DNA of 54,136 bases from assembly GCA_903881565.1 (NCBI GenBank), contig CAIRTR010000271.1, positions 1 to 54,136 on the forward strand, in the 5' to 3' direction. Of the stretch, positions 1-54,136 are shown piece by piece. Numbering within the stretch: position 1 is the first letter of the stretch; the number at the start of each line of letters is the position of its first letter. This DNA is from Oligoflexia bacterium (GTDB lineage: Bacteria; Bdellovibrionota; UBA1018). The translations under genes were made by a program, and so were the position numbers. The notes beneath the pieces were generated by a model, which was given only the letters and a program-made list of their open reading frames with translations, was not told the DNA's origin and did no database searches.

Positions 1-217
1 CCAAACACCCTATCCCCGGCCGTCGAGGGGCTTATTACACAACAAAAGATGAATTGACTATCCCTATTTTAGGATAAATGCCTTTTTCGCATCTGCGCTT
101 TCTGCCTATTTTCGAATATTGAAAGTGCAAAATCGGAAACCCAAAAATAAACTGCAGTCGTTTAAAACGATGAGGATTTAATCATCATCACAAGGCTTGG
201 GGCCCCTAAAATCCCTT

Positions 218-1384
218 TTAGGGATGGACTTTCACGACATCTGAAGTCTGGAATTCCGCCACAGAACCCGCTGTGGAGCGCGACGGAATTCTGACTTCCA
301 AGACTTCAGAATTGGACTCAGGCAGGGCGTTTTCATCCTCGGGTTCAAGCTCCGGTCTCGCGTCAACAGTACAACCCGGCGCGCCCGAAACACTCCCGAC
401 TCGCACGTGAAAATGATTGGCATGACCCGGGGCATGTCTCACGAAACGCGCCATTTTAGCCCAGAACTGCCGATCCTCTTGCGATCCGTGTTTATTGATT
501 TCTTTATTCAACGATCGAATATGCTTACGATCCAGAAAAATAACCCGCACGCACGCATAGGGATTTTGCAGAATATTTTGAACCAACCAGAAATTCGTCT
601 TCGGATCAAAGGTGCGATAAAACTCATTTGGCGTCTGCGCATTTTTTCGCGCCCACAAGAATCCCAAATCGACATCTTGCCCTGAAGTATGTGAAGCATG
701 CCCCTTGCGGCCACTAAGTCCGAGGAGGCACCCCCCGCGGGGAGCGGACACATCGCCCACAAGAAGTTTGACATTGGAGTATTCTGCTTCTGCGTACTTT
801 TGGACGACCTGCCGCCCTAACCACTCAGTCAAAGCGGCCATCCGGTCGGTGCCAAAAGCAACACAGCGCCCTGCATTGCGAATAAGGAGCCGATTCGAGG
901 CCGTGGCCAAAATCGGTCGACCTTGGGCCAAGAACCCATTATTGACCGTGCAAAATGCTTGCTCCGATGATCGACGAATTTCATTATCCAAGAAACTCAG
1001 CACGTCAGAAACTTTACCTGAAGACACCGATTCAACATAGCGCTGTTGCTCTGCCGTTCGCTCGTCACAAAAACTTGCTTTTGCCCGCTGCCGAAAACAG
1101 CTCTTGGCGCGAGCCTTGCGCGTGCGCGCAAACTTCTTACAGCAATGATAGCCGTTATAAGAAAATTCGGGGTTCCACTCTGAACAAAACCCGAGGTCGG
1201 GAGCGACGCCGTAACGCCCGCCATCTTCCGTAAGCTGCACGTATTCAGAAGTGAGCTTTGACTCGGGCGACTCGGGAATAAAATCCGGGGCTGCGCCTTG
1301 AGCTTGAAAGCTGACCTGTAAAAAAAGCGGGACGATGATGAAAGTGCGAAATGTCTTCGCCCAAATAAAACGCTTAACTGTCAC
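218..1384 (-). CDS. mepA: Penicillin-insensitive murein endopeptidase, MepA-like (peptidase M74)
   Basis: Predicted periplasmic zinc endopeptidase that cuts peptide cross-links in peptidoglycan. The protein has 388 residues, against about 270 for E. coli MepA. A hydrophobic signal segment covers residues 11-30. The M74 zinc motif is clear: GHASHTSGQDVDLGF at about 228-242, giving H232 and D239 with the MepA spacing, and HANHFHVRV at 321-329, giving H324 and H326. The extra length is an N-terminal cysteine-rich stretch (C67, C81, C82, C96, C106) and an acidic C-terminal tail. The start is GTG with only a weak Shine-Dalgarno. There is no obvious operon partner; the HNH gene upstream is on the same strand 31 bp away. 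The family call is firm. What the cysteine-rich part does is unknown; exported disulfides would fit the thiol-oxidation genes elsewhere in this window. Confidence 0.87.
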   Translation of the reverse strand: MTVKRFIWAKTFRTFIIVPLFLQVSFQAQGAAPDFIPESPESKLTSEYVQLTEDGGRYGVAPDLGFCSEWNPEFSYNGYHCCKKFARTRKARAKSCFRQRAKASFCDERTAEQQRYVESVSSGKVSDVLSFLDNEIRRSSEQAFCTVNNGFLAQGRPILATASNRLLIRNAGRCVAFGTDRMAALTEWLGRQVVQKYAEAEYSNVKLLVGDVSAPRGGCLLGLSGRKGHASHTSGQDVDLGFLWARKNAQTPNEFYRTFDPKTNFWLVQNILQNPYACVRVIFLDRKHIRSLNKEINKHGSQEDRQFWAKMARFVRHAPGHANHFHVRVGSVSGAPGCTVDARPELEPEDENALPESNSEVLEVRIPSRSTAGSVAEFQTSDVVKVHP

Positions 1385-1415
1385 TTAGCTACAATAAGTG
1401 AGCCCGGCGTATCCG

Positions 1416-1757
1416 TCAACTTTTGTTCTCGCGCGAAGCGCGTGCCGCGCGCTCAGCACGAAGCTGCTCCAAAATCTGATCCACCGGCGTATCGAGTTTT
1501 TTTTCTTGATTGCATTTGGCGCAACAGGGAACCAAATTCGTCTTCGTGCTCGTCCCGCCACGCGCCAGCGGCACGACGTGATCCATCGTGAGTTCAGTGG
1601 GCTTGAATTTACCGTCACAATAATGACACACACCTCGCTTGAGCTGCTCTCTCCCCCAAGGCGATTGTCTCATTTTGCGCGCCTTCTCGCGCTCTTGCTT
1701 AAGCCGCGCGGGATCGACATGGACTGCGTCTAATTCGTAAAAGGGTTTCGTGGCCAT
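1416..1757 (-). CDS. HNH endonuclease domain protein
   Basis: A 113-residue protein that is essentially one HNH nuclease domain. CHYC at about 44-47 and CCAKC at about 78-82 form the structural zinc knuckle pair, and DHVVPLARGG at about 59-68 carries the catalytic His. The N-terminal 40 residues are basic and helical. Small stand-alone HNH proteins of this type (McrA/5mC-HNH-like) are common on chromosomes and in phage, and the substrate cannot be told from sequence. The ATG at 1757 is preceded by about 105 bp without a gene. The mepA-like gene follows in the same direction, but no functional link is apparent. Confidence 0.88.
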   Translation of the reverse strand: MATKPFYELDAVHVDPARLKQEREKARKMRQSPWGREQLKRGVCHYCDGKFKPTELTMDHVVPLARGGTSTKTNLVPCCAKCNQEKKLDTPVDQILEQLRAERAARASRENKS

Positions 1758-1862
1758 CTACTCATCGCATAACACACGCGGAACGTGCTTTGCAGCCACT
1801 ATTCGTGAACCTCATGACCGTAGAGAACCTGCACTGCGGTGAAACCAAGAAAGTGAGGGACG

Positions 1863-2279
1863 ATGTCATCTCAGCCCCAAAGATCCCACGAATCCCACAT
1901 ATCCCACGAATCTCATGACGAAGTTAGCCCCGTAAAAACAGGCCTCCCTGCTTCGGCTTCTGCCTTAGCTTCATCCACCCCCTCTGAGACTCCTGGGCTT
2001 ACCACAACCCCTCCGGTAGCCTCGCCAACCGGATCACAAGAAGGTCGCCCGGTAGAGCGTGAAAAAATAGGAGCGCAACGTCGGGCAAGAGGAACGGCGG
2101 CGATGGATCCTGCAACACGAAAGGAAGTCGCTCGCAAAGGTGGAATTGCGGTTTCCAAGAACCGGCAACACATGGCTGACATTGGAAGAAAAGGCGGCCA
2201 GAGCATTTCTCAAAACCGAGAGCACATGGCCAAGATCGGACGCAAAGGAGGTGCCGCTTCGCGAGGACACAAAGCCTAA
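1863..2279 (+). CDS. KGG-repeat (stress-induced/Con-10-like) protein
   Basis: A 138-residue, highly charged and probably disordered protein. The N-terminus (1-70) is Ser/Thr/Pro-rich with HESH repeats. The C-terminal half has three KGG-type units, of the form ARKGGIAVSKNRQHMADIG, GRKGGQSISQNREHMAKIG and GRKGGAASRGHKA. This is the KGG motif of general-stress proteins such as E. coli YciG and fungal Con-10. A GAGGGA element lies just before the ATG at 1863. These proteins are small and soluble with no enzymatic role known; expression in stress or stationary phase is inferred from the family only. Confidence 0.8.
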   Translation: MSSQPQRSHESHISHESHDEVSPVKTGLPASASALASSTPSETPGLTTTPPVASPTGSQEGRPVEREKIGAQRRARGTAAMDPATRKEVARKGGIAVSKNRQHMADIGRKGGQSISQNREHMAKIGRKGGAASRGHKA

Positions 2280-2298
2280 GTAGCGCCTAAAGTTCGCT

Positions 2299-3288
2299 CT
2301 ATAATTCTAGGGTCTCGCCTTCACACGCAAAGGACCACTCAACGGTGGGGATCGTAATTCCGCTGCGTCGTGCAGACTTGACCTGAGAATCATAGTAGCG
2401 ACGAGCTTGAGATTCGGCTGAGAATATCTTTTGATCATTCGAGGCCGGGTCATGGTGAACAAACCAAACGCGCTTGATCCCTTCTCGAATGGCGATATCC
2501 AAACCGAGAGAGGCCGCTGCATGTCCCCAATCCACTTTTTCAATCGTTTCAGTCAGAGTGTATTGAGCATCAAAAAGCATGAGATCCACGCCTTGATAAA
2601 GCGGCAAATCCTCGCCTAACTCCGTTCGAGAGACGCGGGTGCATTCGGTATCCACACAATGGGAGTAAACCTTACCTGGCTCTTTGCTATCGGGGTTCCT
2701 ATCGTGGATGCGATAACCCCAGCAGGGATCCGGATGATCCAGCTGATAAGGAACCACAGAAAAACCCTGAATCTCGATTGCTTTCCGCGGTTCGAGCGTA
2801 TGATAAACGATCTCGGCGCCCAGCTTCTCAAGAGGAACCGGGAAAAAAGGCTTCTGAAATAAAGTTTTGAAAACGTTCTCGAGGTCAGGTTGAACCGCAT
2901 AGACGTGAATCACGTTACCCGGCACAAAAATCGGAATGAAAAACGGCAGCCCGATCAAATGATCCCAGTGAAAATGGGTCATCAGCAAATGAACTTCACC
3001 TTGGCCCTTGCCACAAGGTCCCGCCATCAGCTCATAGCCCAAGAGTCTCAGCCCGCTCCCACCATCAATGATTATACGCCGAGGGCCCGCGCTCACTTCA
3101 ACACAAAGCGTGTTTCCCCCAAAGCCACCCAAGCCAGGCTGTGAAGCCATGAACCCTTCAGGGTCATTGCCATCCGCGTGCGGACGGCGAGAAAAGTCAA
3201 TCAGGACTTCTCGAATCTGCGCCCTTAGATGATCAGGAGTGATGGGCGCAGGGATTGAACCCCGCGCCCCCCAAACTTTAACTTTCAT
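2299..3288 (-). CDS. MBL-fold metallo-hydrolase
   Basis: A 329-residue cytoplasmic metallo-beta-lactamase-fold hydrolase. It begins MKVKVWGARGSIPAP and GGFGGNTLCVEV, typical of the PhnP / cyclic-phosphodiesterase-like branch. The metal motif THFHWDHLIGLPFF is at about 118-131, with the later ligands likely in LDHPDPCWGYR and LFDAQYT. Members of this branch are often found next to signalling genes and hydrolyse phosphodiesters; the substrate here is unknown. The ATG at 3288 is seven bases from the stop of the upstream His-rich gene, so the two may be co-transcribed. Confidence 0.85.
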   Translation of the reverse strand: MKVKVWGARGSIPAPITPDHLRAQIREVLIDFSRRPHADGNDPEGFMASQPGLGGFGGNTLCVEVSAGPRRIIIDGGSGLRLLGYELMAGPCGKGQGEVHLLMTHFHWDHLIGLPFFIPIFVPGNVIHVYAVQPDLENVFKTLFQKPFFPVPLEKLGAEIVYHTLEPRKAIEIQGFSVVPYQLDHPDPCWGYRIHDRNPDSKEPGKVYSHCVDTECTRVSRTELGEDLPLYQGVDLMLFDAQYTLTETIEKVDWGHAAASLGLDIAIREGIKRVWFVHHDPASNDQKIFSAESQARRYYDSQVKSARRSGITIPTVEWSFACEGETLEL

Positions 3289-3294
3289 GTGAAG

Positions 3295-3642
3295 TTATTT
3301 TGCAGCTGGCTCAGCGGCTTTTTCTGCGCCTTCATGGTTTTCATGGTTTTCATGGCCTTCATGGCCTTTGTGTTCTTTGTGGCCTTTGTGAGGGCATTTA
3401 CCCTTACAGTCTTTGTCCTTCTTCTTACAATCCTTGCAATGTTTTTTGCCTTCTTTACCTTTTTTGCAGGGACAATCCGCTTTGGCATCATCAGCCTTTT
3501 CCGCAGCAGGAGCTTTCACAGCCTCTACTTTGGCAACTTCTGGAGCAGCCTTGGCGGCCTCTGCAGCACCCGCTGAAACAGGCGACGAAATCAACAGAAA
3601 AAAAGCAAACCCAACAACCGTAGAAATTAATTTCAAATTCAT
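3295..3642 (-). CDS. Exported Lys/His/Cys-rich low-complexity protein
   Basis: The start was moved to ATG 3642 because a perfect AAGGAG lies seven bases upstream; the longer open frame adds 21 residues with no ribosome site. This gives 115 residues. A signal peptide (about 1-24, ending near PVSAGA) is followed by an Ala/Glu/Lys stretch, then a Cys/Lys zone (ADCPCKKGKEG, HCKDCKKKDKDCKGKCPHK) and a His/Glu zone built from repeats of GHE/NHE. The composition suggests metal binding in the periplasm, but no family is recognised. The DNA of the His zone is a run of short imperfect repeats (CATGG-TTTT), so its length may vary between strains. Confidence 0.75.
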   Translation of the reverse strand: MNLKLISTVVGFAFFLLISSPVSAGAAEAAKAAPEVAKVEAVKAPAAEKADDAKADCPCKKGKEGKKHCKDCKKKDKDCKGKCPHKGHKEHKGHEGHENHENHEGAEKAAEPAAK

Positions 3643-3730
3643 TTTAATTCTCCTTAGTTGAAGAGTGTAAATAAGAAGATTGCAAAAAGCTATTGGCAAA
3701 ACCAAACAGGCGAGCTAGGAAAGACGACAT

Positions 3731-4219
3731 ATGAAACGTGGACGCCCTAAAGCTCGCTCTTGCGACAATCGCTCTTTTGGACCTCTTGGTGATCTCATCC
3801 GAAAAAACAGAATACTTCTCGGGCTCGGCCTCTCGGATGTAGCCAAGGCTTGTGAGTGCTCTGTTCAGTTTGTATCGAACATCGAACACGGACGCGCACC
3901 TCTACCTTGGGAAAAAGTTTCCCAATTAGCGACCGTACTCAAAATCTCGCTCGAAGATATTCAAGCCGCCAATCTTTCGGTGCGATCAGATTTTCGAAGC
4001 TTCGTTGGGGGCACAACCTCCTCAAGCACGAAGAAGTCTCGCGCGCTGACTCGGACTCGCAAGCCCACCTCCTTTAACGGAACGGCTTCAGCCGTCGCCA
4101 CGGCAGCCCTTGCTGCCAAGGACGCCCACTTGTGCGAAATCCTGAAGCGTTATCAATCCGCCACGGTCGACGTGCGCAAGAAGTTTGTGCGCTCTGCGAT
4201 GCAACTCTTTGATAACTAA
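3731..4219 (+). CDS. XRE-family helix-turn-helix protein
   Basis: A 162-residue DNA-binding protein. A Cro/C1-type HTH covers about 16-75 (LGDLIRKNRILLGLGLSDVAKACECSVQFVSNIEHG in pieces, then WEKVSQLATVLKI). It is followed by a Ser/Thr/Lys-rich linker and a C-terminal helical segment (about 130-162, EILKRYQSATVDVRKKFV). AGGAAAG precedes the ATG. It is divergent from the His-rich exported gene, with 88 bp between the two starts, so it may control that gene. Target and ligand are unknown. Confidence 0.82.
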   Translation: MKRGRPKARSCDNRSFGPLGDLIRKNRILLGLGLSDVAKACECSVQFVSNIEHGRAPLPWEKVSQLATVLKISLEDIQAANLSVRSDFRSFVGGTTSSSTKKSRALTRTRKPTSFNGTASAVATAALAAKDAHLCEILKRYQSATVDVRKKFVRSAMQLFDN

Positions 4220-4231
4220 GAGTTAATTAAT

Positions 4232-4738
4232 TCAAATCGCTCGTTCATAAATTCTAAAAGCCGCCGCGACTCCGTCTTCGGTTTGCGCTGGCTCGTCTTG
4301 AACTTTTCGCCAATGATCTAACGAAAATTCAGGGAAAAAAGCGTCGCCTTCAATCGTGGTATGCAATTGAGTCAGGTAAATCCTTTGAGCGTGAGGCAAG
4401 GCCAACGTATAAATCTCCGCACCGCCCAAAACAAAAACCTCGCTCGCGCCAGAAGTGCTTGATGAAGCGCTGGCTTCATCCAACGCGTCCGCCAGCGTAC
4501 CCACCCAGATCACCTCCGCCACCAGCCCCTCAGGCCTATGCAGGCGACTCATCACGATGTTTTTTCGACCCGGTAGCGGTTTACCCAAAGAGTCAAACGT
4601 CTTGCGCCCCATGATCACGGGATGTCCGATTGTAATTCTTTTGAAACGCTTTAAGTCGCCGGAAAACCGCCAAGGAATTTTCCCCGCTCTCCCGATGCAG
4701 CGATTATCTGCCATCGCGGCGATGAGAGAAATCCTCAT
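4232..4738 (-). CDS. folA: Dihydrofolate reductase
   Basis: Reduces dihydrofolate to tetrahydrofolate with NADPH. It is 168 residues long, normal for bacterial FolA. Visible family features are [17 protein letters not shown] at the N-terminus, the active-site segment [15 protein letters not shown] with the acidic D31, the cofactor segment [25 protein letters not shown], and [15 protein letters not shown]. It overlaps thyA by four bases, so translation is coupled; the pair regenerates the folate that ThyA oxidises. It is the last gene of a minus-strand set with thyA and two glycosyltransferases. Confidence 0.97.
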
Positions 4739-5529
4739 ATCGCAACCGGCGCCGAAATGCCTGGATGCGGGTCATAAGCTTCAAGAGTAAAATCCTCAAA
4801 CTTGAAATCGAAAACCGATTTTACCTCGGGGTTTAGTCGCATGCGCGGTAACGGCTTAGGCGCGCGACTCAGCTGAAGCTGGGCCTGCTCCAAATGATTG
4901 AGATAAAGGTGCGCGTCGCCCAAGGTATGCACAAATTCCCCAGGCTTTAGGCCCGTCACCTGGGCCATCATCATCGTCAAAAGTGAGTAGCCTGCAATAT
5001 TAAAAGGCACGCCTAGAAAAATGTCGGCGCTTCGCTGATAGAGCTGACAGGAGAGGCGCCCGTCTGCGACGTAGAATTGAAAAAACGCATGACAGGGGGC
5101 CAATGCCATTTTGCTGATCTCACCCACGTTCCAGGCGCTGACGAGAAGCCTGCGAGAATCGGGATTGGTTTTGATATCGCTAATGACCTGAGAAATTTGA
5201 TCAATCACCTTGCCATCAGCAGTTTTCCAAGCCCGCCACTGAGCCCCGTAAACTGGACCCAGATCCCCATTTCCGTCAGCCCACTGGTCCCAGATTTTAA
5301 CACCATGATCGCGGAGATATTTGATGTTGGTTTCGCCCTTCAAAAACCAGATCATTTCGTGAATGATGGATTTGAGATGCACTTTTTTCGTCGTAACCAA
5401 GGGAAAACCATCATTCAGATCATAGCGCATCTGATAGCCAAATAGGCTCTTAGTGCCCGTGCCTGTCCGGTCCGTTTTTAAGGCCCCTTTGTCCAAAACT
5501 TTGCGCATCAATTCGAGATAGGCTTGCAT
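4735..5529 (-). CDS. thyA: Thymidylate synthase
   Basis: Makes dTMP from dUMP using methylene-tetrahydrofolate. With the ATG at 5529 the protein is 264 residues, the E. coli length, and begins [15 protein letters not shown]; a longer GTG frame from 5553 adds eight unconserved residues. Catalytic Cys146 lies in [29 protein letters not shown] and the closing [11 protein letters not shown] are also typical. No Shine-Dalgarno is visible at the ATG; translation may be coupled to the preceding glycosyltransferase gene, whose stop is ten bases upstream. It overlaps folA by four bases. Confidence 0.97.
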
Positions 5530-5539
5530 GCGAGAGAAG

Positions 5540-6748
5540 TTATTCAGAAACACTGATCAAAACAAGGGCAATCCAATACACGGTGATCAAACCCCAGCCA
5601 TGAAAATCCGTCCAAGCCTCAAAGCCCAAGGCGCGTGCCACCGGGTTTAATTGCAAGATCCACAAGATAAGGACTGAAACCCATAGTGCGGCCCAACGCT
5701 TGAACCATTCGGTTTTGGGCTCACCCCGCACAATCGCCAAAGGAATCGCCGCAGCAAAAAGACTCGCCCAGCGCCACGAAAGTGGACTCACCAGCTGAAT
5801 GAGCAAAAGCCAGGGCGCAAGCCACGCCAAAGGAAACTTGCGGGGACTCACAGGATTTAGCTTTCGCATGTGCAAAATCCAGAATCCCAAAAACAACGCA
5901 ACCCCGCCCCCCATCACCGCAGACAAGCTCACACTCAGCTCATGCCCCGTGAGTCTCCAGACCAAAAGACCAATACTCTGATTGATGTCGGATAAGAAAA
6001 GCGAACTGGGCTGTCCTTTAGCCAGAAGCAAAATCCAATCATAGGTCAAATCCCAGGCTCGCATCGGCCCCCAAAAGAGCAACGGCAAAACCACAAGCCA
6101 GGTCAACAATGCCAGCGCAACACCCGAGAGAAAAATCCTGCGCCTCTTGAGCAAAACGCGTTTCGGATTTTCGCCCGCATCCGTAAGAGACTCCACTTGA
6201 AACGGCGCGATCATTAAAAGCCACGGCAATTTGATCGCGGGCAGACATCCCACCACAAAACCTGCCCAAAAAGGTTTCTCAATTACCCAACGAGCGGCAA
6301 ACACGCCTAGAATAAAAAGGACAAAATCGATCTGACCATAATCCAACGTTTCTAAAACGCCCTTCCACGCGAGGCTGTAGCCCACCGCAAGTAAGGCGAC
6401 CGATTTGAAACTCCGATAAGCCCCTCCAAAAAACAAGGCCGCCCCAAAGCCCAAAATACTCAGCGCGGAAAACAAAAACCAAGCCTGCTCATGCGGGATA
6501 CACGAAGTCATTCCGGCTAAGGCCGGAGAATATTTATAAGGAGAAGAATCCGAAGACACGTAGGGAGAAACCCCCTGCGCCAACCGATCCGAGGCCCTGA
6601 GATAAACAGTAAAATCTCCGGGCGCCCCGGCACTCTGAGGCGAAAAGGCCTTCAAAGGATAGCGTACGAACAGCAGTCCGCAAACAATGAGGACCAAGAG
6701 GCCTGCGAAAATTCGCGGATTTTTTAGAATTTCAGCTACTTTCGCCAC
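5540..6748 (-). CDS. GT87/DUF2029-type membrane glycosyltransferase
   Basis: A 402-residue integral membrane protein with about ten hydrophobic segments. After the first membrane segment it has the DUF2029/GT87 pattern: [20 protein letters not shown] with an acidic D in the first periplasmic loop, then [10 protein letters not shown]. This family uses polyprenyl-phosphate sugars (for example PimE mannosyltransferases) outside the membrane. The acceptor here is unknown. It overlaps the upstream GT22-like gene by 13 bases, so the two are very likely made together and could act on the same glycan or glycolipid. Confidence 0.8.
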
Positions 6749-8283
6749 AGATTTTCACCCATCATTTTAACTATAAATGGCTCTGGTAAACCGTCGATGC
6801 CTTTTCCCCTATATTCAAATCCGCCGGGGCAAAACTGTTTTAGCACCGCTTCATCGCAACGCCAAAGCCTGCCTGCCCTAAATCTAAAAATCCGCTCCAA
6901 GGCGCGCGCGGCTGAATCAGGGAGACTCCAAAAACCCAAATCAGAAACCTGAGAAATCCACTCACAATTTGCAGGATTGTCGCGATCAAGCACCAGCACA
7001 CTTCCCTGCGCATTGGCCGCAAGGCTTGGCATGGGCCTGTGCCACACGCAGCTCTGATCACCCCAGGTCACAGCCTCGGGAACAAAGACATCAATCAAAG
7101 GATCAATCCGCGTCACCAGACGCGTGAGGCCATTCAAAGGTCCTTTCATCAGATCGTAAGATCTTAACGTCACTCCTTGGGCGCTATTCCATTGCCCATA
7201 AAGGTAAAGGGGCAGCCAAATAAAATTGATGAGAATGTGAAGCAACAATAAGCTTTTCAAAACCGGTTTCAACCGGGGCACCCGAGCCGTCCACTTTGAA
7301 AGCGATCCAAAGCGGGTTGCGATCAGTGAAAAAACAGCCACAACCAAAATCGGACTTAGCGGAATCATAAACCGCGGCTCCCGATGAGGCGTCCAAACAT
7401 GCCCCACAATATAGGGGGCCGAAAAAAGCAGCAAAGCAGGGTTCTTCAAAAGTGCAAAAGCAAAAAGAGGCACCAACACCAGCGCAAGCCACGGAGTAAA
7501 TAAAAACTCAAACCAATGCCAGTACACGGCCAAAGAATCGTTTCCAAAAAGACCTTCAACCGGGCCATGCGGCTGATTAAATGCCCAGTAAGCCTGGGCG
7601 CTCCCCAAGAATTTTCCATACAGGGCCCAGTCCGCAAAACCTCCCAATATAACGACCAAGCCCACACCCACGACCGCGGCAAACAGAGGCTTAATTCTCT
7701 TGTGCCGATACAGCCATAAGAACAACGCGCCCATGATCCAAAGCGCGCTCGGATAGCGAATCACGGCAGTTAAGCCACCCATGAGTCCCGCTCGAAACGC
7801 CCAACCCCGCCAGACAAAAAGCAGCAATAATGCCGTAGAGGGAAACGACAGCACCTCTAACAGGGGTCGAGAGTAGAGCGTTGAAAATCCCCAAAACAGG
7901 GCAAAAATCCAAGCGAGCGCATGAAACGCTTTATTGAAAACGCTCTCAGAAATTTCTAAGCGGCTTTTACGATAAAATTCTTGGCAAAACTCACGGAAAA
8001 ATACAAGCAGCGCCCAAAACCCCGCCCCGCTCCACAGCGCGATCAGAGATTGAATGGCAACGAGATAGGCCCAAGGATGCGCAAGCGAAACGGCGTCACA
8101 AAGCCGCAGTACCCAAGAAAAAGCCCACGGCACGCTCTGGTTCCGGAGTTGGAGAGAAACCTCCAGAAACGGATGAAGCCTACCGTGGGCCCAAAAATGT
8201 GCGAACTCTAGGACTTGGCGTTCGTCAGGGTGAAACCATTGAAGCAGGAAGGGGACACACAAAAGATGTACGCCCAATCCCAA
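6736..8283 (-). CDS. GT22 (Alg9/PIG-B-like) membrane mannosyltransferase family protein
   Basis: About 515 residues with many membrane spans. Two family signatures of Glyco_transf_22 are visible: FHPDERQVLEFAHFWAHG near the N-terminus (the acidic DE pair of the first loop), and TPHREPRFMIPLSP around residue 300 (the HKE-RF-P motif). These enzymes transfer sugars from dolichyl/polyprenyl phosphate. The start is unclear: TTG at 8283 is the first usable codon, but the frame is open to 8334 with no ATG or GTG, and a CTG at 8301 would give a better first membrane helix. It overlaps the GT87-like gene and lies 47 bp after the CZB gene. Confidence 0.8.
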   Translation of the reverse strand: MGLGVHLLCVPFLLQWFHPDERQVLEFAHFWAHGRLHPFLEVSLQLRNQSVPWAFSWVLRLCDAVSLAHPWAYLVAIQSLIALWSGAGFWALLVFFREFCQEFYRKSRLEISESVFNKAFHALAWIFALFWGFSTLYSRPLLEVLSFPSTALLLLFVWRGWAFRAGLMGGLTAVIRYPSALWIMGALFLWLYRHKRIKPLFAAVVGVGLVVILGGFADWALYGKFLGSAQAYWAFNQPHGPVEGLFGNDSLAVYWHWFEFLFTPWLALVLVPLFAFALLKNPALLLFSAPYIVGHVWTPHREPRFMIPLSPILVVAVFSLIATRFGSLSKWTARVPRLKPVLKSLLLLHILINFIWLPLYLYGQWNSAQGVTLRSYDLMKGPLNGLTRLVTRIDPLIDVFVPEAVTWGDQSCVWHRPMPSLAANAQGSVLVLDRDNPANCEWISQVSDLGFWSLPDSAARALERIFRFRAGRLWRCDEAVLKQFCPGGFEYRGKGIDGLPEPFIVKMMGENLWRK

Positions 8284-8330
8284 GAAGAGAATCCTTCGCA
8301 GAGTCGAGCCAGGCGCCTTGCCAATAAGGG

Positions 8331-8690
8331 CTACTTACCCTCGACTTTTTTACGAATCGTACGCAAGTGCATGACCACGTCATTAGAAGCCTTGGCGTAG
8401 GGAGTACCCGAATCCAACATCGAGCCTGCACCGGCCTTATCGCCCGCATCAGACTTCTTGATCACGTCTGCCGCGCAAACATGAAAAGAGGCGTGAGAGG
8501 TGCGCATCGGCTCATACTCAGGCTCGGCCTTGAATTTGGCCCCATCCGCATAAATCCACTGGCCTAACGGACAGACATTGTCTTTGCAGACGGTTGCCGG
8601 ATCAAGCTTATCTTTGGAGGTCCCATCGATATAGCTTCTGAGTTTCATTTTCCAATTTACATGGGCATTGATTGCATCATCAAAATTCAT
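8331..8690 (-). CDS. CZB (chemoreceptor zinc-binding) domain protein
   Basis: The start was placed at ATG 8690 because AAGGGG lies eight bases upstream; this gives 119 residues. The whole protein is one CZB domain: NAHVNWKMKLRSYIDG near the N-terminus, CPLGQWIYADG at about 40-50, and HASFHVCAADV at about 70-80. These supply the His/Cys/His/His set that binds zinc in this family. In other bacteria the domain sits on chemoreceptors or diguanylate cyclases and senses zinc or hypochlorite; stand-alone forms act in trans or store the ligand. It lies directly upstream of the GT22-like gene, perhaps by chance. Confidence 0.88.
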   Translation of the reverse strand: MNFDDAINAHVNWKMKLRSYIDGTSKDKLDPATVCKDNVCPLGQWIYADGAKFKAEPEYEPMRTSHASFHVCAADVIKKSDAGDKAGAGSMLDSGTPYAKASNDVVMHLRTIRKKVEGK

Positions 8691-8840
8691 TTTAGATCCC
8701 CTTTCCATGGGTTGAGTAAGTTGATTCTAGCCCACAAAATAATCGGCTGTCTGCACCCGTATTAAAATTTTTTTACTAGCCGGTGATTTTGGGAGCTGAT
8801 ATTCAACAGGTAACTGACTAAACTTGCAAGAGGAGCACCT

Positions 8841-9494
8841 ATGAAAACCCTTCGTTTCGAAAAATCCGCGTTATCCATGACATTTTTTTTGGCGATTTTA
8901 AGCCTTTTTGCCGCAGGATGCTTTGACCGGCCCCCTGCAGCAAAAGTTCTCACTCCCAACACCCCAGCCGCTGGAATGACTTCGGACGGAACTCCGCCAG
9001 CAGGAATGCCGGGAGCTCAAGGGGCACCAGGAAATGCTGATCCTCATGCTGGACTCAATCTCACTCCCACCGGAGCAGGCGCAATGCCCGGCGGCACGCC
9101 CGATGGTCACGCAGCTGGGATGCCCGGCGCCCCAGGGGCGGCGGCGAAGCCTACCATTGATTTCTCAAAAATCTCAGTCCCTAAAGCCTCTGGCGGCCAC
9201 ACCGTTTCAGAAGTCTACGCTCAGCGCGTGGCCCTCAAAGACAAAAAGGTCGTCATCAATGGCGTGGTCGTAAAAGTAAATCCCAATATCATGAAGACGA
9301 ACTGGATTCACGTTCGTGATGGCAGCGGCAAAGCTGAACTTAAGGATGACGACATGACCGTCACCTCCAACGGATTGGCCGCAGTCGGAGACAAGGTCCG
9401 AATTGAAGGAGTGGTTCACCTGGATAAGGACTTTGGCTATGGCTACAAGTACGCAACGATTGTTGAAGAAGCCAAGATTGAAGCTTTGAAGTAA
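8841..9494 (+). CDS. Lipoprotein with OB-fold-like C-terminal domain
   Basis: A 217-residue lipoprotein: a signal peptide with lipobox LFAAGC (Cys at about 29), then a low-complexity Gly/Pro/Ala/Met linker with repeats such as AGMPGAQGAPG and AAGMPGAPGAAA (about 40-105). The C-terminal domain (about 110-217) has KKVVINGVVVKVNPNIM, NWIHVRDGSG and GDKVRIEGVVHLDKDFGYGY. This pattern is typical of periplasmic OB-fold proteins that accompany multihaem cytochromes (NrfJ/YdeI-like). No cytochrome gene is nearby. AGAGGAG before the ATG is a good ribosome site. A strong terminator follows the stop. Confidence 0.72.
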   Translation: MKTLRFEKSALSMTFFLAILSLFAAGCFDRPPAAKVLTPNTPAAGMTSDGTPPAGMPGAQGAPGNADPHAGLNLTPTGAGAMPGGTPDGHAAGMPGAPGAAAKPTIDFSKISVPKASGGHTVSEVYAQRVALKDKKVVINGVVVKVNPNIMKTNWIHVRDGSGKAELKDDDMTVTSNGLAAVGDKVRIEGVVHLDKDFGYGYKYATIVEEAKIEALK

Positions 9495-9507
9495 TTAAAC
9501 GCAAGTA

Positions 9508-9543
9508 GAGGGGGCAAATCGACGTTTGCCCCCTCCTTTTTTT
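9508..9543 (+). terminator. Intrinsic terminator after the OB-fold lipoprotein gene
   Basis: A perfect 11-bp stem, GAGGGGGCAAA at 9508-9518 paired with TTTGCCCCCTC at 9525-9535, has a six-base loop and is followed by a run of seven T. It sits 13 bases after the stop codon at 9494 and ends transcription before the convergent OmpA-family gene. Confidence 0.96.
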
Positions 9544-9566
9544 GATTTCGCAAACTCCATTAAGTC

Positions 9567-10886
9567 CTAACCTCTTTCCGTCTCTAAAATCACATCCACC
9601 CGGCGATTCTCAGCCCGACCGGCCGCGGTCTTATTGGTGGCAATCGGCTTTTCAGAACCCATCCCCACAACATTGACCTTGTCTTGAGGCAAGGTCCCCT
9701 TCGAAGTCAGGAATTCTTTGACCGACTCAGCCCGTGCGGCAGAGAGATCTCGGTTTTTCTTTTCTGATCCTAGAGCATCTGTGTGACCTTCAACCTTCAC
9801 ATTCGTAGGACCGAACTCTTTAATCACTTCATCAAGCTTTGCGAGAAGGGCGAAGTCTGAAGAAGGTATCGTCGACTGGGCGGTTGGAAAATGCAGACCC
9901 TTCATGCGAATGACCAGATTATTGCCATCACGGAGAACGTCTGCTTCGCCTTCGCTAAAGCGCGCGCGAATTTTTGTGAAGCGGTCATTGAACTGCTTTT
10001 CAGTTTCAAGAGAGGAGACGACTTTTTCTTTCTCACTCAAAGCTTGCTCAGTTGCCTGTTTTTCGGAGCTGAGTGCCGCGACTGTTTTCTGCTGTTCTTC
10101 AAGCTTCAAAACCATCTCTTCAGGGTGTTGCGCACTCGTCACTTTACTTTGCCGCGTGACTTGCAACGCACGATTAGAAGCCTGCAATGCTTCATCAGAT
10201 GCGCGTTGGATCGCAGCCGTATCTTTTGGATTTTGGACAATCAGGTCTTCGGTCGCCTTGAGCTTAGAATGAGCATCCGTAAACGTTTTGGGGGCCCATT
10301 TTTCTGCTCCCTCTTTTCTGGCATCATCCAGAATTGTTTGTGAAGGATCAAGATTCGCATGTCGGATGCCGCGAATCTCAAGGGCGTGATAACGAGCGCT
10401 GAATTCTCCCTTTTGTTTTTCGGCAGGCCCGGTCTGCCCTCGCTCGATATCTTTAGTCGCTTTGAGTAAATCTCGATCGGTTTGCATAAAGTCCGCATTC
10501 GCAAATTTATCCGCGCCGGCTGTGATCGCGTCGTTACGAGCGGCGAGCACTCCATTGAGCGTGACTTTAGCGATCTTGGACTTGCTCTCTGCCTGCGCAA
10601 AAGCACTTCGAGCGTCTTTCGTCTTTTCTAGGATGCTCGCTGCATCCTTACCATTGCTTCGGCGCGATTTTGCTTCCCCCAATGCGTCACTAAAATCAGT
10701 CCAAGACTTAGGTGCTAGGAGATAAAACTGTTCGCTTTTGCCGCGCTCCTGCTCGACATCCAGGCTTGCGATTTCTTTATTAGGATCCGTGCTTACTTTG
10801 ACTTGTCCGCTCGCGCAGCCGAGAGCTGTTGCGGCGATACAAAGCGCGATGAGTGGCTTAATTCGATAGTTAAAAAACGGATTCAT
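9567..10886 (-). CDS. OmpA-family lipoprotein with long helical stalk
   Basis: A 439-residue outer-membrane or periplasmic protein. The signal sequence ends in a lipobox-like ALGC (Cys at about 24). Residues about 50-310 are Ala/Lys/Glu-rich and helical, with a DUF4398-like repeat character and a coiled coil near 250-300. The C-terminal OmpA domain (about 320-439) has NVKVEGHTDALGSEKKNRDLS, with the Asp and Arg used to bind meso-diaminopimelate (the Arg in AAGRAENRRVDV). It probably ties the outer membrane to peptidoglycan. A GGAGG element precedes the ATG. Confidence 0.9.
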   Translation of the reverse strand: MNPFFNYRIKPLIALCIAATALGCASGQVKVSTDPNKEIASLDVEQERGKSEQFYLLAPKSWTDFSDALGEAKSRRSNGKDAASILEKTKDARSAFAQAESKSKIAKVTLNGVLAARNDAITAGADKFANADFMQTDRDLLKATKDIERGQTGPAEKQKGEFSARYHALEIRGIRHANLDPSQTILDDARKEGAEKWAPKTFTDAHSKLKATEDLIVQNPKDTAAIQRASDEALQASNRALQVTRQSKVTSAQHPEEMVLKLEEQQKTVAALSSEKQATEQALSEKEKVVSSLETEKQFNDRFTKIRARFSEGEADVLRDGNNLVIRMKGLHFPTAQSTIPSSDFALLAKLDEVIKEFGPTNVKVEGHTDALGSEKKNRDLSAARAESVKEFLTSKGTLPQDKVNVVGMGSEKPIATNKTAAGRAENRRVDVILETERG

Positions 10887-11349
10887 GAAATTCCTCCAGA
10901 AGTTTCGCTTTGGCTCGTCTTATAATTATGCGTAATTATGCGATTAGGCTTTTCCCTAAAAAGGTAGCAAGGGGTGGGCCAGAGGGCGAAATTGTAGGCC
11001 TATTTCAAAATTCCTGGAAAAATGAAAGCGAGGTAAAAGTATCATACCTGTTCCGGCGAAGTAGGAACCAAATCCGATCAATTCCGAAAACTGGATAGTG
11101 TCTCAGAGAAGCTTTTCTATAGAAGAGAGTGCGAGCAGATTGCGGACGTCAAGAATCCGTACTCACATTCCTCATGATTAAAAAAAGTCCATAATTTCGA
11201 TAACATACTGATGATGCAACCGCTCCTGTCGCGCGACAGGCCCTTAACATGAACTCACCCCACCTTCATACTTGACACAATGTGTCAACTTAGGGTACAA
11301 CCGCCCTCAGCTGCCAAAGCTGGCCACCTAACATCGAGGAACTTTGAAA
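10887..11349. other. Intergenic region between two outward-transcribed envelope genes
   Basis: No convincing gene is seen; a 62-codon frame at 10910-11098 has no ribosome site and no known features. The stretch holds an exact tandem 10-mer TAATTATGCG at 10923-10942 close to the start of the OmpA-family gene, a perfect 16-bp palindrome CCTGTCGCGCGACAGG at 11225-11240, and an operator-like inverted repeat at 11272-11288 that contains the probable -35 box of the next gene. Confidence 0.6.
11272..11301 (+). promoter_or_regulatory. Promoter with overlapping palindromic operator
   Basis: TTGACACAATGTGTCAA (11272-11288) is a perfect inverted repeat of 8-bp arms around one base. Its first six bases are a consensus -35 box. 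TACAAC at 11296-11301, 18 bases downstream, can serve as -10. The arrangement suggests that a dimeric repressor blocks transcription of the gene that starts at 11350. Confidence 0.5.
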
Positions 11350-13290
11350 ATGCGAAAACTAGAAAAAATCACAAAATGGACCGCCCTCTCCGGAATGTTT
11401 GCCATCTTAGGCACTACAGCGGTCGTCTTTGCTGAAGACAACACCCCTGCACCTGCGCCTTCGGCATCTCCTTTGTCCTCGATTATTCTTCGCGGTGGGA
11501 GCCCCACCGGCTCTTCTATTTTTGATCCTCTGCCCGTCACCACGCTGGACAAACCTTTGTGGAAAGACGGCTTGCTAGCCACTCTAAAATTTGATCCTCG
11601 CGGCGATTTCCGTGACAAAACAAAACCCGCCAAAGTTGAAACACCCGATTCAGACGAACCCGTCATCAGCAAGAATGATATCGACAGCGTGATAATCGAA
11701 GGAGCGGAGCAGATCACTGGAAAAGATCTTTTAAAAATGCCCTTGCCTTTATCCAGAGCTGAATTCGAACAAGCACTAAAAGATCGCAAAATGGATCCCG
11801 GCCAAAAACTGGGCGAACTCTACGACGAGTACCGCAACGCTCAGATTCAACAATCCATGGGCGCCCTGACTTTGTCTCGCGCCCTTGATCACGAAGGTCT
11901 CAAACGCAAACTTCCGGCTCACGTTTCCAACAAAAGGGTGGACTACGTTGTACGCTCCCTTTTGATCCGAAACGCAATTGATCAAAAAAAGGTAGCAACC
12001 AAGAAAACCCCGGTTACCGATGCATTTGGCGCTCCCTTGACCGACGCCAAGGGCACCCCCCTCACCCGAACCACGGCCGATGAGGACATGAAGAAGTATT
12101 CAAATGACCAACTCTACACCTGGTTGCGTGAATTGGTTTCCAATAAAACAGTGAGCTTTTATTTTGACTGGACTTATCAAGACGGCGGAATGGATGAATC
12201 CCTGCAGGCACTGAGTTCAGAAACCGCCTTCAACTGGCCAAAATTCGTGAAAACCGAAAACAACCCCCTCATTCGCTTTGCCGGCGTCCCCGAAAAAGCC
12301 GAGGATTTTCGCGAACAGATTCGTCTAAAACTCGAATCCGTGAACACAAGTCTCCGACGCGGAACCCTCTGGCAGACGCTGCTTGCGGAATCTCCTCTTG
12401 GAATTGATCTTCAATTCAGAGCGCTACCCGGCGAATTCGAAAAAATGTATCAAACAACTTACGGCGTGAAGTCTGCCCAAGACTCCATCGAAATTCCTCG
12501 CATGGAAGCCAAGGTGCGTGAAATCTCCATTACCGGCGCAAAAGCCGCTGATGTCAAAAAACGCTTTGAAGCCCTCCTGGCTCTTAAAGCAGACGAAGCC
12601 ACCAAAGTGATCTTCGGCGATGGCACCAGGCAAATGACGCCCGAAGAAGAACTGGCTGCAAAAACCAAGATCAATGATCTCCGCAAGAGCGCGCCTGACG
12701 AAATCATCGCGACGCTCAAGGCTGAGTTTGCCGTCGAACTTTCATCCAAGGCACTCACGATTGAGACTAAAGCCAAAGCTTTCCAAAAAAGTGAACTTGA
12801 CCCTCTGCCCACCACGGCTGATATGACGTCCGAAGCTCAGGAAATGCGAATCGCGTTCAATCCTCTCTTTGGAATTCAAAGCCTGCTTCCTGAAGCCGCA
12901 ATCTCGGGTACGCCTACCGGGGCGACGCTGCTTCTATTAGAAGAGCTCGCATCGGTCGATGCTGAAAAAGTGGGCCTGAAAGACTCACGAATCAAGCAAA
13001 TTCTCTGGAAAAAGATTCAGCTCAAAACCCAAGCCAACGGTTTTCGCGAAATCGCCTACAAGCTCTTGAGTCGTAACACGATCACCGTGGTGAACGACAC
13101 CTGTCTGGATTCGAATTGGGCCTGTATCGCGACTAGCCCTAGACAGTTGGCGGACGCTTTGTTTCCTGAGGCTCTTTGCACGGATTCTCAGATGCCTGGA
13201 AGTTCTTTAGGCAACCGCGAGCTGCTGGATCAAGTTTACCAGATTTCGCTTGAGCTCTTGGGGCAGGCGTTTGAGGTCGGGACGAAGTAA
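11350..13290 (+). CDS. Large exported protein of unknown function
   Basis: I do not recognise this 646-residue protein. The start is ATG 11350, which has GAGGA nine bases upstream; a TTG six bases earlier is too close to that site. A signal peptide (about 1-28, ending VVFAED) is followed by a Pro/Ser-rich segment and then mostly helical, charged sequence with no membrane span. Two cysteines near the C-terminus (NDTCLDSNWAC) could form a disulfide, and a further Cys lies in EALCTDS. It is monocistronic and has its own operator-like promoter. It may be a lineage-specific periplasmic or secreted protein. Confidence 0.7.
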   Translation: MRKLEKITKWTALSGMFAILGTTAVVFAEDNTPAPAPSASPLSSIILRGGSPTGSSIFDPLPVTTLDKPLWKDGLLATLKFDPRGDFRDKTKPAKVETPDSDEPVISKNDIDSVIIEGAEQITGKDLLKMPLPLSRAEFEQALKDRKMDPGQKLGELYDEYRNAQIQQSMGALTLSRALDHEGLKRKLPAHVSNKRVDYVVRSLLIRNAIDQKKVATKKTPVTDAFGAPLTDAKGTPLTRTTADEDMKKYSNDQLYTWLRELVSNKTVSFYFDWTYQDGGMDESLQALSSETAFNWPKFVKTENNPLIRFAGVPEKAEDFREQIRLKLESVNTSLRRGTLWQTLLAESPLGIDLQFRALPGEFEKMYQTTYGVKSAQDSIEIPRMEAKVREISITGAKAADVKKRFEALLALKADEATKVIFGDGTRQMTPEEELAAKTKINDLRKSAPDEIIATLKAEFAVELSSKALTIETKAKAFQKSELDPLPTTADMTSEAQEMRIAFNPLFGIQSLLPEAAISGTPTGATLLLLEELASVDAEKVGLKDSRIKQILWKKIQLKTQANGFREIAYKLLSRNTITVVNDTCLDSNWACIATSPRQLADALFPEALCTDSQMPGSSLGNRELLDQVYQISLELLGQAFEVGTK

Positions 13291-13313
13291 CGCTCCCCAA
13301 TAAAAGCTTGCAT

Positions 13314-13345
13314 TGAACGTTCATAACGTTCATACTGTAAACGTT

Positions 13346-13356
<11 letters not shown>
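13314..13356. repeat. 17-bp perfect inverted repeat spanning a start codon
   Basis: TGAACGTTCATAACGTT (13314-13330) and its exact reverse complement (13340-13356) flank nine bases. Each arm is itself made of the unit AACGTTCAT or a variant. The ATG at 13346 of the downstream ATPase gene lies inside the right arm. TTGAAC (13313-13318) and TGTAAA (13336-13341), 17 bases apart, could be the promoter. The element is either an operator for a multimeric repressor or a hairpin that hides the start codon. Confidence 0.85.
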
Positions 13357-16410
<3,054 letters not shown>

Positions 16411-16420
16411 TTTAACCCCC

Positions 16421-17311
16421 TTAGTGCTTCAAAAACGGCTGTCCCAAAGCTTTAGGCGCTCGGGAACCTCCCATGACTCCAGCTAGAACCAATATTGTCA
16501 CAAAATAAGGCAAAATCTGAATAAATTGTACCGGCACGGGATCTGAGCCCCAAAGCACCACGCCCTGAAGTCGAATCTGAAAAGCATCCGCCAAACCAAA
16601 TAGTAAACAGGCAAAAGCAGTGGGCCAAGGGCGCCATTTTCCAAAAATCAAAGCCGCCAATGCCATAAACCCGCGACCGCTCGTCATGTTTCGCGAAAAA
16701 GAAGAGGACAGAAAAATCGAAAGCGTCGCGCCACCCAATCCAGCCAAAAACCCACTTAAGATGACAGCCATCCAGCGCACTCGATTCACACGAACGCCTG
16801 CCGAATCCAAAGCCTCCGGGTGTTCGCCTGCAAAACGCACCCAAGCCCCCCAAGGCGTAAAGCCAAGACCAAAAGCCACCGCGATGACAAAAATCCAAGC
16901 CCCATAAAGAGGCGCACTCACAAAACGAGAATCCATGGGAAGTGCCGCAGACGAACTGGTGGACTGAAAAAAGATCTTACATAGAAACGGAGTCACCCCC
17001 GCAGCCAACATATTGATTGCGGTTCCTGCGACAATCTGGTCGGCGCGAAGCTTGACCACAAAAAGTGCATAAAAGGAGGCAAAAAGACCGCCCGCCAGCA
17101 TCGCTGCCCCTGCCCCCGCCACGGGCGAGTGCGTGGCATAAGCGACGGCGGCGGCGACAAAAGCACCAACTAACATTAGACCTTCGAGTGCAATATTCAC
17201 CACCCCTGCGCGCTCACTGATAAGTCCCCCTAAGGCCGCAAAAAGAAGAGGCGTCGCAAGCCGCAGCGTGGATCCGGCGATCTGCAAAATCGTATCAAGA
17301 TTCTCGCTCAT
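16421..17311 (-). CDS. BMP-type ABC transporter permease 2
   Basis: The start was set at ATG 17311, which has AGGAGG upstream and overlaps the previous gene by four bases; 296 residues. It has about eight to ten hydrophobic segments, with the BPD_transp_2 pattern ERAGVVNIALEGLMLVGAF near the N-terminus, found in NupQ/YufQ-like nucleoside permeases and in branched-chain amino acid permeases. With the adjoining permease it forms the membrane channel for the substrate-binding protein encoded at the head of the operon. Nucleosides are the likely substrate, by family. Confidence 0.9.
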   Translation of the reverse strand: MSENLDTILQIAGSTLRLATPLLFAALGGLISERAGVVNIALEGLMLVGAFVAAAVAYATHSPVAGAGAAMLAGGLFASFYALFVVKLRADQIVAGTAINMLAAGVTPFLCKIFFQSTSSSAALPMDSRFVSAPLYGAWIFVIAVAFGLGFTPWGAWVRFAGEHPEALDSAGVRVNRVRWMAVILSGFLAGLGGATLSIFLSSSFSRNMTSGRGFMALAALIFGKWRPWPTAFACLLFGLADAFQIRLQGVVLWGSDPVPVQFIQILPYFVTILVLAGVMGGSRAPKALGQPFLKH

Positions 17312-18354
17312 GGGGACCTCCTGCGATCCAGCCAGGCCCACAACCCATCTGCCGCCACCGAAAGAATGACCAGCCCCTGAAGAATAAGGGACAAATCACG
17401 GGTGATGTTTTCGGTCTCCATATCCAGATCCGCGGTCCCTTTGTGAAGCGCTCCAAAAAGAAGGGCGGCGCCCAATACTCCCAGCGGGCGACTTCGACCC
17501 AACAAAGCCACGGCAATTCCCATGAAGCCATACTCAGGAGAAAAGCCGACTTTAAAGCGCGTGGCGTTTCCGAGAACCTCAGAAACCCCGACCAGCCCCG
17601 CAAGCCCCCCCGCCAATGCCATCGCCAGAATCTGCATGCGACCCACCGAAATTCCAGCAGCTCTCGCGGCGCCCTCGCTCTGCCCGACCGAGCGCAGTTC
17701 AAAACCTCGAGTCGATTTTGATAAAAAGATCCAAATCGCCACGACCGCGGCCAACGCGACAAAAAGCGCAATACTGAGTGGCGCATCCCCAAAAAAATCC
17801 AGATGCTTGATCAAATACGAGGGCGCCACGGCTTGAGTTTCCGGATTTTGTGAATCAGGGTTCTTAAGCAAATATAAAGTCACCCAACTCGAAAGCCCCA
17901 CCGCAATAAAGTTCATCATGATCGTATTGATCACTTCATGACTGCCACGACGGGCTCTGAGCCAACCGGGGATCGCACCCCAAAGTGCCCCTGCCGCAAA
18001 GGCTGCAAGCCCCGCCAAAAAAGGCGCAATCACTGCGGGAACGCCCGGAAAACAAATTCCTACCGTTGCTGCAGCCAGTGCACCCAAAGTGAGCTGCCCT
18101 TCGGCGCCGATATTGAAAAGCCCCGCATGAAATGCGAGCGCAACCGAGAGCCCGGTGAATATCAAAGGAGTGGCATAAAAAAGCGTCATCCCAAAATCAT
18201 AGCGTGAACCAAAAGCACTTCGTCCCAAAATCGCCAAAACGTGCAAAGGGTTCTCGCCCGCTAGTGCCGTCACGAGTAACCCCGCAGCCAAGCCGGCTGA
18301 AACCGCTATCAATGGCCGCAGAAATCTAAGGATTTTCCAAACGCTGTCCCTCAC
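17308..18354 (-). CDS. BMP-type ABC transporter permease 1
   Basis: A 348-residue membrane protein and partner of the following permease. LLVTALAGENPLHVLAIL and HAGLFNIGAEGQLTLGALAA match the NupP/YufP branch of BPD_transp_2 permeases, which are longer than their NupQ partners, as here. It overlaps the ATP-binding gene and the second permease gene by four bases each, a chain of translational coupling typical of these operons. Confidence 0.92.
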   Translation of the reverse strand: MRDSVWKILRFLRPLIAVSAGLAAGLLVTALAGENPLHVLAILGRSAFGSRYDFGMTLFYATPLIFTGLSVALAFHAGLFNIGAEGQLTLGALAAATVGICFPGVPAVIAPFLAGLAAFAAGALWGAIPGWLRARRGSHEVINTIMMNFIAVGLSSWVTLYLLKNPDSQNPETQAVAPSYLIKHLDFFGDAPLSIALFVALAAVVAIWIFLSKSTRGFELRSVGQSEGAARAAGISVGRMQILAMALAGGLAGLVGVSEVLGNATRFKVGFSPEYGFMGIAVALLGRSRPLGVLGAALLFGALHKGTADLDMETENITRDLSLILQGLVILSVAADGLWAWLDRRRSP

Positions 18355-19895
18355 TTCGCCACCCCCGTCATGCAGCGACCCAAATCCATCTCCGTAACTT
18401 GCCCTGTAGAGAATTCCTCGTGTTTGAATTCACCCACGATTCGTCCTTCATAAATGACCAAGACCCGATCCGAAAGCGCCAAAATCTCATCAAGCTCTGA
18501 GGACACTAAAAGAACCCCCAGCCCCTTGGCACGAGCTTTTAAAATCTGCGCATGAATAAATTCAATCGCCCCGACATCCACACCGCGCGTGGGATGGGCC
18601 GCAATCAGCGCCCGGGGCGAGAATTCAAACTCCCGGGCAATCACCAGTTTCTGTTGATTGCCTCCTGAAAATTTGGACATTTCAAGCGCAGGATCCCTGG
18701 GGCGTATATCAAAAGACTCAAACGCCTCAGCCGCCGCTTGAGCCAATCGACTTGAATCAATAAAGACACTTTTTTTAAACCGCGAGCGTCTTTGAAAACC
18801 CAATAAAAAAGACTCCAAGGCGGGACGCTTGAGCAACACCGCTTCTTGATGCCGATCCTCAGGCACGCAGCCGACTCCCAGCGCCCTGATCTCCGAATTT
18901 GAAAGTGTCTTGGATCCACTTAGGCTGGGCACTCCCAACCAGGAAACCTCGCCGGACATTTTCTTATGATACTCCTTAGGGTGCAACAGGACTTGTAAAA
19001 GTTCAGATTGACCATTGCCCTCAATGCCTGCGATGCCGACGATCTCGCCTGGGGCAATCTCAAAAGACAAATCGCGAAGCGAGGACTTTAAACTCAGGTT
19101 TTTCACCCGAAGAACAGGCCCTGTCTCCTTCGAACCCCCCCCCGCCACATTCTTCGCCTCAAAAGCCCCGCGCTCCGCACGCAGACTCACTTTCCTCCCC
19201 ACCATTAAACTTGCCAACTCATCCACGGATGTTTCGGAGGTCTTGACCTCACCGACCACCGCCCCCGCCCGAAAAATCGTCACTTGATCCGAAGCTTCCA
19301 TGACCTCTTTGAGCTTATGGGTGATCAAAATACAGGTCTTACCCTCACTTTTGAGCTTTTTGAGATTGGCAAACAGGTTTCGCGCTTCTTGCGGCGTCAA
19401 CACGGCAGTGGGTTCATCGAAAATAAGAATGCGGGCGTTTTGATAAAGAAGCTTTAAGATCTCCACGCGCTGTTGAATTCCAACCGGCAAATCCTCGATC
19501 TTGGCATCCAAATCAACCGCCAGCCCATACTGAGCAGACAGCGCCTTGATCTTCTCGCGCATGGCTTGACGCTGGGCTGGCCACAGCGGCTCCACTCCTA
19601 AAACGATATTCTCAAAAACCGAGTAGGGCGCAGCCAACATAAAGTGCTGATGAACCATGCCGATTCCGGCAGCGATGGCATCGCGGGGAGATCGCCAATG
19701 ACAGAGACGGCCTTCAACGAAAATTTCGCCTGAATCCGGCGGATAAATGCCATAAAGCATTTTCATGGCCGTTGATTTTCCAGCGCCATTTTCGCCGATA
19801 ATGGCATGGATACTGCCCCGCTCGATTTTAAGCGAGACATCGGCATTCGCTACAACAGCCCCAAATACTTTGCGAAGTGCTTTGAGCTCGATCAC
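18351..19895 (-). CDS. BMP-type ABC transporter ATP-binding protein (two ATPase domains)
   Basis: A 514-residue tandem ATPase like NupO or RbsA. The first domain has Walker A GENGAGKSTAMK, signature-like LPVGIQQRVEILK and Walker B RILIFDEPTAVLTP. The second has a degenerate Walker A, GIEGNGQSELLQ, with the signature KFSGGNQQKLVIAREF and AHPTRGVDVGAIEF. An active first site with a weaker second Walker A is normal for this family. It energises uptake through the two permeases encoded downstream. The start is 18 bases after the binding-protein gene. Confidence 0.95.
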   Translation of the reverse strand: MIELKALRKVFGAVVANADVSLKIERGSIHAIIGENGAGKSTAMKMLYGIYPPDSGEIFVEGRLCHWRSPRDAIAAGIGMVHQHFMLAAPYSVFENIVLGVEPLWPAQRQAMREKIKALSAQYGLAVDLDAKIEDLPVGIQQRVEILKLLYQNARILIFDEPTAVLTPQEARNLFANLKKLKSEGKTCILITHKLKEVMEASDQVTIFRAGAVVGEVKTSETSVDELASLMVGRKVSLRAERGAFEAKNVAGGGSKETGPVLRVKNLSLKSSLRDLSFEIAPGEIVGIAGIEGNGQSELLQVLLHPKEYHKKMSGEVSWLGVPSLSGSKTLSNSEIRALGVGCVPEDRHQEAVLLKRPALESFLLGFQRRSRFKKSVFIDSSRLAQAAAEAFESFDIRPRDPALEMSKFSGGNQQKLVIAREFEFSPRALIAAHPTRGVDVGAIEFIHAQILKARAKGLGVLLVSSELDEILALSDRVLVIYEGRIVGEFKHEEFSTGQVTEMDLGRCMTGVAK

Positions 19896-19913
19896 GCGAT
19901 TCTTTCCACCCGG

Positions 19914-20906
19914 TTATTTCTTAAGGTAAAAGTCAGGAACCTTAATCTTGCCGGCGACAATCTCGGCTTTGATCTTTTCAGCGTCAGCCCTCACCTTGGG
20001 TGTCAGTAATTTTTCATTATATTGATCAACGGCGTAGTCGATTCCCTGATTGGCCAGCCCAAAACGCTGAGTGCCCGACGTAAATTTGCCCTTCACGCCA
20101 TCTTCGATCGCAGCAAAAACGGCGTGATCCACGCGCTTGAGCATACTCGTAAGAATATAGCCCGGTTTGATCCAGTTTTGATTGGAGTCCACCCCGATGG
20201 CGAATTTCTTTTTTTCCTCGGCGGCATCAAAAACCCCAAGATTTGAGGCCCCTGCCGGTGCGAAAATAATATCCGCGCCCGCGCCATATTGAGAAACCGC
20301 AAGTTCTTTACCTTTAGCTGGATTATTCCAGGCGTCTCCGGAGATCCCCACATAATTTGAAATCACTTTGACCTTGGGATTAATCTTCTTGGCCCCGGCC
20401 ACGTAACCCATCTCGAAACGGCGAATCAAAGGAATATCCATGCCCCCGATGAACCCCAAAGTCCCGCTCTGCGACATCATCGCGGCGATCGCGCCCACCA
20501 AAAACGAACCCTCGTGCTCCTCGAAAAGTAACGCGCGAACATTCGGAGCCTTGACTTCCGCATCAACGATGACAAATTTTTTCGAAGGAAACTGTGCCGA
20601 TACCTTTTTGATCGCTTCGGCTTGGGAAACCCCAATCCCAATGATCAGATCAAAATCCTTTTGCGCGAATGATCGCGTCAAGGTTTCAAAAGCATTGTCA
20701 TCGGTTGCTTCAACATATTTGAGAAAAATCTTGAGATCGCTCTTGGCTTGCGTCGCCCCTCGAAAAGCGGCCGAGTTAAAAGACTTGTCGTCTTTGCCCC
20801 CTTTGTCCAGGATGAGACCCACCTTGTACTCTTGAGCGAGCGCGCCCCCACACACCCAAGCAAACAGACTCACCCAGCCAACGCCGTTCAAAAAAAGTTT
20901 TTTCAT
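19914..20906 (-). CDS. BMP-family substrate-binding protein (nucleoside/basic membrane lipoprotein type)
   Basis: The start was moved to ATG 20906 (GGAG seven bases upstream), giving 330 residues and a good signal peptide ending GGALAQ; a longer frame from 20993 hides it. The mature protein starts YKVGLILDKGGKDDKSFN, the hallmark of BMP/PnrA/Med proteins, followed by DLIIGIGVSQAEAI, GTLGFIGGMDIPLI and GADIIFAPAG. Known members bind purine nucleosides. Unlike many relatives it has no lipobox at the cleavage site and so is probably free in the periplasm. It is the first gene of a six-gene operon. Confidence 0.93.
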   Translation of the reverse strand: MKKLFLNGVGWVSLFAWVCGGALAQEYKVGLILDKGGKDDKSFNSAAFRGATQAKSDLKIFLKYVEATDDNAFETLTRSFAQKDFDLIIGIGVSQAEAIKKVSAQFPSKKFVIVDAEVKAPNVRALLFEEHEGSFLVGAIAAMMSQSGTLGFIGGMDIPLIRRFEMGYVAGAKKINPKVKVISNYVGISGDAWNNPAKGKELAVSQYGAGADIIFAPAGASNLGVFDAAEEKKKFAIGVDSNQNWIKPGYILTSMLKRVDHAVFAAIEDGVKGKFTSGTQRFGLANQGIDYAVDQYNEKLLTPKVRADAEKIKAEIVAGKIKVPDFYLKK

Positions 20907-20938
20907 CGGATGCTCCAATTGCCAACCATTCTCAATCA

Positions 20939-20966
20939 TTGACAAACAGAGTACAAGGATTTTACT
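20939..20966 (+). promoter_or_regulatory. Candidate promoter of the sigma54-type AAA gene
   Basis: TTGACA at 20939-20944 is a perfect -35 box; TTTACT at 20961-20966 (16 bases later) is a fair -10. Transcription would begin about 20973, at the GTG at 20975. The TTG that opens the longest frame here is the first part of this -35 box and so is unlikely to be a start codon. Confidence 0.45.
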
Positions 20967-20974
20967 CTCGTGCT

Positions 20975-21739
20975 GTGAGTCAGACCCCTGCAAACGTCGT
21001 TCATTTTGTCCCCCCCAATCAGCGCCGCCTTACTCTGCTGGCTGCGCAGAGCGACACGCTCCCCGTCCTCATCGAAGGTTCCAGTGGTTCTGGAAAAGGT
21101 GGAATTGCACGCTGGATTCACACCCATAGTGCGCGCGCGGCCCTACCGCTGCTTGAAACACAAAAGGGCGCGCAACTCACTGAGCAAATCACCCAGGCGC
21201 AAGGAGGCAGTCTCATCGTGTCTCAGATCAGTGAGCTTTCTAATGAAGAACAACAGACCCTTTTGCATTTTCTGAAAAGCCATAGCCTCAAGTCGCCCCA
21301 GACCCAAAATCTCGATCATCTCTTTCATACTCGAATCATCGCGACCACAAGCCATAACCTTGCAACGCGAACGACCGCAGGACTTTTTGATAAAGAGCTT
21401 CTGGAGAAATTAAAGCCTCTGGCGATAAAGATGCCCGAGCTCTGTGAGCGCTTAGAAGAATTTGAAGACATCACTCTGACCCTTGTTCACGAAATCACCC
21501 GCGAGCTCCACCGCGAGCATCTGAGAAGTCTCTCACCCAAAGCCTGGCTGGTTTTGCGAGCCCACCCCTGGCCAGGAAACATCAGAGAGCTTCGCAACGT
21601 GTTACGGATTGCCCTTCGCAGAGCAAAAGGGGCCCGCGTTGAAGAAAAAGACCTCCCTGATCTCACCGATCGCCAAATCGATTTTCAAGCCACGCGCGAA
21701 GAATTTGAAAAGGTTCTAGAAATGGAAAAGCTGAAATGA
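20975..21739 (+). CDS. Reduced sigma54-activator-type AAA+ protein
   Basis: About 254 residues, taking GTG 20975 as start. It keeps the outline of an NtrC-type AAA+ domain: Walker A-like GSSGSGKGGIARWIH near the N-terminus, a sensor-like HTRIIATTSHNLA around 130, and the C-terminal lid motif HPWPGNIRELRNVLRIAL around 200. The GAFTGA loop needed to touch sigma54 is absent, the GESGTGKE-type Walker A is altered, and there is no receiver or DNA-binding domain. It may be a remnant, or may have another ATP-linked role. The stop overlaps the NUDIX start by four bases. Confidence 0.75.
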   Translation: MSQTPANVVHFVPPNQRRLTLLAAQSDTLPVLIEGSSGSGKGGIARWIHTHSARAALPLLETQKGAQLTEQITQAQGGSLIVSQISELSNEEQQTLLHFLKSHSLKSPQTQNLDHLFHTRIIATTSHNLATRTTAGLFDKELLEKLKPLAIKMPELCERLEEFEDITLTLVHEITRELHREHLRSLSPKAWLVLRAHPWPGNIRELRNVLRIALRRAKGARVEEKDLPDLTDRQIDFQATREEFEKVLEMEKLK

Positions 21740-22353
21740 ATAAATCGCCCGCGAAATTCACCTGGATCACCGAAAATGAAAAAACCATTTTCCACACGCC
21801 GATCATGGACCTCGTGCAGCGCGACTGTCGCTCCAGCGAAGATGGTCGCCCTCATCCCTTCTACGTCCTCACCTCAAGAGATTGGTGCAACATCATTCCG
21901 ATCACGACGGAGGGCAAAATCGTCTTGGTGAAACAATACCGAGTCGGAATCGAAGCCCACACGCTTGAAATTCCCGGTGGAATCACCGACGCAAAAGACA
22001 ACCATGTGCTCGAATCCGCCCTACGAGAACTGACCGAAGAAACGGGATACACTCCCGCGCCCGGCGCTCGCAGTTATAACCTGGGGAGCTGTCATCCCAA
22101 TCCCGCTATTTTAAATAACCGGGCCCATTTTTTCGTAGTAGGACCGGTCATCAAATCCGAAAATCAGAATCTTGACCCTGGCGAAATGATTGAGGTCGTG
22201 GAACTCCCCATCGAAGACCTGCCCAACGCCATCCGCGATGGGCAAATCACGCACACCCTGACGATCAACGCGCTTACTTATTTTAATTTAAAATTTGCGC
22301 AAGACTCAAAGGCTTTGATTCAGGGCCTCGAGAGCTTCAGCCGCACTCCCTGA
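21736..22353 (+). CDS. NUDIX hydrolase (ADP-ribose pyrophosphatase-like)
   Basis: A 205-residue protein that hydrolyses a nucleoside diphosphate linked to another group. The NUDIX box core ESALRELTEETGY is intact at about 92-104, preceded by VKQYRVGIEAHTLEIPGG as in NudF-type ADP-ribose pyrophosphatases. The segment between G and R in the box is one residue longer than the consensus, and the first Glu position is occupied by Asn. It is co-transcribed with the AAA protein upstream (four-base overlap). Its 3' end overlaps the convergent SprT-like gene by 48 bp. Confidence 0.88.
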   Translation: MNKSPAKFTWITENEKTIFHTPIMDLVQRDCRSSEDGRPHPFYVLTSRDWCNIIPITTEGKIVLVKQYRVGIEAHTLEIPGGITDAKDNHVLESALRELTEETGYTPAPGARSYNLGSCHPNPAILNNRAHFFVVGPVIKSENQNLDPGEMIEVVELPIEDLPNAIRDGQITHTLTINALTYFNLKFAQDSKALIQGLESFSRTP

Positions 22354-22851
22354 ATATTTGCCCTGTAGAAAAAGCCGAAAACGCCGATCGAAACGACCTT
22401 CGGCATGGAGTTTACAACAGCCTAAGCAAGCAAGATCTCCCAGTTTACGACGAGCCGGGTAATCTTTTAGACAGCTAGGACATCGATAAAGGTAGAGAAA
22501 CTTGCGGCGGCGGGGCACCGGATTATAGCGCGTGGCGCCCATCTCCTTCATCTTGGTCAAAAACTGGTCCGAATGCCCATAGGGTCTTCGCAAAACCCAG
22601 AGCCAATAATGGATCATTTCGTGCGCGATCGTGTCTTCAACGAATTTCAGCGCCTGCTCTTCTTCGATGAGATAAGACGCGACCTCAATCGTCCCAGGCC
22701 TTTCCCGAAAAAACTTACGACTTCCTGGAATAAATCTCCCGGCGCTCACGCGCAACCTTGAGTTCCATTCCAAGACGGGTTCTTCCAAAAAGCCATCAAA
22801 ATGAAGCCCGTTGATTTTACAGAAAAGTTCTGACAAAGACGGCTTTTGCAT
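22306..22851 (-). CDS. SprT-like zinc metalloprotease domain protein
   Basis: A 181-residue SprT/Spartan-like protein. The metal site is HEMIHYWLW at about 77-85 with a third His in PYGHSDQF about ten residues on. A C-terminal zinc ribbon follows: YRCPSCLKDYPARR and DLACLGCCKL. The family includes proteases that act on DNA-protein cross-links, but the bacterial SprT members are poorly studied. AGGAG lies upstream of the ATG at 22851. It converges on the NUDIX gene and shares its last 48 bases with it. Confidence 0.88.
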   Translation of the reverse strand: MQKPSLSELFCKINGLHFDGFLEEPVLEWNSRLRVSAGRFIPGSRKFFRERPGTIEVASYLIEEEQALKFVEDTIAHEMIHYWLWVLRRPYGHSDQFLTKMKEMGATRYNPVPRRRKFLYLYRCPSCLKDYPARRKLGDLACLGCCKLHAEGRFDRRFRLFLQGKYSGSAAEALEALNQSL

Positions 22852-22902
22852 TTCGAAGAACTCCTAGGTCCATGATATACCCTTCTGGAGGGGAAGAATC
22901 GA

Positions 22903-23721
22903 ATGGAAAAAAGGCACGCAGGTTTTCTAGGGGCCCTGGGGATTCTGGGGATGATCTTGGGGATAATGACACTCACAGGCTGCCCCTCGTTACACCATAC
23001 GGTTCAGGCACCGCCCGAAAAACCCTATCATTCACATACCCTTGAACTTCGATGGTCGCCCGCTGATGCCCAGCGACTGGAGAGTCTCAGCATCACTTTT
23101 CCAAAAGGATTTTCCGCCGCAGCTGGTGAAAAGGGATCCACGCTTAAGCTCGTCGCAAACATCGATCTTCAAAAAGAGAATTCAGAGCAATTGATCCAGG
23201 ACTTTCAAACCCAAACCGCTTCGCTGTCTCGCCTTGATGGCAACGCGCCCTGGATTCGCTTTCCCACTCCCGATTGCAACGAGGTCTACGATACCAACGG
23301 ACACCTCACTTCGTTTAAGGGAACCTGCATTCGTGCTTTTACTCTTCTCGTTCCACCCGAGTATTTTTCGGCGCTTCATTTAGAATGGTTGGGCGACGCC
23401 ATTATACAAGACATTACACCCAAAGAGCTCTTACTGGTTCTACCTGCCAAAGGCACCACCCGAGTCTTTAATGTCACCACCGCTATCCACCTCTCAGGCG
23501 GCGGCGGTGAGGCCAGTTTCATCGGCGACGCTATCGACACCCGAACACCGCTGGGCGGCCGTTTTGAAGCTCAGTTTACAACCGTGGCCAACCTCATGCT
23601 TAATCACGTTCAAGGCGAGATTGCCTTGGATGTCAAACAAAGCGAAAACTCGCGCGTGACAGTAGATGGAAAACGAATCCTGAAGTTTCCCTGCCTACTC
23701 CCCGGGAGCGCCTGCTGGTAA
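22903..23721 (+). CDS. Lipoprotein of unknown function
   Basis: A 272-residue lipoprotein with a long hydrophobic signal region and lipobox LTGC (Cys at about 27). The mature part is rich in beta-prone sequence; residues about 170-250 (GGGGEASFIGDAIDTRTPLGGRF in pieces) recall the repeated strands of adhesin-head or DUF4097-like proteins. Four cysteines (PDCNEVY, GTCIRAF, FPCLLPGSACW) could pair. The stop overlaps the ATG of mutS2 by one base (TAATG), so the two are translationally coupled, although no functional link is known. Confidence 0.72.
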   Translation: MEKRHAGFLGALGILGMILGIMTLTGCPSLHHTVQAPPEKPYHSHTLELRWSPADAQRLESLSITFPKGFSAAAGEKGSTLKLVANIDLQKENSEQLIQDFQTQTASLSRLDGNAPWIRFPTPDCNEVYDTNGHLTSFKGTCIRAFTLLVPPEYFSALHLEWLGDAIIQDITPKELLLVLPAKGTTRVFNVTTAIHLSGGGGEASFIGDAIDTRTPLGGRFEAQFTTVANLMLNHVQGEIALDVKQSENSRVTVDGKRILKFPCLLPGSACW

Positions 23722-26183
23722 TGTCAAAGCCACACAGCGCAGCGGCAGTTCTAGAATGGGGCAGGCTCGTTGAGCTGTGTAAACTTGAAGCCAAATCCGA
23801 ACTGGCAAAAGCAGAGACCGAAAAACTAAACTGGCCCGAACGATGGGCGCCCGACCTTGCGGCCGCCAAACATCTTCAACAAGAAACTCTGGAACTTCTC
23901 CCGCTTCTGGATAAAGACGCGCTTTGGGGCCCGCTCCAAGAATTAGGCGATCCAAGTGATGTGCTTGAGCAACTTGCAAAGGGGGCCGTCCTTGAAATTC
24001 CTGCGCTCGTTTTACTCCGTCGCTGGATGTACGCCATGGACTCCTGGGCGCAACTGCCGCGGGATGAAGTTCGAGGCGAACTCCTGCGCAAGGCGATCTC
24101 GAATCTGAGTGATCCTCATGAACCTTTGCGAATCATTGAGCGCATCATTACACCCCAGGGAGAACTTGCGGAGAACGCAAGCCCCAAGCTCTATTCACTG
24201 TTTTCCGAAATTCGTGGGTTAAAGCGTGAAATCGAAGCCACGCTCGATCGTGTTCTTAAAGACCTTACCCTGAAAAATGTCCTTCAATCAAACTACAGCG
24301 ACGTCCATGACGGGCGCTTCGTGCTCCCGGTTAAAAGTTCAAATCAGCATGATGTCGAAGGAGTGGTTTACGGCGGCTCGGCAAGCAAGCAAACCGTCTT
24401 TATCGAACCCAAAGAAGTTGCCCCTTTTAATAATCGCTTGCACCAGCGGCAAAATGAGCTTGCCCAGGAGATCTACGTCGTTCTTCAAGAAACGGCAAAA
24501 AAACTTTTTCCCTATGGCCCTGAACTCTCCATGAATGCTCAGATTCTCGCGCACTGGGACGCGGTGCAAGCGCGCGCAAGACTGGGCCGGCGCTACTCCG
24601 GTAAACCCATTCGGGTCACCGAGGATCGCAAGTTTGAACTTCACGCGACGGCACATCCGCTGCTCTGGTGGGCGCTGCCCCCGGACACCATTGTGCGCAA
24701 TGACCTGGAAATGGCGGAGCCCACGCAAACCCTCTTGCTCACGGGGCCCAATACAGGTGGAAAAACCGTATTATTGAAAACCTTGGGGCTTGCGGGAATT
24801 TGTGCCCGGACCGGTTTTCTTTTCCCGGCTTCTGAGCCAGCCGAGGTTCCTTTTTTCGATTCTTTTTTTGCGGATCTTGGGGACTCACAATCCATCGAGC
24901 AGCATCTCTCCACTTTTTCGGGGCATATCTTAAGATTCCGCGAGATTCTCGAAAATGTCACATCAAGGAGTTTAGTCTTGATGGATGAACTCAGCTCTTC
25001 AACCGACCCCGAAGAAGGCTCCGCCCTGAGCCGAGCATTCTTGGAAACGGTGATGGCGCGAGGCGCGCTGATTGTGGCCACCACCCACGATCCCAAGCTC
25101 AAGATTCAATCCACTAAATCCCAGATCGTGTGCGCCAGCATGGCTTTTGACGAGGCATCTCGCACCCCGACTTTCAAGCTCATCTTGGGGATTCCGGGGC
25201 GATCGCGCGCGCTAGAAACCGCGCAAAGATTGGGGCTCCCACAAGCGGTGGTGGATCTGGCAAAAAGTTATCTTTCCAAAGAGCATAACCAATTTGAAGG
25301 ACTGCTTGCGCGATTCGAATCGGATCTCCATGGTGCCGAAAAAGCCCGAAAAGAGGCCTTTGCACTTCGCGATGAGGCCGACCGGCTTCGAAAAGAGTGG
25401 TTGGAGAAAACCTCGGTCAATGTTTCAGAAATGATGGAAAAAACCCGTCAAAAACTCAAAAGGATTCAAGAGCAGGCGCAAGATGAAGTTCGCACTGCCC
25501 TTCGGGTTTTAGAAGAGCGAAAAAATGAACTCAAATCCCGCAAGGATATTGACCAGGTCAGGGCCAGCGTCAATGACACTTTCCGCGCGACCTTTCAAGC
25601 GGCCTCATCGCTTGCTGAAAAAGCCTTAGGCGAAGAAGCGCCCGAGCTTGCAAAGACCCTCAAAGAGATCGCCCCTGCGCCGCTGTTAAACACTCCCGCC
25701 GCGCCCGAGAAACCCGAGCTTAAAGCAGGCACCAATGTCCGCGTACCCAAATGGAAAAGCATCGGAAAAGTCCTCGAACTCATTGCGCCCGGAAAAGTAA
25801 AAGTCGCACTGGGATCCATTCAAGTTATTCTCCCGATTGAAGATATCGATCCGTTAGCCGCGTCCGCCCCTGAAGCCAAAGCCCTCAAGGCCGCTGAGAG
25901 AAAAAGATCCCAGGTCTCGGATGTGGCCGTCCCACCCTCTCAAATTGATCTCAGAGGAGAGCGCTTTGAGGAGGCCATGAGCAAGCTCGAGAGCTATCTG
26001 GACCAGGCCTTTCGAAGTTCGGCCCTAAAAGAAGTGATCATCATCCATGGTCTGGGCACGGGATCTCTTCGCGAAGGGACTCGCAAACTTCTTGGAGAAC
26101 TCCCCTATATCAAGACGTTTCGAGACGCGGGGGCCGGTCAGGGCGGCACGGGCGCCACGCTGGTCGAATTTGATTTAGATTAA
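23721..26183 (+). CDS. mutS2: Endonuclease MutS2
   Basis: An 820-residue MutS2. It has the clamp/lever region without the mismatch-recognition domain I of MutS, the ATPase core with Walker A LLTGPNTGGKTVLLKT at about 340 and Walker B SLVLMDELSSSTDPEEG at about 420, a long coiled coil (530-630), a KOW-like segment, and a C-terminal Smr nuclease domain with QIDLRGERFEEA and HGLGTGSLREG. MutS2 limits recombination in some bacteria and rescues collided ribosomes in others. The ATG overlaps the stop of the preceding lipoprotein gene. Confidence 0.96.
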   Translation: MSKPHSAAAVLEWGRLVELCKLEAKSELAKAETEKLNWPERWAPDLAAAKHLQQETLELLPLLDKDALWGPLQELGDPSDVLEQLAKGAVLEIPALVLLRRWMYAMDSWAQLPRDEVRGELLRKAISNLSDPHEPLRIIERIITPQGELAENASPKLYSLFSEIRGLKREIEATLDRVLKDLTLKNVLQSNYSDVHDGRFVLPVKSSNQHDVEGVVYGGSASKQTVFIEPKEVAPFNNRLHQRQNELAQEIYVVLQETAKKLFPYGPELSMNAQILAHWDAVQARARLGRRYSGKPIRVTEDRKFELHATAHPLLWWALPPDTIVRNDLEMAEPTQTLLLTGPNTGGKTVLLKTLGLAGICARTGFLFPASEPAEVPFFDSFFADLGDSQSIEQHLSTFSGHILRFREILENVTSRSLVLMDELSSSTDPEEGSALSRAFLETVMARGALIVATTHDPKLKIQSTKSQIVCASMAFDEASRTPTFKLILGIPGRSRALETAQRLGLPQAVVDLAKSYLSKEHNQFEGLLARFESDLHGAEKARKEAFALRDEADRLRKEWLEKTSVNVSEMMEKTRQKLKRIQEQAQDEVRTALRVLEERKNELKSRKDIDQVRASVNDTFRATFQAASSLAEKALGEEAPELAKTLKEIAPAPLLNTPAAPEKPELKAGTNVRVPKWKSIGKVLELIAPGKVKVALGSIQVILPIEDIDPLAASAPEAKALKAAERKRSQVSDVAVPPSQIDLRGERFEEAMSKLESYLDQAFRSSALKEVIIIHGLGTGSLREGTRKLLGELPYIKTFRDAGAGQGGTGATLVEFDLD

Positions 26184-27205
26184 AACCTGATTGCGTAAAG
26201 GACTTTTACGGTTTCTTCAGTCGGGCGGATCGCTGCGACTTCAGCGCTGATGGGATGCCTTGAATCCACCACGGCCGTGATATGTTCCGTAACTTGCTTA
26301 CTCAGTGAAGCGCTCACAGAACCCGAGGTCTGACCGTAGGTCAAGCCGGTGCTCATATTCCAGGGCAGCTCACGCGAAACCGAAAATTTCATATGTTCAT
26401 ATTGTGAAAAGGGATCAGACGTCACAGGGGCCTGGGACGTCACTTCAAAACTACTATTGACTACGGGAGACAGGATCGAAAATGAGCCGCTCTGGCTCAC
26501 ACAGTTAGGTAGAAAAGGGATCGCGCTCATCTCCGGGGTCTTGCCACACCAGCGTGCACTCACCTTCGTTGACTCAGCAACTTGCCACTCGGCAGGCGTG
26601 CCGAAATAAAAACTCCAAACCGCACCCACAATGGCCAACGGTCCCATGTAAGGTTTGATTTTTCGAAAAATTGATTTAACCCGCGAGTCCGTTGTGACCA
26701 TATCCCGCGCGCGAGCCAAGCCCTGCTCACGGTTGTAGGTCTTGATTTTATCCAAGGCTTCAGTTGAAAATTTTGAAGTTCCTTCAAAAAAAGCCCGGTC
26801 CGTTTCATGACTCTGCAGCCCTTGAAAAGTCCGGAGTTCATAAGTCGAATAACGATTTTCATAATCCGCTCGAAGACCGCGAGCCATTCCTGGATTCATC
26901 ACCGTTTCCTGAATCCAGTTCTCGGCAGACGAGCTGTTCCATTCCTGTACGGCTCGGTCAGAAAAATAAGAACAATTTGCGTTATTGATGGGCTTTCCGG
27001 ATTCCATCCACGCAGGGCGAAACTCCACACCTTGAGAGCGGGCTTCGACGTCTACCGGCATGGGGCTTCGCGAAAATCCCAGAGTGGGCGCAAAAAGCAT
27101 GGTGAAAAGCTGCAGCATAAAGCCCAGAAAAACAGGCAGAGCAACGGCGCCGCGCCGACTCCGCAACCCCTGTAAACTCTGTTTTGATGAGCCAATGCCA
27201 GTCAT
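26180..27205 (-). CDS. Exported protein of unknown function
   Basis: The ATG at 27205 is preceded by a GAGGCG element, giving 341 residues; a longer frame from 27238 adds eleven. An N-terminal basic stretch and hydrophobic segment (about 20-45) act as a signal or anchor, and a second hydrophobic segment lies near 185-205 (YMGPLAIVGAVWSFYF). The last 130 residues look like amphipathic beta strands ending in Phe (VKVLYAIRF), which could be part of an outer-membrane barrel. No family is recognised. The last four bases overlap the 3' end of mutS2. Confidence 0.65.
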   Translation of the reverse strand: MTGIGSSKQSLQGLRSRRGAVALPVFLGFMLQLFTMLFAPTLGFSRSPMPVDVEARSQGVEFRPAWMESGKPINNANCSYFSDRAVQEWNSSSAENWIQETVMNPGMARGLRADYENRYSTYELRTFQGLQSHETDRAFFEGTSKFSTEALDKIKTYNREQGLARARDMVTTDSRVKSIFRKIKPYMGPLAIVGAVWSFYFGTPAEWQVAESTKVSARWCGKTPEMSAIPFLPNCVSQSGSFSILSPVVNSSFEVTSQAPVTSDPFSQYEHMKFSVSRELPWNMSTGLTYGQTSGSVSASLSKQVTEHITAVVDSRHPISAEVAAIRPTEETVKVLYAIRF

Positions 27206-27388
27206 GTTAAGCGCCTCTCTACCCTTAGGAGTAAGCAACCCCTATACCATCTTACAGATTCAAAAAGATCAAGCAAGTCCGTAAGATAGAGAACTAGAGA
27301 GCGTCAATTATGGCAGAGAGGTGTCAATAAGATGATCAGCTGTTAACAGGCTAAGCAATGATCTGGCGGTGTGCCGGCGTGTGGCGTT

Positions 27389-28105
27389 TTAGACACCAAA
27401 GAACATGAATGCGAGCCACATCACAAATCCCGACACGACGGGGATGGTGAAGTTATCATCGACATCAAAAGGAGCCAGCTCCGCCATTCCACCGGCAAGG
27501 CCTCCAAGCAAGGACAAGACGAAAACCGTCGAATCAGGTTGACCCTGAGATTTGAGATAAACAAACGTGATTAAGAAACAGGTCCCGATCCCGGCAAGAG
27601 TTCCAATAAGCGATTTTCCGCTGGCGAAACGCTTGCTGTACTTGCCATAGAGAATTCCGAACAATGAAGCCATGGGATCTCCATAGGCTAAGAACAAAAT
27701 GCTGAGCAAAGCCACCGGTTTTGGGAAGATGGCGACAGCAAGCATCGAGGCCGCAATAAAATGAGCCACCGTGCTCATGCGATCCACTTCGTGCGCCCGC
27801 ATAAAGAGGCCCATATTTTTCATGATCTTTTCATTTAAAGCGGGAATTCGTAAACGAGCCGTTTCAATCAGCAAATCTGCGCCTAAAAAGCAGGCCATAA
27901 TGGTTACGGTGAGAGAAGCAGACATTCCCGAAAAAGCATAAACGCTGGCAATTAAAGTCCCCATTGAGGCATGCCAAAGCTTGCGGGCCAAGTGGAGATC
28001 TGTGCGAACGTGCAAGCGGATGGGAAAACCTGCGATGCCTCCGAGACTTCCGAAGACGGCTGGAAAAAGTTGGCTTAGTTTGATTTCAGCGGTTCGTTTT
28101 AACAT
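27389..28105 (-). CDS. SEC59/dolichol-kinase-like membrane protein
   Basis: A 238-residue membrane protein with about six spans. LARKLWHASMG near the N-terminus, FLAYGDPMASLFGILYGKY, GKSLIGTLAG, and the C-terminal GGMAELAPFDVDDNFTIPVVSG form the CTP-dependent polyprenol/phytol kinase signature (SEC59/VTE5 branch of the CDP-diglyceride synthetase superfamily). It may phosphorylate an isoprenoid or lipid alcohol, which would suit an organism that encodes polyprenyl-phosphate glycosyltransferases, but the substrate is not visible. Confidence 0.8.
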   Translation of the reverse strand: MLKRTAEIKLSQLFPAVFGSLGGIAGFPIRLHVRTDLHLARKLWHASMGTLIASVYAFSGMSASLTVTIMACFLGADLLIETARLRIPALNEKIMKNMGLFMRAHEVDRMSTVAHFIAASMLAVAIFPKPVALLSILFLAYGDPMASLFGILYGKYSKRFASGKSLIGTLAGIGTCFLITFVYLKSQGQPDSTVFVLSLLGGLAGGMAELAPFDVDDNFTIPVVSGFVMWLAFMFFGV

Positions 28106-28480
28106 GAGCGTTGCTTCCTCTATAAGTTACTTTCTGGCCGCTCATCTTCCGTGCTGAGCCTTCAGTGTTTCATAAATGATACAGTAGCAATGGAAATGCC
28201 AAGAGGCTGAAGAAACGCGGCAAAATGCAATTATTCTGATTAATTAAAAGCCATGTGATTCCATGGCTTTATAGCTGACTTTCCCCCAGCATTTCAATTT
28301 GCCTAACCCGACAAAAAACCTTCAGTCTTCTATTTGGGAATTAGTTTTCGCGACTCAGCCAGCCAAGTGCGAAAACCAGTACGCACCTTTTTTTATCTTG
28401 ACTCTCTTCTGGGATAAGCAAATCCTTATAGATATAGGGTACTAATACGGTACCTTAAGAAAGAGACAGGGTGACGATCC
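28106..28480. other. Divergent intergenic region with a hairpin
   Basis: About 375 bp between the starts of the SEC59-like and MinD-like genes; no gene is seen. It contains a perfect 9-bp inverted repeat, AAAGCCATG at 28247-28255 and CATGGCTTT at 28262-28270, without a T-run, and GGTAC/GTACC arms close to the MinD-like start (28438-28454). Either could be a regulator site. Confidence 0.5.
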
Positions 28481-29572
28481 ATGGATGGAAGCGTCAAATT
28501 AAATCTTGCTCCTTTTATCAATGAGTCTTCAGAGACTTCTGCGGGGCTATCTAATATTTCATCATTTCCTGCGCAAACAGAGACTTCCTCACGAATAGAC
28601 GAAGGCGAAAACGAAAGCCCCTTCGATCATATTTCGATTCCGAGCACGAGTAGAGTTAAGCAGGTTTGGGCCATCGGTGGCGGTAAAGGCGGCGTCGGCA
28701 AAAGCCTGATCGCCTCGAGTCTCGCCATTGGACTCTCGCGTCTTGGAAACCGAGTCGTCGCAGTCGACATGGACCTTGGAGGCGCGAACCTTCACACCAC
28801 TTTAGGCGTCGATCTCCCAAAACAAACGCTGAGTGATTTTTTCAACAATCGCGTTTCAAGTCTTGATCAATGCCTCACCCCCACCGGAATCGCCAATCTC
28901 CAAGTCATCAGTGGCGCGCAAGATGCCGTGGGTGTGGCGAATTTGAAGACCTCGCAAAAAGTTCGATTGCTGCAAAAGCTTCGCGAACTGGATGCCGACT
29001 ATCTCATTTTTGATTTAGGCGCGGGCACTGGCTATAACACGCTGGACTTCTTTTTATACGCCGACGTGCCTCTGGTCACCCTGCTCCCTGAGCCGACCTC
29101 CATCGAGAATGCGTATCGCTTTATCAAAAGCGCGTACTACCGCCGGCTCAAACACTCAAAATACCTTCGCGAAATCAGACCGCTGGTCGATTTGGCAATG
29201 GATTCCAAAAACGCCAAAGGGATCACCTCTCCGTCTGACCTCTTTCGGGAAGTCAACCGTGTCAGCCCAGAAGCCGGCATGCGTCTCAAACAGGAGATTG
29301 AGAAATTTAAGCCAAAACTCATCGTCAATCAGGCCCGAACCCAAACGGACGTTGATATCGGATTTTCCGTCAAAACCGTCTGCAAGAAGTACTTTGGCCT
29401 CGATATGGACTATGTCGGCTACCTGGACTACGATAGCGCCGTCTGGCAAGCCGTTCGCCGGAAAAGGCCACTCATGCTTGAGTTTCCGAACTCCCGACTG
29501 GTCTCTAGCGTCGATCGAATTGTCAATTATCTGTTGAAACGCTACGGACATTACCGAAACGACATTTTCTGA
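28481..29572 (+). CDS. MinD/ParA/FlhG-like P-loop ATPase
   Basis: A 363-residue MinD-superfamily ATPase. After a Ser/Thr-rich 55-residue leader comes the deviant Walker A AIGGGKGGVGKSLIASSLA, then VVAVDMDLGGANLHTTLG and a Walker B-like DYLIFDLGAG. The FlhG-like features include the N-terminal extension and a C-terminal tail without a clear MinD amphipathic helix. Relatives place flagella or polar complexes, but no flagellar genes are nearby. It is followed in the same direction by a J-domain/HTH gene (25 bp) and a pseudouridine synthase gene. Confidence 0.88.
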   Translation: MDGSVKLNLAPFINESSETSAGLSNISSFPAQTETSSRIDEGENESPFDHISIPSTSRVKQVWAIGGGKGGVGKSLIASSLAIGLSRLGNRVVAVDMDLGGANLHTTLGVDLPKQTLSDFFNNRVSSLDQCLTPTGIANLQVISGAQDAVGVANLKTSQKVRLLQKLRELDADYLIFDLGAGTGYNTLDFFLYADVPLVTLLPEPTSIENAYRFIKSAYYRRLKHSKYLREIRPLVDLAMDSKNAKGITSPSDLFREVNRVSPEAGMRLKQEIEKFKPKLIVNQARTQTDVDIGFSVKTVCKKYFGLDMDYVGYLDYDSAVWQAVRRKRPLMLEFPNSRLVSSVDRIVNYLLKRYGHYRNDIF

Positions 29573-29597
29573 CTCGCACTAAAGGCATTCTCGCACT

Positions 29598-30395
29598 ATG
29601 ATGGGTTCAGACATGAGCCTCACTGATCACAATACCTATTATGACGTCCTAGATCTTCCCAGCGATGCGTCCCCTCAAGAAATCCGAGAAGGATATCTTA
29701 AAACGAAGTCCGCCTATCATAAAGATAGTCCCGCGCTCTATACTCTGATTTCGCAAGATGAGCGCGAGAGCATGCTGCAAAAGATTGAAGAAGCTTACGA
29801 AATCCTGTCTTCTCCCGAGAAGCGCAAAGAATACGACCGCTACCATGGTCTGCTTTCCAGCGAAGATGAAATGATCGCGCAAACCCGGCCCTCGACGCAC
29901 AAGAAAATCGTGTCCATTGATCGGGTCCCCCCGATGGAATCGAGTGCGGCTCATTCGGCGTCTGAATCTATTTTGGTATCCCCCACGACGGACTTTCAGG
30001 ACAGCCCGTTTCAATCTTCTGAACCTTCTCCAAAAACTCATTCCTCACCCCCTCTCTCGCTGGATTCCCCGGCCGACGTGGCCCAAGCCGCTCAGGCCGC
30101 GCAGGCAAAAGACAGCCTCAATGACGAAATCGCCCAGGAAATTGAATGGCGTGGGGTTTTTATTCAAAAAGTCAGAAAAGCCAGACGGATTTCTCTAGAA
30201 GAAATTTCGGCCATTACCAAGATCACAAAATCTTACCTGATCGCCATTGAAGAAGAAAATTACACGCGTCTTCCTGCACCCGTTTATCTGCGGGGATTCG
30301 TCACCCAATTTGCGAAAATTCTAAAGCTTCCCGCTGATAAAGTGGCCGCAGGTTACATGGGCCGCTTCTACCAGGCGACCAAAGAAAAGAAGTAG
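29598..30395 (+). CDS. J-domain-like / RodZ-like HTH fusion protein
   Basis: A 265-residue protein in two parts. Residues about 10-75 match a J domain (YYDVLDLPSDASPQEIREGY, then YEILSSPEKRKEYDRYHG), but the HPD triad that drives Hsp70 is HKD here (YHKDS). Residues about 185-260 form an HTH_25 domain (ISLEEISAITKITKSYL, then YLRGFVTQFAKIL) as at the N-terminus of RodZ. An acidic, Ser/Pro-rich linker joins them. There is no membrane segment. It lies between the MinD-like gene and an RluA-type gene; a role in cell organisation or regulation is only inferred. Confidence 0.82.
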   Translation: MMGSDMSLTDHNTYYDVLDLPSDASPQEIREGYLKTKSAYHKDSPALYTLISQDERESMLQKIEEAYEILSSPEKRKEYDRYHGLLSSEDEMIAQTRPSTHKKIVSIDRVPPMESSAAHSASESILVSPTTDFQDSPFQSSEPSPKTHSSPPLSLDSPADVAQAAQAAQAKDSLNDEIAQEIEWRGVFIQKVRKARRISLEEISAITKITKSYLIAIEEENYTRLPAPVYLRGFVTQFAKILKLPADKVAAGYMGRFYQATKEKK

Positions 30396-31438
30396 TGCCG
30401 CCACTCATGGGAACAACCTGGAACTGGACTGTCGAAGACCCTGCCCTTCGCGCCGACAAAGCGATTCAAGAAGCCCTCGAAAGAGACGGACAACCCCTTT
30501 CGCGCAGCCAAATCCAAAAACTCATGGAAGAGGGACAAATCACCGTTCAGCAAAATGGCGTACTAGGCCCGCCCGTGGGAGGTGGCCTGCGAGGCGGCCT
30601 GCGAGGCGGAACGAAGTTAAACCCAGGCGACGTGGTCGTCGTTCATATTCCTGCACCTAAGAAGATCGAAACCGAGGCGCAAGACATCCCCCTTGAGGTC
30701 TTGTTTGAAGATGAGCATCTTATTGTCGTGAACAAGCCCGCAGGCCTCACCGTTCACCCTTGCACGACTCAAACTGAAGGAACGCTGGTCAATGCCCTGC
30801 TTTTTCATATTAAAGACCTTAAAGGAATCGGTGGCGCCCTTCGCCCCGGTATCGTCCACCGCATTGATAAAGACACCTCGGGCGCTTTCGTCGTTGCGAA
30901 GTCTGAAGAAGCGCACCAAAAACTGGTTTCGGTTTTTGCGGCACACGAAATTCAAAGGACGTACCGCTGCTTTTGCTACGGGTCATCTCGTGCCCAGACG
31001 GGAACGATTGAAACGACGCTGGGACGCAATCCCCGGGATCGCAAAAAGATGGCTCCAAACGTCAAAAACGGCAAAGTCGCGATCACCCATTACCGCAGAC
31101 TTCAAACCTACGGACTCCCGAACGCCCCTCCGTTTGCAAGCGAATATGAAGTCACGCTTGAAACGGGACGCACCCATCAAATCAGAGTTCATTTTACGGC
31201 TGAAGGATTCTCGATCTTAGGCGATCCAACTTATGGAACGCCGACTGAAAAACAATCAAAATGGGTTAACCTGCCTGCTGAAATCAAAGCTCTCGTTTCG
31301 GCCCTTCCCGGTCAAGCCCTGCACGCGCAAACCTTGGGGTTTGAGCACCCGATTACGGGAGAGGCACTACTTTTAGAAGCCCCGCCGCCAAAGGCTTTTC
31401 TGGATCTTCAGAGAGCGCTTGAGCGTTATTTGAGCTGA
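30395..31438 (+). CDS. RluA/RluD-family pseudouridine synthase
   Basis: A 347-residue enzyme that converts uridine to pseudouridine in rRNA or tRNA. An S4-like N-terminal domain (ALRADKAIQEAL, RSQIQKLMEEGQI) is followed by the catalytic core with HRIDKDTSGAFVVAK, where the Asp is the nucleophile, and a C-terminal ETGRTHQIRVHF. The GTG at 30395 overlaps the last base of the previous stop; ATG 30407 is an alternative. The S4-linker carries an exact in-frame tandem duplication of 12 bases (30584-30607) that makes the sequence GGLRGGLRGG. The particular RNA site modified cannot be decided. Confidence 0.93.
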   Translation: MPPLMGTTWNWTVEDPALRADKAIQEALERDGQPLSRSQIQKLMEEGQITVQQNGVLGPPVGGGLRGGLRGGTKLNPGDVVVVHIPAPKKIETEAQDIPLEVLFEDEHLIVVNKPAGLTVHPCTTQTEGTLVNALLFHIKDLKGIGGALRPGIVHRIDKDTSGAFVVAKSEEAHQKLVSVFAAHEIQRTYRCFCYGSSRAQTGTIETTLGRNPRDRKKMAPNVKNGKVAITHYRRLQTYGLPNAPPFASEYEVTLETGRTHQIRVHFTAEGFSILGDPTYGTPTEKQSKWVNLPAEIKALVSALPGQALHAQTLGFEHPITGEALLLEAPPPKAFLDLQRALERYLS

Positions 31439-31489
31439 AGTCAGCTGAAGCGCCGAAACAACGCCATGATAATAATAACTAAAATAACT

Positions 31490-31554
31490 ATGGCATGGAT
31501 TCATGGCACGCGTCACAATGGCAAATTGACATGGCATACGTTTTGCCATATACT
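31490..31554 (+). promoter_or_regulatory. Operator array and leaderless promoter of the RHH/MazF pair
   Basis: TTGACA (31526-31531) and TATACT (31549-31554) are spaced 17 bases apart, a near-perfect sigma70 promoter. The expected transcription start coincides with the ATG at 31561, so the mRNA should be leaderless. ATGGCA occurs at 31490, 31503, 31518 and 31531, and its complement TGCCAT at 31544, with steps of 13, 15, 13 and 13 bases. This is a likely cooperative operator for the ribbon-helix-helix antitoxin. Confidence 0.8.
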
Positions 31555-31560
31555 GAAAGC

Positions 31561-31836
31561 ATGAAATCTGCCGCCAGGACCAAAAACTTTCATGTTCCAC
31601 TGCCGGACGAAACTTATTTCGAACTCCGGGAAGTAGCCCACGATCTCAATCAGCCGGCGACTCAGATTGCACGTGATGTAATTCAGACTTGGCTGAAACA
31701 AAGGAAAAAAGAAGCTTTACGCCAGCAGCTTACCGCTTATGTATCCGTCAATGCAGGAAGCCGCTATGACATGGATCCCGAGCTAGAAGCTGCCGGGATT
31801 GAACATCTGTCAGACCCAGAAAAAGAGGCCGGATGA
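31561..31836 (+). CDS. Ribbon-helix-helix antitoxin of a MazF module
   Basis: A 91-residue antitoxin from ATG 31561; an upstream ATG frame would translate the promoter. Residues about 8-45 (FHVPLPDETYFELREVAHDL, then ATQIARDVIQTWLKQRK) have the beta-strand and two helices of the RHH fold that binds DNA as a dimer. The acidic C-terminus (about 60-91) should wrap the toxin. The stop overlaps the toxin ATG by four bases. Autoregulation through the upstream ATGGCA array is inferred. Confidence 0.85.
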   Translation: MKSAARTKNFHVPLPDETYFELREVAHDLNQPATQIARDVIQTWLKQRKKEALRQQLTAYVSVNAGSRYDMDPELEAAGIEHLSDPEKEAG

Positions 31837-32180
31837 AACGAGGAGAAATCTATTGGGCGGACCTGATTCCCCGGTCGGGATCCGAACAGCTTGGCAGAAG
31901 GCCAGTTATCATTATTTCACACGACGTATTTAATGAAAGTCCACAATGGCATTCAATCATTACGGTTCCTGTCTCTACGTCTGAGAAGCAGTCGCAGCGC
32001 GGCCCATCCGCAGTTTTTCTTCAAAAGGGAACGGCTGGCCTCAAACACAGCAGCGTTGCCCTTTGCCATCAGGTCACAACGTTAGATCGCTCCAAGTTCA
32101 AAGAGCGAATCGGGATGCTTCCCGCCAGCAACCTAGCTGAAGTTGAAAGTGGACTCAAGGCTGCCATGGATCTCCAATAG
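31833..32180 (+). CDS. MazF/PemK-family mRNA interferase toxin
   Basis: A 115-residue toxin of the MazF fold. It begins MKRGEIYWADLIPRSGSEQLG and has RPVIIISHDVFN, the PemK/MazF N-terminal pattern; the catalytic Arg is likely in the first loop and the Thr/Ser in IITVPVSTS. KHSSVALCHQVTTLDRSKF is also typical. It cleaves single-stranded RNA at short motifs when the antitoxin is lost. It is translationally coupled to the RHH antitoxin. The pair sits between conserved housekeeping genes as a probable acquired insert. Confidence 0.93.
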   Translation: MKRGEIYWADLIPRSGSEQLGRRPVIIISHDVFNESPQWHSIITVPVSTSEKQSQRGPSAVFLQKGTAGLKHSSVALCHQVTTLDRSKFKERIGMLPASNLAEVESGLKAAMDLQ

Positions 32181-32197
32181 CCTGTGCACCTCTTGAT

Positions 32198-32866
32198 CTA
32201 CCGCTTCATAATAACTGAAAACTGACGCGCCTTGAGCCGATCCCGTCGATAGCTTTCAAACGCAAAGCCGTTTCCCCCTTCAGCATCCCGCGAACAATGA
32301 GTGCAATACGGCATCACCTCCAACTCACCGATCCCCAGACGCTTGAGCATCGCTGCATTGATGGCGTGCAAATCCAAGTGCCTGTGCTTTGGTACCGCCT
32401 GATTTGCCCCCATCCAGTTGAATTCGCGCGCGAATTCTTGCGAGATCTCCTCACTCACTTCGTAGCAGCATGCCCCGATCGCAGGCCCGACCACCGCCAC
32501 CCATTTTGAGGGGTCGCCCAAACGTGCGAAAACTTGCTCGATGATCCTGGATTTCGTCCCCCGCCACCCCGAATGGACGGCTGCCACTGCACTCCCGTCT
32601 CTCAAAGCCAGCAGGATCGGAACACAATCAGCAGCTCGAATCCCGATGGGTAGCCCTTTTTCCGTCGTCCACATCGCGTCGACATTTCCACACGCTTGCC
32701 GGGCTTCCTTTATATGGGCCAGATCCACTCCAGCCACCTGGTTCCAGACCGGGGCATGGGCTTTCCAGGATTCTTCAAAAGCATGAGGAATCTCCTCCCC
32801 CCTTCGACCGAAACCGTACTCGACCCCGGGAACATTCGACAAAACTTGGCTCCGTAGCGTGATCAT
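32198..32866 (-). CDS. pgeF: Peptidoglycan editing factor / YfiH-type (laccase domain) protein
   Basis: A 222-residue protein of the YlmD/YfiH family, studied both as a purine nucleoside phosphorylase/oxidase and as PgeF, which prevents wrong residues in murein precursors. Landmarks are IGIRAADCVPILLAL, AAVHSGWRGT with the metal His, and VGPAIGACCYEVS with Cys. The length is slightly below the usual 240 residues; the N-terminal beta-hairpin is shorter. The start ATG 32866 abuts the divergent CcdA-like gene region. Confidence 0.92.
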   Translation of the reverse strand: MITLRSQVLSNVPGVEYGFGRRGEEIPHAFEESWKAHAPVWNQVAGVDLAHIKEARQACGNVDAMWTTEKGLPIGIRAADCVPILLALRDGSAVAAVHSGWRGTKSRIIEQVFARLGDPSKWVAVVGPAIGACCYEVSEEISQEFAREFNWMGANQAVPKHRHLDLHAINAAMLKRLGIGELEVMPYCTHCSRDAEGGNGFAFESYRRDRLKARQFSVIMKR

Positions 32867-32902
32867 TGTTTCAACCTCAAGCTTATGCTAACCCATTAAG
32901 AT

Positions 32903-33706
32903 ATGGACTCAATCACGAATTTCTTATCCACCCTTTTGACAACGGATGGTGGAAACCTAACCTTTATGCAGATCGCGGCCGCAGTCGGCATTGCGTACCT
33001 GGGCGGCGTGCTCTCAAGCCTCACCCCTTGCGTCTACCCCATGATCCCCATCACGGTCAGTGTCGTGGGGGGCTTAGGTCCCAATCGCAGGTCTTGGAAG
33101 GAAATCTGGATCCGAGGGATTTCCTATGTTGCGGGAATGGCGACCACCTACTCCTTTTTAGGTGTGCTGGCAGGGATCTCAGGGCGTGTTTTTGGTTCTT
33201 TTACCAACACGTCCACTTGGTATCTCAATTTAGGACTGATCATGACCCTTGCGTCGCTGATCATGCTTGAGATTATCCCCTTTGAGCCCAACGTCTGGTG
33301 GGAGCAGCTCAAGCGCAAATACCAGAAGCTCGTGAAACATAAAAATCCGCCCCATACCCATCCTCACTCCACTCCGGCAGGGGAGCGTGAAATGACCGCC
33401 CTGGGCGCCTTCACCCTAGGCGCCACTTCTGGCTTCATAGCGGCGCCGTGTACGACGCCAGTTTTGACCTCCATCTTGGCCTACATCGCAAAAACGCAAT
33501 CCGTAGGAGTGGGGCTGACTCTGATGGTCGCTTTTTCGGCGGGCCTGGGCACCCTGCTTCTCATTGTCGCCGTGTTTGCCGGCGCAATTCGAGTCTTGCC
33601 ACGCTCGGGCCAATGGCTCAGAATGGTAAAAATAATCAGCGGAATTATCTTATTAGGTTTTGCAGAATATTTGATTTTTAAAGCCGGAACCCTAGGAGGC
33701 CTCTAG
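32903..33706 (+). CDS. CcdA/DsbD-like thiol-disulfide membrane transporter
   Basis: A 267-residue membrane protein with about six to seven spans. The two Cys of the electron-shuttling pair lie in SSLTPCVYPMIPITVS (about 40-55) and in FIAAPCTTPVLTS (about 175-187), the inverted-repeat pattern of DsbD/CcdA. It lacks the periplasmic alpha and gamma thioredoxin domains of full DsbD. A His/Pro-rich loop (PPHTHPHSTP) lies between the halves. It moves reducing power from cytoplasmic thioredoxin outward. Three bases separate it from the VKOR-DsbA gene, so the window has a reducing and an oxidising arm side by side. Confidence 0.9.
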   Translation: MDSITNFLSTLLTTDGGNLTFMQIAAAVGIAYLGGVLSSLTPCVYPMIPITVSVVGGLGPNRRSWKEIWIRGISYVAGMATTYSFLGVLAGISGRVFGSFTNTSTWYLNLGLIMTLASLIMLEIIPFEPNVWWEQLKRKYQKLVKHKNPPHTHPHSTPAGEREMTALGAFTLGATSGFIAAPCTTPVLTSILAYIAKTQSVGVGLTLMVAFSAGLGTLLLIVAVFAGAIRVLPRSGQWLRMVKIISGIILLGFAEYLIFKAGTLGGL

Positions 33707-33709
33707 ATC

Positions 33710-34924
33710 ATGGCACATACAAAAGAAACCACTCCCCCGAAGACACCTCGACGGTTTTACCTCCTGGCACTTTTGGGACTTGTGGGCATAGGCCTTTCGG
33801 TTTCGTTGACCCAACATTTTTTTGAAGTCCGAGGCGGCACCGGCGGGTTTAGATCCTTCTGTAATATGAGCACCCAGATGAATTGCGACGTCGTTGCTGC
33901 AAGTTCTTACGCGGAGCTGATCCCCGGGTTCCCTCTCGCCATTTTTGCGGCAGGTTTTTTTGCGCTGCTTTTTGCTTTAAGCTTATTTGGACTCAGCGAC
34001 AATTGGAGGCGAGAAGCAATTCGCGGGCTATTCGTCATGACCGCCGGTGGCGCGCTCCTCTGCTTGAGTTACCTCTTCGTCATGTCACAGGTTCTCCACA
34101 CCTTTTGCCTGTTTTGCCTTGGAGTGGACGCGACGGTTCTCACTTCACTTGGCGTGGTCTTAAGTTTGAAACCCGAATCCACGAAGAAGCACGCTTTAGA
34201 ATTTTCAAAATGGAAGACGTTTTGCTTTGTCGGTTTAGGCTGTTTTTTAGTTCCCACAGTTTTCTTGAAGTCCATGGACACGATGACCCTCAAGGCCTCG
34301 GACGTGGATGAGTATTTTCAATCCGCGATTAATTCACCGGTTTTAGCAGTGAATGCCTGTCCGGATTTTGCTTCAATGGGGCTCCCAAACGCACCCATCA
34401 CGATTGTAAAATTTGCGGATTTTCAATGTCCTTCTTGTAAACTGGGCGCGCACACTCTTCATACGCTCTTGAGCCGATTCCCGGATAAAGTTCGCGTCGT
34501 TTTTAGAAACTATCCTTTGGATCCGACCTGTAACCGCTCCGTTCAGCACACCATGCATTCTGCGGCCTGTGAAGCGGCCCGAGTAGCGGTTTGCGCACGA
34601 AAACAAGGGAAGTTTGAGCAGGTCTATGAACTCCTTTTTGATAATCAAGAGCACTTAGCTCCCGGCAAACCTACCGAACTTGCGGCACGTGCCGGAGTCG
34701 ATACGCAGGCTCTGGCAACGTGCATTGCGTCTCAAGAAACTGAAACGGCCATTCAAAAAGATATTGAAGAAGCCAACACTCTGGGACTTCGCTCAACGCC
34801 CACTTACTTGATTAATGGACACAAGGTTGAGGGGGCATTACCGCTTGAGGTCTGGGTTCGAATCGTTGAGCATTTGCTGCGCACGAATTCCACTCCGGCT
34901 GCACCTTATTGCCAATGGCCTTAG
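33710..34924 (+). CDS. VKOR-DsbA fusion disulfide-forming enzyme
   Basis: A 404-residue fusion. The N-terminal part has four to five membrane spans with the vitamin-K-epoxide-reductase signature: a loop Cys pair in CNMSTQMNCDVV (about 51-62) and the active-site CLFC (about 134-137). The C-terminal part is a DsbA-like thioredoxin domain with FADFQCPSCKLGAHTLH (active site CPSC) and cis-Pro in GLRSTPTYLING. Such a fusion oxidises its own thiol domain and passes electrons to quinone, replacing DsbA plus DsbB. It is co-transcribed with the CcdA-like gene and followed after three bases by tatD. Confidence 0.93.
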   Translation: MAHTKETTPPKTPRRFYLLALLGLVGIGLSVSLTQHFFEVRGGTGGFRSFCNMSTQMNCDVVAASSYAELIPGFPLAIFAAGFFALLFALSLFGLSDNWRREAIRGLFVMTAGGALLCLSYLFVMSQVLHTFCLFCLGVDATVLTSLGVVLSLKPESTKKHALEFSKWKTFCFVGLGCFLVPTVFLKSMDTMTLKASDVDEYFQSAINSPVLAVNACPDFASMGLPNAPITIVKFADFQCPSCKLGAHTLHTLLSRFPDKVRVVFRNYPLDPTCNRSVQHTMHSAACEAARVAVCARKQGKFEQVYELLFDNQEHLAPGKPTELAARAGVDTQALATCIASQETETAIQKDIEEANTLGLRSTPTYLINGHKVEGALPLEVWVRIVEHLLRTNSTPAAPYCQWP

Positions 34925-34927
34925 TCA

Positions 34928-35731
34928 ATGGCCTTAATCGATAGCCACTGCCATCTTAATTACGAGTACGAAGGAAAAACGGCGGCTGATCTTGTACGTG
35001 AAGCGGGGCTTGCCGGGGTCGACACCCTCATAGCGATTGCCACCGATGTGCCAACGTTACCTGAGGTGGTCGCGATTTCGGAGGCCTTCCCAAACGTGTT
35101 TCACACGGCAGGAATTCACCCTCACGAGGCTGCGGCGGCAACTGACGAGCATCTCGTGGAGCTTTTGGGCTTTACCCAGCATCCCAAGTGCAAAGCCGTA
35201 GGCGAGATCGGGTTGGATTTTTACTACAACCTCTCTTCGCAGGAGATTCAGATTCAGCGCTTTGGGCAGCTGCTTGATCTTGCGCGCGAGGTGAAGCTCC
35301 CCGTTGTGATTCATTGCCGAGATGCGGAAAAGCAGATGCTTTCGCAGCTTCAGACGTATTGCCATGGCCTTTCGGCGGACGCGGTGCCGGGCGTGATTCA
35401 TTGTTTTACGGGGTCTTTGGAGTTTGGCAAAGCGTGTTTGGATCTGGGATTCTATATTTCGTTTTCGGGTATTTTGACTTTTAAAACTGCCGAGAGTCTG
35501 CGCGAGGCCGCGCGCGCGTTTCCCTTGGATCGCTTGCTTGTGGAAACGGATTCGCCTTATCTTGCGCCGGTTCCGTTTCGCGGGAGAAAATGTGAGCCTT
35601 CGATGGTGGTGTCGACTGCGCGAAGATTGGCCGAGATCAAAGGGCTGCCGGTGGATGAGGTTTTTGAGGCTTTACGAAGAAACACGGTGACGTGTTTTGG
35701 GTTGGATAGCGCGACTGCGGTCAAAACTTGA
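34928..35731 (+). CDS. tatD: TatD-family metal-dependent DNase
   Basis: A 267-residue TIM-barrel hydrolase. The metal ligands are visible in IDSHCHLNYEYEG, KAVGEIGLDFYYN, LPVVIHCRDAE, GVIHCFTGS and LVETDSPYLAP. The family removes nucleotides from DNA ends and takes part in DNA repair or degradation. The length is normal. Its ATG lies three bases after the stop of the VKOR-DsbA gene, and no further gene follows in this direction. Confidence 0.95.
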   Translation: MALIDSHCHLNYEYEGKTAADLVREAGLAGVDTLIAIATDVPTLPEVVAISEAFPNVFHTAGIHPHEAAAATDEHLVELLGFTQHPKCKAVGEIGLDFYYNLSSQEIQIQRFGQLLDLAREVKLPVVIHCRDAEKQMLSQLQTYCHGLSADAVPGVIHCFTGSLEFGKACLDLGFYISFSGILTFKTAESLREAARAFPLDRLLVETDSPYLAPVPFRGRKCEPSMVVSTARRLAEIKGLPVDEVFEALRRNTVTCFGLDSATAVKT

Positions 35732-35869
35732 CCAAAGTCTTGCGCTTATTACAGCGCAGGCAACTATTTTGCTCGGGATTCGCACGCAAGCTCTCGATCG
35801 TCCTCAAATTTCATTAGCCAAATATCGGAATTGATCGGAAACGCCGCGCGGACCAAACTCTCCCCGCCC

Positions 35870-36247
35870 TCAACCCCGGTTCGCAGCCAAAATCCCAGAC
35901 AGCGTCCTATAAAGCTCATCGAGATCAACTGGTTTTCGAATAACAGCCTGAATCTCTCCAGGAGCTTTTTGAACCTTCTCCGAAGTCGCCGTTACTGCAA
36001 CGATCGGAATCTTAGCAAGATGAGCCCGAGGGTCCTTGTGAATTGTTTCAACAAATTCCCAACCATTCATCCGAGGCATCAGCATATCGAGCATGATAAG
36101 GTCAGGAACAGGCAGTCGTTCTAAGACAGCCAAGGCATCAATTCCATCCACCGCTTCGAGGCACTCATATCCCTCCAACTCAAGGGACATAATAAGTGTA
36201 GCGCGAATATCATCGTTATCTTCGACTACCAATATACGATAAGGCAT
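35870..36247 (-). CDS. Single-domain response regulator
   Basis: A 125-residue receiver domain from ATG 36247 (a longer GTG frame begins at 36265 and overlaps the kinase gene). It has the acidic pair in ILVVEDNDDIR, the phosphoacceptor Asp in LIMLDMLMPRMNGWE, a Thr/Ala switch in VAVTATSEKV and Lys in VIRKPVDLDEL. There is no output domain, so it probably acts by protein contact or passes phosphate on. The ATG is four bases after the stop of the PAS histidine kinase, its likely partner. Confidence 0.92.
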   Translation of the reverse strand: MPYRILVVEDNDDIRATLIMSLELEGYECLEAVDGIDALAVLERLPVPDLIMLDMLMPRMNGWEFVETIHKDPRAHLAKIPIVAVTATSEKVQKAPGEIQAVIRKPVDLDELYRTLSGILAANRG

Positions 36248-36251
36248 TGAC

Positions 36252-37847
36252 TCAATGATTCCCACTTAGAGGCAGCTCAACCGTAAATAAGGCCCCCCCG
36301 ACTTCGGCGTCACTCTCAACCCAAACCCTGCCACTATGCGCTTCGACGATCATTCTAACAATATAGAGACCCAATCCAAGACCCGAAATTTTATCCACGG
36401 AAACGCCCCGCTCAAAGCGCTCAAAAATAATTTTCTGCACATCCGGCGCAATTCCAATCCCGTGATCTTTGACCTGCAGTCTGACGCTGTTTGCAGCACT
36501 ATCTCTTTTTAGCGAAACAACAATCGGCTTCCCCTCGCCATACTTAAGCGCATTGGAGAGGAGGTTAGAGACGACTTGAAGTATTCGATTCGGATCCCAT
36601 TGACCCATAACAGGCTCTTCAGCAATCACCTCAACTGAGCTCCCTGACTTAGCAATCTCCTCTGAGATTTGTAAAACAGTCTCGGTCAACGCAACTCGAA
36701 AATCCGTCTCTCGCCTATTTAAGACAAGTTTTCCTGCCCGAATTCGCGTCATATCCAGCAATTCATTAAGCATCAAGTTAAGCTGTTCACACGCCTTAAG
36801 AGATTTTCCGAGCAAGAATCCAGCTTTTTCTCGGTCTACTTTTTGAGGGTCCTTAAAGAATCGCGCGACCAGTTGGAGCTGCATATAGAGCGACGTCAAT
36901 GGCGTCTTAAGCTCATGGGAGGCAATTGATAAGAATTCATCGCGAACAACAATCCCTTTTTGCGCTTCTTCTTGAGCAAGTTGCGCTTGAACGAGCTGTC
37001 TGCGATTCTCTTCTAGCTGCAATTTATCAGTAATATCTTCAGAAATCCCAAGCAAATACTCAGGCTCATTTGACTTACCCAAGATGGGTATCTTCTTCGT
37101 ATGCAATATTCGCTCACCTTTAAGCCGCGTTCGAATCTGCTCTTCAGGGATATCTAGAATTTGCCCACCCGCTAAGACCGCCCGATCTTTCGAAGTAAAA
37201 AAATCCGCCTCGGTTTTTGGAAAAAAATCATAATCGTTTTTGCCGATGAGTTCGCTTCTTGAGAAACCAAGCAATTCTTCGCCCGCTTTGTTAAACCGTG
37301 CAAATCGCAAATCCTTCGCGTCTTTCACAAAAATCATGTTCGGGATATTCTCAATTACCGAATCAAGAAACCGATTGGAGTTGCGAAGCGCTTCAGTTCG
37401 CTCATCCACTAGTTTTTCCAAACGCTGTTTGTATTGCTCTACTGCAGCCTCAGCACGTTTTCGTGCGGTAATATCATCAAAAACCGCTCCGAAATATCCG
37501 TCTTTTAGACTATAAGCCGACACTGAAAAATGGAGGCCGAGTGCTGAAACTTCAGTCTCGAACGTCTCGGGCTTTCCCGTAAGGGCAACTCTTCCATAGA
37601 TTTCTAACAACTCAGGATTCGACTCGTTTAAGCCAGGAATGAGTTCCGAAACTTTCTTGCCAACGACATCTTTAAGACCCGTCGAACGCTCAAACGCAGA
37701 ATTGACCTCGACATATATGAAATCCACGGGTTGGGATTCTTCGTTAAAGATCATTTTACAATAGGCAAAACCGCTCGTCATATTCTGAAACAGCTTACGG
37801 TAGCGTGATTCACTCTCTCTAAGAGCTTGTTCAGAATGATGAGGCAT
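36252..37847 (-). CDS. PAS-domain sensor histidine kinase
   Basis: A 531-residue soluble kinase without membrane spans. PAS domain 1 is at about 10-130 (YRKLFQNMTSGFAYCKMIF), PAS domain 2 at about 155-275 (NSNRFLDSVIENIPNMIFVKD), then the HisKA dimer helix with H-box IASHELKTPLTSLY at about 312-325, and the ATPase domain with N-box VVSNLLSNALKYGE, DHGIGIAPD and GLGLGLYIVR. A coiled coil links PAS1 and PAS2. It senses an internal signal, unknown here, and probably phosphorylates the following single-domain regulator. Confidence 0.95.
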   Translation of the reverse strand: MPHHSEQALRESESRYRKLFQNMTSGFAYCKMIFNEESQPVDFIYVEVNSAFERSTGLKDVVGKKVSELIPGLNESNPELLEIYGRVALTGKPETFETEVSALGLHFSVSAYSLKDGYFGAVFDDITARKRAEAAVEQYKQRLEKLVDERTEALRNSNRFLDSVIENIPNMIFVKDAKDLRFARFNKAGEELLGFSRSELIGKNDYDFFPKTEADFFTSKDRAVLAGGQILDIPEEQIRTRLKGERILHTKKIPILGKSNEPEYLLGISEDITDKLQLEENRRQLVQAQLAQEEAQKGIVVRDEFLSIASHELKTPLTSLYMQLQLVARFFKDPQKVDREKAGFLLGKSLKACEQLNLMLNELLDMTRIRAGKLVLNRRETDFRVALTETVLQISEEIAKSGSSVEVIAEEPVMGQWDPNRILQVVSNLLSNALKYGEGKPIVVSLKRDSAANSVRLQVKDHGIGIAPDVQKIIFERFERGVSVDKISGLGLGLYIVRMIVEAHSGRVWVESDAEVGGALFTVELPLSGNH

Positions 37848-38052
37848 TTCTTACCTTTAACAGCATGACAAAACGTGTTTACGTCAAAACCTAATCAAAG
37901 TCTTTCTCATATTTCACTATATTAGACCACTTTGCTCGACTGTAAACCGGCATTCCCCCGCTTGGGGTCGATTGTGAATCCACACCCGAAACCGCCCAGA
38001 AAATCATGGAAAACTGGTATCAGAGCCGCCAATAATGAGGTACTCCTAAGGC

Positions 38053-38514
38053 ATGGCCGCAAATGCTTTTACCCAGATTACTGTCGCCGTCACGCCGGCG
38101 GTCATGGTTTCCACCTGTGCGCTGATCGCCCTTGGATTGGACAACCAGGTTTCCCGAATGTCGATGAGACTTCGGGATCTCGCCCATGAATTTCGCAGGC
38201 ATGACAACACGAAGGCCCGTCGAAGCATCATCAAAATTGAAGTCAAAATCCTGGGCAAACGCCACAAAATGCTCACCCGCGCACTTGTCTGTGATTATGC
38301 CGCCTTGTTGGCTTTCGTCCTCACCTCCCTGCTGTCGTTGACGCTGGAGACCTTTGCCTCTTCACCTACTTTGCCGCTGACCACATTTACGCTTGCGGTA
38401 CTTTTCTTGATTGGCACTTCTCTTTTTACCCTCACCTCGCTTCAGCTAGCAGGCGCGGCTTTGAAACTTGAACAAGACGAAATCCTTGGAGCGACACCCC
38501 ACCATGAAGATTGA
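38053..38514 (+). CDS. DUF2721 membrane protein
   Basis: A 153-residue protein of the DUF2721 family: one membrane segment near the N-terminus (TPAVMVSTCALIALGL), a basic cytosolic stretch (RRHDNTKARRSIIKIEVKILGKRHKML), and two further spans in the C-terminal half. Its function is not known. Its stop lies inside the start region of the asparaginase-like gene (11-base overlap), indicating co-translation. Confidence 0.8.
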   Translation: MAANAFTQITVAVTPAVMVSTCALIALGLDNQVSRMSMRLRDLAHEFRRHDNTKARRSIIKIEVKILGKRHKMLTRALVCDYAALLAFVLTSLLSLTLETFASSPTLPLTTFTLAVLFLIGTSLFTLTSLQLAGAALKLEQDEILGATPHHED

Positions 38515-38989
38515 CCTCATCGTTACCGGCGGAACCTTTGATAAGGAGTACGATGAAATCAATGGCCGGCTCTTCTTCAAAGACACCCACCTCCCCGAGA
38601 TGCTCGCACTTGGGCGCTGTGGCCTCGATGTTGAACTTCATACCTTGATGATGATCGACAGTCTCGAGATGACGGATGAGAATCGAAACGTCATTCTCCA
38701 GAAATGCAAAGCTTCCCCAACCGATAAAATCGTGATCACTCACGGCACCGATACGATGGAGGAGACGGCGCGCGTTCTGGGTGCTGCGATTCAAGACAAA
38801 ACCATTGTGCTTACGGGCGCGATGGTCCCTTACAAATTCGGAAGCTCCGATGGGTTATTTAATTTAGGAAGTGCGCTGGCGTTTGTGCAAAGCCTTCCAC
38901 ACGGAGTGTACATCGCGATGAATGGCCGCTATTTTCTCTGGTCGAAGGTCACAAAGGATCGCGCTCGCGGCCAGTTTATTGAGAAATAA
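38504..38989 (+). CDS. Asparaginase-like N-terminal domain protein
   Basis: The start was placed at ATG 38504 (MKIDLIVTGGTFDKEYDE), 161 residues. It keeps the N-terminal domain of type I/II L-asparaginases: the catalytic Thr in TGGTFDKEY, the second Thr-Asp pair in ITHGTDTMEET and the LTGAMVPYKFGSSDG segment. The C-terminal domain of the usual 330-residue enzyme is absent, and the protein ends at a clear stop with no second half downstream. Such short forms exist in databases as asparaginase-domain proteins; activity is uncertain because the dimer interface would be changed. Confidence 0.85.
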   Translation: MKIDLIVTGGTFDKEYDEINGRLFFKDTHLPEMLALGRCGLDVELHTLMMIDSLEMTDENRNVILQKCKASPTDKIVITHGTDTMEETARVLGAAIQDKTIVLTGAMVPYKFGSSDGLFNLGSALAFVQSLPHGVYIAMNGRYFLWSKVTKDRARGQFIEK

Positions 38990-39028
38990 ATCTAGCCCTC
39001 CCGAAACCCGAACAAACCCGAAAAATGC

Positions 39029-40072
39029 CTAATGTCCGCTGGTGGCTCCGCCCGAAGCCTGAGCAGCCGCTGCTGCCGCCGCAGCTTCCCCAACCCAGTC
39101 TGACTTATAAAAGAACCGCTCATGTTGGCGATTCAGCGCCGTCCAACGACCTTGCGTCTGATCCTGCTCCATGAACATCGCAATCGAATTCACCTTCGAA
39201 TCCATGTCATCCATCATGTGGACCACCCAAGCTTCGAGGCATTTTGGCCGCTTGGGAGAACCGTACTCAAGTTGCCCGTGGTGAGCCAAAATCACGTGTT
39301 TGATCAACAAAGCTTTGTCCTGGGGAAAAGGACCCGGCAAGCGGCCCGCCACAGATTCCAACTCCCTGATCTTCTCCGTCACCAGCTCCACGCCCATCAC
39401 GAGGTGGCCGACGAGTTTACCTTCGGTCGTGTACTCGGTCACGCGATCATAGGAGAGTTCCCAGATCTTGCCGATGTCGTGAAAAATTCCGCCTAAGAAC
39501 ATCAAATCGCGATCCAACCACTTGCCATAGTGCGCGCTCACGAGATCCAACAACCGAGTCACCGATACCACGTGCTCCAGGAGGCCACCGCGATAGGCGT
39601 GATGCAGGGATTTTGCGGCCGGCGCCTTTTTGAAGCCATCAATGATCTCTTGATCATCGCGCAAAACGGATTCAGCCAAAGCGCGATAATAGGGATCTTG
39701 CATCTCCTCGATACGTCCCAAAAGTTTTCGGTAGAGATCTTCAGGATCCACACTGGACTCAGGGATGTAGTCCTTCAAATTAAGCGTGTCTTCGCGCAAG
39801 ACTTGAATGCGCCCCACGACGACTTGCTTGCGGCCTTGGTAACTCTGGCATTTGCCTTCGACCAGCACGAGCGCATCGCGCACGACTTGACCGGCGTATT
39901 GATTGACGTCTTCCCAAATTCGGGCTTCGACTTCACCCGTTTTGTCGCACAGCACGAGATTCATATAGGGCCGCCCGTTTTTCCCGGTGGCGATGGCGCT
40001 GAATTTCACCAAAAAGGGGGAATGGACAGCGTCTTTATCTTTGAGATCTTTAACGTATTGGGTTTTTTCCAT
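39029..40072 (-). CDS. YhaM-like 3'-5' exoribonuclease (OB fold plus HD domain)
   Basis: A 347-residue protein from ATG 40072; a GTG frame from 40099 adds nine residues. An OB-fold domain (about 1-90: SPFLVKFSAIATGKNGRPY, VVRDALVLVEGKCQ) precedes an HD phosphohydrolase domain (about 150-300) with HHAYRGGLLEHVVSV, LGGIFHDIGKIWEL and HVILAHHGQLEYGSP. This is the YhaM/CBF1 order of 3'-5' exoribonucleases. The C-terminus ends with an Ala-rich tail. The family is best known from Firmicutes but also occurs in deltaproteobacteria. Confidence 0.88.
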   Translation of the reverse strand: MEKTQYVKDLKDKDAVHSPFLVKFSAIATGKNGRPYMNLVLCDKTGEVEARIWEDVNQYAGQVVRDALVLVEGKCQSYQGRKQVVVGRIQVLREDTLNLKDYIPESSVDPEDLYRKLLGRIEEMQDPYYRALAESVLRDDQEIIDGFKKAPAAKSLHHAYRGGLLEHVVSVTRLLDLVSAHYGKWLDRDLMFLGGIFHDIGKIWELSYDRVTEYTTEGKLVGHLVMGVELVTEKIRELESVAGRLPGPFPQDKALLIKHVILAHHGQLEYGSPKRPKCLEAWVVHMMDDMDSKVNSIAMFMEQDQTQGRWTALNRQHERFFYKSDWVGEAAAAAAAAQASGGATSGH

Positions 40073-40180
40073 ATTCGCTTGCAGTCCTAGCCTGAACACC
40101 CATGAACTTCAAGCAAGAGTTGCAGGCTGGAGCTTAACGAAGGCTTGCCTGCTCCCCCTTTTTAGCCTAAACCCATTAAT

Positions 40181-41035
40181 ATGCCGAAGTTTTTCACCCC
40201 CCAAAAAGGGCCAAATGCTCCCATCCAGTGGAGCTGGATTGAACTCAGCGGTCCCGATGCCCGGGACTTTTTACAGCGCATGAGTACGGCGCAACTCAAG
40301 GGGCTCAATCCTGGCCAAGGATGCACTTCGTGCTTCTTGGACGCCAAGGGTCGCATTCAGGCCTACTTCTGGCTTTGGTGCCTGGAGCCTAACCGTTTTG
40401 CGTTTGAATTTGATGCGGGCCCAGAAGTGCCTGAAGGTTCTTGGAAAAAGTCGCTCATGGATTTCATCGAGCACCACCATTTTAGCGAGCAAATGGAACT
40501 CAAGGTCTCCACCGTAGAGCCTCTGTGGATTTTAGGGGAATCTCCTGAAGCCCCTCCCATGGGTCCCGGATCCATCCTGCTTATCAATGAAAACCACTGG
40601 ATTTGCCACCATGGCTCACGCGAGTTTGGTGAATCACTTTACAGTGTTTGGGGAGGCCGCGAGCAAAACCCCCAGCCCCAGATCAGTTTCGAGCAGCTCG
40701 AAGCCTTGCGCATACAGCATCTGCAGCCTCGCGTCGGAGCAGAGATCACAAGCGAGACAAACCCCCTTGAAGTGGGCCTCAGGCATGCGCTCTCGGATCA
40801 AAAAGGCTGCTATCCAGGGCAAGAAGTGATTGAGCGAATTCTCACGCAAGGCAATCCCCCACGAAGACTCTGCAAAATCGAAGGACCTGGAGTTGCACCT
40901 TCGGGCGAAGGGATCACGAGCGCCGTGAGCACCCCTACCGGTTTTATAGCGCTTGCGCTTGTGGGCCGCGTTCAAGCCAAAATAGGCACCCAAATTCAGA
41001 CAGGAACGATCATTGAAATTTCTAAACTCGATTAA
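40181..41035 (+). CDS. ygfZ: YgfZ/GcvT-like folate-binding protein
   Basis: A 284-residue YgfZ-type protein. IELSGPDARDFLQRMSTAQL near the N-terminus is the GcvT-like fold; the diagnostic motif is KGCYPGQEVIERI at about 208-220, with the Cys needed for its role in iron-sulfur protein repair or assembly. The length is slightly short (E. coli has 326). The reading frame overlaps the next gene by 23 bases, so translation is coupled. Confidence 0.92.
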   Translation: MPKFFTPQKGPNAPIQWSWIELSGPDARDFLQRMSTAQLKGLNPGQGCTSCFLDAKGRIQAYFWLWCLEPNRFAFEFDAGPEVPEGSWKKSLMDFIEHHHFSEQMELKVSTVEPLWILGESPEAPPMGPGSILLINENHWICHHGSREFGESLYSVWGGREQNPQPQISFEQLEALRIQHLQPRVGAEITSETNPLEVGLRHALSDQKGCYPGQEVIERILTQGNPPRRLCKIEGPGVAPSGEGITSAVSTPTGFIALALVGRVQAKIGTQIQTGTIIEISKLD

Positions 41036-44012
41036 CCTCCTCGCACCTCTTCTCTGCCTCATCGCCTTTGTGCCCACCCCTGCGTTCGCCCTGGGCGGCA
41101 TTGGGGAGTCTGCAGGAATTTCGCCGTTTTTGCGCTGGAAAACCCTGGAAACCCCGCATTTTCGAATCACCTACCCCGAAGAGATGAACGCAGTCGCCCA
41201 GAAAACGGCGCAATATTATGAAGAGGCGCACCAGCTCCTTTCACCTCAATTGCATTGGGAGTCTCGGTTTCGTGTTCAGGTCGTACTCACCGACAACACG
41301 GACATGGCCAATGGCCTGACGACGCCGATTGGCCGCATCGGAATGATCTTGATGATCACCCCGCCTGAGAATTTTTTCAGCACGGCTTATTATGACGACT
41401 GGCTAAGGCTACTCGTGTTTCACGAGTACACGCACCATCTGAATATGGATGCGACGTCAGAATTTTATATTCCCCTTCGTTTTATTTTCGGAGACGTCCT
41501 GCTTCCGAACTCGTTGTGGGCGCCATGGATGCTTGAGGGCTTGGCCGTTTATTATGAAACACGCTTCACCAAATCCGGACGCGGCCGCAGTCCTTTTTAT
41601 TCGATGATCGTGCGCGCCCAAGTCGAGAAAAACGAACTCGATGCTCCTAACGGAGTCACCTTGGATCGTGTTAATAGCGGTTACCCCTATTTTCCCGGCG
41701 GTGAAACTGCCTATCTCTATGGCTATCAACTCACGCAGCAGTTAGCCGAGCAGCCGGTCAAGGACCACCTCACTTTTGACCGTGAAACGAATATCGAAAA
41801 CTCCGAAGAATACCTAGGCCTTGAATCGCAGCGCTCGAGCCGGCGGATTCCGTTTTTCATCAATGGGAACGTCGAAAACCTCGTCGGTAAATCCTGGAGT
41901 GACCTTTGGCGCGAATGGGTGATCCGAGCGCGCGTACAGGCGAATGCTGAACTTGAAAAAATAAAAGCAGAGCCGCTAACTCCGATTCAGAAAATTGCCG
42001 AAAACACCTACGAAGTCATGGGTTCCGCGGTTTCCCCTGATGGCAAGTGGATCGCCACCACCCAAAATTCGCTGGATCGCCGCATGGGTTTGGTTTTGTA
42101 CAATCTCGAAACCAAGCAAGCGCAACGGGTCACCGATAAACTCCTGGGCTCAACCCTGTCGTTTTCGTCAGACTCAAAGCAGCTCTTCTATAGCGCCATC
42201 GAGCGCTCAGGCGCCTACGATTTATTCAGCGATCTCTCGGCATATAGTCTTGATAAACATTGCGCGCATCGCCTCTCTTACGGCCTGCGCGCGCGCGACC
42301 CCAGCCTCTCGCCTGATGGGAAGAGCTTGGTTTTCACTCTCACTCGCGGCCCTACGACAGGACTTGCGCAGGCGACGCTCCTTGATAAAAATGGACGACA
42401 GGAACTAGGCCCCGTTGAAACCCTTTATTTTCCAAACGCGTACGATCGGATTTCGACTCCCCAGTTTTCATCTGATGGGAAGTCGATTGCCTATTCTTTA
42501 CACAAAAACGGACAAGCCAGCGAAGAGCTGGAGCTTTTGGATCTTGCGACCCGAAAAACAACGCCCTTGGTTTCGGATGGGTACTTTAATCGCTTTCCGA
42601 TTTTCTCAGGCCAAGCGCTGTATTTTGTCTCGGATAAAACAGGGGTGGATAACATTTACCGCTTAAATACTCTGAGCGCAAAGCCGGAGCGAATCACGAA
42701 CGTCACCACCGGCGTTTCGTTTCCAAGTCTCTCGCGCTCGACTTCAACAGCACCCCAGGGGCGATTGTTTGCCAGCGTCTTTGAAGCGTCTGGCGAAGCA
42801 TCGGGCTGGAGACTGGCGGAACTTGGGTGGCCCACAAAACCTTATAGCGACACACGGAGTGTGGAGCTTCGCGCGGTTTCAAACGATCCCAAGGAGCTGG
42901 GGGAGAGCACCCCAAAGGAGAGTTACCCCGCTAAAGACTACTCTCTTTGGCCCAGCATTTTGCCGCGCGAATGGGCTCCGATTCTTGTCTTAGGCAATCA
43001 CAGTTCTTATCTTGGGGCGCAGATCTTGGGCTTTGACGCTCTGGATGTGCATCGCTACTTGGGCTTTGCGGCCTACGATACCCAGGTCAAGGCAGCGGAT
43101 TGGATTGGCCAATACGCCAATCGTTCGCTGGGGGCCACGCTGGAGTTCTCGGCTTCAGAAGAAACCAAAAACACGTTTTCTTTAGGCGATACCGTATTCA
43201 TGTATGATCGAAAGCGGGAATTCTCCTTCACCGCCTCCTACCCATTTTCAACGACCTACTCCTCGCTCACTCCTTCTTTTTCCCTCAACACCGAACGCAC
43301 CTTAACCGTCGCGCCCGGCGTCTCCCCCGACACGGGCGACGTCATTTATAAAAGTCGCTATGTTCCAAGCGTGGATGGGGCACTTAGTTTTTCGAACCTT
43401 GAAGGCTCGACTCTTGGCATTGTTTCAGAGCGCGGCATTGCGACAACAGCCGCCACTCGCCTTTACTCAGATTCGGGCGTTCAAACGTGGAAGGGTCTGT
43501 TTCAGGTTGTGAAGCCCGTAAGCTTAGGCCAGCACCATGTGCTTTTGCCAAACCTCAAAGCGTCCATGGTTTCACGTAGGACGGATTATCAATCAGCGGC
43601 CGTGAAACTCGAGGGACGAGCCTCACGCGTTCTTAACCCCTTTTCGGGCGATTCACTGGATCAGCTCAACATTCGGGGTTATCCCGGGATCGCCATTGCC
43701 GCGCGCTCGGCCGTGGTGCCCTCCTTGGATTATGCCTTCCCACTTTGGAACATCTACCGTGGCATCGGCACGATCCCCTTTTACCTCACCACGCTTACGG
43801 GGTCCGGCTTTGCCGAAGCCACCGTGCTCCCCGGGGCCCGGCGCGTTCCGCCTGTTCTGCCGTCCGCGGGCGCAGGGATCAAACTCTCCAGCCTGATTTT
43901 CTATCACGTGCCTCTTGTCTTGAGAGTGGATTACCAAAAAGGGTTTCGCCCCACGATTGGGGGAAAAGACGAGGTTTTTGTGCAAATCGGTTTAGGGGCA
44001 TTTACATTCTAA
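41013..44012 (+). CDS. HExxH peptidase / beta-propeller / C-terminal barrel surface protein
   Basis: A 999-residue exported protein from TTG 41013, which has AGGA eight bases upstream. A signal peptide (1-27, ending PAFA) is followed by a gluzincin-like domain: HEYTHHLNMDA at about 135-145, and EGLAVYYETRF about 40 residues on as third ligand (peptidase MA-like). Residues about 330-620 are TolB/PD40-like propeller repeats (SPDGKWIATTQ, SPDGKSLVF, SSDGKSIAYS). The last 330 residues are alternating beta strands ending in GAFTF, like an outer-membrane barrel. The domain set recalls bacterial surface peptidases; the activity is inferred. Confidence 0.85.
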   Translation: MKFLNSINLLAPLLCLIAFVPTPAFALGGIGESAGISPFLRWKTLETPHFRITYPEEMNAVAQKTAQYYEEAHQLLSPQLHWESRFRVQVVLTDNTDMANGLTTPIGRIGMILMITPPENFFSTAYYDDWLRLLVFHEYTHHLNMDATSEFYIPLRFIFGDVLLPNSLWAPWMLEGLAVYYETRFTKSGRGRSPFYSMIVRAQVEKNELDAPNGVTLDRVNSGYPYFPGGETAYLYGYQLTQQLAEQPVKDHLTFDRETNIENSEEYLGLESQRSSRRIPFFINGNVENLVGKSWSDLWREWVIRARVQANAELEKIKAEPLTPIQKIAENTYEVMGSAVSPDGKWIATTQNSLDRRMGLVLYNLETKQAQRVTDKLLGSTLSFSSDSKQLFYSAIERSGAYDLFSDLSAYSLDKHCAHRLSYGLRARDPSLSPDGKSLVFTLTRGPTTGLAQATLLDKNGRQELGPVETLYFPNAYDRISTPQFSSDGKSIAYSLHKNGQASEELELLDLATRKTTPLVSDGYFNRFPIFSGQALYFVSDKTGVDNIYRLNTLSAKPERITNVTTGVSFPSLSRSTSTAPQGRLFASVFEASGEASGWRLAELGWPTKPYSDTRSVELRAVSNDPKELGESTPKESYPAKDYSLWPSILPREWAPILVLGNHSSYLGAQILGFDALDVHRYLGFAAYDTQVKAADWIGQYANRSLGATLEFSASEETKNTFSLGDTVFMYDRKREFSFTASYPFSTTYSSLTPSFSLNTERTLTVAPGVSPDTGDVIYKSRYVPSVDGALSFSNLEGSTLGIVSERGIATTAATRLYSDSGVQTWKGLFQVVKPVSLGQHHVLLPNLKASMVSRRTDYQSAAVKLEGRASRVLNPFSGDSLDQLNIRGYPGIAIAARSAVVPSLDYAFPLWNIYRGIGTIPFYLTTLTGSGFAEATVLPGARRVPPVLPSAGAGIKLSSLIFYHVPLVLRVDYQKGFRPTIGGKDEVFVQIGLGAFTF

Positions 44013-44028
44013 GAGAGGGCTAACTGCA

Positions 44029-44799
44029 ATGAGTCTCACTGGAAAAAAAGCATTGATACTTGGAATCGCAAACGAGAGAAGCCTGGCTTGGGCCATCGCC
44101 CAGGCGCTTCATGATGAGGGCGCCGAGATCGGCGTGAATTTTTTAGGCGAATCCCTGGAACGCCGAGTGCGCCCGTTAGCCGAAAGCATCGGCGCCACGT
44201 TTATTGAACCCTGTAACGTGACAGACGACGCGCAACTGGATGCCCTTTTCCAAAAGGTGCGCGAAAAATGGGGCAAGCTGGACATCCTCATTCATAGTGT
44301 CGCTTTTGCGAACCGCGAAGACTTAGAGGGGCGATTTGTGGACACCTCTCGCGAGGGGTTTCGCGTTGCAATGGACGTGAGTGCCTACAGCCTTGTCGCC
44401 ACAGCGGCGCGGGCCGAAGCCTTGATGGATATCGTAGGAGGCGGAACAATCCTGACCTTGAGCTATTACGGGGCACACAAAGCAGTCCCCAACTACAACG
44501 TCATGGGAGTGGCCAAGGCGGCGCTTGAGGCGTGCGTAAAATATCTCGCAGTGGATTTGGGGCCTAAGAAGATTCGGGTGAATGCGATTTCGGCGGGGCC
44601 CGTTAAGACGCTTTCGGCAGCCGGGATTCGGGGGTTTCGCTCACTGCTTTCCGATGCCGGAGAGAAGACTCCGCTTCGAGAGAATATTGCAGCAGAGGAC
44701 GTGGGCGCGATGGCAGCATTTTTGTGTGGCCCGGGTGGACGACACATTACGGGTTCCACACTTTATATCGATAGTGGCGCAAGTATTTTAGGTACGTAA
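44029..44799 (+). CDS. fabI: Enoyl-[acyl-carrier-protein] reductase (NADH)
   Basis: A 256-residue short-chain dehydrogenase that completes each cycle of fatty acid elongation. The cofactor segment LILGIANERSLAWAIAQAL is the FabI form (GxxxxxSxxxxI); the catalytic pair is YNVMGVAK (Y-x6-K), and the family Tyr is in LTLSYYGAHKAVPNY. The length matches E. coli FabI (262). The next gene (adenosine deaminase) starts on the last base of the stop codon. This is the target of triclosan-type inhibitors in other bacteria. Confidence 0.96.
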   Translation: MSLTGKKALILGIANERSLAWAIAQALHDEGAEIGVNFLGESLERRVRPLAESIGATFIEPCNVTDDAQLDALFQKVREKWGKLDILIHSVAFANREDLEGRFVDTSREGFRVAMDVSAYSLVATAARAEALMDIVGGGTILTLSYYGAHKAVPNYNVMGVAKAALEACVKYLAVDLGPKKIRVNAISAGPVKTLSAAGIRGFRSLLSDAGEKTPLRENIAAEDVGAMAAFLCGPGGRHITGSTLYIDSGASILGT

Positions 44800-45746
44800 T
44801 GCTTCAAACGGAACTTCACCGGCATCTTGACGTTTCGCTCAGGTCTTCGACAATCCTCGAAGTCGCAATCGCGCGCGGCCTTCTCGCGCAAAGCACATCG
44901 CTCGCGAGTTTCGAAGAGCAGCTCTATATCCGCAAACCGCTTGAGAGCCTAACTGCGGTGCTTGCGATGTTCACGCTTTTTCAAAAAGTTTTAGCCACGC
45001 CCGCGATCCTGGAGCGCGTGGCCTTTGAGGCGTTAGAGGATTGCTACCGTGAGGGCACACGCCGAGTGGAGTTTCGCTTTTCGCCTTCATTTTGTGGCGA
45101 GTTCAGTGGGCTCAGTTGGGATGAGATTTTGTCGTCTTTTGAGCGCGGGCTTGAGCGTGGGGTTCGCTCTTATCCTGACATGCAGTGGGGTTTGATCTGC
45201 ATTGCCACGCGCGATTATGGCGTGGAGTCGGTGGATGAGACGATGGAATTTTTTCTACAAAACCAAGCGCGGTTTGTGGGTTGCGATTTAGCGGGGAACG
45301 AACAGAACTTCCCGTGCCGACTTTTTGAGAATTCTTTTAAAGGCGTGCGCGCGGCAGGCGCCAAGATCACTATTCACGCAGGTGAAGCCGTGGGGCCTGA
45401 AAACATCTGGGAGGCCATTGAACTTTTGGGCGCCTCTCGCATTGGGCATGGGATTGCGGCCATCCAAGATCCGAAGCTCATGGCGCATTTGCGGGAGCGC
45501 TCGATTTGCCTCGAAGTTTGTCCCACGAGCAATTGGCTTACGAAGTGCGTGCCAACGCTTGAGGCGCATCCCCTGCCGGCATTGCTTCGTGCGGGCGTTC
45601 CGGTGTGTATTAATACAGACGATCCCGGGATTTTTGGAAAAACGCTGCCGCAGGAGATTGAGGTTTGTAGATTGATGCTTGGGATGAGCGAGGGCGAGAT
45701 TGAGAAGTGTTTTGAATATGCGGTGAAGTCGAGTTTTTTGAGTTAG
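44799..45746 (+). CDS. add: Adenosine deaminase family protein
   Basis: A 315-residue TIM-barrel deaminase. Metal and active-site motifs are TELHRHLDVSLR (two His), TIHAGEAVG, RIGHGIAA, CPTSNW and INTDDPGIFG with the catalytic Asp pair. The normal HLDGS near the N-terminus reads HLDVS. It converts adenosine, or a related compound such as aminofutalosine or adenine, to the keto form. It starts on the last base of the fabI stop codon. A BMP-type (nucleoside) transporter is encoded elsewhere in the window, so purine salvage fits. Confidence 0.88.
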   Translation: MLQTELHRHLDVSLRSSTILEVAIARGLLAQSTSLASFEEQLYIRKPLESLTAVLAMFTLFQKVLATPAILERVAFEALEDCYREGTRRVEFRFSPSFCGEFSGLSWDEILSSFERGLERGVRSYPDMQWGLICIATRDYGVESVDETMEFFLQNQARFVGCDLAGNEQNFPCRLFENSFKGVRAAGAKITIHAGEAVGPENIWEAIELLGASRIGHGIAAIQDPKLMAHLRERSICLEVCPTSNWLTKCVPTLEAHPLPALLRAGVPVCINTDDPGIFGKTLPQEIEVCRLMLGMSEGEIEKCFEYAVKSSFLS

Positions 45747-45843
45747 TCGGCTCCGTCGGCTCCAATGATACCCGACCGAAGTCTTGCGATTATTGCGCCG
45801 GAAGTGCGATTTGACTCTACCCTTACGAACTTCTTGATATTGT

Positions 45844-45888
45844 AGTCATAATTTGTGACTGGTCATAAAGTATGACCTATGGTACAAT
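45844..45888 (+). promoter_or_regulatory. Palindromic operator and promoter of the Phd/PIN module
   Basis: Two adjacent palindromes are seen: AGTCA-N7-TGACT (45844-45860) and GGTCATA-AAG-TATGACC (45861-45877). The second overlaps the probable -35 (TGGTCA, 45860-45865), 17 bases before the -10 TACAAT (45883-45888). This fits autorepression by the Phd-type antitoxin. A GAGGGAG ribosome site follows before the ATG at 45914. Confidence 0.72.
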
Positions 45889-45913
45889 CTAGCCTATAGA
45901 GGGAGCCAAGCCC

Positions 45914-46135
45914 ATGAAAACCATCAATGCCGCCAAATTCAAAGAACAGTGTTTGTCGATTCTAGATCACGTCGAAGCCGATGGACTCATCGTTACGAAG
46001 CACGGCGTGCCCGTTGCCAAGCTGACCCCCATCTCTTCGGACCCCTCCTCCTTGATTGGTTCACTCAAGGGCAAGATCCGTATTTTGAAAGACGATCTAC
46101 TTTCTACAGGAGTCCGTTGGGATGCTGAATCTTGA
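45914..46135 (+). CDS. Phd/YefM-family antitoxin
   Basis: A 73-residue antitoxin. INAAKFKEQCLSILDHVEADG and VTKHGVPVAKLTPI are the Phd/YefM DNA-binding N-terminus; the C-terminal segment (GSLKGKIRILKDDLLSTGVRWD) is the toxin-binding arm, with the GSLKGKI turn common in PIN partners. The stop overlaps the toxin gene by 14 bases. It probably represses its own promoter through the upstream palindromes. Confidence 0.92.
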   Translation: MKTINAAKFKEQCLSILDHVEADGLIVTKHGVPVAKLTPISSDPSSLIGSLKGKIRILKDDLLSTGVRWDAES

Positions 46136-46487
46136 TACCCACATTTTAATCCACGCCCTGGCCGACAAGATAACACCTTCGGAGCGCAGGATTTTGAGCA
46201 AATCTCCGTGGGGGATCTCAGCGATCGTTCTTTGGGAAATTGAAAAGTTGAATTCCCTCAAAAGAATCGAGCTGGATCTTTCAGATTTTGATGTGAAGCA
46301 GGTCCTTCAAAAGATCACGATCTTTCCAATCACGCTCGACGTGTGCATCAATACGCGCAAACTTGACTTCAAGAGCGACCCCGCAGACGAAATAATCGCA
46401 GCGACATCGCTCACTCACAACATAAAGCTACTGACACGAGACAAGAAAATCTTAGGGTCAAAGATCGTTCCGTTGGCGCGGGGTTAA
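46122..46487 (+). CDS. PIN-domain (VapC-like) toxin
   Basis: A 121-residue PIN ribonuclease. The four acidic residues are visible: LNLDTHILIHAL (first Asp), IVLWEIEKL (Glu), SDPADEIIAATSL (Asp) and LLTRDKKIL (Asp). It is inhibited by the Phd-type antitoxin encoded just upstream in a shared mRNA. Members cut specific tRNA or rRNA sites in some bacteria; the target here is unknown. Confidence 0.93.
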   Translation: MLNLDTHILIHALADKITPSERRILSKSPWGISAIVLWEIEKLNSLKRIELDLSDFDVKQVLQKITIFPITLDVCINTRKLDFKSDPADEIIAATSLTHNIKLLTRDKKILGSKIVPLARG

Positions 46488-46587
46488 ACCAAGTAGATTG
46501 ATCGATTTTTTGACGTCACGCTTCAAGTTGTGTTGATTTTCTTGGCAAACTCGATTAGATATTCGATTGTCCCCGGGGGAACCGAGA

Positions 46588-47472
46588 ATGGATTTACAAC
46601 AAAATCAAAATCAGGGGGATCATGAATTCAATCTTAATTTGCTTAAGACACTTGAAAAAATCGAGTCAGTCCTTGGGCTCTCACCCCAAGATATGGCAAG
46701 CCTCCTCAGCGCATCCGAGGAACAATACAAAAATATCAAACTAAGCCGTAACACGCCCACTCTCACTCACCTACGAAGCATGTCCGATGCCCTGGAACTC
46801 AACCTCTCTATGTTGCTTAGCGGACAGATCAATTTTGAAACCCTCTTTGAACATTATCATGGCCGAACGGATCGGTTGCCCGCGCGGTATCTGGAAACTC
46901 ATCACCAGCTTTCTCGTGCTAGAGGCATTCAAGTCATTGACCACTATTTAAGTAAAGTTTTTGGCACAGAGTATTCGCGATCGATTTTTGGTCGTCTTCA
47001 GCTAAAACCAACGCTTTTCACAAATCCGGATACCTATGTCAGTTCGCTCGTGGGCCTCGATTTGCTCGAAGAACTTAAGAAAGACGGGGTCAGTGAGGGG
47101 GCCTTCTCACGAATTGGGCGGTTTAGTGTTGAGGTCAATTCTGAAAACCTCGGAATAAACCTGAAAGAAAAACAAACCGCAAAAGAAGTTTACGGTTCTT
47201 TGTACAACGAGATTTTGCCTCACTACGATCAGGCTTATCATTATCGCATCACTCAGCTTTCAGACATCCGCTGCACTATTACCGCCACCCCAAAAGTAGA
47301 GACTCAAGAAGCCTTTAAGGCAAAAGCACCGGGAAGTCGCGATCTGTGCTGCTTTAAGCAAGGTGTAATTAAATCTTTTCTTGCGAGTTCTCAAAACAAG
47401 TACCCCGCCTTGCGCGAATCAAGCTGCATGTACAAAGGCGACTCTGCCTGCACCTATCATTTGAGCTGGTGA
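46588..47472 (+). CDS. HTH / V4R-like regulator, paralogue 1
   Basis: The start was moved to ATG 46588, preceded by GGGGGA; the TTG frame at 46567 adds seven residues and translates that site. It has 294 residues. The N-terminal 65 resemble an XRE helix-turn-helix (LLKTLEKIESVLGLSPQDMA, then LSMLLSGQINF), although weakly. The middle has PARYLETHHQLSRARGI. The C-terminal 90 residues share three Cys with three neighbours: C254 (CCFKQG), C280 and C288 (ESSCMYKGDSACTYHLSW), the pattern of V4R ligand-binding domains. It converges on the methyltransferase gene, 11 bases apart. It probably senses a small molecule or metal. Confidence 0.78.
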   Translation: MDLQQNQNQGDHEFNLNLLKTLEKIESVLGLSPQDMASLLSASEEQYKNIKLSRNTPTLTHLRSMSDALELNLSMLLSGQINFETLFEHYHGRTDRLPARYLETHHQLSRARGIQVIDHYLSKVFGTEYSRSIFGRLQLKPTLFTNPDTYVSSLVGLDLLEELKKDGVSEGAFSRIGRFSVEVNSENLGINLKEKQTAKEVYGSLYNEILPHYDQAYHYRITQLSDIRCTITATPKVETQEAFKAKAPGSRDLCCFKQGVIKSFLASSQNKYPALRESSCMYKGDSACTYHLSW

Positions 47473-47483
47473 GCTTACCTTAC

Positions 47484-48296
47484 TTACTTCACCAGGTTGA
47501 GTTTGCCTGGACGACTCCCAGTCACAATGAATTTATTGTAAAACAGCACCACGCCGGGCTTATCCAAAAGCTCTCGATATTCAGACTTGAAAGCCTCTAC
47601 TTTGCTTTTGCTCCCAAGAAACTCAGATAAGAACGGCGTCGCATTCTCTAGTTTTTCCGGGATCAAGATTTTTTCATCATTTAGTGCGGCCCCATGACAC
47701 TGAATGGTATCAATGCACCACTCAACCTCTGAGAACCCCGCCTTTAAAAGAAGGGATGGGAGTTTGCGCCCAATTCTGAGATCCACAGGACTTTGTGCCT
47801 CCATTTTGTTAAGGACTTCATCAACGAGTGGCGTGCGTGGATAGATGTTATAGAAGGGACCATCAAAGTCTATGATACACAACTTCCCGTTTGGCCTGAG
47901 ACACCGAAAAATCTCTTGAAGAGCTACGATTCGCATGTTTGCCGCAACATGCTGAAGTACATAGCGTACGATCGCCCAATCAAAGTAGTTGTTAGAAAAT
48001 TCAAGCTTTGAAAGATCCTGCATTTTGAAACTTAGGTTTCCAAACGATGCCCCCGCTCGTTTGGCCTGAGCCAATCGTGTTTCGCAAGCATCGCAACCCA
48101 CTACCGAGACGCGCGGAAAGACTGTTGCAATGTGACGACTCACCACCCCAGATCCACAACCCGCATCAAGAATTCGTGCGCCGTCTTTCGGGCTGAAACC
48201 TCCAAGTTCCAACTCTTTTCTGTAATCATACTTCTGATAAGTCGACTGTTTCTCCAGGCGATCAAATTCATTCTCGGCCTCGAGGACGTAGCTCAT
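47484..48296 (-). CDS. Class I SAM-dependent methyltransferase
   Basis: A 270-residue Methyltransf_11/25-type enzyme. Motif I is ILDAGCGSGVVSRHIA at about 42-57, the acidic ribose-binding residue is in VVGCDACETRL, and a post-motif is FRCLRPNGKLCIIDFDG. The C-terminal half has ALNDEKILIPEKL and a helical tail. A strong AAGGAGA lies six bases before the ATG. It follows the GNAT-like gene by 27 bases on the same strand. UbiE/arsenic-type or small-molecule methylation is possible; the substrate is unknown, but its position suggests it modifies the product of that gene. Confidence 0.9.
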   Translation of the reverse strand: MSYVLEAENEFDRLEKQSTYQKYDYRKELELGGFSPKDGARILDAGCGSGVVSRHIATVFPRVSVVGCDACETRLAQAKRAGASFGNLSFKMQDLSKLEFSNNYFDWAIVRYVLQHVAANMRIVALQEIFRCLRPNGKLCIIDFDGPFYNIYPRTPLVDEVLNKMEAQSPVDLRIGRKLPSLLLKAGFSEVEWCIDTIQCHGAALNDEKILIPEKLENATPFLSEFLGSKSKVEAFKSEYRELLDKPGVVLFYNKFIVTGSRPGKLNLVK

Positions 48297-48323
48297 AATC
48301 TCTCCTTTAGTGTAGGCAACTCG

Positions 48324-49103
48324 TTATGCGGCCATTTTTTCTTCCTGTACAGGCTGGGTGCGAATGAGTAATCGGCCATTCACCAAGGACTCGAGTTTTT
48401 CGAAGCATTCAAAACACCATGGCGAAAGCTCCTTCAGAGACATAAACAGCATCGGCTCACCACCCGCAGAGACCTTCTTAATCGCAGGAAGCTCACCTTG
48501 TTCGTCACTCAATGGCTGGTAACCAAGTTGCGTAAACCAGGTGTTAGTTTTAAATCTTAAAATCGACGCACAAACAGTTTCCCGAATACTGTGTTCCCGC
48601 TGATCTAAAACATGAAACGCCGCCACGAACTCTCTGACAAACTCAGAGAGTTCCTTGTTTCCGCGGTGTTCATAAGCGATAGCAAGGCCTGCACTATAGG
48701 TCACCTCAGTCCCCTGCGATCGATGTCGAGCAAAGGTCTCTGAGAGATTTCGAACATGCCTCTCAGCGTTGGCGTCTTGGGCTGTCCTTAGTAGCGGTAT
48801 AGTAGCATTCGACAAATCACAACGACTGAGGGGCACTTGTCTAAAGCCTGCAACAGGCAGCCAAGCATCTCCATCTTCGACACAAAGAAGGTGATGCCAA
48901 ACAAAATAGTCAGGAGTGTCGACCGGCAAAAAACCGATAGGATATTTCGGACCATAGGCATGAGCTCGCAAACGAACCATTTGACCAAAATATTCCCTCG
49001 CCACCGCGTCGTCGACGCAGCTATAGAAGTTGTCAATTGTTATAACTCTAAATCGTCGTCCCTGGAATGCGCCACCAACATATGCATTTATCACGGGTAA
49101 CAA
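48324..49103 (-). CDS. GNAT-fold protein, distant LuxI/FeeM-like acyltransferase
   Basis: About 259 residues; the start TTG 49103 is uncertain (no ribosome site; GTG 49094 is an alternative). The core resembles GNAT and autoinducer-synthase proteins: YFGQMVRLRAHAYGPKYP followed by an aspartate-rich turn (PVDTPDYFVWHHLLCVE), then AWLPVAGFRQVPLS as in the G-x-x-R strand, YSAGLAIAYEHRGNKELS, and FTQLGYQPLS near the C-terminus. LuxI and N-acyl amino acid synthases share this order. The last 50 residues (FMSLKELSPWCFECFEKLE) match none I know. It lies between a V4R-like regulator gene and a methyltransferase gene on one strand. Confidence 0.55.
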   Translation of the reverse strand: MLPVINAYVGGAFQGRRFRVITIDNFYSCVDDAVAREYFGQMVRLRAHAYGPKYPIGFLPVDTPDYFVWHHLLCVEDGDAWLPVAGFRQVPLSRCDLSNATIPLLRTAQDANAERHVRNLSETFARHRSQGTEVTYSAGLAIAYEHRGNKELSEFVREFVAAFHVLDQREHSIRETVCASILRFKTNTWFTQLGYQPLSDEQGELPAIKKVSAGGEPMLFMSLKELSPWCFECFEKLESLVNGRLLIRTQPVQEEKMAA

Positions 49104-49168
49104 ATCGGAATTTGCGCATCGCTACTTGAGGGACTTTTTTTGAGGTTTTTTTTGAGGTTTGAGATTAA

Positions 49169-50068
49169 CTAATGGGCTTTACAGTAGAATAGATTCTCAT
49201 CCCAACTCAAATGGTAGACGCATTTAGCGCCGCCTTCGTACATGCATTCGGACTCAACCACCGTAGCGAAACGGTTAGTTAAATATCCCAGGAAAGCAGA
49301 AAGGACCCCTTGCTTAAAGCGACACATGGATTTAGTCCCAAATCGATTACTTCGAAAAAGCTCCTGCGTCTCCTCGGTTGGAACGGCCGTGGTTGTACAT
49401 GAATCCGAAGTGAGCTTTGTAAGACGATAGTGAAAAGCTTGATCAAAATGTCCTGGAATTTCTTCATGCAACGTTCGATACAATTCACTTGGAGAACTTG
49501 CACGTCCGAGAATTTTTGAAATCGGTGTATTGTTTGAAACATGGTACATCATCCTTCCCATCTCTGACAGGTGTCCCGCATCGAAGCCTTCCTGACAAAG
49601 AAGATTCAGAAGATCAACGCCTACAAGCGGACTGATGAAGGCTTCATGGTCAAGCAAGCAGGCTCGCGAAATCTGCAGCCGCGAAAGTAAATTCCGCGAA
49701 TACGGAAATCCATGAAGGGACTCGACGTATTTCAGTATTCCCAAGATAGAGCGCGCCCGCCCCAGTTGGTGCTCCGGAGGGAGGTACCGCTCCGGAAGAA
49801 AATACCGGTCTCCCGAATGCTGTTTTGCGAGGGCCAAATAGTCAATTTTTCCAGAAAATAAAGATGAAAGACTTAATCCTGTCTGGTTACAAATCGACTG
49901 AAGAGATTGCACATCAAATGATTTGCGCCCTTGATCAATCTCATCAAATTCATTGAATGAAAGCTGCAAATATTCTCTGAATTGATCTTTAGAACACCCT
50001 ATGGCATCCCGAATTCGCCCCAAGGTCAGGCGAAGTTGAATTTCAAATGATGCAGTTTCACTTTCCAT
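49169..50068 (-). CDS. HTH / V4R-like regulator, paralogue 2
   Basis: A 299-residue paralogue (ATG 50068, GTG 50074 alternative). HTH-like region: LGRIRDAIGCSKDQFREYLQ, then LSLSSLFSGKIDY. The central PERYLPPEHQLGRARSI matches paralogue 1. The C-terminal Cys set is C249 (CRFKQG), C275 and C283 (VESECMYEGGAKCVYHLSW), with a further tail Cys. It is the first gene of a likely operon with the acyltransferase-like gene (65 bp later) and the methyltransferase gene. It is divergent from paralogue 3, with about 130 bp between them that carries phased GTCA repeats. Autogenous control is plausible but not shown. Confidence 0.78.
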   Translation of the reverse strand: MESETASFEIQLRLTLGRIRDAIGCSKDQFREYLQLSFNEFDEIDQGRKSFDVQSLQSICNQTGLSLSSLFSGKIDYLALAKQHSGDRYFLPERYLPPEHQLGRARSILGILKYVESLHGFPYSRNLLSRLQISRACLLDHEAFISPLVGVDLLNLLCQEGFDAGHLSEMGRMMYHVSNNTPISKILGRASSPSELYRTLHEEIPGHFDQAFHYRLTKLTSDSCTTTAVPTEETQELFRSNRFGTKSMCRFKQGVLSAFLGYLTNRFATVVESECMYEGGAKCVYHLSWDENLFYCKAH

Positions 50069-50093
50069 AGCCACAGCAAAACGTGTATCGCAT
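50058..50093 (-). other. Possible 11-codon leader ORF overlapping paralogue 2
   Basis: On the minus strand, GGAGG (50097-50101) is followed after three bases by ATG at 50093, opening an 11-codon frame (MRYTFCCGYGK) whose stop lies inside the first codons of paralogue 2. The paralogue's own start has no such site. The three-base spacing is short, so this is only a candidate for translational coupling. Confidence 0.25.
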
Positions 50094-50104
50094 TAACCTC
50101 CGAA

Positions 50105-50139
50105 TGACAAGTCAGGTCAAAGAGCGTCAACCGAAGTCA
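50105..50139. promoter_or_regulatory. Phased GTCA repeats in the divergent regulator promoter
   Basis: GTCA occurs at 50111, 50116, 50126 and 50136, the last three spaced exactly 10 bases, with an inverted TGAC at 50105. It lies in the 130-bp gap between the divergent paralogues 2 and 3. Helical-turn phasing suggests a binding site for one or more of the regulators. Confidence 0.4.
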
Positions 50140-50197
50140 TTGAGTAGATTTCCGGCTTTTTGGACATTTCTGGGCAAATGCGTTATTTAGGCTAAGC

Positions 50198-51136
50198 TTG
50201 GCTCAACAATCACTAAACCTTTCACGCTCTGTCTCAGAAATTGTCACAGCATCCGCATTTTCTGAAGAAGAATTGTTGGACGCCCTGGAGCTGTGTGCAT
50301 CTGACTGGCAACTGCAGATTACCGGAAAAAAAGACTTTTCCATTATCACCTTAGTGCGACTCGCGGAATCTTTAGATTTTAGCGTCGAAAACCTGCTCCT
50401 CGGAAAAGTGGATCCATCCTCTATCCGCAAAAGACACAACCCCATTGGCGCGGCAGCGCTCCCCGAAAGGTATTCAAATAGTTCTGAACTCGTCTGCAGA
50501 GCTCGCACAGTACTGAACATCATAAAATTTACTGACGAACAATTTGGCCGAAACTTTTCGACTACTCTTCTTCGAAAACTCCAGCTCAGACGAGAGGACT
50601 TCTCAAAACCTGAACGCCTAATCCACCCTTTTATCATCACCGATCTTCTGAAAACATGCGTCGAATCAGGGATCCACTCAAACCACATGCTTGCGATGGG
50701 GAGTCAAGCACTCGCCATCAACCGTGGCACAGGCGTTGACAATGTCCTTGCTGCCTGTAAAACCCCCAGAAAAGTTTACGAGACGCTCATTGAGCAGGTC
50801 ATAGGCCTTCATTATGACCGTCTCTATCATTACCGTTTTCACCATTTCACCAAGGATGACGTAATCGCGGAAGTTTCACCCCAAAAAGATATTCACGACG
50901 CACTCAAGCAAAGAGTCGTAGGCACAAGAGAGACCTGCCTCTACAAACAAGGGGTCACGGCATCTTTTTTAGGACATATCGGAATGAAACCCGCGACAAT
51001 TCGCGAGTCAAGTTGCATGTATCTGGGCGACCGATGCTGTACCTATCACCTCAGCTGGCCTAAGCCGCGACTTGAATCTTATACACGCACCGCTCAGCGG
51101 CCCCATGATAGTGGCACTCTTTTTCGGTCAAGTTAA
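50198..51136 (+). CDS. HTH / V4R-like regulator, paralogue 3
   Basis: A 312-residue paralogue from TTG 50198, which has AGG six bases upstream. HTH-like region: SEIVTASAFSEEELLDALEL, then FSVENLLLGKVDP. The central LPERYSNSSELVCRARTV and the C-terminal Cys set C247 (CLYKQG), C273 and C281 (RESSCMYLGDRCCTYHLSW) align with the others. After the domain ends at W287 there are 25 extra residues that merely read the antisense of paralogue 4's 3' end (77-base convergent overlap). The relatives end at or near that Trp, so the tail may come from loss of a stop codon. Confidence 0.77.
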   Translation: MAQQSLNLSRSVSEIVTASAFSEEELLDALELCASDWQLQITGKKDFSIITLVRLAESLDFSVENLLLGKVDPSSIRKRHNPIGAAALPERYSNSSELVCRARTVLNIIKFTDEQFGRNFSTTLLRKLQLRREDFSKPERLIHPFIITDLLKTCVESGIHSNHMLAMGSQALAINRGTGVDNVLAACKTPRKVYETLIEQVIGLHYDRLYHYRFHHFTKDDVIAEVSPQKDIHDALKQRVVGTRETCLYKQGVTASFLGHIGMKPATIRESSCMYLGDRCCTYHLSWPKPRLESYTRTAQRPHDSGTLFRSS

Positions 51137-51968
51137 AGGACTTCGCGCCGATGTAGTGAGGAAATTCCGAGATGAGTCCCTTCTTATAACGACACAGGCA
51201 ATCGCCCAGAATCTCATCGCGATACTCGACTTCACGCATGTGTTCGCGAGGATTAATCGAGACCACGAGCCCCGTACGCTGCACTTCTTCAATCTGATAT
51301 TCAAAGTTGGATTCGTAGTGATGCATATTCAAAAGCAGGGTCTGAATCAGTTTCACGGACGATTCTTGCGTCTCATACACCGGGTGCATGACGCCGTTAA
51401 AATCTTCGGAACGCGTTTGCTTAATGAGCGCCGCGAAGTTCTTCTCAGTCAGCGCGCCATCGGTGATCGCGTGCCTCATGAGATCCAACTGACAATGCGT
51501 GCTGATGCTTTGATCGGGATTCACGAAAAGCAGACTCTCCAAATCAAATCTGGCTAGCGCTTTTTGGGTGTACGAATGGCCTTCTTCTTCGTTCAAGAAT
51601 TGAAGCAGCGGGAACACTTCGCGCACTCTTGAGAAATGAAAATTACGATAGCGCTCAGGCACCTCAGGCAAGCGCTTGAACCGCTCCGCGATCTTCCAAT
51701 AGTTCACCCGCCCCATAAGCATTGAATCGACGTTGACGCCAAAATACTCCGAAGCGCGCTGGAGCTGATACGGCAGCAAACTCTGCGTTCCATTTTCCAC
51801 ACGGCACACAGCAGTCTGATGGATGTCCAGAAGCTGGCCTAGGTCTGTTTGGGAAACGCCCGCGCTCTTGCGGATCTTCTTAATCGTTTCGCCTAAAACC
51901 GCCTGGATGTCGCTTTCGCGAATGGTTTCAATTTTTTTAACTAGTTTCTTGGGGTTCTTTACCGTCAT
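51060..51968 (-). CDS. HTH / V4R-like regulator, paralogue 4
   Basis: The most typical regulator of the four, 302 residues. The helix-turn-helix is clear: LGETIKKIRKSAGVSQTDLG, then LDIHQTAVCRVENGTQSL. The middle keeps PERYRNFHFSRVREVF. The C-terminal module has C259 (CRYKKG), C285 and C294 (EKECHYHGAAERCVYKIQ). The GAGAGAA ribosome site precedes the ATG at 51968, and the upstream region is very AT-rich with a CATAATTATG palindrome. Its sequence differs more from the other three than they do from each other, which suggests an older split or another ligand. Confidence 0.82.
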   Translation of the reverse strand: MTVKNPKKLVKKIETIRESDIQAVLGETIKKIRKSAGVSQTDLGQLLDIHQTAVCRVENGTQSLLPYQLQRASEYFGVNVDSMLMGRVNYWKIAERFKRLPEVPERYRNFHFSRVREVFPLLQFLNEEEGHSYTQKALARFDLESLLFVNPDQSISTHCQLDLMRHAITDGALTEKNFAALIKQTRSEDFNGVMHPVYETQESSVKLIQTLLLNMHHYESNFEYQIEEVQRTGLVVSINPREHMREVEYRDEILGDCLCRYKKGLISEFPHYIGAKSFNLTEKECHYHGAAERCVYKIQVAA

Positions 51969-52039
51969 AAAGATTCTCTCGTAGGTTAGTATGTCTCAGT
52001 AACATATAATAACATAAGTCAATTTCACTTAACACATAA

Positions 52040-52924
52040 TTATGACGGGTTGCCGCCTTTCCGACATGCCACCGCCGCCGCAGCTAACGCCCCTTTGCGG
52101 GACTCCAGAATCAACAGGACCGAGCTGGCGCCGACTAAGCCGGCCGCTGCCCATTGCGTGGGTTTGGCCAAAACGCCTAGAATCGCCCATTCTAAGCAGA
52201 CGGCCCAAGGGATTCTGGACAACGTCAACATCGACGCGCGAGGCGCATCCAGCACACGAAACAGGTAGAAAAAAGCGTATTGAATGGTGAGAACCAAAAG
52301 CAAGGTGACGAACAAATCGTGGGGCAACACGCTGAGCACTTGAACCGCCTCGCCGCTTGCCAAAAGTGCCACGCCCGCAACCAACACGGACACAAAAAAA
52401 CCCGTTGCAATCGACTGCCGCACACTCTGCGCCTCAAGCATCAGGGAGCGCGCCAGTACAAAGCCCGTGCCTTGAATAAAGCCGCCAATCACTCCAAGAT
52501 AGGAACTCAAAATCAAAGCCGGGTTTATAAAAACCGCCGCAAGCGAAAAGCCCAAGGCCCCGAAACTCAGCCCCTTCAACTTCTCTTTGAGGTAAATTCG
52601 CCCGAGCAGCACGCCAAAAACACTGCCCATTGTGGACGAGACCAAAGCGGCGCTCGTGAGTCCCGCTTTTTGAACCTTGAAAATAAAAACCTGGGTGAGG
52701 CCAAAGAGCAGGCCGCGCAACAACATCTTGGGCTGCAAAAGACCTTGCAACGTGTGTTTAGGCCAAATAAGCAGATGCAAAAACCAACCGCACGCGGCGG
52801 CTGCGGCAAAAAGCGCAAGCCCCCCATCGTGGCCGTGCATACGAACAAAGAGGTAAGCAAAGGTGAGAATTCCTCCGTAGATCACCCCATAAAAAACACC
52901 AAAAGTCGGAAAGCCGATCGCCAT
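52040..52924 (-). CDS. EamA/DMT-family transporter
   Basis: A 294-residue membrane protein with about ten spans in two repeated halves, the EamA (drug/metabolite transporter) fold. LTSAALVSSTMGSVFGVLLGRIYLKEKLKG in pieces is the typical end of the first repeat (the KEK turn). It exports or imports a small metabolite; the substrate is unknown. It lies 71 bp from paralogue 4 on the same strand but with its own 3' end, and divergent from the alpha/beta hydrolase gene. Confidence 0.87.
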   Translation of the reverse strand: MAIGFPTFGVFYGVIYGGILTFAYLFVRMHGHDGGLALFAAAAACGWFLHLLIWPKHTLQGLLQPKMLLRGLLFGLTQVFIFKVQKAGLTSAALVSSTMGSVFGVLLGRIYLKEKLKGLSFGALGFSLAAVFINPALILSSYLGVIGGFIQGTGFVLARSLMLEAQSVRQSIATGFFVSVLVAGVALLASGEAVQVLSVLPHDLFVTLLLVLTIQYAFFYLFRVLDAPRASMLTLSRIPWAVCLEWAILGVLAKPTQWAAAGLVGASSVLLILESRKGALAAAAVACRKGGNPS

Positions 52925-52988
52925 AACTAGTTCTATTCAACCAGATCGGTTTAGGCTAGTTTTTTTTGACTAATTCAGTCACGAAAGC

Positions 52989-53017
52989 TTGAAAACGATC
53001 AAGTCGCCCGTTATAAG
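52989..53017 (+). promoter_or_regulatory. Promoter of the EF-hand hydrolase gene
   Basis: TTGAAA (52989-52994) and TATAAG (53012-53017) are exactly 17 bases apart, each one base from consensus. Transcription should start about 53024, only a few bases before the ATG at 53028, giving an almost leaderless mRNA. The TTG at 52989, start of the longest frame, is part of this -35. Confidence 0.75.
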
Positions 53018-53027
53018 CCCTCTCAAT

Positions 53028-54128
53028 ATGCAAAACACATCACTCGTTGTTGCGATTCTTGCTTTGTGTATCACTCTCCCCGCATCGGCCAGCCAAAGGC
53101 CCGGCCCCGAAGAAAATCTGGTGCTAAACGTCGCTGAAGGGGTCGCACTTTCGGCCAAGATTCAACTCCCCACCACGGCGCCTCGCGCGGCCTTCGTTAT
53201 TCTCCCCGGCAGCGGCAACGTAGGAACGGACGGAGACGTGAGCAGTCCATTTGTGGGCTTCGGATATAAAGGTCAACCCGCAAAACTCAGTGACCAACTC
53301 TCGGCCACTCTGGCCGAGACAGGCTCTGCAAGTTTGCGATACGCAAAACGCGGTGTTGAAAATGTGGCGGAGCTTGCCCATCAAACGGCGCCTTACCTAG
53401 TCGCTGATGCGCACGTGGCTTTGCAGGCGCTCAAGCAGCGTTTTCCAGGAATTCCTGTCGGCTTCGTCGGATTTAGTGAAGGAGCCCTGGTTGCGACGAT
53501 GGTGGCAGCCGAAGAACCCGTGGATTTTCTGTTCCTCCTCGCGCCCCCTTCTCGCTCCATGGATGACATGCTCGCTTATCAGTTTTTGCAATGGCCCGTG
53601 GACCTTCTCAGGCGCAAGTTAGATGCCAATGGCGACGGGGAACTCAATGCTTCAGAACTTGCGACCCTCGATCCAAGCCATCAACTCCCCTTGCTCGGAC
53701 TTCTCTGGGGTGCCGATGCTGCGAAATGGGAAAACTTAGACGTGAATCAAAGCTGCAGTCTTTCGTTTGACGCAGAGATTGCTCCGACCTACGCGAAGTT
53801 CTTAGGGACTGCGATGAGCGTGATTCGAAGCCCCTCGTTCGCTGGCTGGTATACTTCGTTTCGTGATCTCCCTGCTTTTTCGACTTTCGCTTCTCGCATC
53901 ACGGCACCTGTCTACATGTATCAAGGGATGGAAGACGCCCAAGTTAATTGGAGCTGGGCTGTTTCGTCTCAGCAATCTTTTGCCGGTAAAACCAACTTAA
54001 GATTTTTCGAGGGCCTGGGCCATGCTTTTGCGCCGATGGAAGGCGCTATTGGCGAAGTGAAGACCTCAGGACCATTTTCAAGCACGCTGCTTGAGGCGCT
54101 GGCCCAAGACGTGAAATCGGCGCTTTAG
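53028..54128 (+). CDS. Exported alpha/beta hydrolase with an EF-hand loop
   Basis: From ATG 53028, 366 residues. A signal peptide (about 1-22, ending PASASQ) precedes an alpha/beta-hydrolase fold: an oxyanion-like ILPGSGNVGTDG, the nucleophile elbow GFSEGA (Ser150), a likely acid in YQGMEDAQVNW and a catalytic His in EGLGHAFAP. An insertion between core strands carries a canonical EF-hand loop DANGDGELNASE (residues 199-210), so calcium may control or stabilise it. The family is close to exported dienelactone-hydrolase/BAAT-like proteins; the substrate is unknown. The promoter lies directly upstream. Confidence 0.85.
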   Translation: MQNTSLVVAILALCITLPASASQRPGPEENLVLNVAEGVALSAKIQLPTTAPRAAFVILPGSGNVGTDGDVSSPFVGFGYKGQPAKLSDQLSATLAETGSASLRYAKRGVENVAELAHQTAPYLVADAHVALQALKQRFPGIPVGFVGFSEGALVATMVAAEEPVDFLFLLAPPSRSMDDMLAYQFLQWPVDLLRRKLDANGDGELNASELATLDPSHQLPLLGLLWGADAAKWENLDVNQSCSLSFDAEIAPTYAKFLGTAMSVIRSPSFAGWYTSFRDLPAFSTFASRITAPVYMYQGMEDAQVNWSWAVSSQQSFAGKTNLRFFEGLGHAFAPMEGAIGEVKTSGPFSSTLLEALAQDVKSAL

Positions 54129-54136
54129 GTCATCGC

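Follow-up and report, generated by a model that had tools for sequence, protein, structure and literature searches.

A start-codon-phased array of short near-palindromic sites over the predicted leaderless promoter of a mazEF-type operon

The region 5′ of the mazEF-type operon in the window, as we call the whole stretch of 54,136 nucleotides from an Oligoflexia bacterium that was analysed, is very likely an autorepressor operator array lying over a leaderless promoter (Table 1). Self-repression by the antitoxin is suggested by the conservation of the array in the antitoxin family. Comparison of the promoters in this family turns one oddity into what appears to be a family-wide rule: the site and its spacing are fixed, and the strand residues expected to read the site are invariant.

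Table 1. Coordinates of the candidate operator, promoter and genes of the window's mazEF-type operon.
Feature	Position	Strand	Remarks
Operator site 1	31490..31496	.	ATGGCAT; hexamer ATGGCA 31490-31495
Operator site 2	31503..31509	.	ATGGCAC; hexamer ATGGCA 31503-31508
Operator site 3	31518..31524	.	ATGGCAA; hexamer ATGGCA 31518-31523
Operator site 4	31531..31537	.	ATGGCAT; hexamer 31531-31536; first base is the last base of the -35
Operator site 5	31543..31549	.	TTGCCAT; hexamer TGCCAT 31544-31549; overlaps the first base of the -10
Weak sixth site	31556..31562	.	AAAGCAT; 2 mismatches to ATGSCAT; start-codon register
-35 hexamer TTGACA	31526..31531	+	promoter match
-10 hexamer TATACT	31549..31554	+	promoter match
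Predicted transcription start, A of ATG	31561	+	inferred from distance to the -10 and leaderless class in relatives
Antitoxin gene, 91 aa, ribbon-helix-helix	31561..31836	+	N9, F10, H11, P13 and L14 invariant in 23-row alignment
PemK/MazF toxin gene, 115 aa	31833..32180	+	ATG overlaps antitoxin stop (ATGA, 31833-31836); PF02452

The toxin matches PF02452 with an E-value of 2.2e-28 and 99 bits (cut-off 23.1), and the small antitoxin gene lies immediately 5′ of it on the same strand. Searched alone, the window antitoxin gave no match to Pfam and NCBIfam models; 10 of its 23 aligned relatives match PF01402 (RHH_1) at E-values up to 0.1, the best being 2.7e-4. A structure model of the antitoxin monomer (pLDDT 84; residues 1-15 without an assigned strand) aligns over 78 residues (6-83) with MazE of Bacillus subtilis (4me7; Z 6.7, rmsd 2.4). 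Its alignment with the Arc mutant 1myk (Z 5.4) is gap-free and pairs residues 6..50 with 6..50. Against RHH antitoxins the Z-scores reach 7.1, and because all remain under 8, with Foldseek E-values of 0.08 or worse, assignment of the ribbon-helix-helix (RHH) fold leans also on sequence profiles. Judged at the level of the family together with the model, the window antitoxin appears to possess an RHH DNA-binding domain. Arc contacts DNA via residues 9, 11 and 13; the antitoxin has N, H and P at these positions, with no variation among the 23 aligned rows.

A preliminary description of this DNA had placed four ATGGCA hexamers and one TGCCAT in front of the antitoxin gene, and a recount of the window letters finds them at exactly those positions. 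The promoter it had named, TTGACA-N17-TATACT directly 5′ of the ATG, is also present; it is sigma-70-like, agrees with 11 of 12 consensus positions, has a spacer of 17 nt and leaves 6 nt between TATACT and ATG 31561. Because of this 6-nt gap, transcription starting 7 nt past the -10 would begin at the A of the ATG. The hexamer starts are spaced by steps of 13, 15, 13 and 13, and their centres by 13, 15, 13 and 12. A 7-bp near-palindrome, ATG-S-CAT, describes the unit better than directional hexamers do, and since the unit is nearly palindromic the orientation of the window sites carries little weight; the sites once described as four direct hexamers and one inverted are thus all there, but that description gives way to one of a near-symmetric 7-mer. 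An Rfam search of 31200-32400 returned a single match, under the gathering score.

Relatives of the antitoxin are present in four related genomes (5/143 with the window's own genome counted); none was found in viral contigs or in plasmid records at the limits used. A scan of species genomes yielded 24 antitoxin loci, nearly all from metagenome-assembled genomes, in hosts that include Bdellovibrio, Bdellovibrionales, Oligoflexia, Deltaproteobacteria, Syntrophobacteraceae, Desulfobacterales, Desulfuromonadales, Bryobacterales, Solibacteraceae, Acidobacteria, Acidobacteriota, Gammaproteobacteria and Candidatus Uabimicrobium, among others. Additional genome searches gave matches in 6/368, 8/396 and 5/297 genomes, some of them to loci already found. 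With re-found loci counted once there were 37 loci including the window, and five were dropped to leave 32 for analysis: L011 and L031 are near copies of L010 and L029, respectively; L035 has a VapC-like neighbour and lies outside the antitoxin family; L051 has other strand residues and sits on a short contig; and the match in L052 covers the C-terminal part only. Antitoxin starts were assigned by rule to the nearest ATG 5′ of the strand motif. The start of L048 was moved to an upstream ATG with a Shine-Dalgarno sequence for the register, flank, pair and corrected Shine-Dalgarno counts; the core count (71) and the step count (54) used its rule-set start. The 32 loci are not independent, as some of them are closely related, among them L053 to L054 and L055 to L056.

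Across these 32 loci, the 80 bp 5′ of the antitoxin hold 71 TGGCA or TGCCA cores, against a mean of 12.1 and a maximum of 22 in 500 dinucleotide shuffles; at least one core is present in 28 loci, at least two in 25 and at least three in 14. The control stretch from -150 to -81 contains four cores in 31 loci. Neighbouring cores are 12-14 bp apart in 45 of 54 steps (12 bp in 14, 13 bp in 27 and 14 bp in 4, with 9 others), whereas 20,000 random placements gave a mean of 4.5 such steps and a maximum of 14. Among 83 TGGCA-oriented sites the most common flanks are T-T/C-A-TGGCA-T/C-A/G-A, near to the palindrome TTATG-S-CATAA, with the 5′ A kept in 65 sites and the 3′ T in 37; adjacent sites have opposite orientation in 31 cases and the same orientation in 16. 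The simplest reading of this arrangement would be one RHH dimer per site.

Pairs of ATGNCAT (one mismatch allowed) at 12-14 bp are found in 26 of the 32 loci, against a shuffle mean of 0.18 and a maximum of 2 in 300 shuffles. Counted together, ATGGCA and TGCCAT are unremarkable in number across the window (36 copies in 54,136 bases against a shuffle mean of 28.9, with 13 of 100 shuffles reaching 36), as would be expected if the repeats were a chance or structural feature with no regulatory meaning; against such an origin stand the core counts, the step counts and the pair test in the family, and we consider it so improbable that it can practically be discounted. Five of the 36 window copies crowd into 60 bases from 31490. 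The six loci that fail the pair test are L017, L021, L022, L027, L028 and L046, although L027 and L028 carry exact cores at the right step. In L050 the sites at -29, -16 and -4 have A or T at the centre with steps unchanged, and by eye L046 has a similar change of centre; these substitutions may reflect a natural change of specificity.

The array is also held in register with the start codon. At -4, exact cores are present in 12 of the 32 loci, and 21 have a site with at most one mismatch when four columns are counted; exact cores number 15 at -16/-17, 17 at -29/-30 and 7 at -42/-43, and positions between these peaks hold 0 to 2 cores, up to about -45. As the cores peak at -4, the array extends onto the start codon, and in many family members the AT of the start codon finishes the last palindrome.

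In the 4.56-Mb genome that contains the window, the triple pattern TGSCA-N7-9-TGSCA-N7-9-TGSCA occurs in two places, the mazEF operator and a perfect 12-bp tandem repeat, and the reversed control pattern gave 0 matches. This tandem repeat (L065, G000:C272:22581-22609; TGCCAACAAAGT) fits the operator-array pattern. A genome-wide regulon of the site was considered and rejected, the genome offering one other ATGGCA pair (C9:17944) and, as its one other triple, the tandem repeat. Also in this genome is a second MazF operon (L063, G000:C288:6706-7017, minus strand), whose toxin is 37% identical to that of the window; its antitoxin is RHH-like with strand residues unlike the window's, and its promoter has a GGTA...TACC repeat. 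No TGGCA/TGCCA core was found near the L063 promoter, and the sole core in the 600 bp 5′ of its toxin lies at -572, some 330 bp 5′ of its antitoxin. An operon like L063 in another genome (L062, G014:C291:8514-8819, minus strand) carries GGTATTAC twice, 12 bp apart; its one core, at -144, is within its antitoxin gene, with none in the repeat stretch before that gene. L051, whose strand reads DIHVSL, lacks a core in the 123 bp that could be searched.

These controls bear on what binds the array. We infer, from its conservation, that the binder is the antitoxin, and this leaves some room for a different, global regulator of mazEF acting at the repeated sites; however, the triple array is limited genome-wide to the mazEF operon and one tandem repeat, the array tracks the antitoxin family through distant hosts, and the genome's other mazEF bears a different repeat, so that we regard a global regulator as very improbable. 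The family comparison supports the preliminary view of this region as a toxin-antitoxin promoter whose antitoxin is of the RHH type and whose repeated sites would each suit one dimer: both the array and the 12-14 bp spacing are kept in the antitoxin family and are missing near the other mazEF promoter of the genome.

When all loci are scored by a single rule, 12 have their best -10 at 5-9 nt from the ATG and 17 have it farther away, with L021, L055 and L056 in neither class as they have no -10 by the rule. A Shine-Dalgarno sequence is present in 1 of the 12 loci with a close -10 versus 11 of the 17 with a distant one (Fisher p 0.003); with the L048 start corrected the counts are 1/11 versus 12/18 (p 0.006), and L048 is then without a good -10. 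On these sequences, a close -10 and a Shine-Dalgarno sequence tend to be mutually exclusive. The best -10 lies 6-7 nt from the ATG in L010, L012, L013, L016, L018, L022, L030, L033 and L050; a TTGAC-N -35 with a 16-18 nt spacer is present in L010, L012, L013, L014, L033, L053 and L054; and in the window, L010, L012 and L013 a close -10 goes with a -35 that agrees at 5 or 6 of 6 positions. Leaderless members, the window among them, usually have the -10 over the site near -16. Leadered members usually have it over the site near -29, with their Shine-Dalgarno sequence between the -16 and -4 sites. In L020, L026, L027, L055 and L056 the Shine-Dalgarno sequence fills the gap 5′ of the start-codon site, and the mRNA is therefore predicted to begin almost at the Shine-Dalgarno sequence. 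An RNA hairpin masking the Shine-Dalgarno sequence in leadered members (TGGCA ... TGCCATG around GGAG; L020, L027, L055) was also considered and rejected; its upstream arm would be mostly untranscribed, because the -10 of L020 and L027 predicts a start about 11-13 nt before the ATG.

In a tree built from antitoxin and toxin sequences joined together, the class labels, some of them set by hand, require at least nine changes; 15 of the 29 forks are open, and two class changes lie inside well-supported groups (L020/L022, and L029 versus L018 and L024). L024 and L049 were labelled leaderless by hand, and for L021, L048, L055 and L056 the label followed the Shine-Dalgarno sequence. L014, L015, L019, L023 and L032 carry no label, although L023 falls in the close class by the rule (9 nt, with GAGG), and L017 and L032 were placed on the tree without a toxin row.

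In the window no Shine-Dalgarno sequence is found at -18..-4 of the antitoxin start, and the promoter is probably placed for a start at the antitoxin ATG, which would give a leaderless mRNA. A leadered transcript from farther upstream would leave the operator array as described, with ATG 31495 or a leader serving translation; one example of its source is read-through out of the pseudouridine-synthase-like gene, which ends at 31438. The antitoxin frame is indeed open up to ATG 31495, which would give a protein of 113 aa, and a search of the + strand at 31438-31490 found no terminator-like site. We nevertheless think this arrangement unlikely: a near-consensus promoter lies directly 5′ of ATG 31561 with a geometry kept in relatives, homology to the relatives begins at the M encoded at 31561, the frame is closed within 6-7 codons 5′ of the antitoxin start in L010 and L012, and the lack of a Shine-Dalgarno sequence before ATG 31561 is matched by there being none, by eye, before 31495. 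An N-terminal extension from ATG 31495 was rejected as unconserved in relatives. The leaderless start that the preliminary description had predicted is thus favoured, indirectly, by the start of homology at M1, the lack of a Shine-Dalgarno sequence and the relatives' -10 at 6-7 nt, but it belongs to one class of members and is not family-wide. Among 163 longer ORFs in a 224-kb sample of the same genome, none had a comparably strong promoter 5-8 nt before its start, in a scan of little power that found few promoters at any distance; on this count leaderless genes are not evidently common in the host.

In the mechanism that we propose, each ATG-S-CAT copy would take one antitoxin dimer, whose strand residues N9, H11 and P13 would face the DNA and read TG-S-CA. 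Dimers on adjacent sites, whether or not MazF is bound to them, could form a chain that spans both promoter hexamers and the start codon and would keep RNA polymerase out. For the conditional cooperativity with MazF to which the preliminary description had considered the arrangement suited, with repression that would rise and then fall as the toxin:antitoxin ratio grows, a row of neighbouring sites would be a precondition and no more. Degradation of the antitoxin would release the chain and let transcription resume from the A of the AUG, and the new transcript would restore antitoxin first and toxin second via the overlapping ATGA. In the leadered relatives, an array in the identical start-codon register would usually serve a promoter one unit farther upstream, producing a leader of about 11-13 nt with a Shine-Dalgarno sequence.

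A further reading, which we put forward tentatively and as possible rather than probable, is that the start-codon-registered array has accompanied repeated promoter hops of ~13 bp, which toggle members between leadered and leaderless transcripts without disturbing repression and may favour the antitoxin under MazF. If this were so, each one-unit hop would swap a short leader and its Shine-Dalgarno sequence for a leaderless mRNA, or the reverse; a leaderless antitoxin mRNA could remain translatable when MazF favours leaderless messages, and such translation would tilt recovery towards the antitoxin. The natural members of the family vary in the number of sites, the central base and the leaderless or leadered start, and so offer a ready set for studying the influence of operator length and of the leader on a toxin-antitoxin switch.

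The kind of system is already known, since RelB, YefM, omega, MazE6, AmrZ and the leaderless toxin-antitoxin mRNAs of mycobacteria precede it in the excerpts of the papers compared here; the long start-codon-phased array appears to be a new feature on it. Among the open-licence matches listed, judged by title and start of abstract, none describes the TGSCA array of this antitoxin family, its start-codon register or the one-unit promoter shift, and in the Bdellovibrio literature on MazF and toxin-antitoxin systems the same parts of the matches listed hold nothing on the window operon.

The excerpt on MazE6 of Mycobacterium tuberculosis describes an RHH protein with one 18-bp operator that includes the -10 and is bound by one dimer, and sets this operator against the palindromic one of Escherichia coli; the DNA-contacting strand residues of the M. 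tuberculosis MazE proteins are given there as unconserved (PMC9477884). Like MazE6, the window antitoxin is an RHH protein paired with MazF, with an operator that includes the -10 just 5′ of the predicted transcription start; unlike MazE6, it faces five near-palindromic sites over its promoter in place of one 18-bp site, and N9, H11 and P13 are invariant among the 23 rows of its family. B. subtilis MazEF (4me7) resembles the window pair in joining an RHH MazE to a MazF partner, with the fold match spanning residues 6-83, but identity to its MazE is 15% over the aligned residues.

RelB of E. coli binds relO at two adjacent 12-bp half-sites with the core [A/T]TGT[A/C]A, whose spacing is reported as essential for cooperative repression (PMC2812701). 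The window shares with RelB an RHH antitoxin and repeated short sites, and differs from relO, so far as it is excerpted, in having five sites, 12-15 bp apart, with the core TGSCA and extending to the start codon. YefM is not known to be an RHH protein. The YefM-YoeB operator consists of two palindromes 12 bp apart from centre to centre, one of them over the -10, with critical spacing and with the pair conserved 5′ of homologues in several genomes (PMC4803016). The window sites are near-palindromic, spaced at 12-15 bp and placed with one on the -10, but they number five and not two. In the omega repressor of pSM19035, RHH dimers, one per 7-bp repeat, polymerise along heptad arrays (PMC4803016); the window has a comparable array of short repeats, but at 12-15 bp and, going by that passage, in a different kind of operon. 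AmrZ of Pseudomonas aeruginosa is an RHH protein that recognises GGC half-sites within TGGCA and represses its own gene (PMC3325190). The window sites contain TGGCA as well, whereas AmrZ is no antitoxin, uses two GGC half-sites and, in the excerpt, has no start-codon-phased array; the antitoxin model matches the AmrZ structure 3qoq with a Z of 5.6 only. Finally, toxin-antitoxin operons of M. tuberculosis include mRNAs measured to begin at the start codon (PMC8485053; compare PMC3898074); compared with these, the start in the window is a prediction, in a different phylum, that applies to some members of its family only.

Follow-up and report, generated by a model that had tools for sequence, protein, structure and literature searches.

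Whether four paralogous regulators enclosing an acyltransferase-like gene and a methyltransferase gene form a unit that both makes and reads a chemical signal is the question raised by a locus in an Oligoflexia bacterium (Bdellovibrionota; UBA1018; GCA_903881565.1, contig CAIRTR010000271.1), a relative of the predatory Bdellovibrio of the same phylum. The stretch analyzed, referred to below as the window, is 54,136 nt long. An earlier note had proposed such a unit on reading the range 46588-51968, and all six open reading frames were found where it had placed them (Table 1): the HTH/V4R-like paralogues A–D, the acyltransferase-like GN, and the methyltransferase MT, with an alpha/beta-hydrolase gene lying beyond that range. 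The four proteins of about 300 residues share the motif order described for them—that is, SGQINF, SGKIDY, LGKVDP, and MGRVNY, followed by LPARY, LPERY, LPERY, and VPERY, and then a Cys...ExxC...C module in all four. B, GN, and MT are co-directional and separated by 65 and 27 bp; GN and MT thus follow a paralogue encoded on the same strand, as had been claimed. The true start of GN is uncertain, because the conserved part begins only near 49070. The interval between B and GN contains A/T-rich 12-mer repeats of no clear meaning.

Table 1. Genes and features of the cassette and of the hydrolase gene beyond it.
Feature	Position	Strand	Description
Regulator A	46588..47472	+	294 aa; degenerate XRE-like HTH and V4R/H-NOX-like C-terminal domain; convergent with MT
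MT	47484..48296	-	270 aa; class I SAM-dependent methyltransferase
GN	48324..49103	-	259 aa; predicted LuxI/FeeM-fold N-acyltransferase, candidate signal synthase; TTG start; C-terminus EEKMAA
GN C-terminal Ala-Ala codons and stop	48324..48332	-	candidate ssrA-like degron
Regulator B	49169..50074	-	301 aa; HTH and V4R/H-NOX-like domain; heads the B-GN-MT run
Regulator C	50198..51136	+	312 aa; HTH and V4R/H-NOX-like domain; transcribed divergently from B and overlapping D at its 3' end
Regulator D	51060..51968	-	302 aa; canonical HTH_3 and more divergent V4R-like domain; D-type clade
Alpha/beta-hydrolase, ABH3 group	52989..54128	+	relatives at loci L022, L029, L032, L033, and L034 adjoin GN, MT, or regulators

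Neither solved structures nor NCBIfam yielded an informative match to the GN sequence, and no curated family covers the protein; its placement came from fold comparison only. The closest solved structures to the GN model (pLDDT 90.5) belong to synthases of autoinducers or N-acyl amino acids, namely BjaI (Z 16.3, spanning 192 residues), RpaI (16.2), FeeM (16.1), and LasI (15.2), which places the model in the autoinducer-synthase (GNAT-like) fold. Furthermore, a GN profile compared with LuxI proteins gave P values of 1e-5 to 1e-3, against 0.4-0.8 for controls. Of the full AHL-synthase signature (R24, F28, W34, D45, D48, R69, E101, R104), D45 and D48 are kept in GN, positions 24 and 69 are Lys or Arg, and position 28 is Tyr or Phe, whereas W34, E101, and R104 are not kept in the profile alignment; without the E101/R104 pair, an ordinary AHL product is unlikely. 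The Autoind_synth model PF00765 has no match in GN or anywhere in the window genome. Likewise, the FeeM model PF21926 matches neither GN nor any other protein of that genome, and among 15 GN family members it matched one, at 0.006. The GNAT/LuxI-like character first ascribed to GN is therefore borne out by the predicted structure, which falls among LuxI/FeeM-fold synthases, but not by a curated AHL-synthase match or a complete signature, and GN is best described, judging from its model, as a probable LuxI/FeeM-fold acyltransferase and candidate signal synthase.

The cassette resembles LuxI/LuxR systems in its synthase fold, partial signature (D45, D48, and basic residues at 24 and 69), and linked one-component receptors, and differs from them in having no LuxR-type receptor, no E101/R104, no PF00765 match, and an extra methyltransferase or ThiF. 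A plain LuxI/LuxR system was rejected, since the family model does not match and E101/R104 are missing. GN shares its fold with FeeM and related N-acyl amino acid synthases but constitutes a separate sequence family; in this phylum, FeeM proteins too can adjoin ThiF, and they often end in Lys-x-Ala.

The regulators are clearly related to one another: within its own genome, B matches the other three, as well as a fifth copy encoded on a different contig, at E values of 2e-58 to 4e-18. D has a readily recognized canonical HTH (HTH_3, 3e-8); that of A–C is degenerate, and these three might be unable to bind DNA alone. Pfam V4R (PF02830) detects A, B, and C only below its cut-off, with one family member above it (36.6 vs 31 bits), and sequence alignment of the V4R half with PoxR was unsuccessful. 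In the structure model of B (pLDDT 87), however, residues 105-292 match H-NOX (Z 15.7), VirS (13.3), and Bet3 (about 11), in agreement with the V4R-like C-terminal module that had been suggested. The arrangement is not that of LuxR, with an autoinducer-binding domain and a GerE-type HTH, but an N-terminal XRE-like HTH followed by a V4R-like fold. The H-NOX proximal His is absolutely conserved (PMC7108781); the regulator alignment has no conserved His where the corresponding helix ends, and haem-based H-NOX sensing was ruled out on this ground.

A, B, and C carry a C-x22-E-x2-C-x7-C site, present in D with one extra residue, and these three Cys and one Glu resemble the zinc sites of the V4R sensor DmpR and of H-NOX. 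Compared with the V4R one-component regulators DmpR, PoxR, MopR, and MsvR, A–D share the fold, the Cys and Glu residues, and a similar spacing, and differ in that an XRE-like HTH replaces the AAA+ or other output and in that they lie beside an acyl-signal-type synthase. Some such zinc sites occur in redox sensors, and MsvR is the nearest NCBIfam model for the regulators; both points speak for an improbable alternative in which the regulators, like MsvR or DmpR, sense a metal, the redox state, or an aromatic or fatty ligand from outside and induce GN and MT for a response or for detoxification. Against this, the Cys site is missing from a second regulator clade and from many D-type proteins while the pairing with GN persists, and a detoxification enzyme need not pair so constantly with a regulator or co-segregate with it by subfamily.

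This pairing was examined across the phylum, where GN is present in 82 of 340 genomes. Among the alignments used in searches for GN, two mixed ones were too diverse and a closer one led to 8 named loci; a single-protein search of genome contigs found no relative, and plasmids, phages, and viral contigs contained none. At 50 of the 55 loci examined, an A/B/C-type regulator lies near GN, convergent with it at 40 and overlapping it at 28. Full-length regulators occur in all 14 GN-positive relatives vs 7 of 44 others (P 1e-8), distances among GN proteins correlate with those among their partner regulators (r 0.72; 0 of 2000 permutations as high), and a second GN subfamily is paired only with its own regulator clade. 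The recurrence of the same synthase-receptor pairing across the phylum points to what is probably an unrecognized acyl-signal system, and the co-location in many genomes that the earlier note had set as a test of its signal-making and signal-reading unit was indeed found; together with the predicted folds, it supports that unit, from which a signaling function may be inferred. The "several receptors" of that note are present here as a set of four but represent a local expansion, the usual number being one or two. GN has a scattered distribution within one Bdellovibrio-group genus, where 5 of 24 genomes carry it, as would be expected of an accessory trait no less than of a signal system. No operator sequences shared upstream of GN and the regulators were found above chance. 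A cluster of sensor kinases and response regulators was disregarded as generic.

Toxins of the GNAT type are small enzymes that acetylate tRNA and share an operon with their antitoxin. An acyltransferase fold adjoining XRE-like regulators, an upstream PIN-domain gene, and the match of D to XRE control-type profiles led to a GNAT-HTH toxin-antitoxin or phage-defence module being considered; it was rejected as very improbable, given that GN is LuxI/FeeM-like, mostly convergent to its regulator, and accompanied by tailoring partners, and that PADLOC returns generic HTH and methyltransferase matches only.

MT belongs to the cassette, as first noted, but it alternates with a ThiF/E1-like enzyme, and the two partners exclude each other: 21 of the 55 loci have MT, as does the window, 26 have ThiF, 8 have neither, and none has both (hypergeometric 5e-9, not corrected for relatedness). 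The exclusion also holds genome-wide, several switches between the two occurred along the GN tree, and in relatives the MT family is almost confined to GN loci. ThiF-type cyclases likewise adjoin FeeM/BjaI-fold N-acyltransferases in the OxzAB, TyzACB, and TrzAS acyl-oxazolone pathways, and the nearest folds to the acyltransferase TyzA are FeeM and BjaI (PMC10404671). GN loci differ in having dedicated regulators and no relative of the adjoining flavin-dependent oxidase at any locus examined, and in the window the methyltransferase replaces ThiF; the acyl-oxazolone set of acyltransferase, ThiF cyclase, and flavin-dependent oxidase is accordingly absent there.

These similarities lend some weight to a less probable, though serious, explanation—that is, a small gene cluster for the biosynthesis of an N-acyl lipid (antibiotic, surfactant, or membrane lipid), with local feedback regulators that bind the product or a precursor intracellularly and carry no cell-to-cell message. 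In Mycobacterium and Pseudoalteromonas, a LuxI/FeeM-fold acyltransferase and ThiF make oxazolones with no known signaling role (PMC12856293, PMC10404671), and the same phylum has FeeM-type genes that accompany ThiF and a nitroreductase but have none of these regulators beside them. At GN loci, on the other hand, no other partner, tailoring enzymes included, accompanies GN as constantly as the regulators do.

On balance, we moderately favor a signal of the N-acyl amino acid type, with a cap formed by methylation here and by cyclization elsewhere, that is read by V4R-type receptors. From the observed anatomy and conservation of the cassette we infer its product, ligand, and cell-to-cell function as follows. 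GN would take a fatty acyl group from an acyl-ACP or acyl-CoA donor and attach it to an amine; its fold and company suggest an amino acid as the most likely acceptor. MT would then methylate the product, most simply at the carboxylate to give a neutral ester; this site is a guess from the either/or pattern, with C-, N-, or other O-methylation equally open. At sister loci, a ThiF-like cyclase in place of MT would, by analogy with the Tyz, Trz, and Oxz pathways, close the carboxylate into an oxazolone. The neutral product would diffuse or be exported and bind the V4R/H-NOX-like domains of all four regulators, altering DNA binding by the HTH, with targets that probably include the cassette itself; the four receptors, presumably arisen by local duplication, could differ in ligand or targets. 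The alpha/beta-hydrolase may remove or recycle the signal.

If this proposal is true, these bacteria possess a chemical language in which both synthase and receptor are immediately amenable to testing, and the alternation between MT and ThiF would illustrate how a single signal scaffold receives different private heads. Searches of the open-licence literature found no account of this pairing or of a native acyl-signal system in this predator phylum. NAMEs, for which no synthase gene is known (PMC11580390), are a possible product type of the GN-MT pair, and GN loci supply candidate receptors and candidate genes. On a further and tentative reading, acyl-oxazolones would, if it is true, gain a signaling role.

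The final residue of GN is Ala in 47 of 55 proteins, compared with a background of 7.4% (P 9e-38). As final Ala is equally common in genes without overlapping 3' ends (24 of 27) and with them (23 of 28), the Ala-Ala tail as a by-product of overlap was rejected. The conserved tail resembles an ssrA-type degron in sequence and, as a candidate degron, may keep GN short-lived, such that signal output would track transcription; an unstable synthase, if that is what the tail means, would suit a signal better than the bulk product of a lipid cluster. A C-terminal Ala-Ala is also found in some TraI-type synthases. The tmRNA gene of the window genome sits at a contig end.

A check of open reading frames and motifs in the window, which is one complete contig of a 4.56-Mb draft genome, recovered all six genes and motifs of the earlier note: four HTH/V4R-like regulators (A–D), the acyltransferase-like candidate signal synthase GN, and the SAM methyltransferase MT. 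The proposal that these form a signal-making and signal-reading unit with several receptors survives, with corrections: the cassette is a new variant of acyl-signal synthase–receptor logic, and not a LuxI/LuxR member. The genes, the predicted folds, the recurrent neighbors with their mutual exclusion, and the GN tail are observed; the product would be acylated and methyl-capped, and would diffuse, bind the regulators, and thereby exert regulation.

GN was found in 15 of 58 relatives searched (14 convincing), and an alignment-based search located it in 82/340 genomes and 48/175 genera of the phylum, including Pseudobdellovibrio, Bdellovibrio, Bdellovibrionaceae, Bacteriovorax, and Oligoflexia MAGs. 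The distribution is patchy within one closely examined genus (5/24 genomes), and no copies were found in the plasmids, phages, and viral contigs searched. In the neighborhoods of 55 GN genes, an A/B/C-type HTH-V4R regulator was observed at 50 loci, at most 2 kb away in 48, with 40 pairs convergent and 28 overlapping at their 3′ ends; a D-type regulator was present at 28. Full-length regulators occurred in all 14 convincing GN-positive relatives versus 7 of 44 others (P = 1e-8), one of which (genome G015) does carry a divergent GN ending in RAA. GN and regulator distances were correlated (r = 0.72, or 0.52 with the second subfamily removed; 0/2000 permutations each), which fits co-evolution or shared descent alike and does not separate them. 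However, genes of the second GN subfamily are partnered exclusively by the second regulator clade, including in two genomes holding both subfamilies; small XRE-type genes (about 105 aa) recur beside the regulator at its loci.

Most loci carry one of two mutually exclusive partners: a ThiF/E1-like protein (PF00899, 115–136 bits), revealed by clustering of the other neighbors, at 26/55 (ThiF-type) or a window-family MT at 21/55 (MT-type), with neither at 8 and both at none. The simple probability of this exclusion, 5e-9, exaggerates the strength of the pattern because the loci are related. On the GN tree, the partner label requires eight changes, at least 2–3 of these being forced by well-supported branches, among them the one between sister loci L084 (ThiF) and L091 (MT). 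Genome-wide among relatives, MT-family genes above 130 bits were present in 9/9 MT-type and 0/5 ThiF-type GN genomes, and ThiF genes of the GN-locus group above 270 bits in ThiF-type genomes and one genome with a divergent GN.

GN matched no family in Pfam, NCBIfam, or PADLOC. Its predicted structure, from an alignment including nine relatives (pLDDT 90.5, pTM 0.87), has BjaI, RpaI, FeeM, and LasI as the closest solved folds, heading the VIA list; MesI and TofI follow at a short distance, interspersed with ordinary GNATs. In a profile alignment with LasI, EsaI, TofI, MesI, BjaI, TraI, and other LuxI proteins, K/R46, Y/F50, D62, D65, and K/R88 of GN align with R24, F28, D45, D48, and R69 of the usual LuxI numbering; D65 is kept in 55/55 GN proteins and D62 in 49/55. 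No counterpart of E101 or R104 was found in this alignment. GN thus shares the fold and part of the active site of AHL synthases, but lies outside that family. Away from GN loci, proteins of about 285 aa that weakly match Autoind_synth (L116, L117, L119, L121, L122) each adjoin a gene of about 265 aa and are possibly a second LuxI-like family of the phylum.

In Mycobacterium and Pseudoalteromonas, an N-acyltransferase forms N-acyl amino acids, which a ThiF-type enzyme with ATP converts into oxazolones; FeeM and BjaI are the nearest solved folds of mycobacterial TyzA, and the AHL likeness is remarked on, with the role termed unresolved (PMC10404671, PMC12856293). These nearest folds are common to TyzA and GN. 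ThiF-type GN loci share the first two enzymes of the oxazolone pathways and have dedicated regulators in addition; no relative of the pathway oxidase was found in them. By parallel with this pathway, and most tentatively of all, MT of MT-type loci, including the window, may methylate the same carboxylate that ThiF would cyclize. Elsewhere in the phylum, FeeM–ThiF–nitroreductase sets occur (three loci examined). At L178–L181, in other family genomes, ThiF adjoins a FeeM-type synthase, which in some cases carries a fused PilZ (c-di-GMP) domain, and three of the four loci have a nitroreductase-family gene as well; these are likely complete acyl-oxazolone pathways in Bdellovibrionota.

With respect to the regulators, a search with B detected five paralogues in its genome, namely A–D and a copy on contig C305 (L037), an A/B/C-type regulator that resembles a LuxR solo, GN being absent from that short contig. 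V4R was matched weakly by A–C, and HTH_3 is clear in D. In the predicted structure of B (pLDDT 87.3), residues 105–292 matched H-NOX domains (Z 15.7), VirS (13.3), and Bet3 (about 11). The Bet3 relative 6aq3 carries covalently attached palmitate, making an acyl ligand plausible. The H-NOX proximal His is not conserved in the regulator alignments. The Cys/Glu site of A–C has a 23-3-8 spacing; site residues are C149, Q171, C174, and C182 in V. cholerae H-NOX (PMC7108781) and, as printed, C151, E172, C177, and C185 in DmpR (PMC7264223).

An alpha/beta-hydrolase from any of three groups occurs at 33/55 loci, and all seven loci with the ABH3 group are MT-type. A PALP enzyme (PF00291) adjoins ThiF at six Bdellovibrio/Pseudobdellovibrio loci and may provide the signal with a special amino acid; at L069, L071, L072, L073, L074, and L078 (Bdellovibrio group), it is nearest to cysteine synthase and SbnA. 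The EamA-type transporter of the window has a relative that directly adjoins the regulator in L032 and could thus export the product.

Coordinates of cassette genes and neighboring features
Feature	Location	Strand	Remark
PIN-domain gene	window 46122-46487	+	just upstream of A; typical of toxin–antitoxin halves
Regulator A	window 46588-47472	+	
MT	window 47484-48296	-	
GN	window 48324-49103	-	
Short A/T-rich 12-bp tandem repeats	window 49126-49159		between B stop and GN start
Regulator B	window 49169-50074	-	
Regulator C	window 50198-51136	+	
Regulator D	window 51060-51968	-	
EamA-type transporter gene	window 52040-52924	-	between D and hydrolase
Alpha/beta-hydrolase, ABH3 group	window 52989-54128		
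Fifth regulator	C305:2090-3004		
Small XRE-type gene	L070 2608-2931		
Small XRE-type gene	L101 9998-10339		
Small XRE-type gene	L102 6836-7141		
Small XRE-type gene	L104 6769-7071		

GN ends in Ala in 47/55 proteins and in Ala-Ala in 35/55, preceded by a variable linker, versus 7.4% and 2.3% of other ORFs of the same loci (P = 9e-38). No such tail was found on regulators, MT, or hydrolases of GN loci; ThiF ends in Ala in 12/26, with KAA in several Bdellovibrio-group loci. The GN C-terminus is like the ssrA tag, which is read by ClpX, and may drive GN turnover. LasI and RhlI have been reported as substrates of Lon and ClpXP (PMC13043044). KAA or KVA is a frequent C-terminus of FeeM proteins in the phylum, and an Ala-Ala C-terminus is common to several TraI-type AHL synthases, with the GN-like ends VAA, LAA, and SAA among L165, L166, and L128 (21235-21870).
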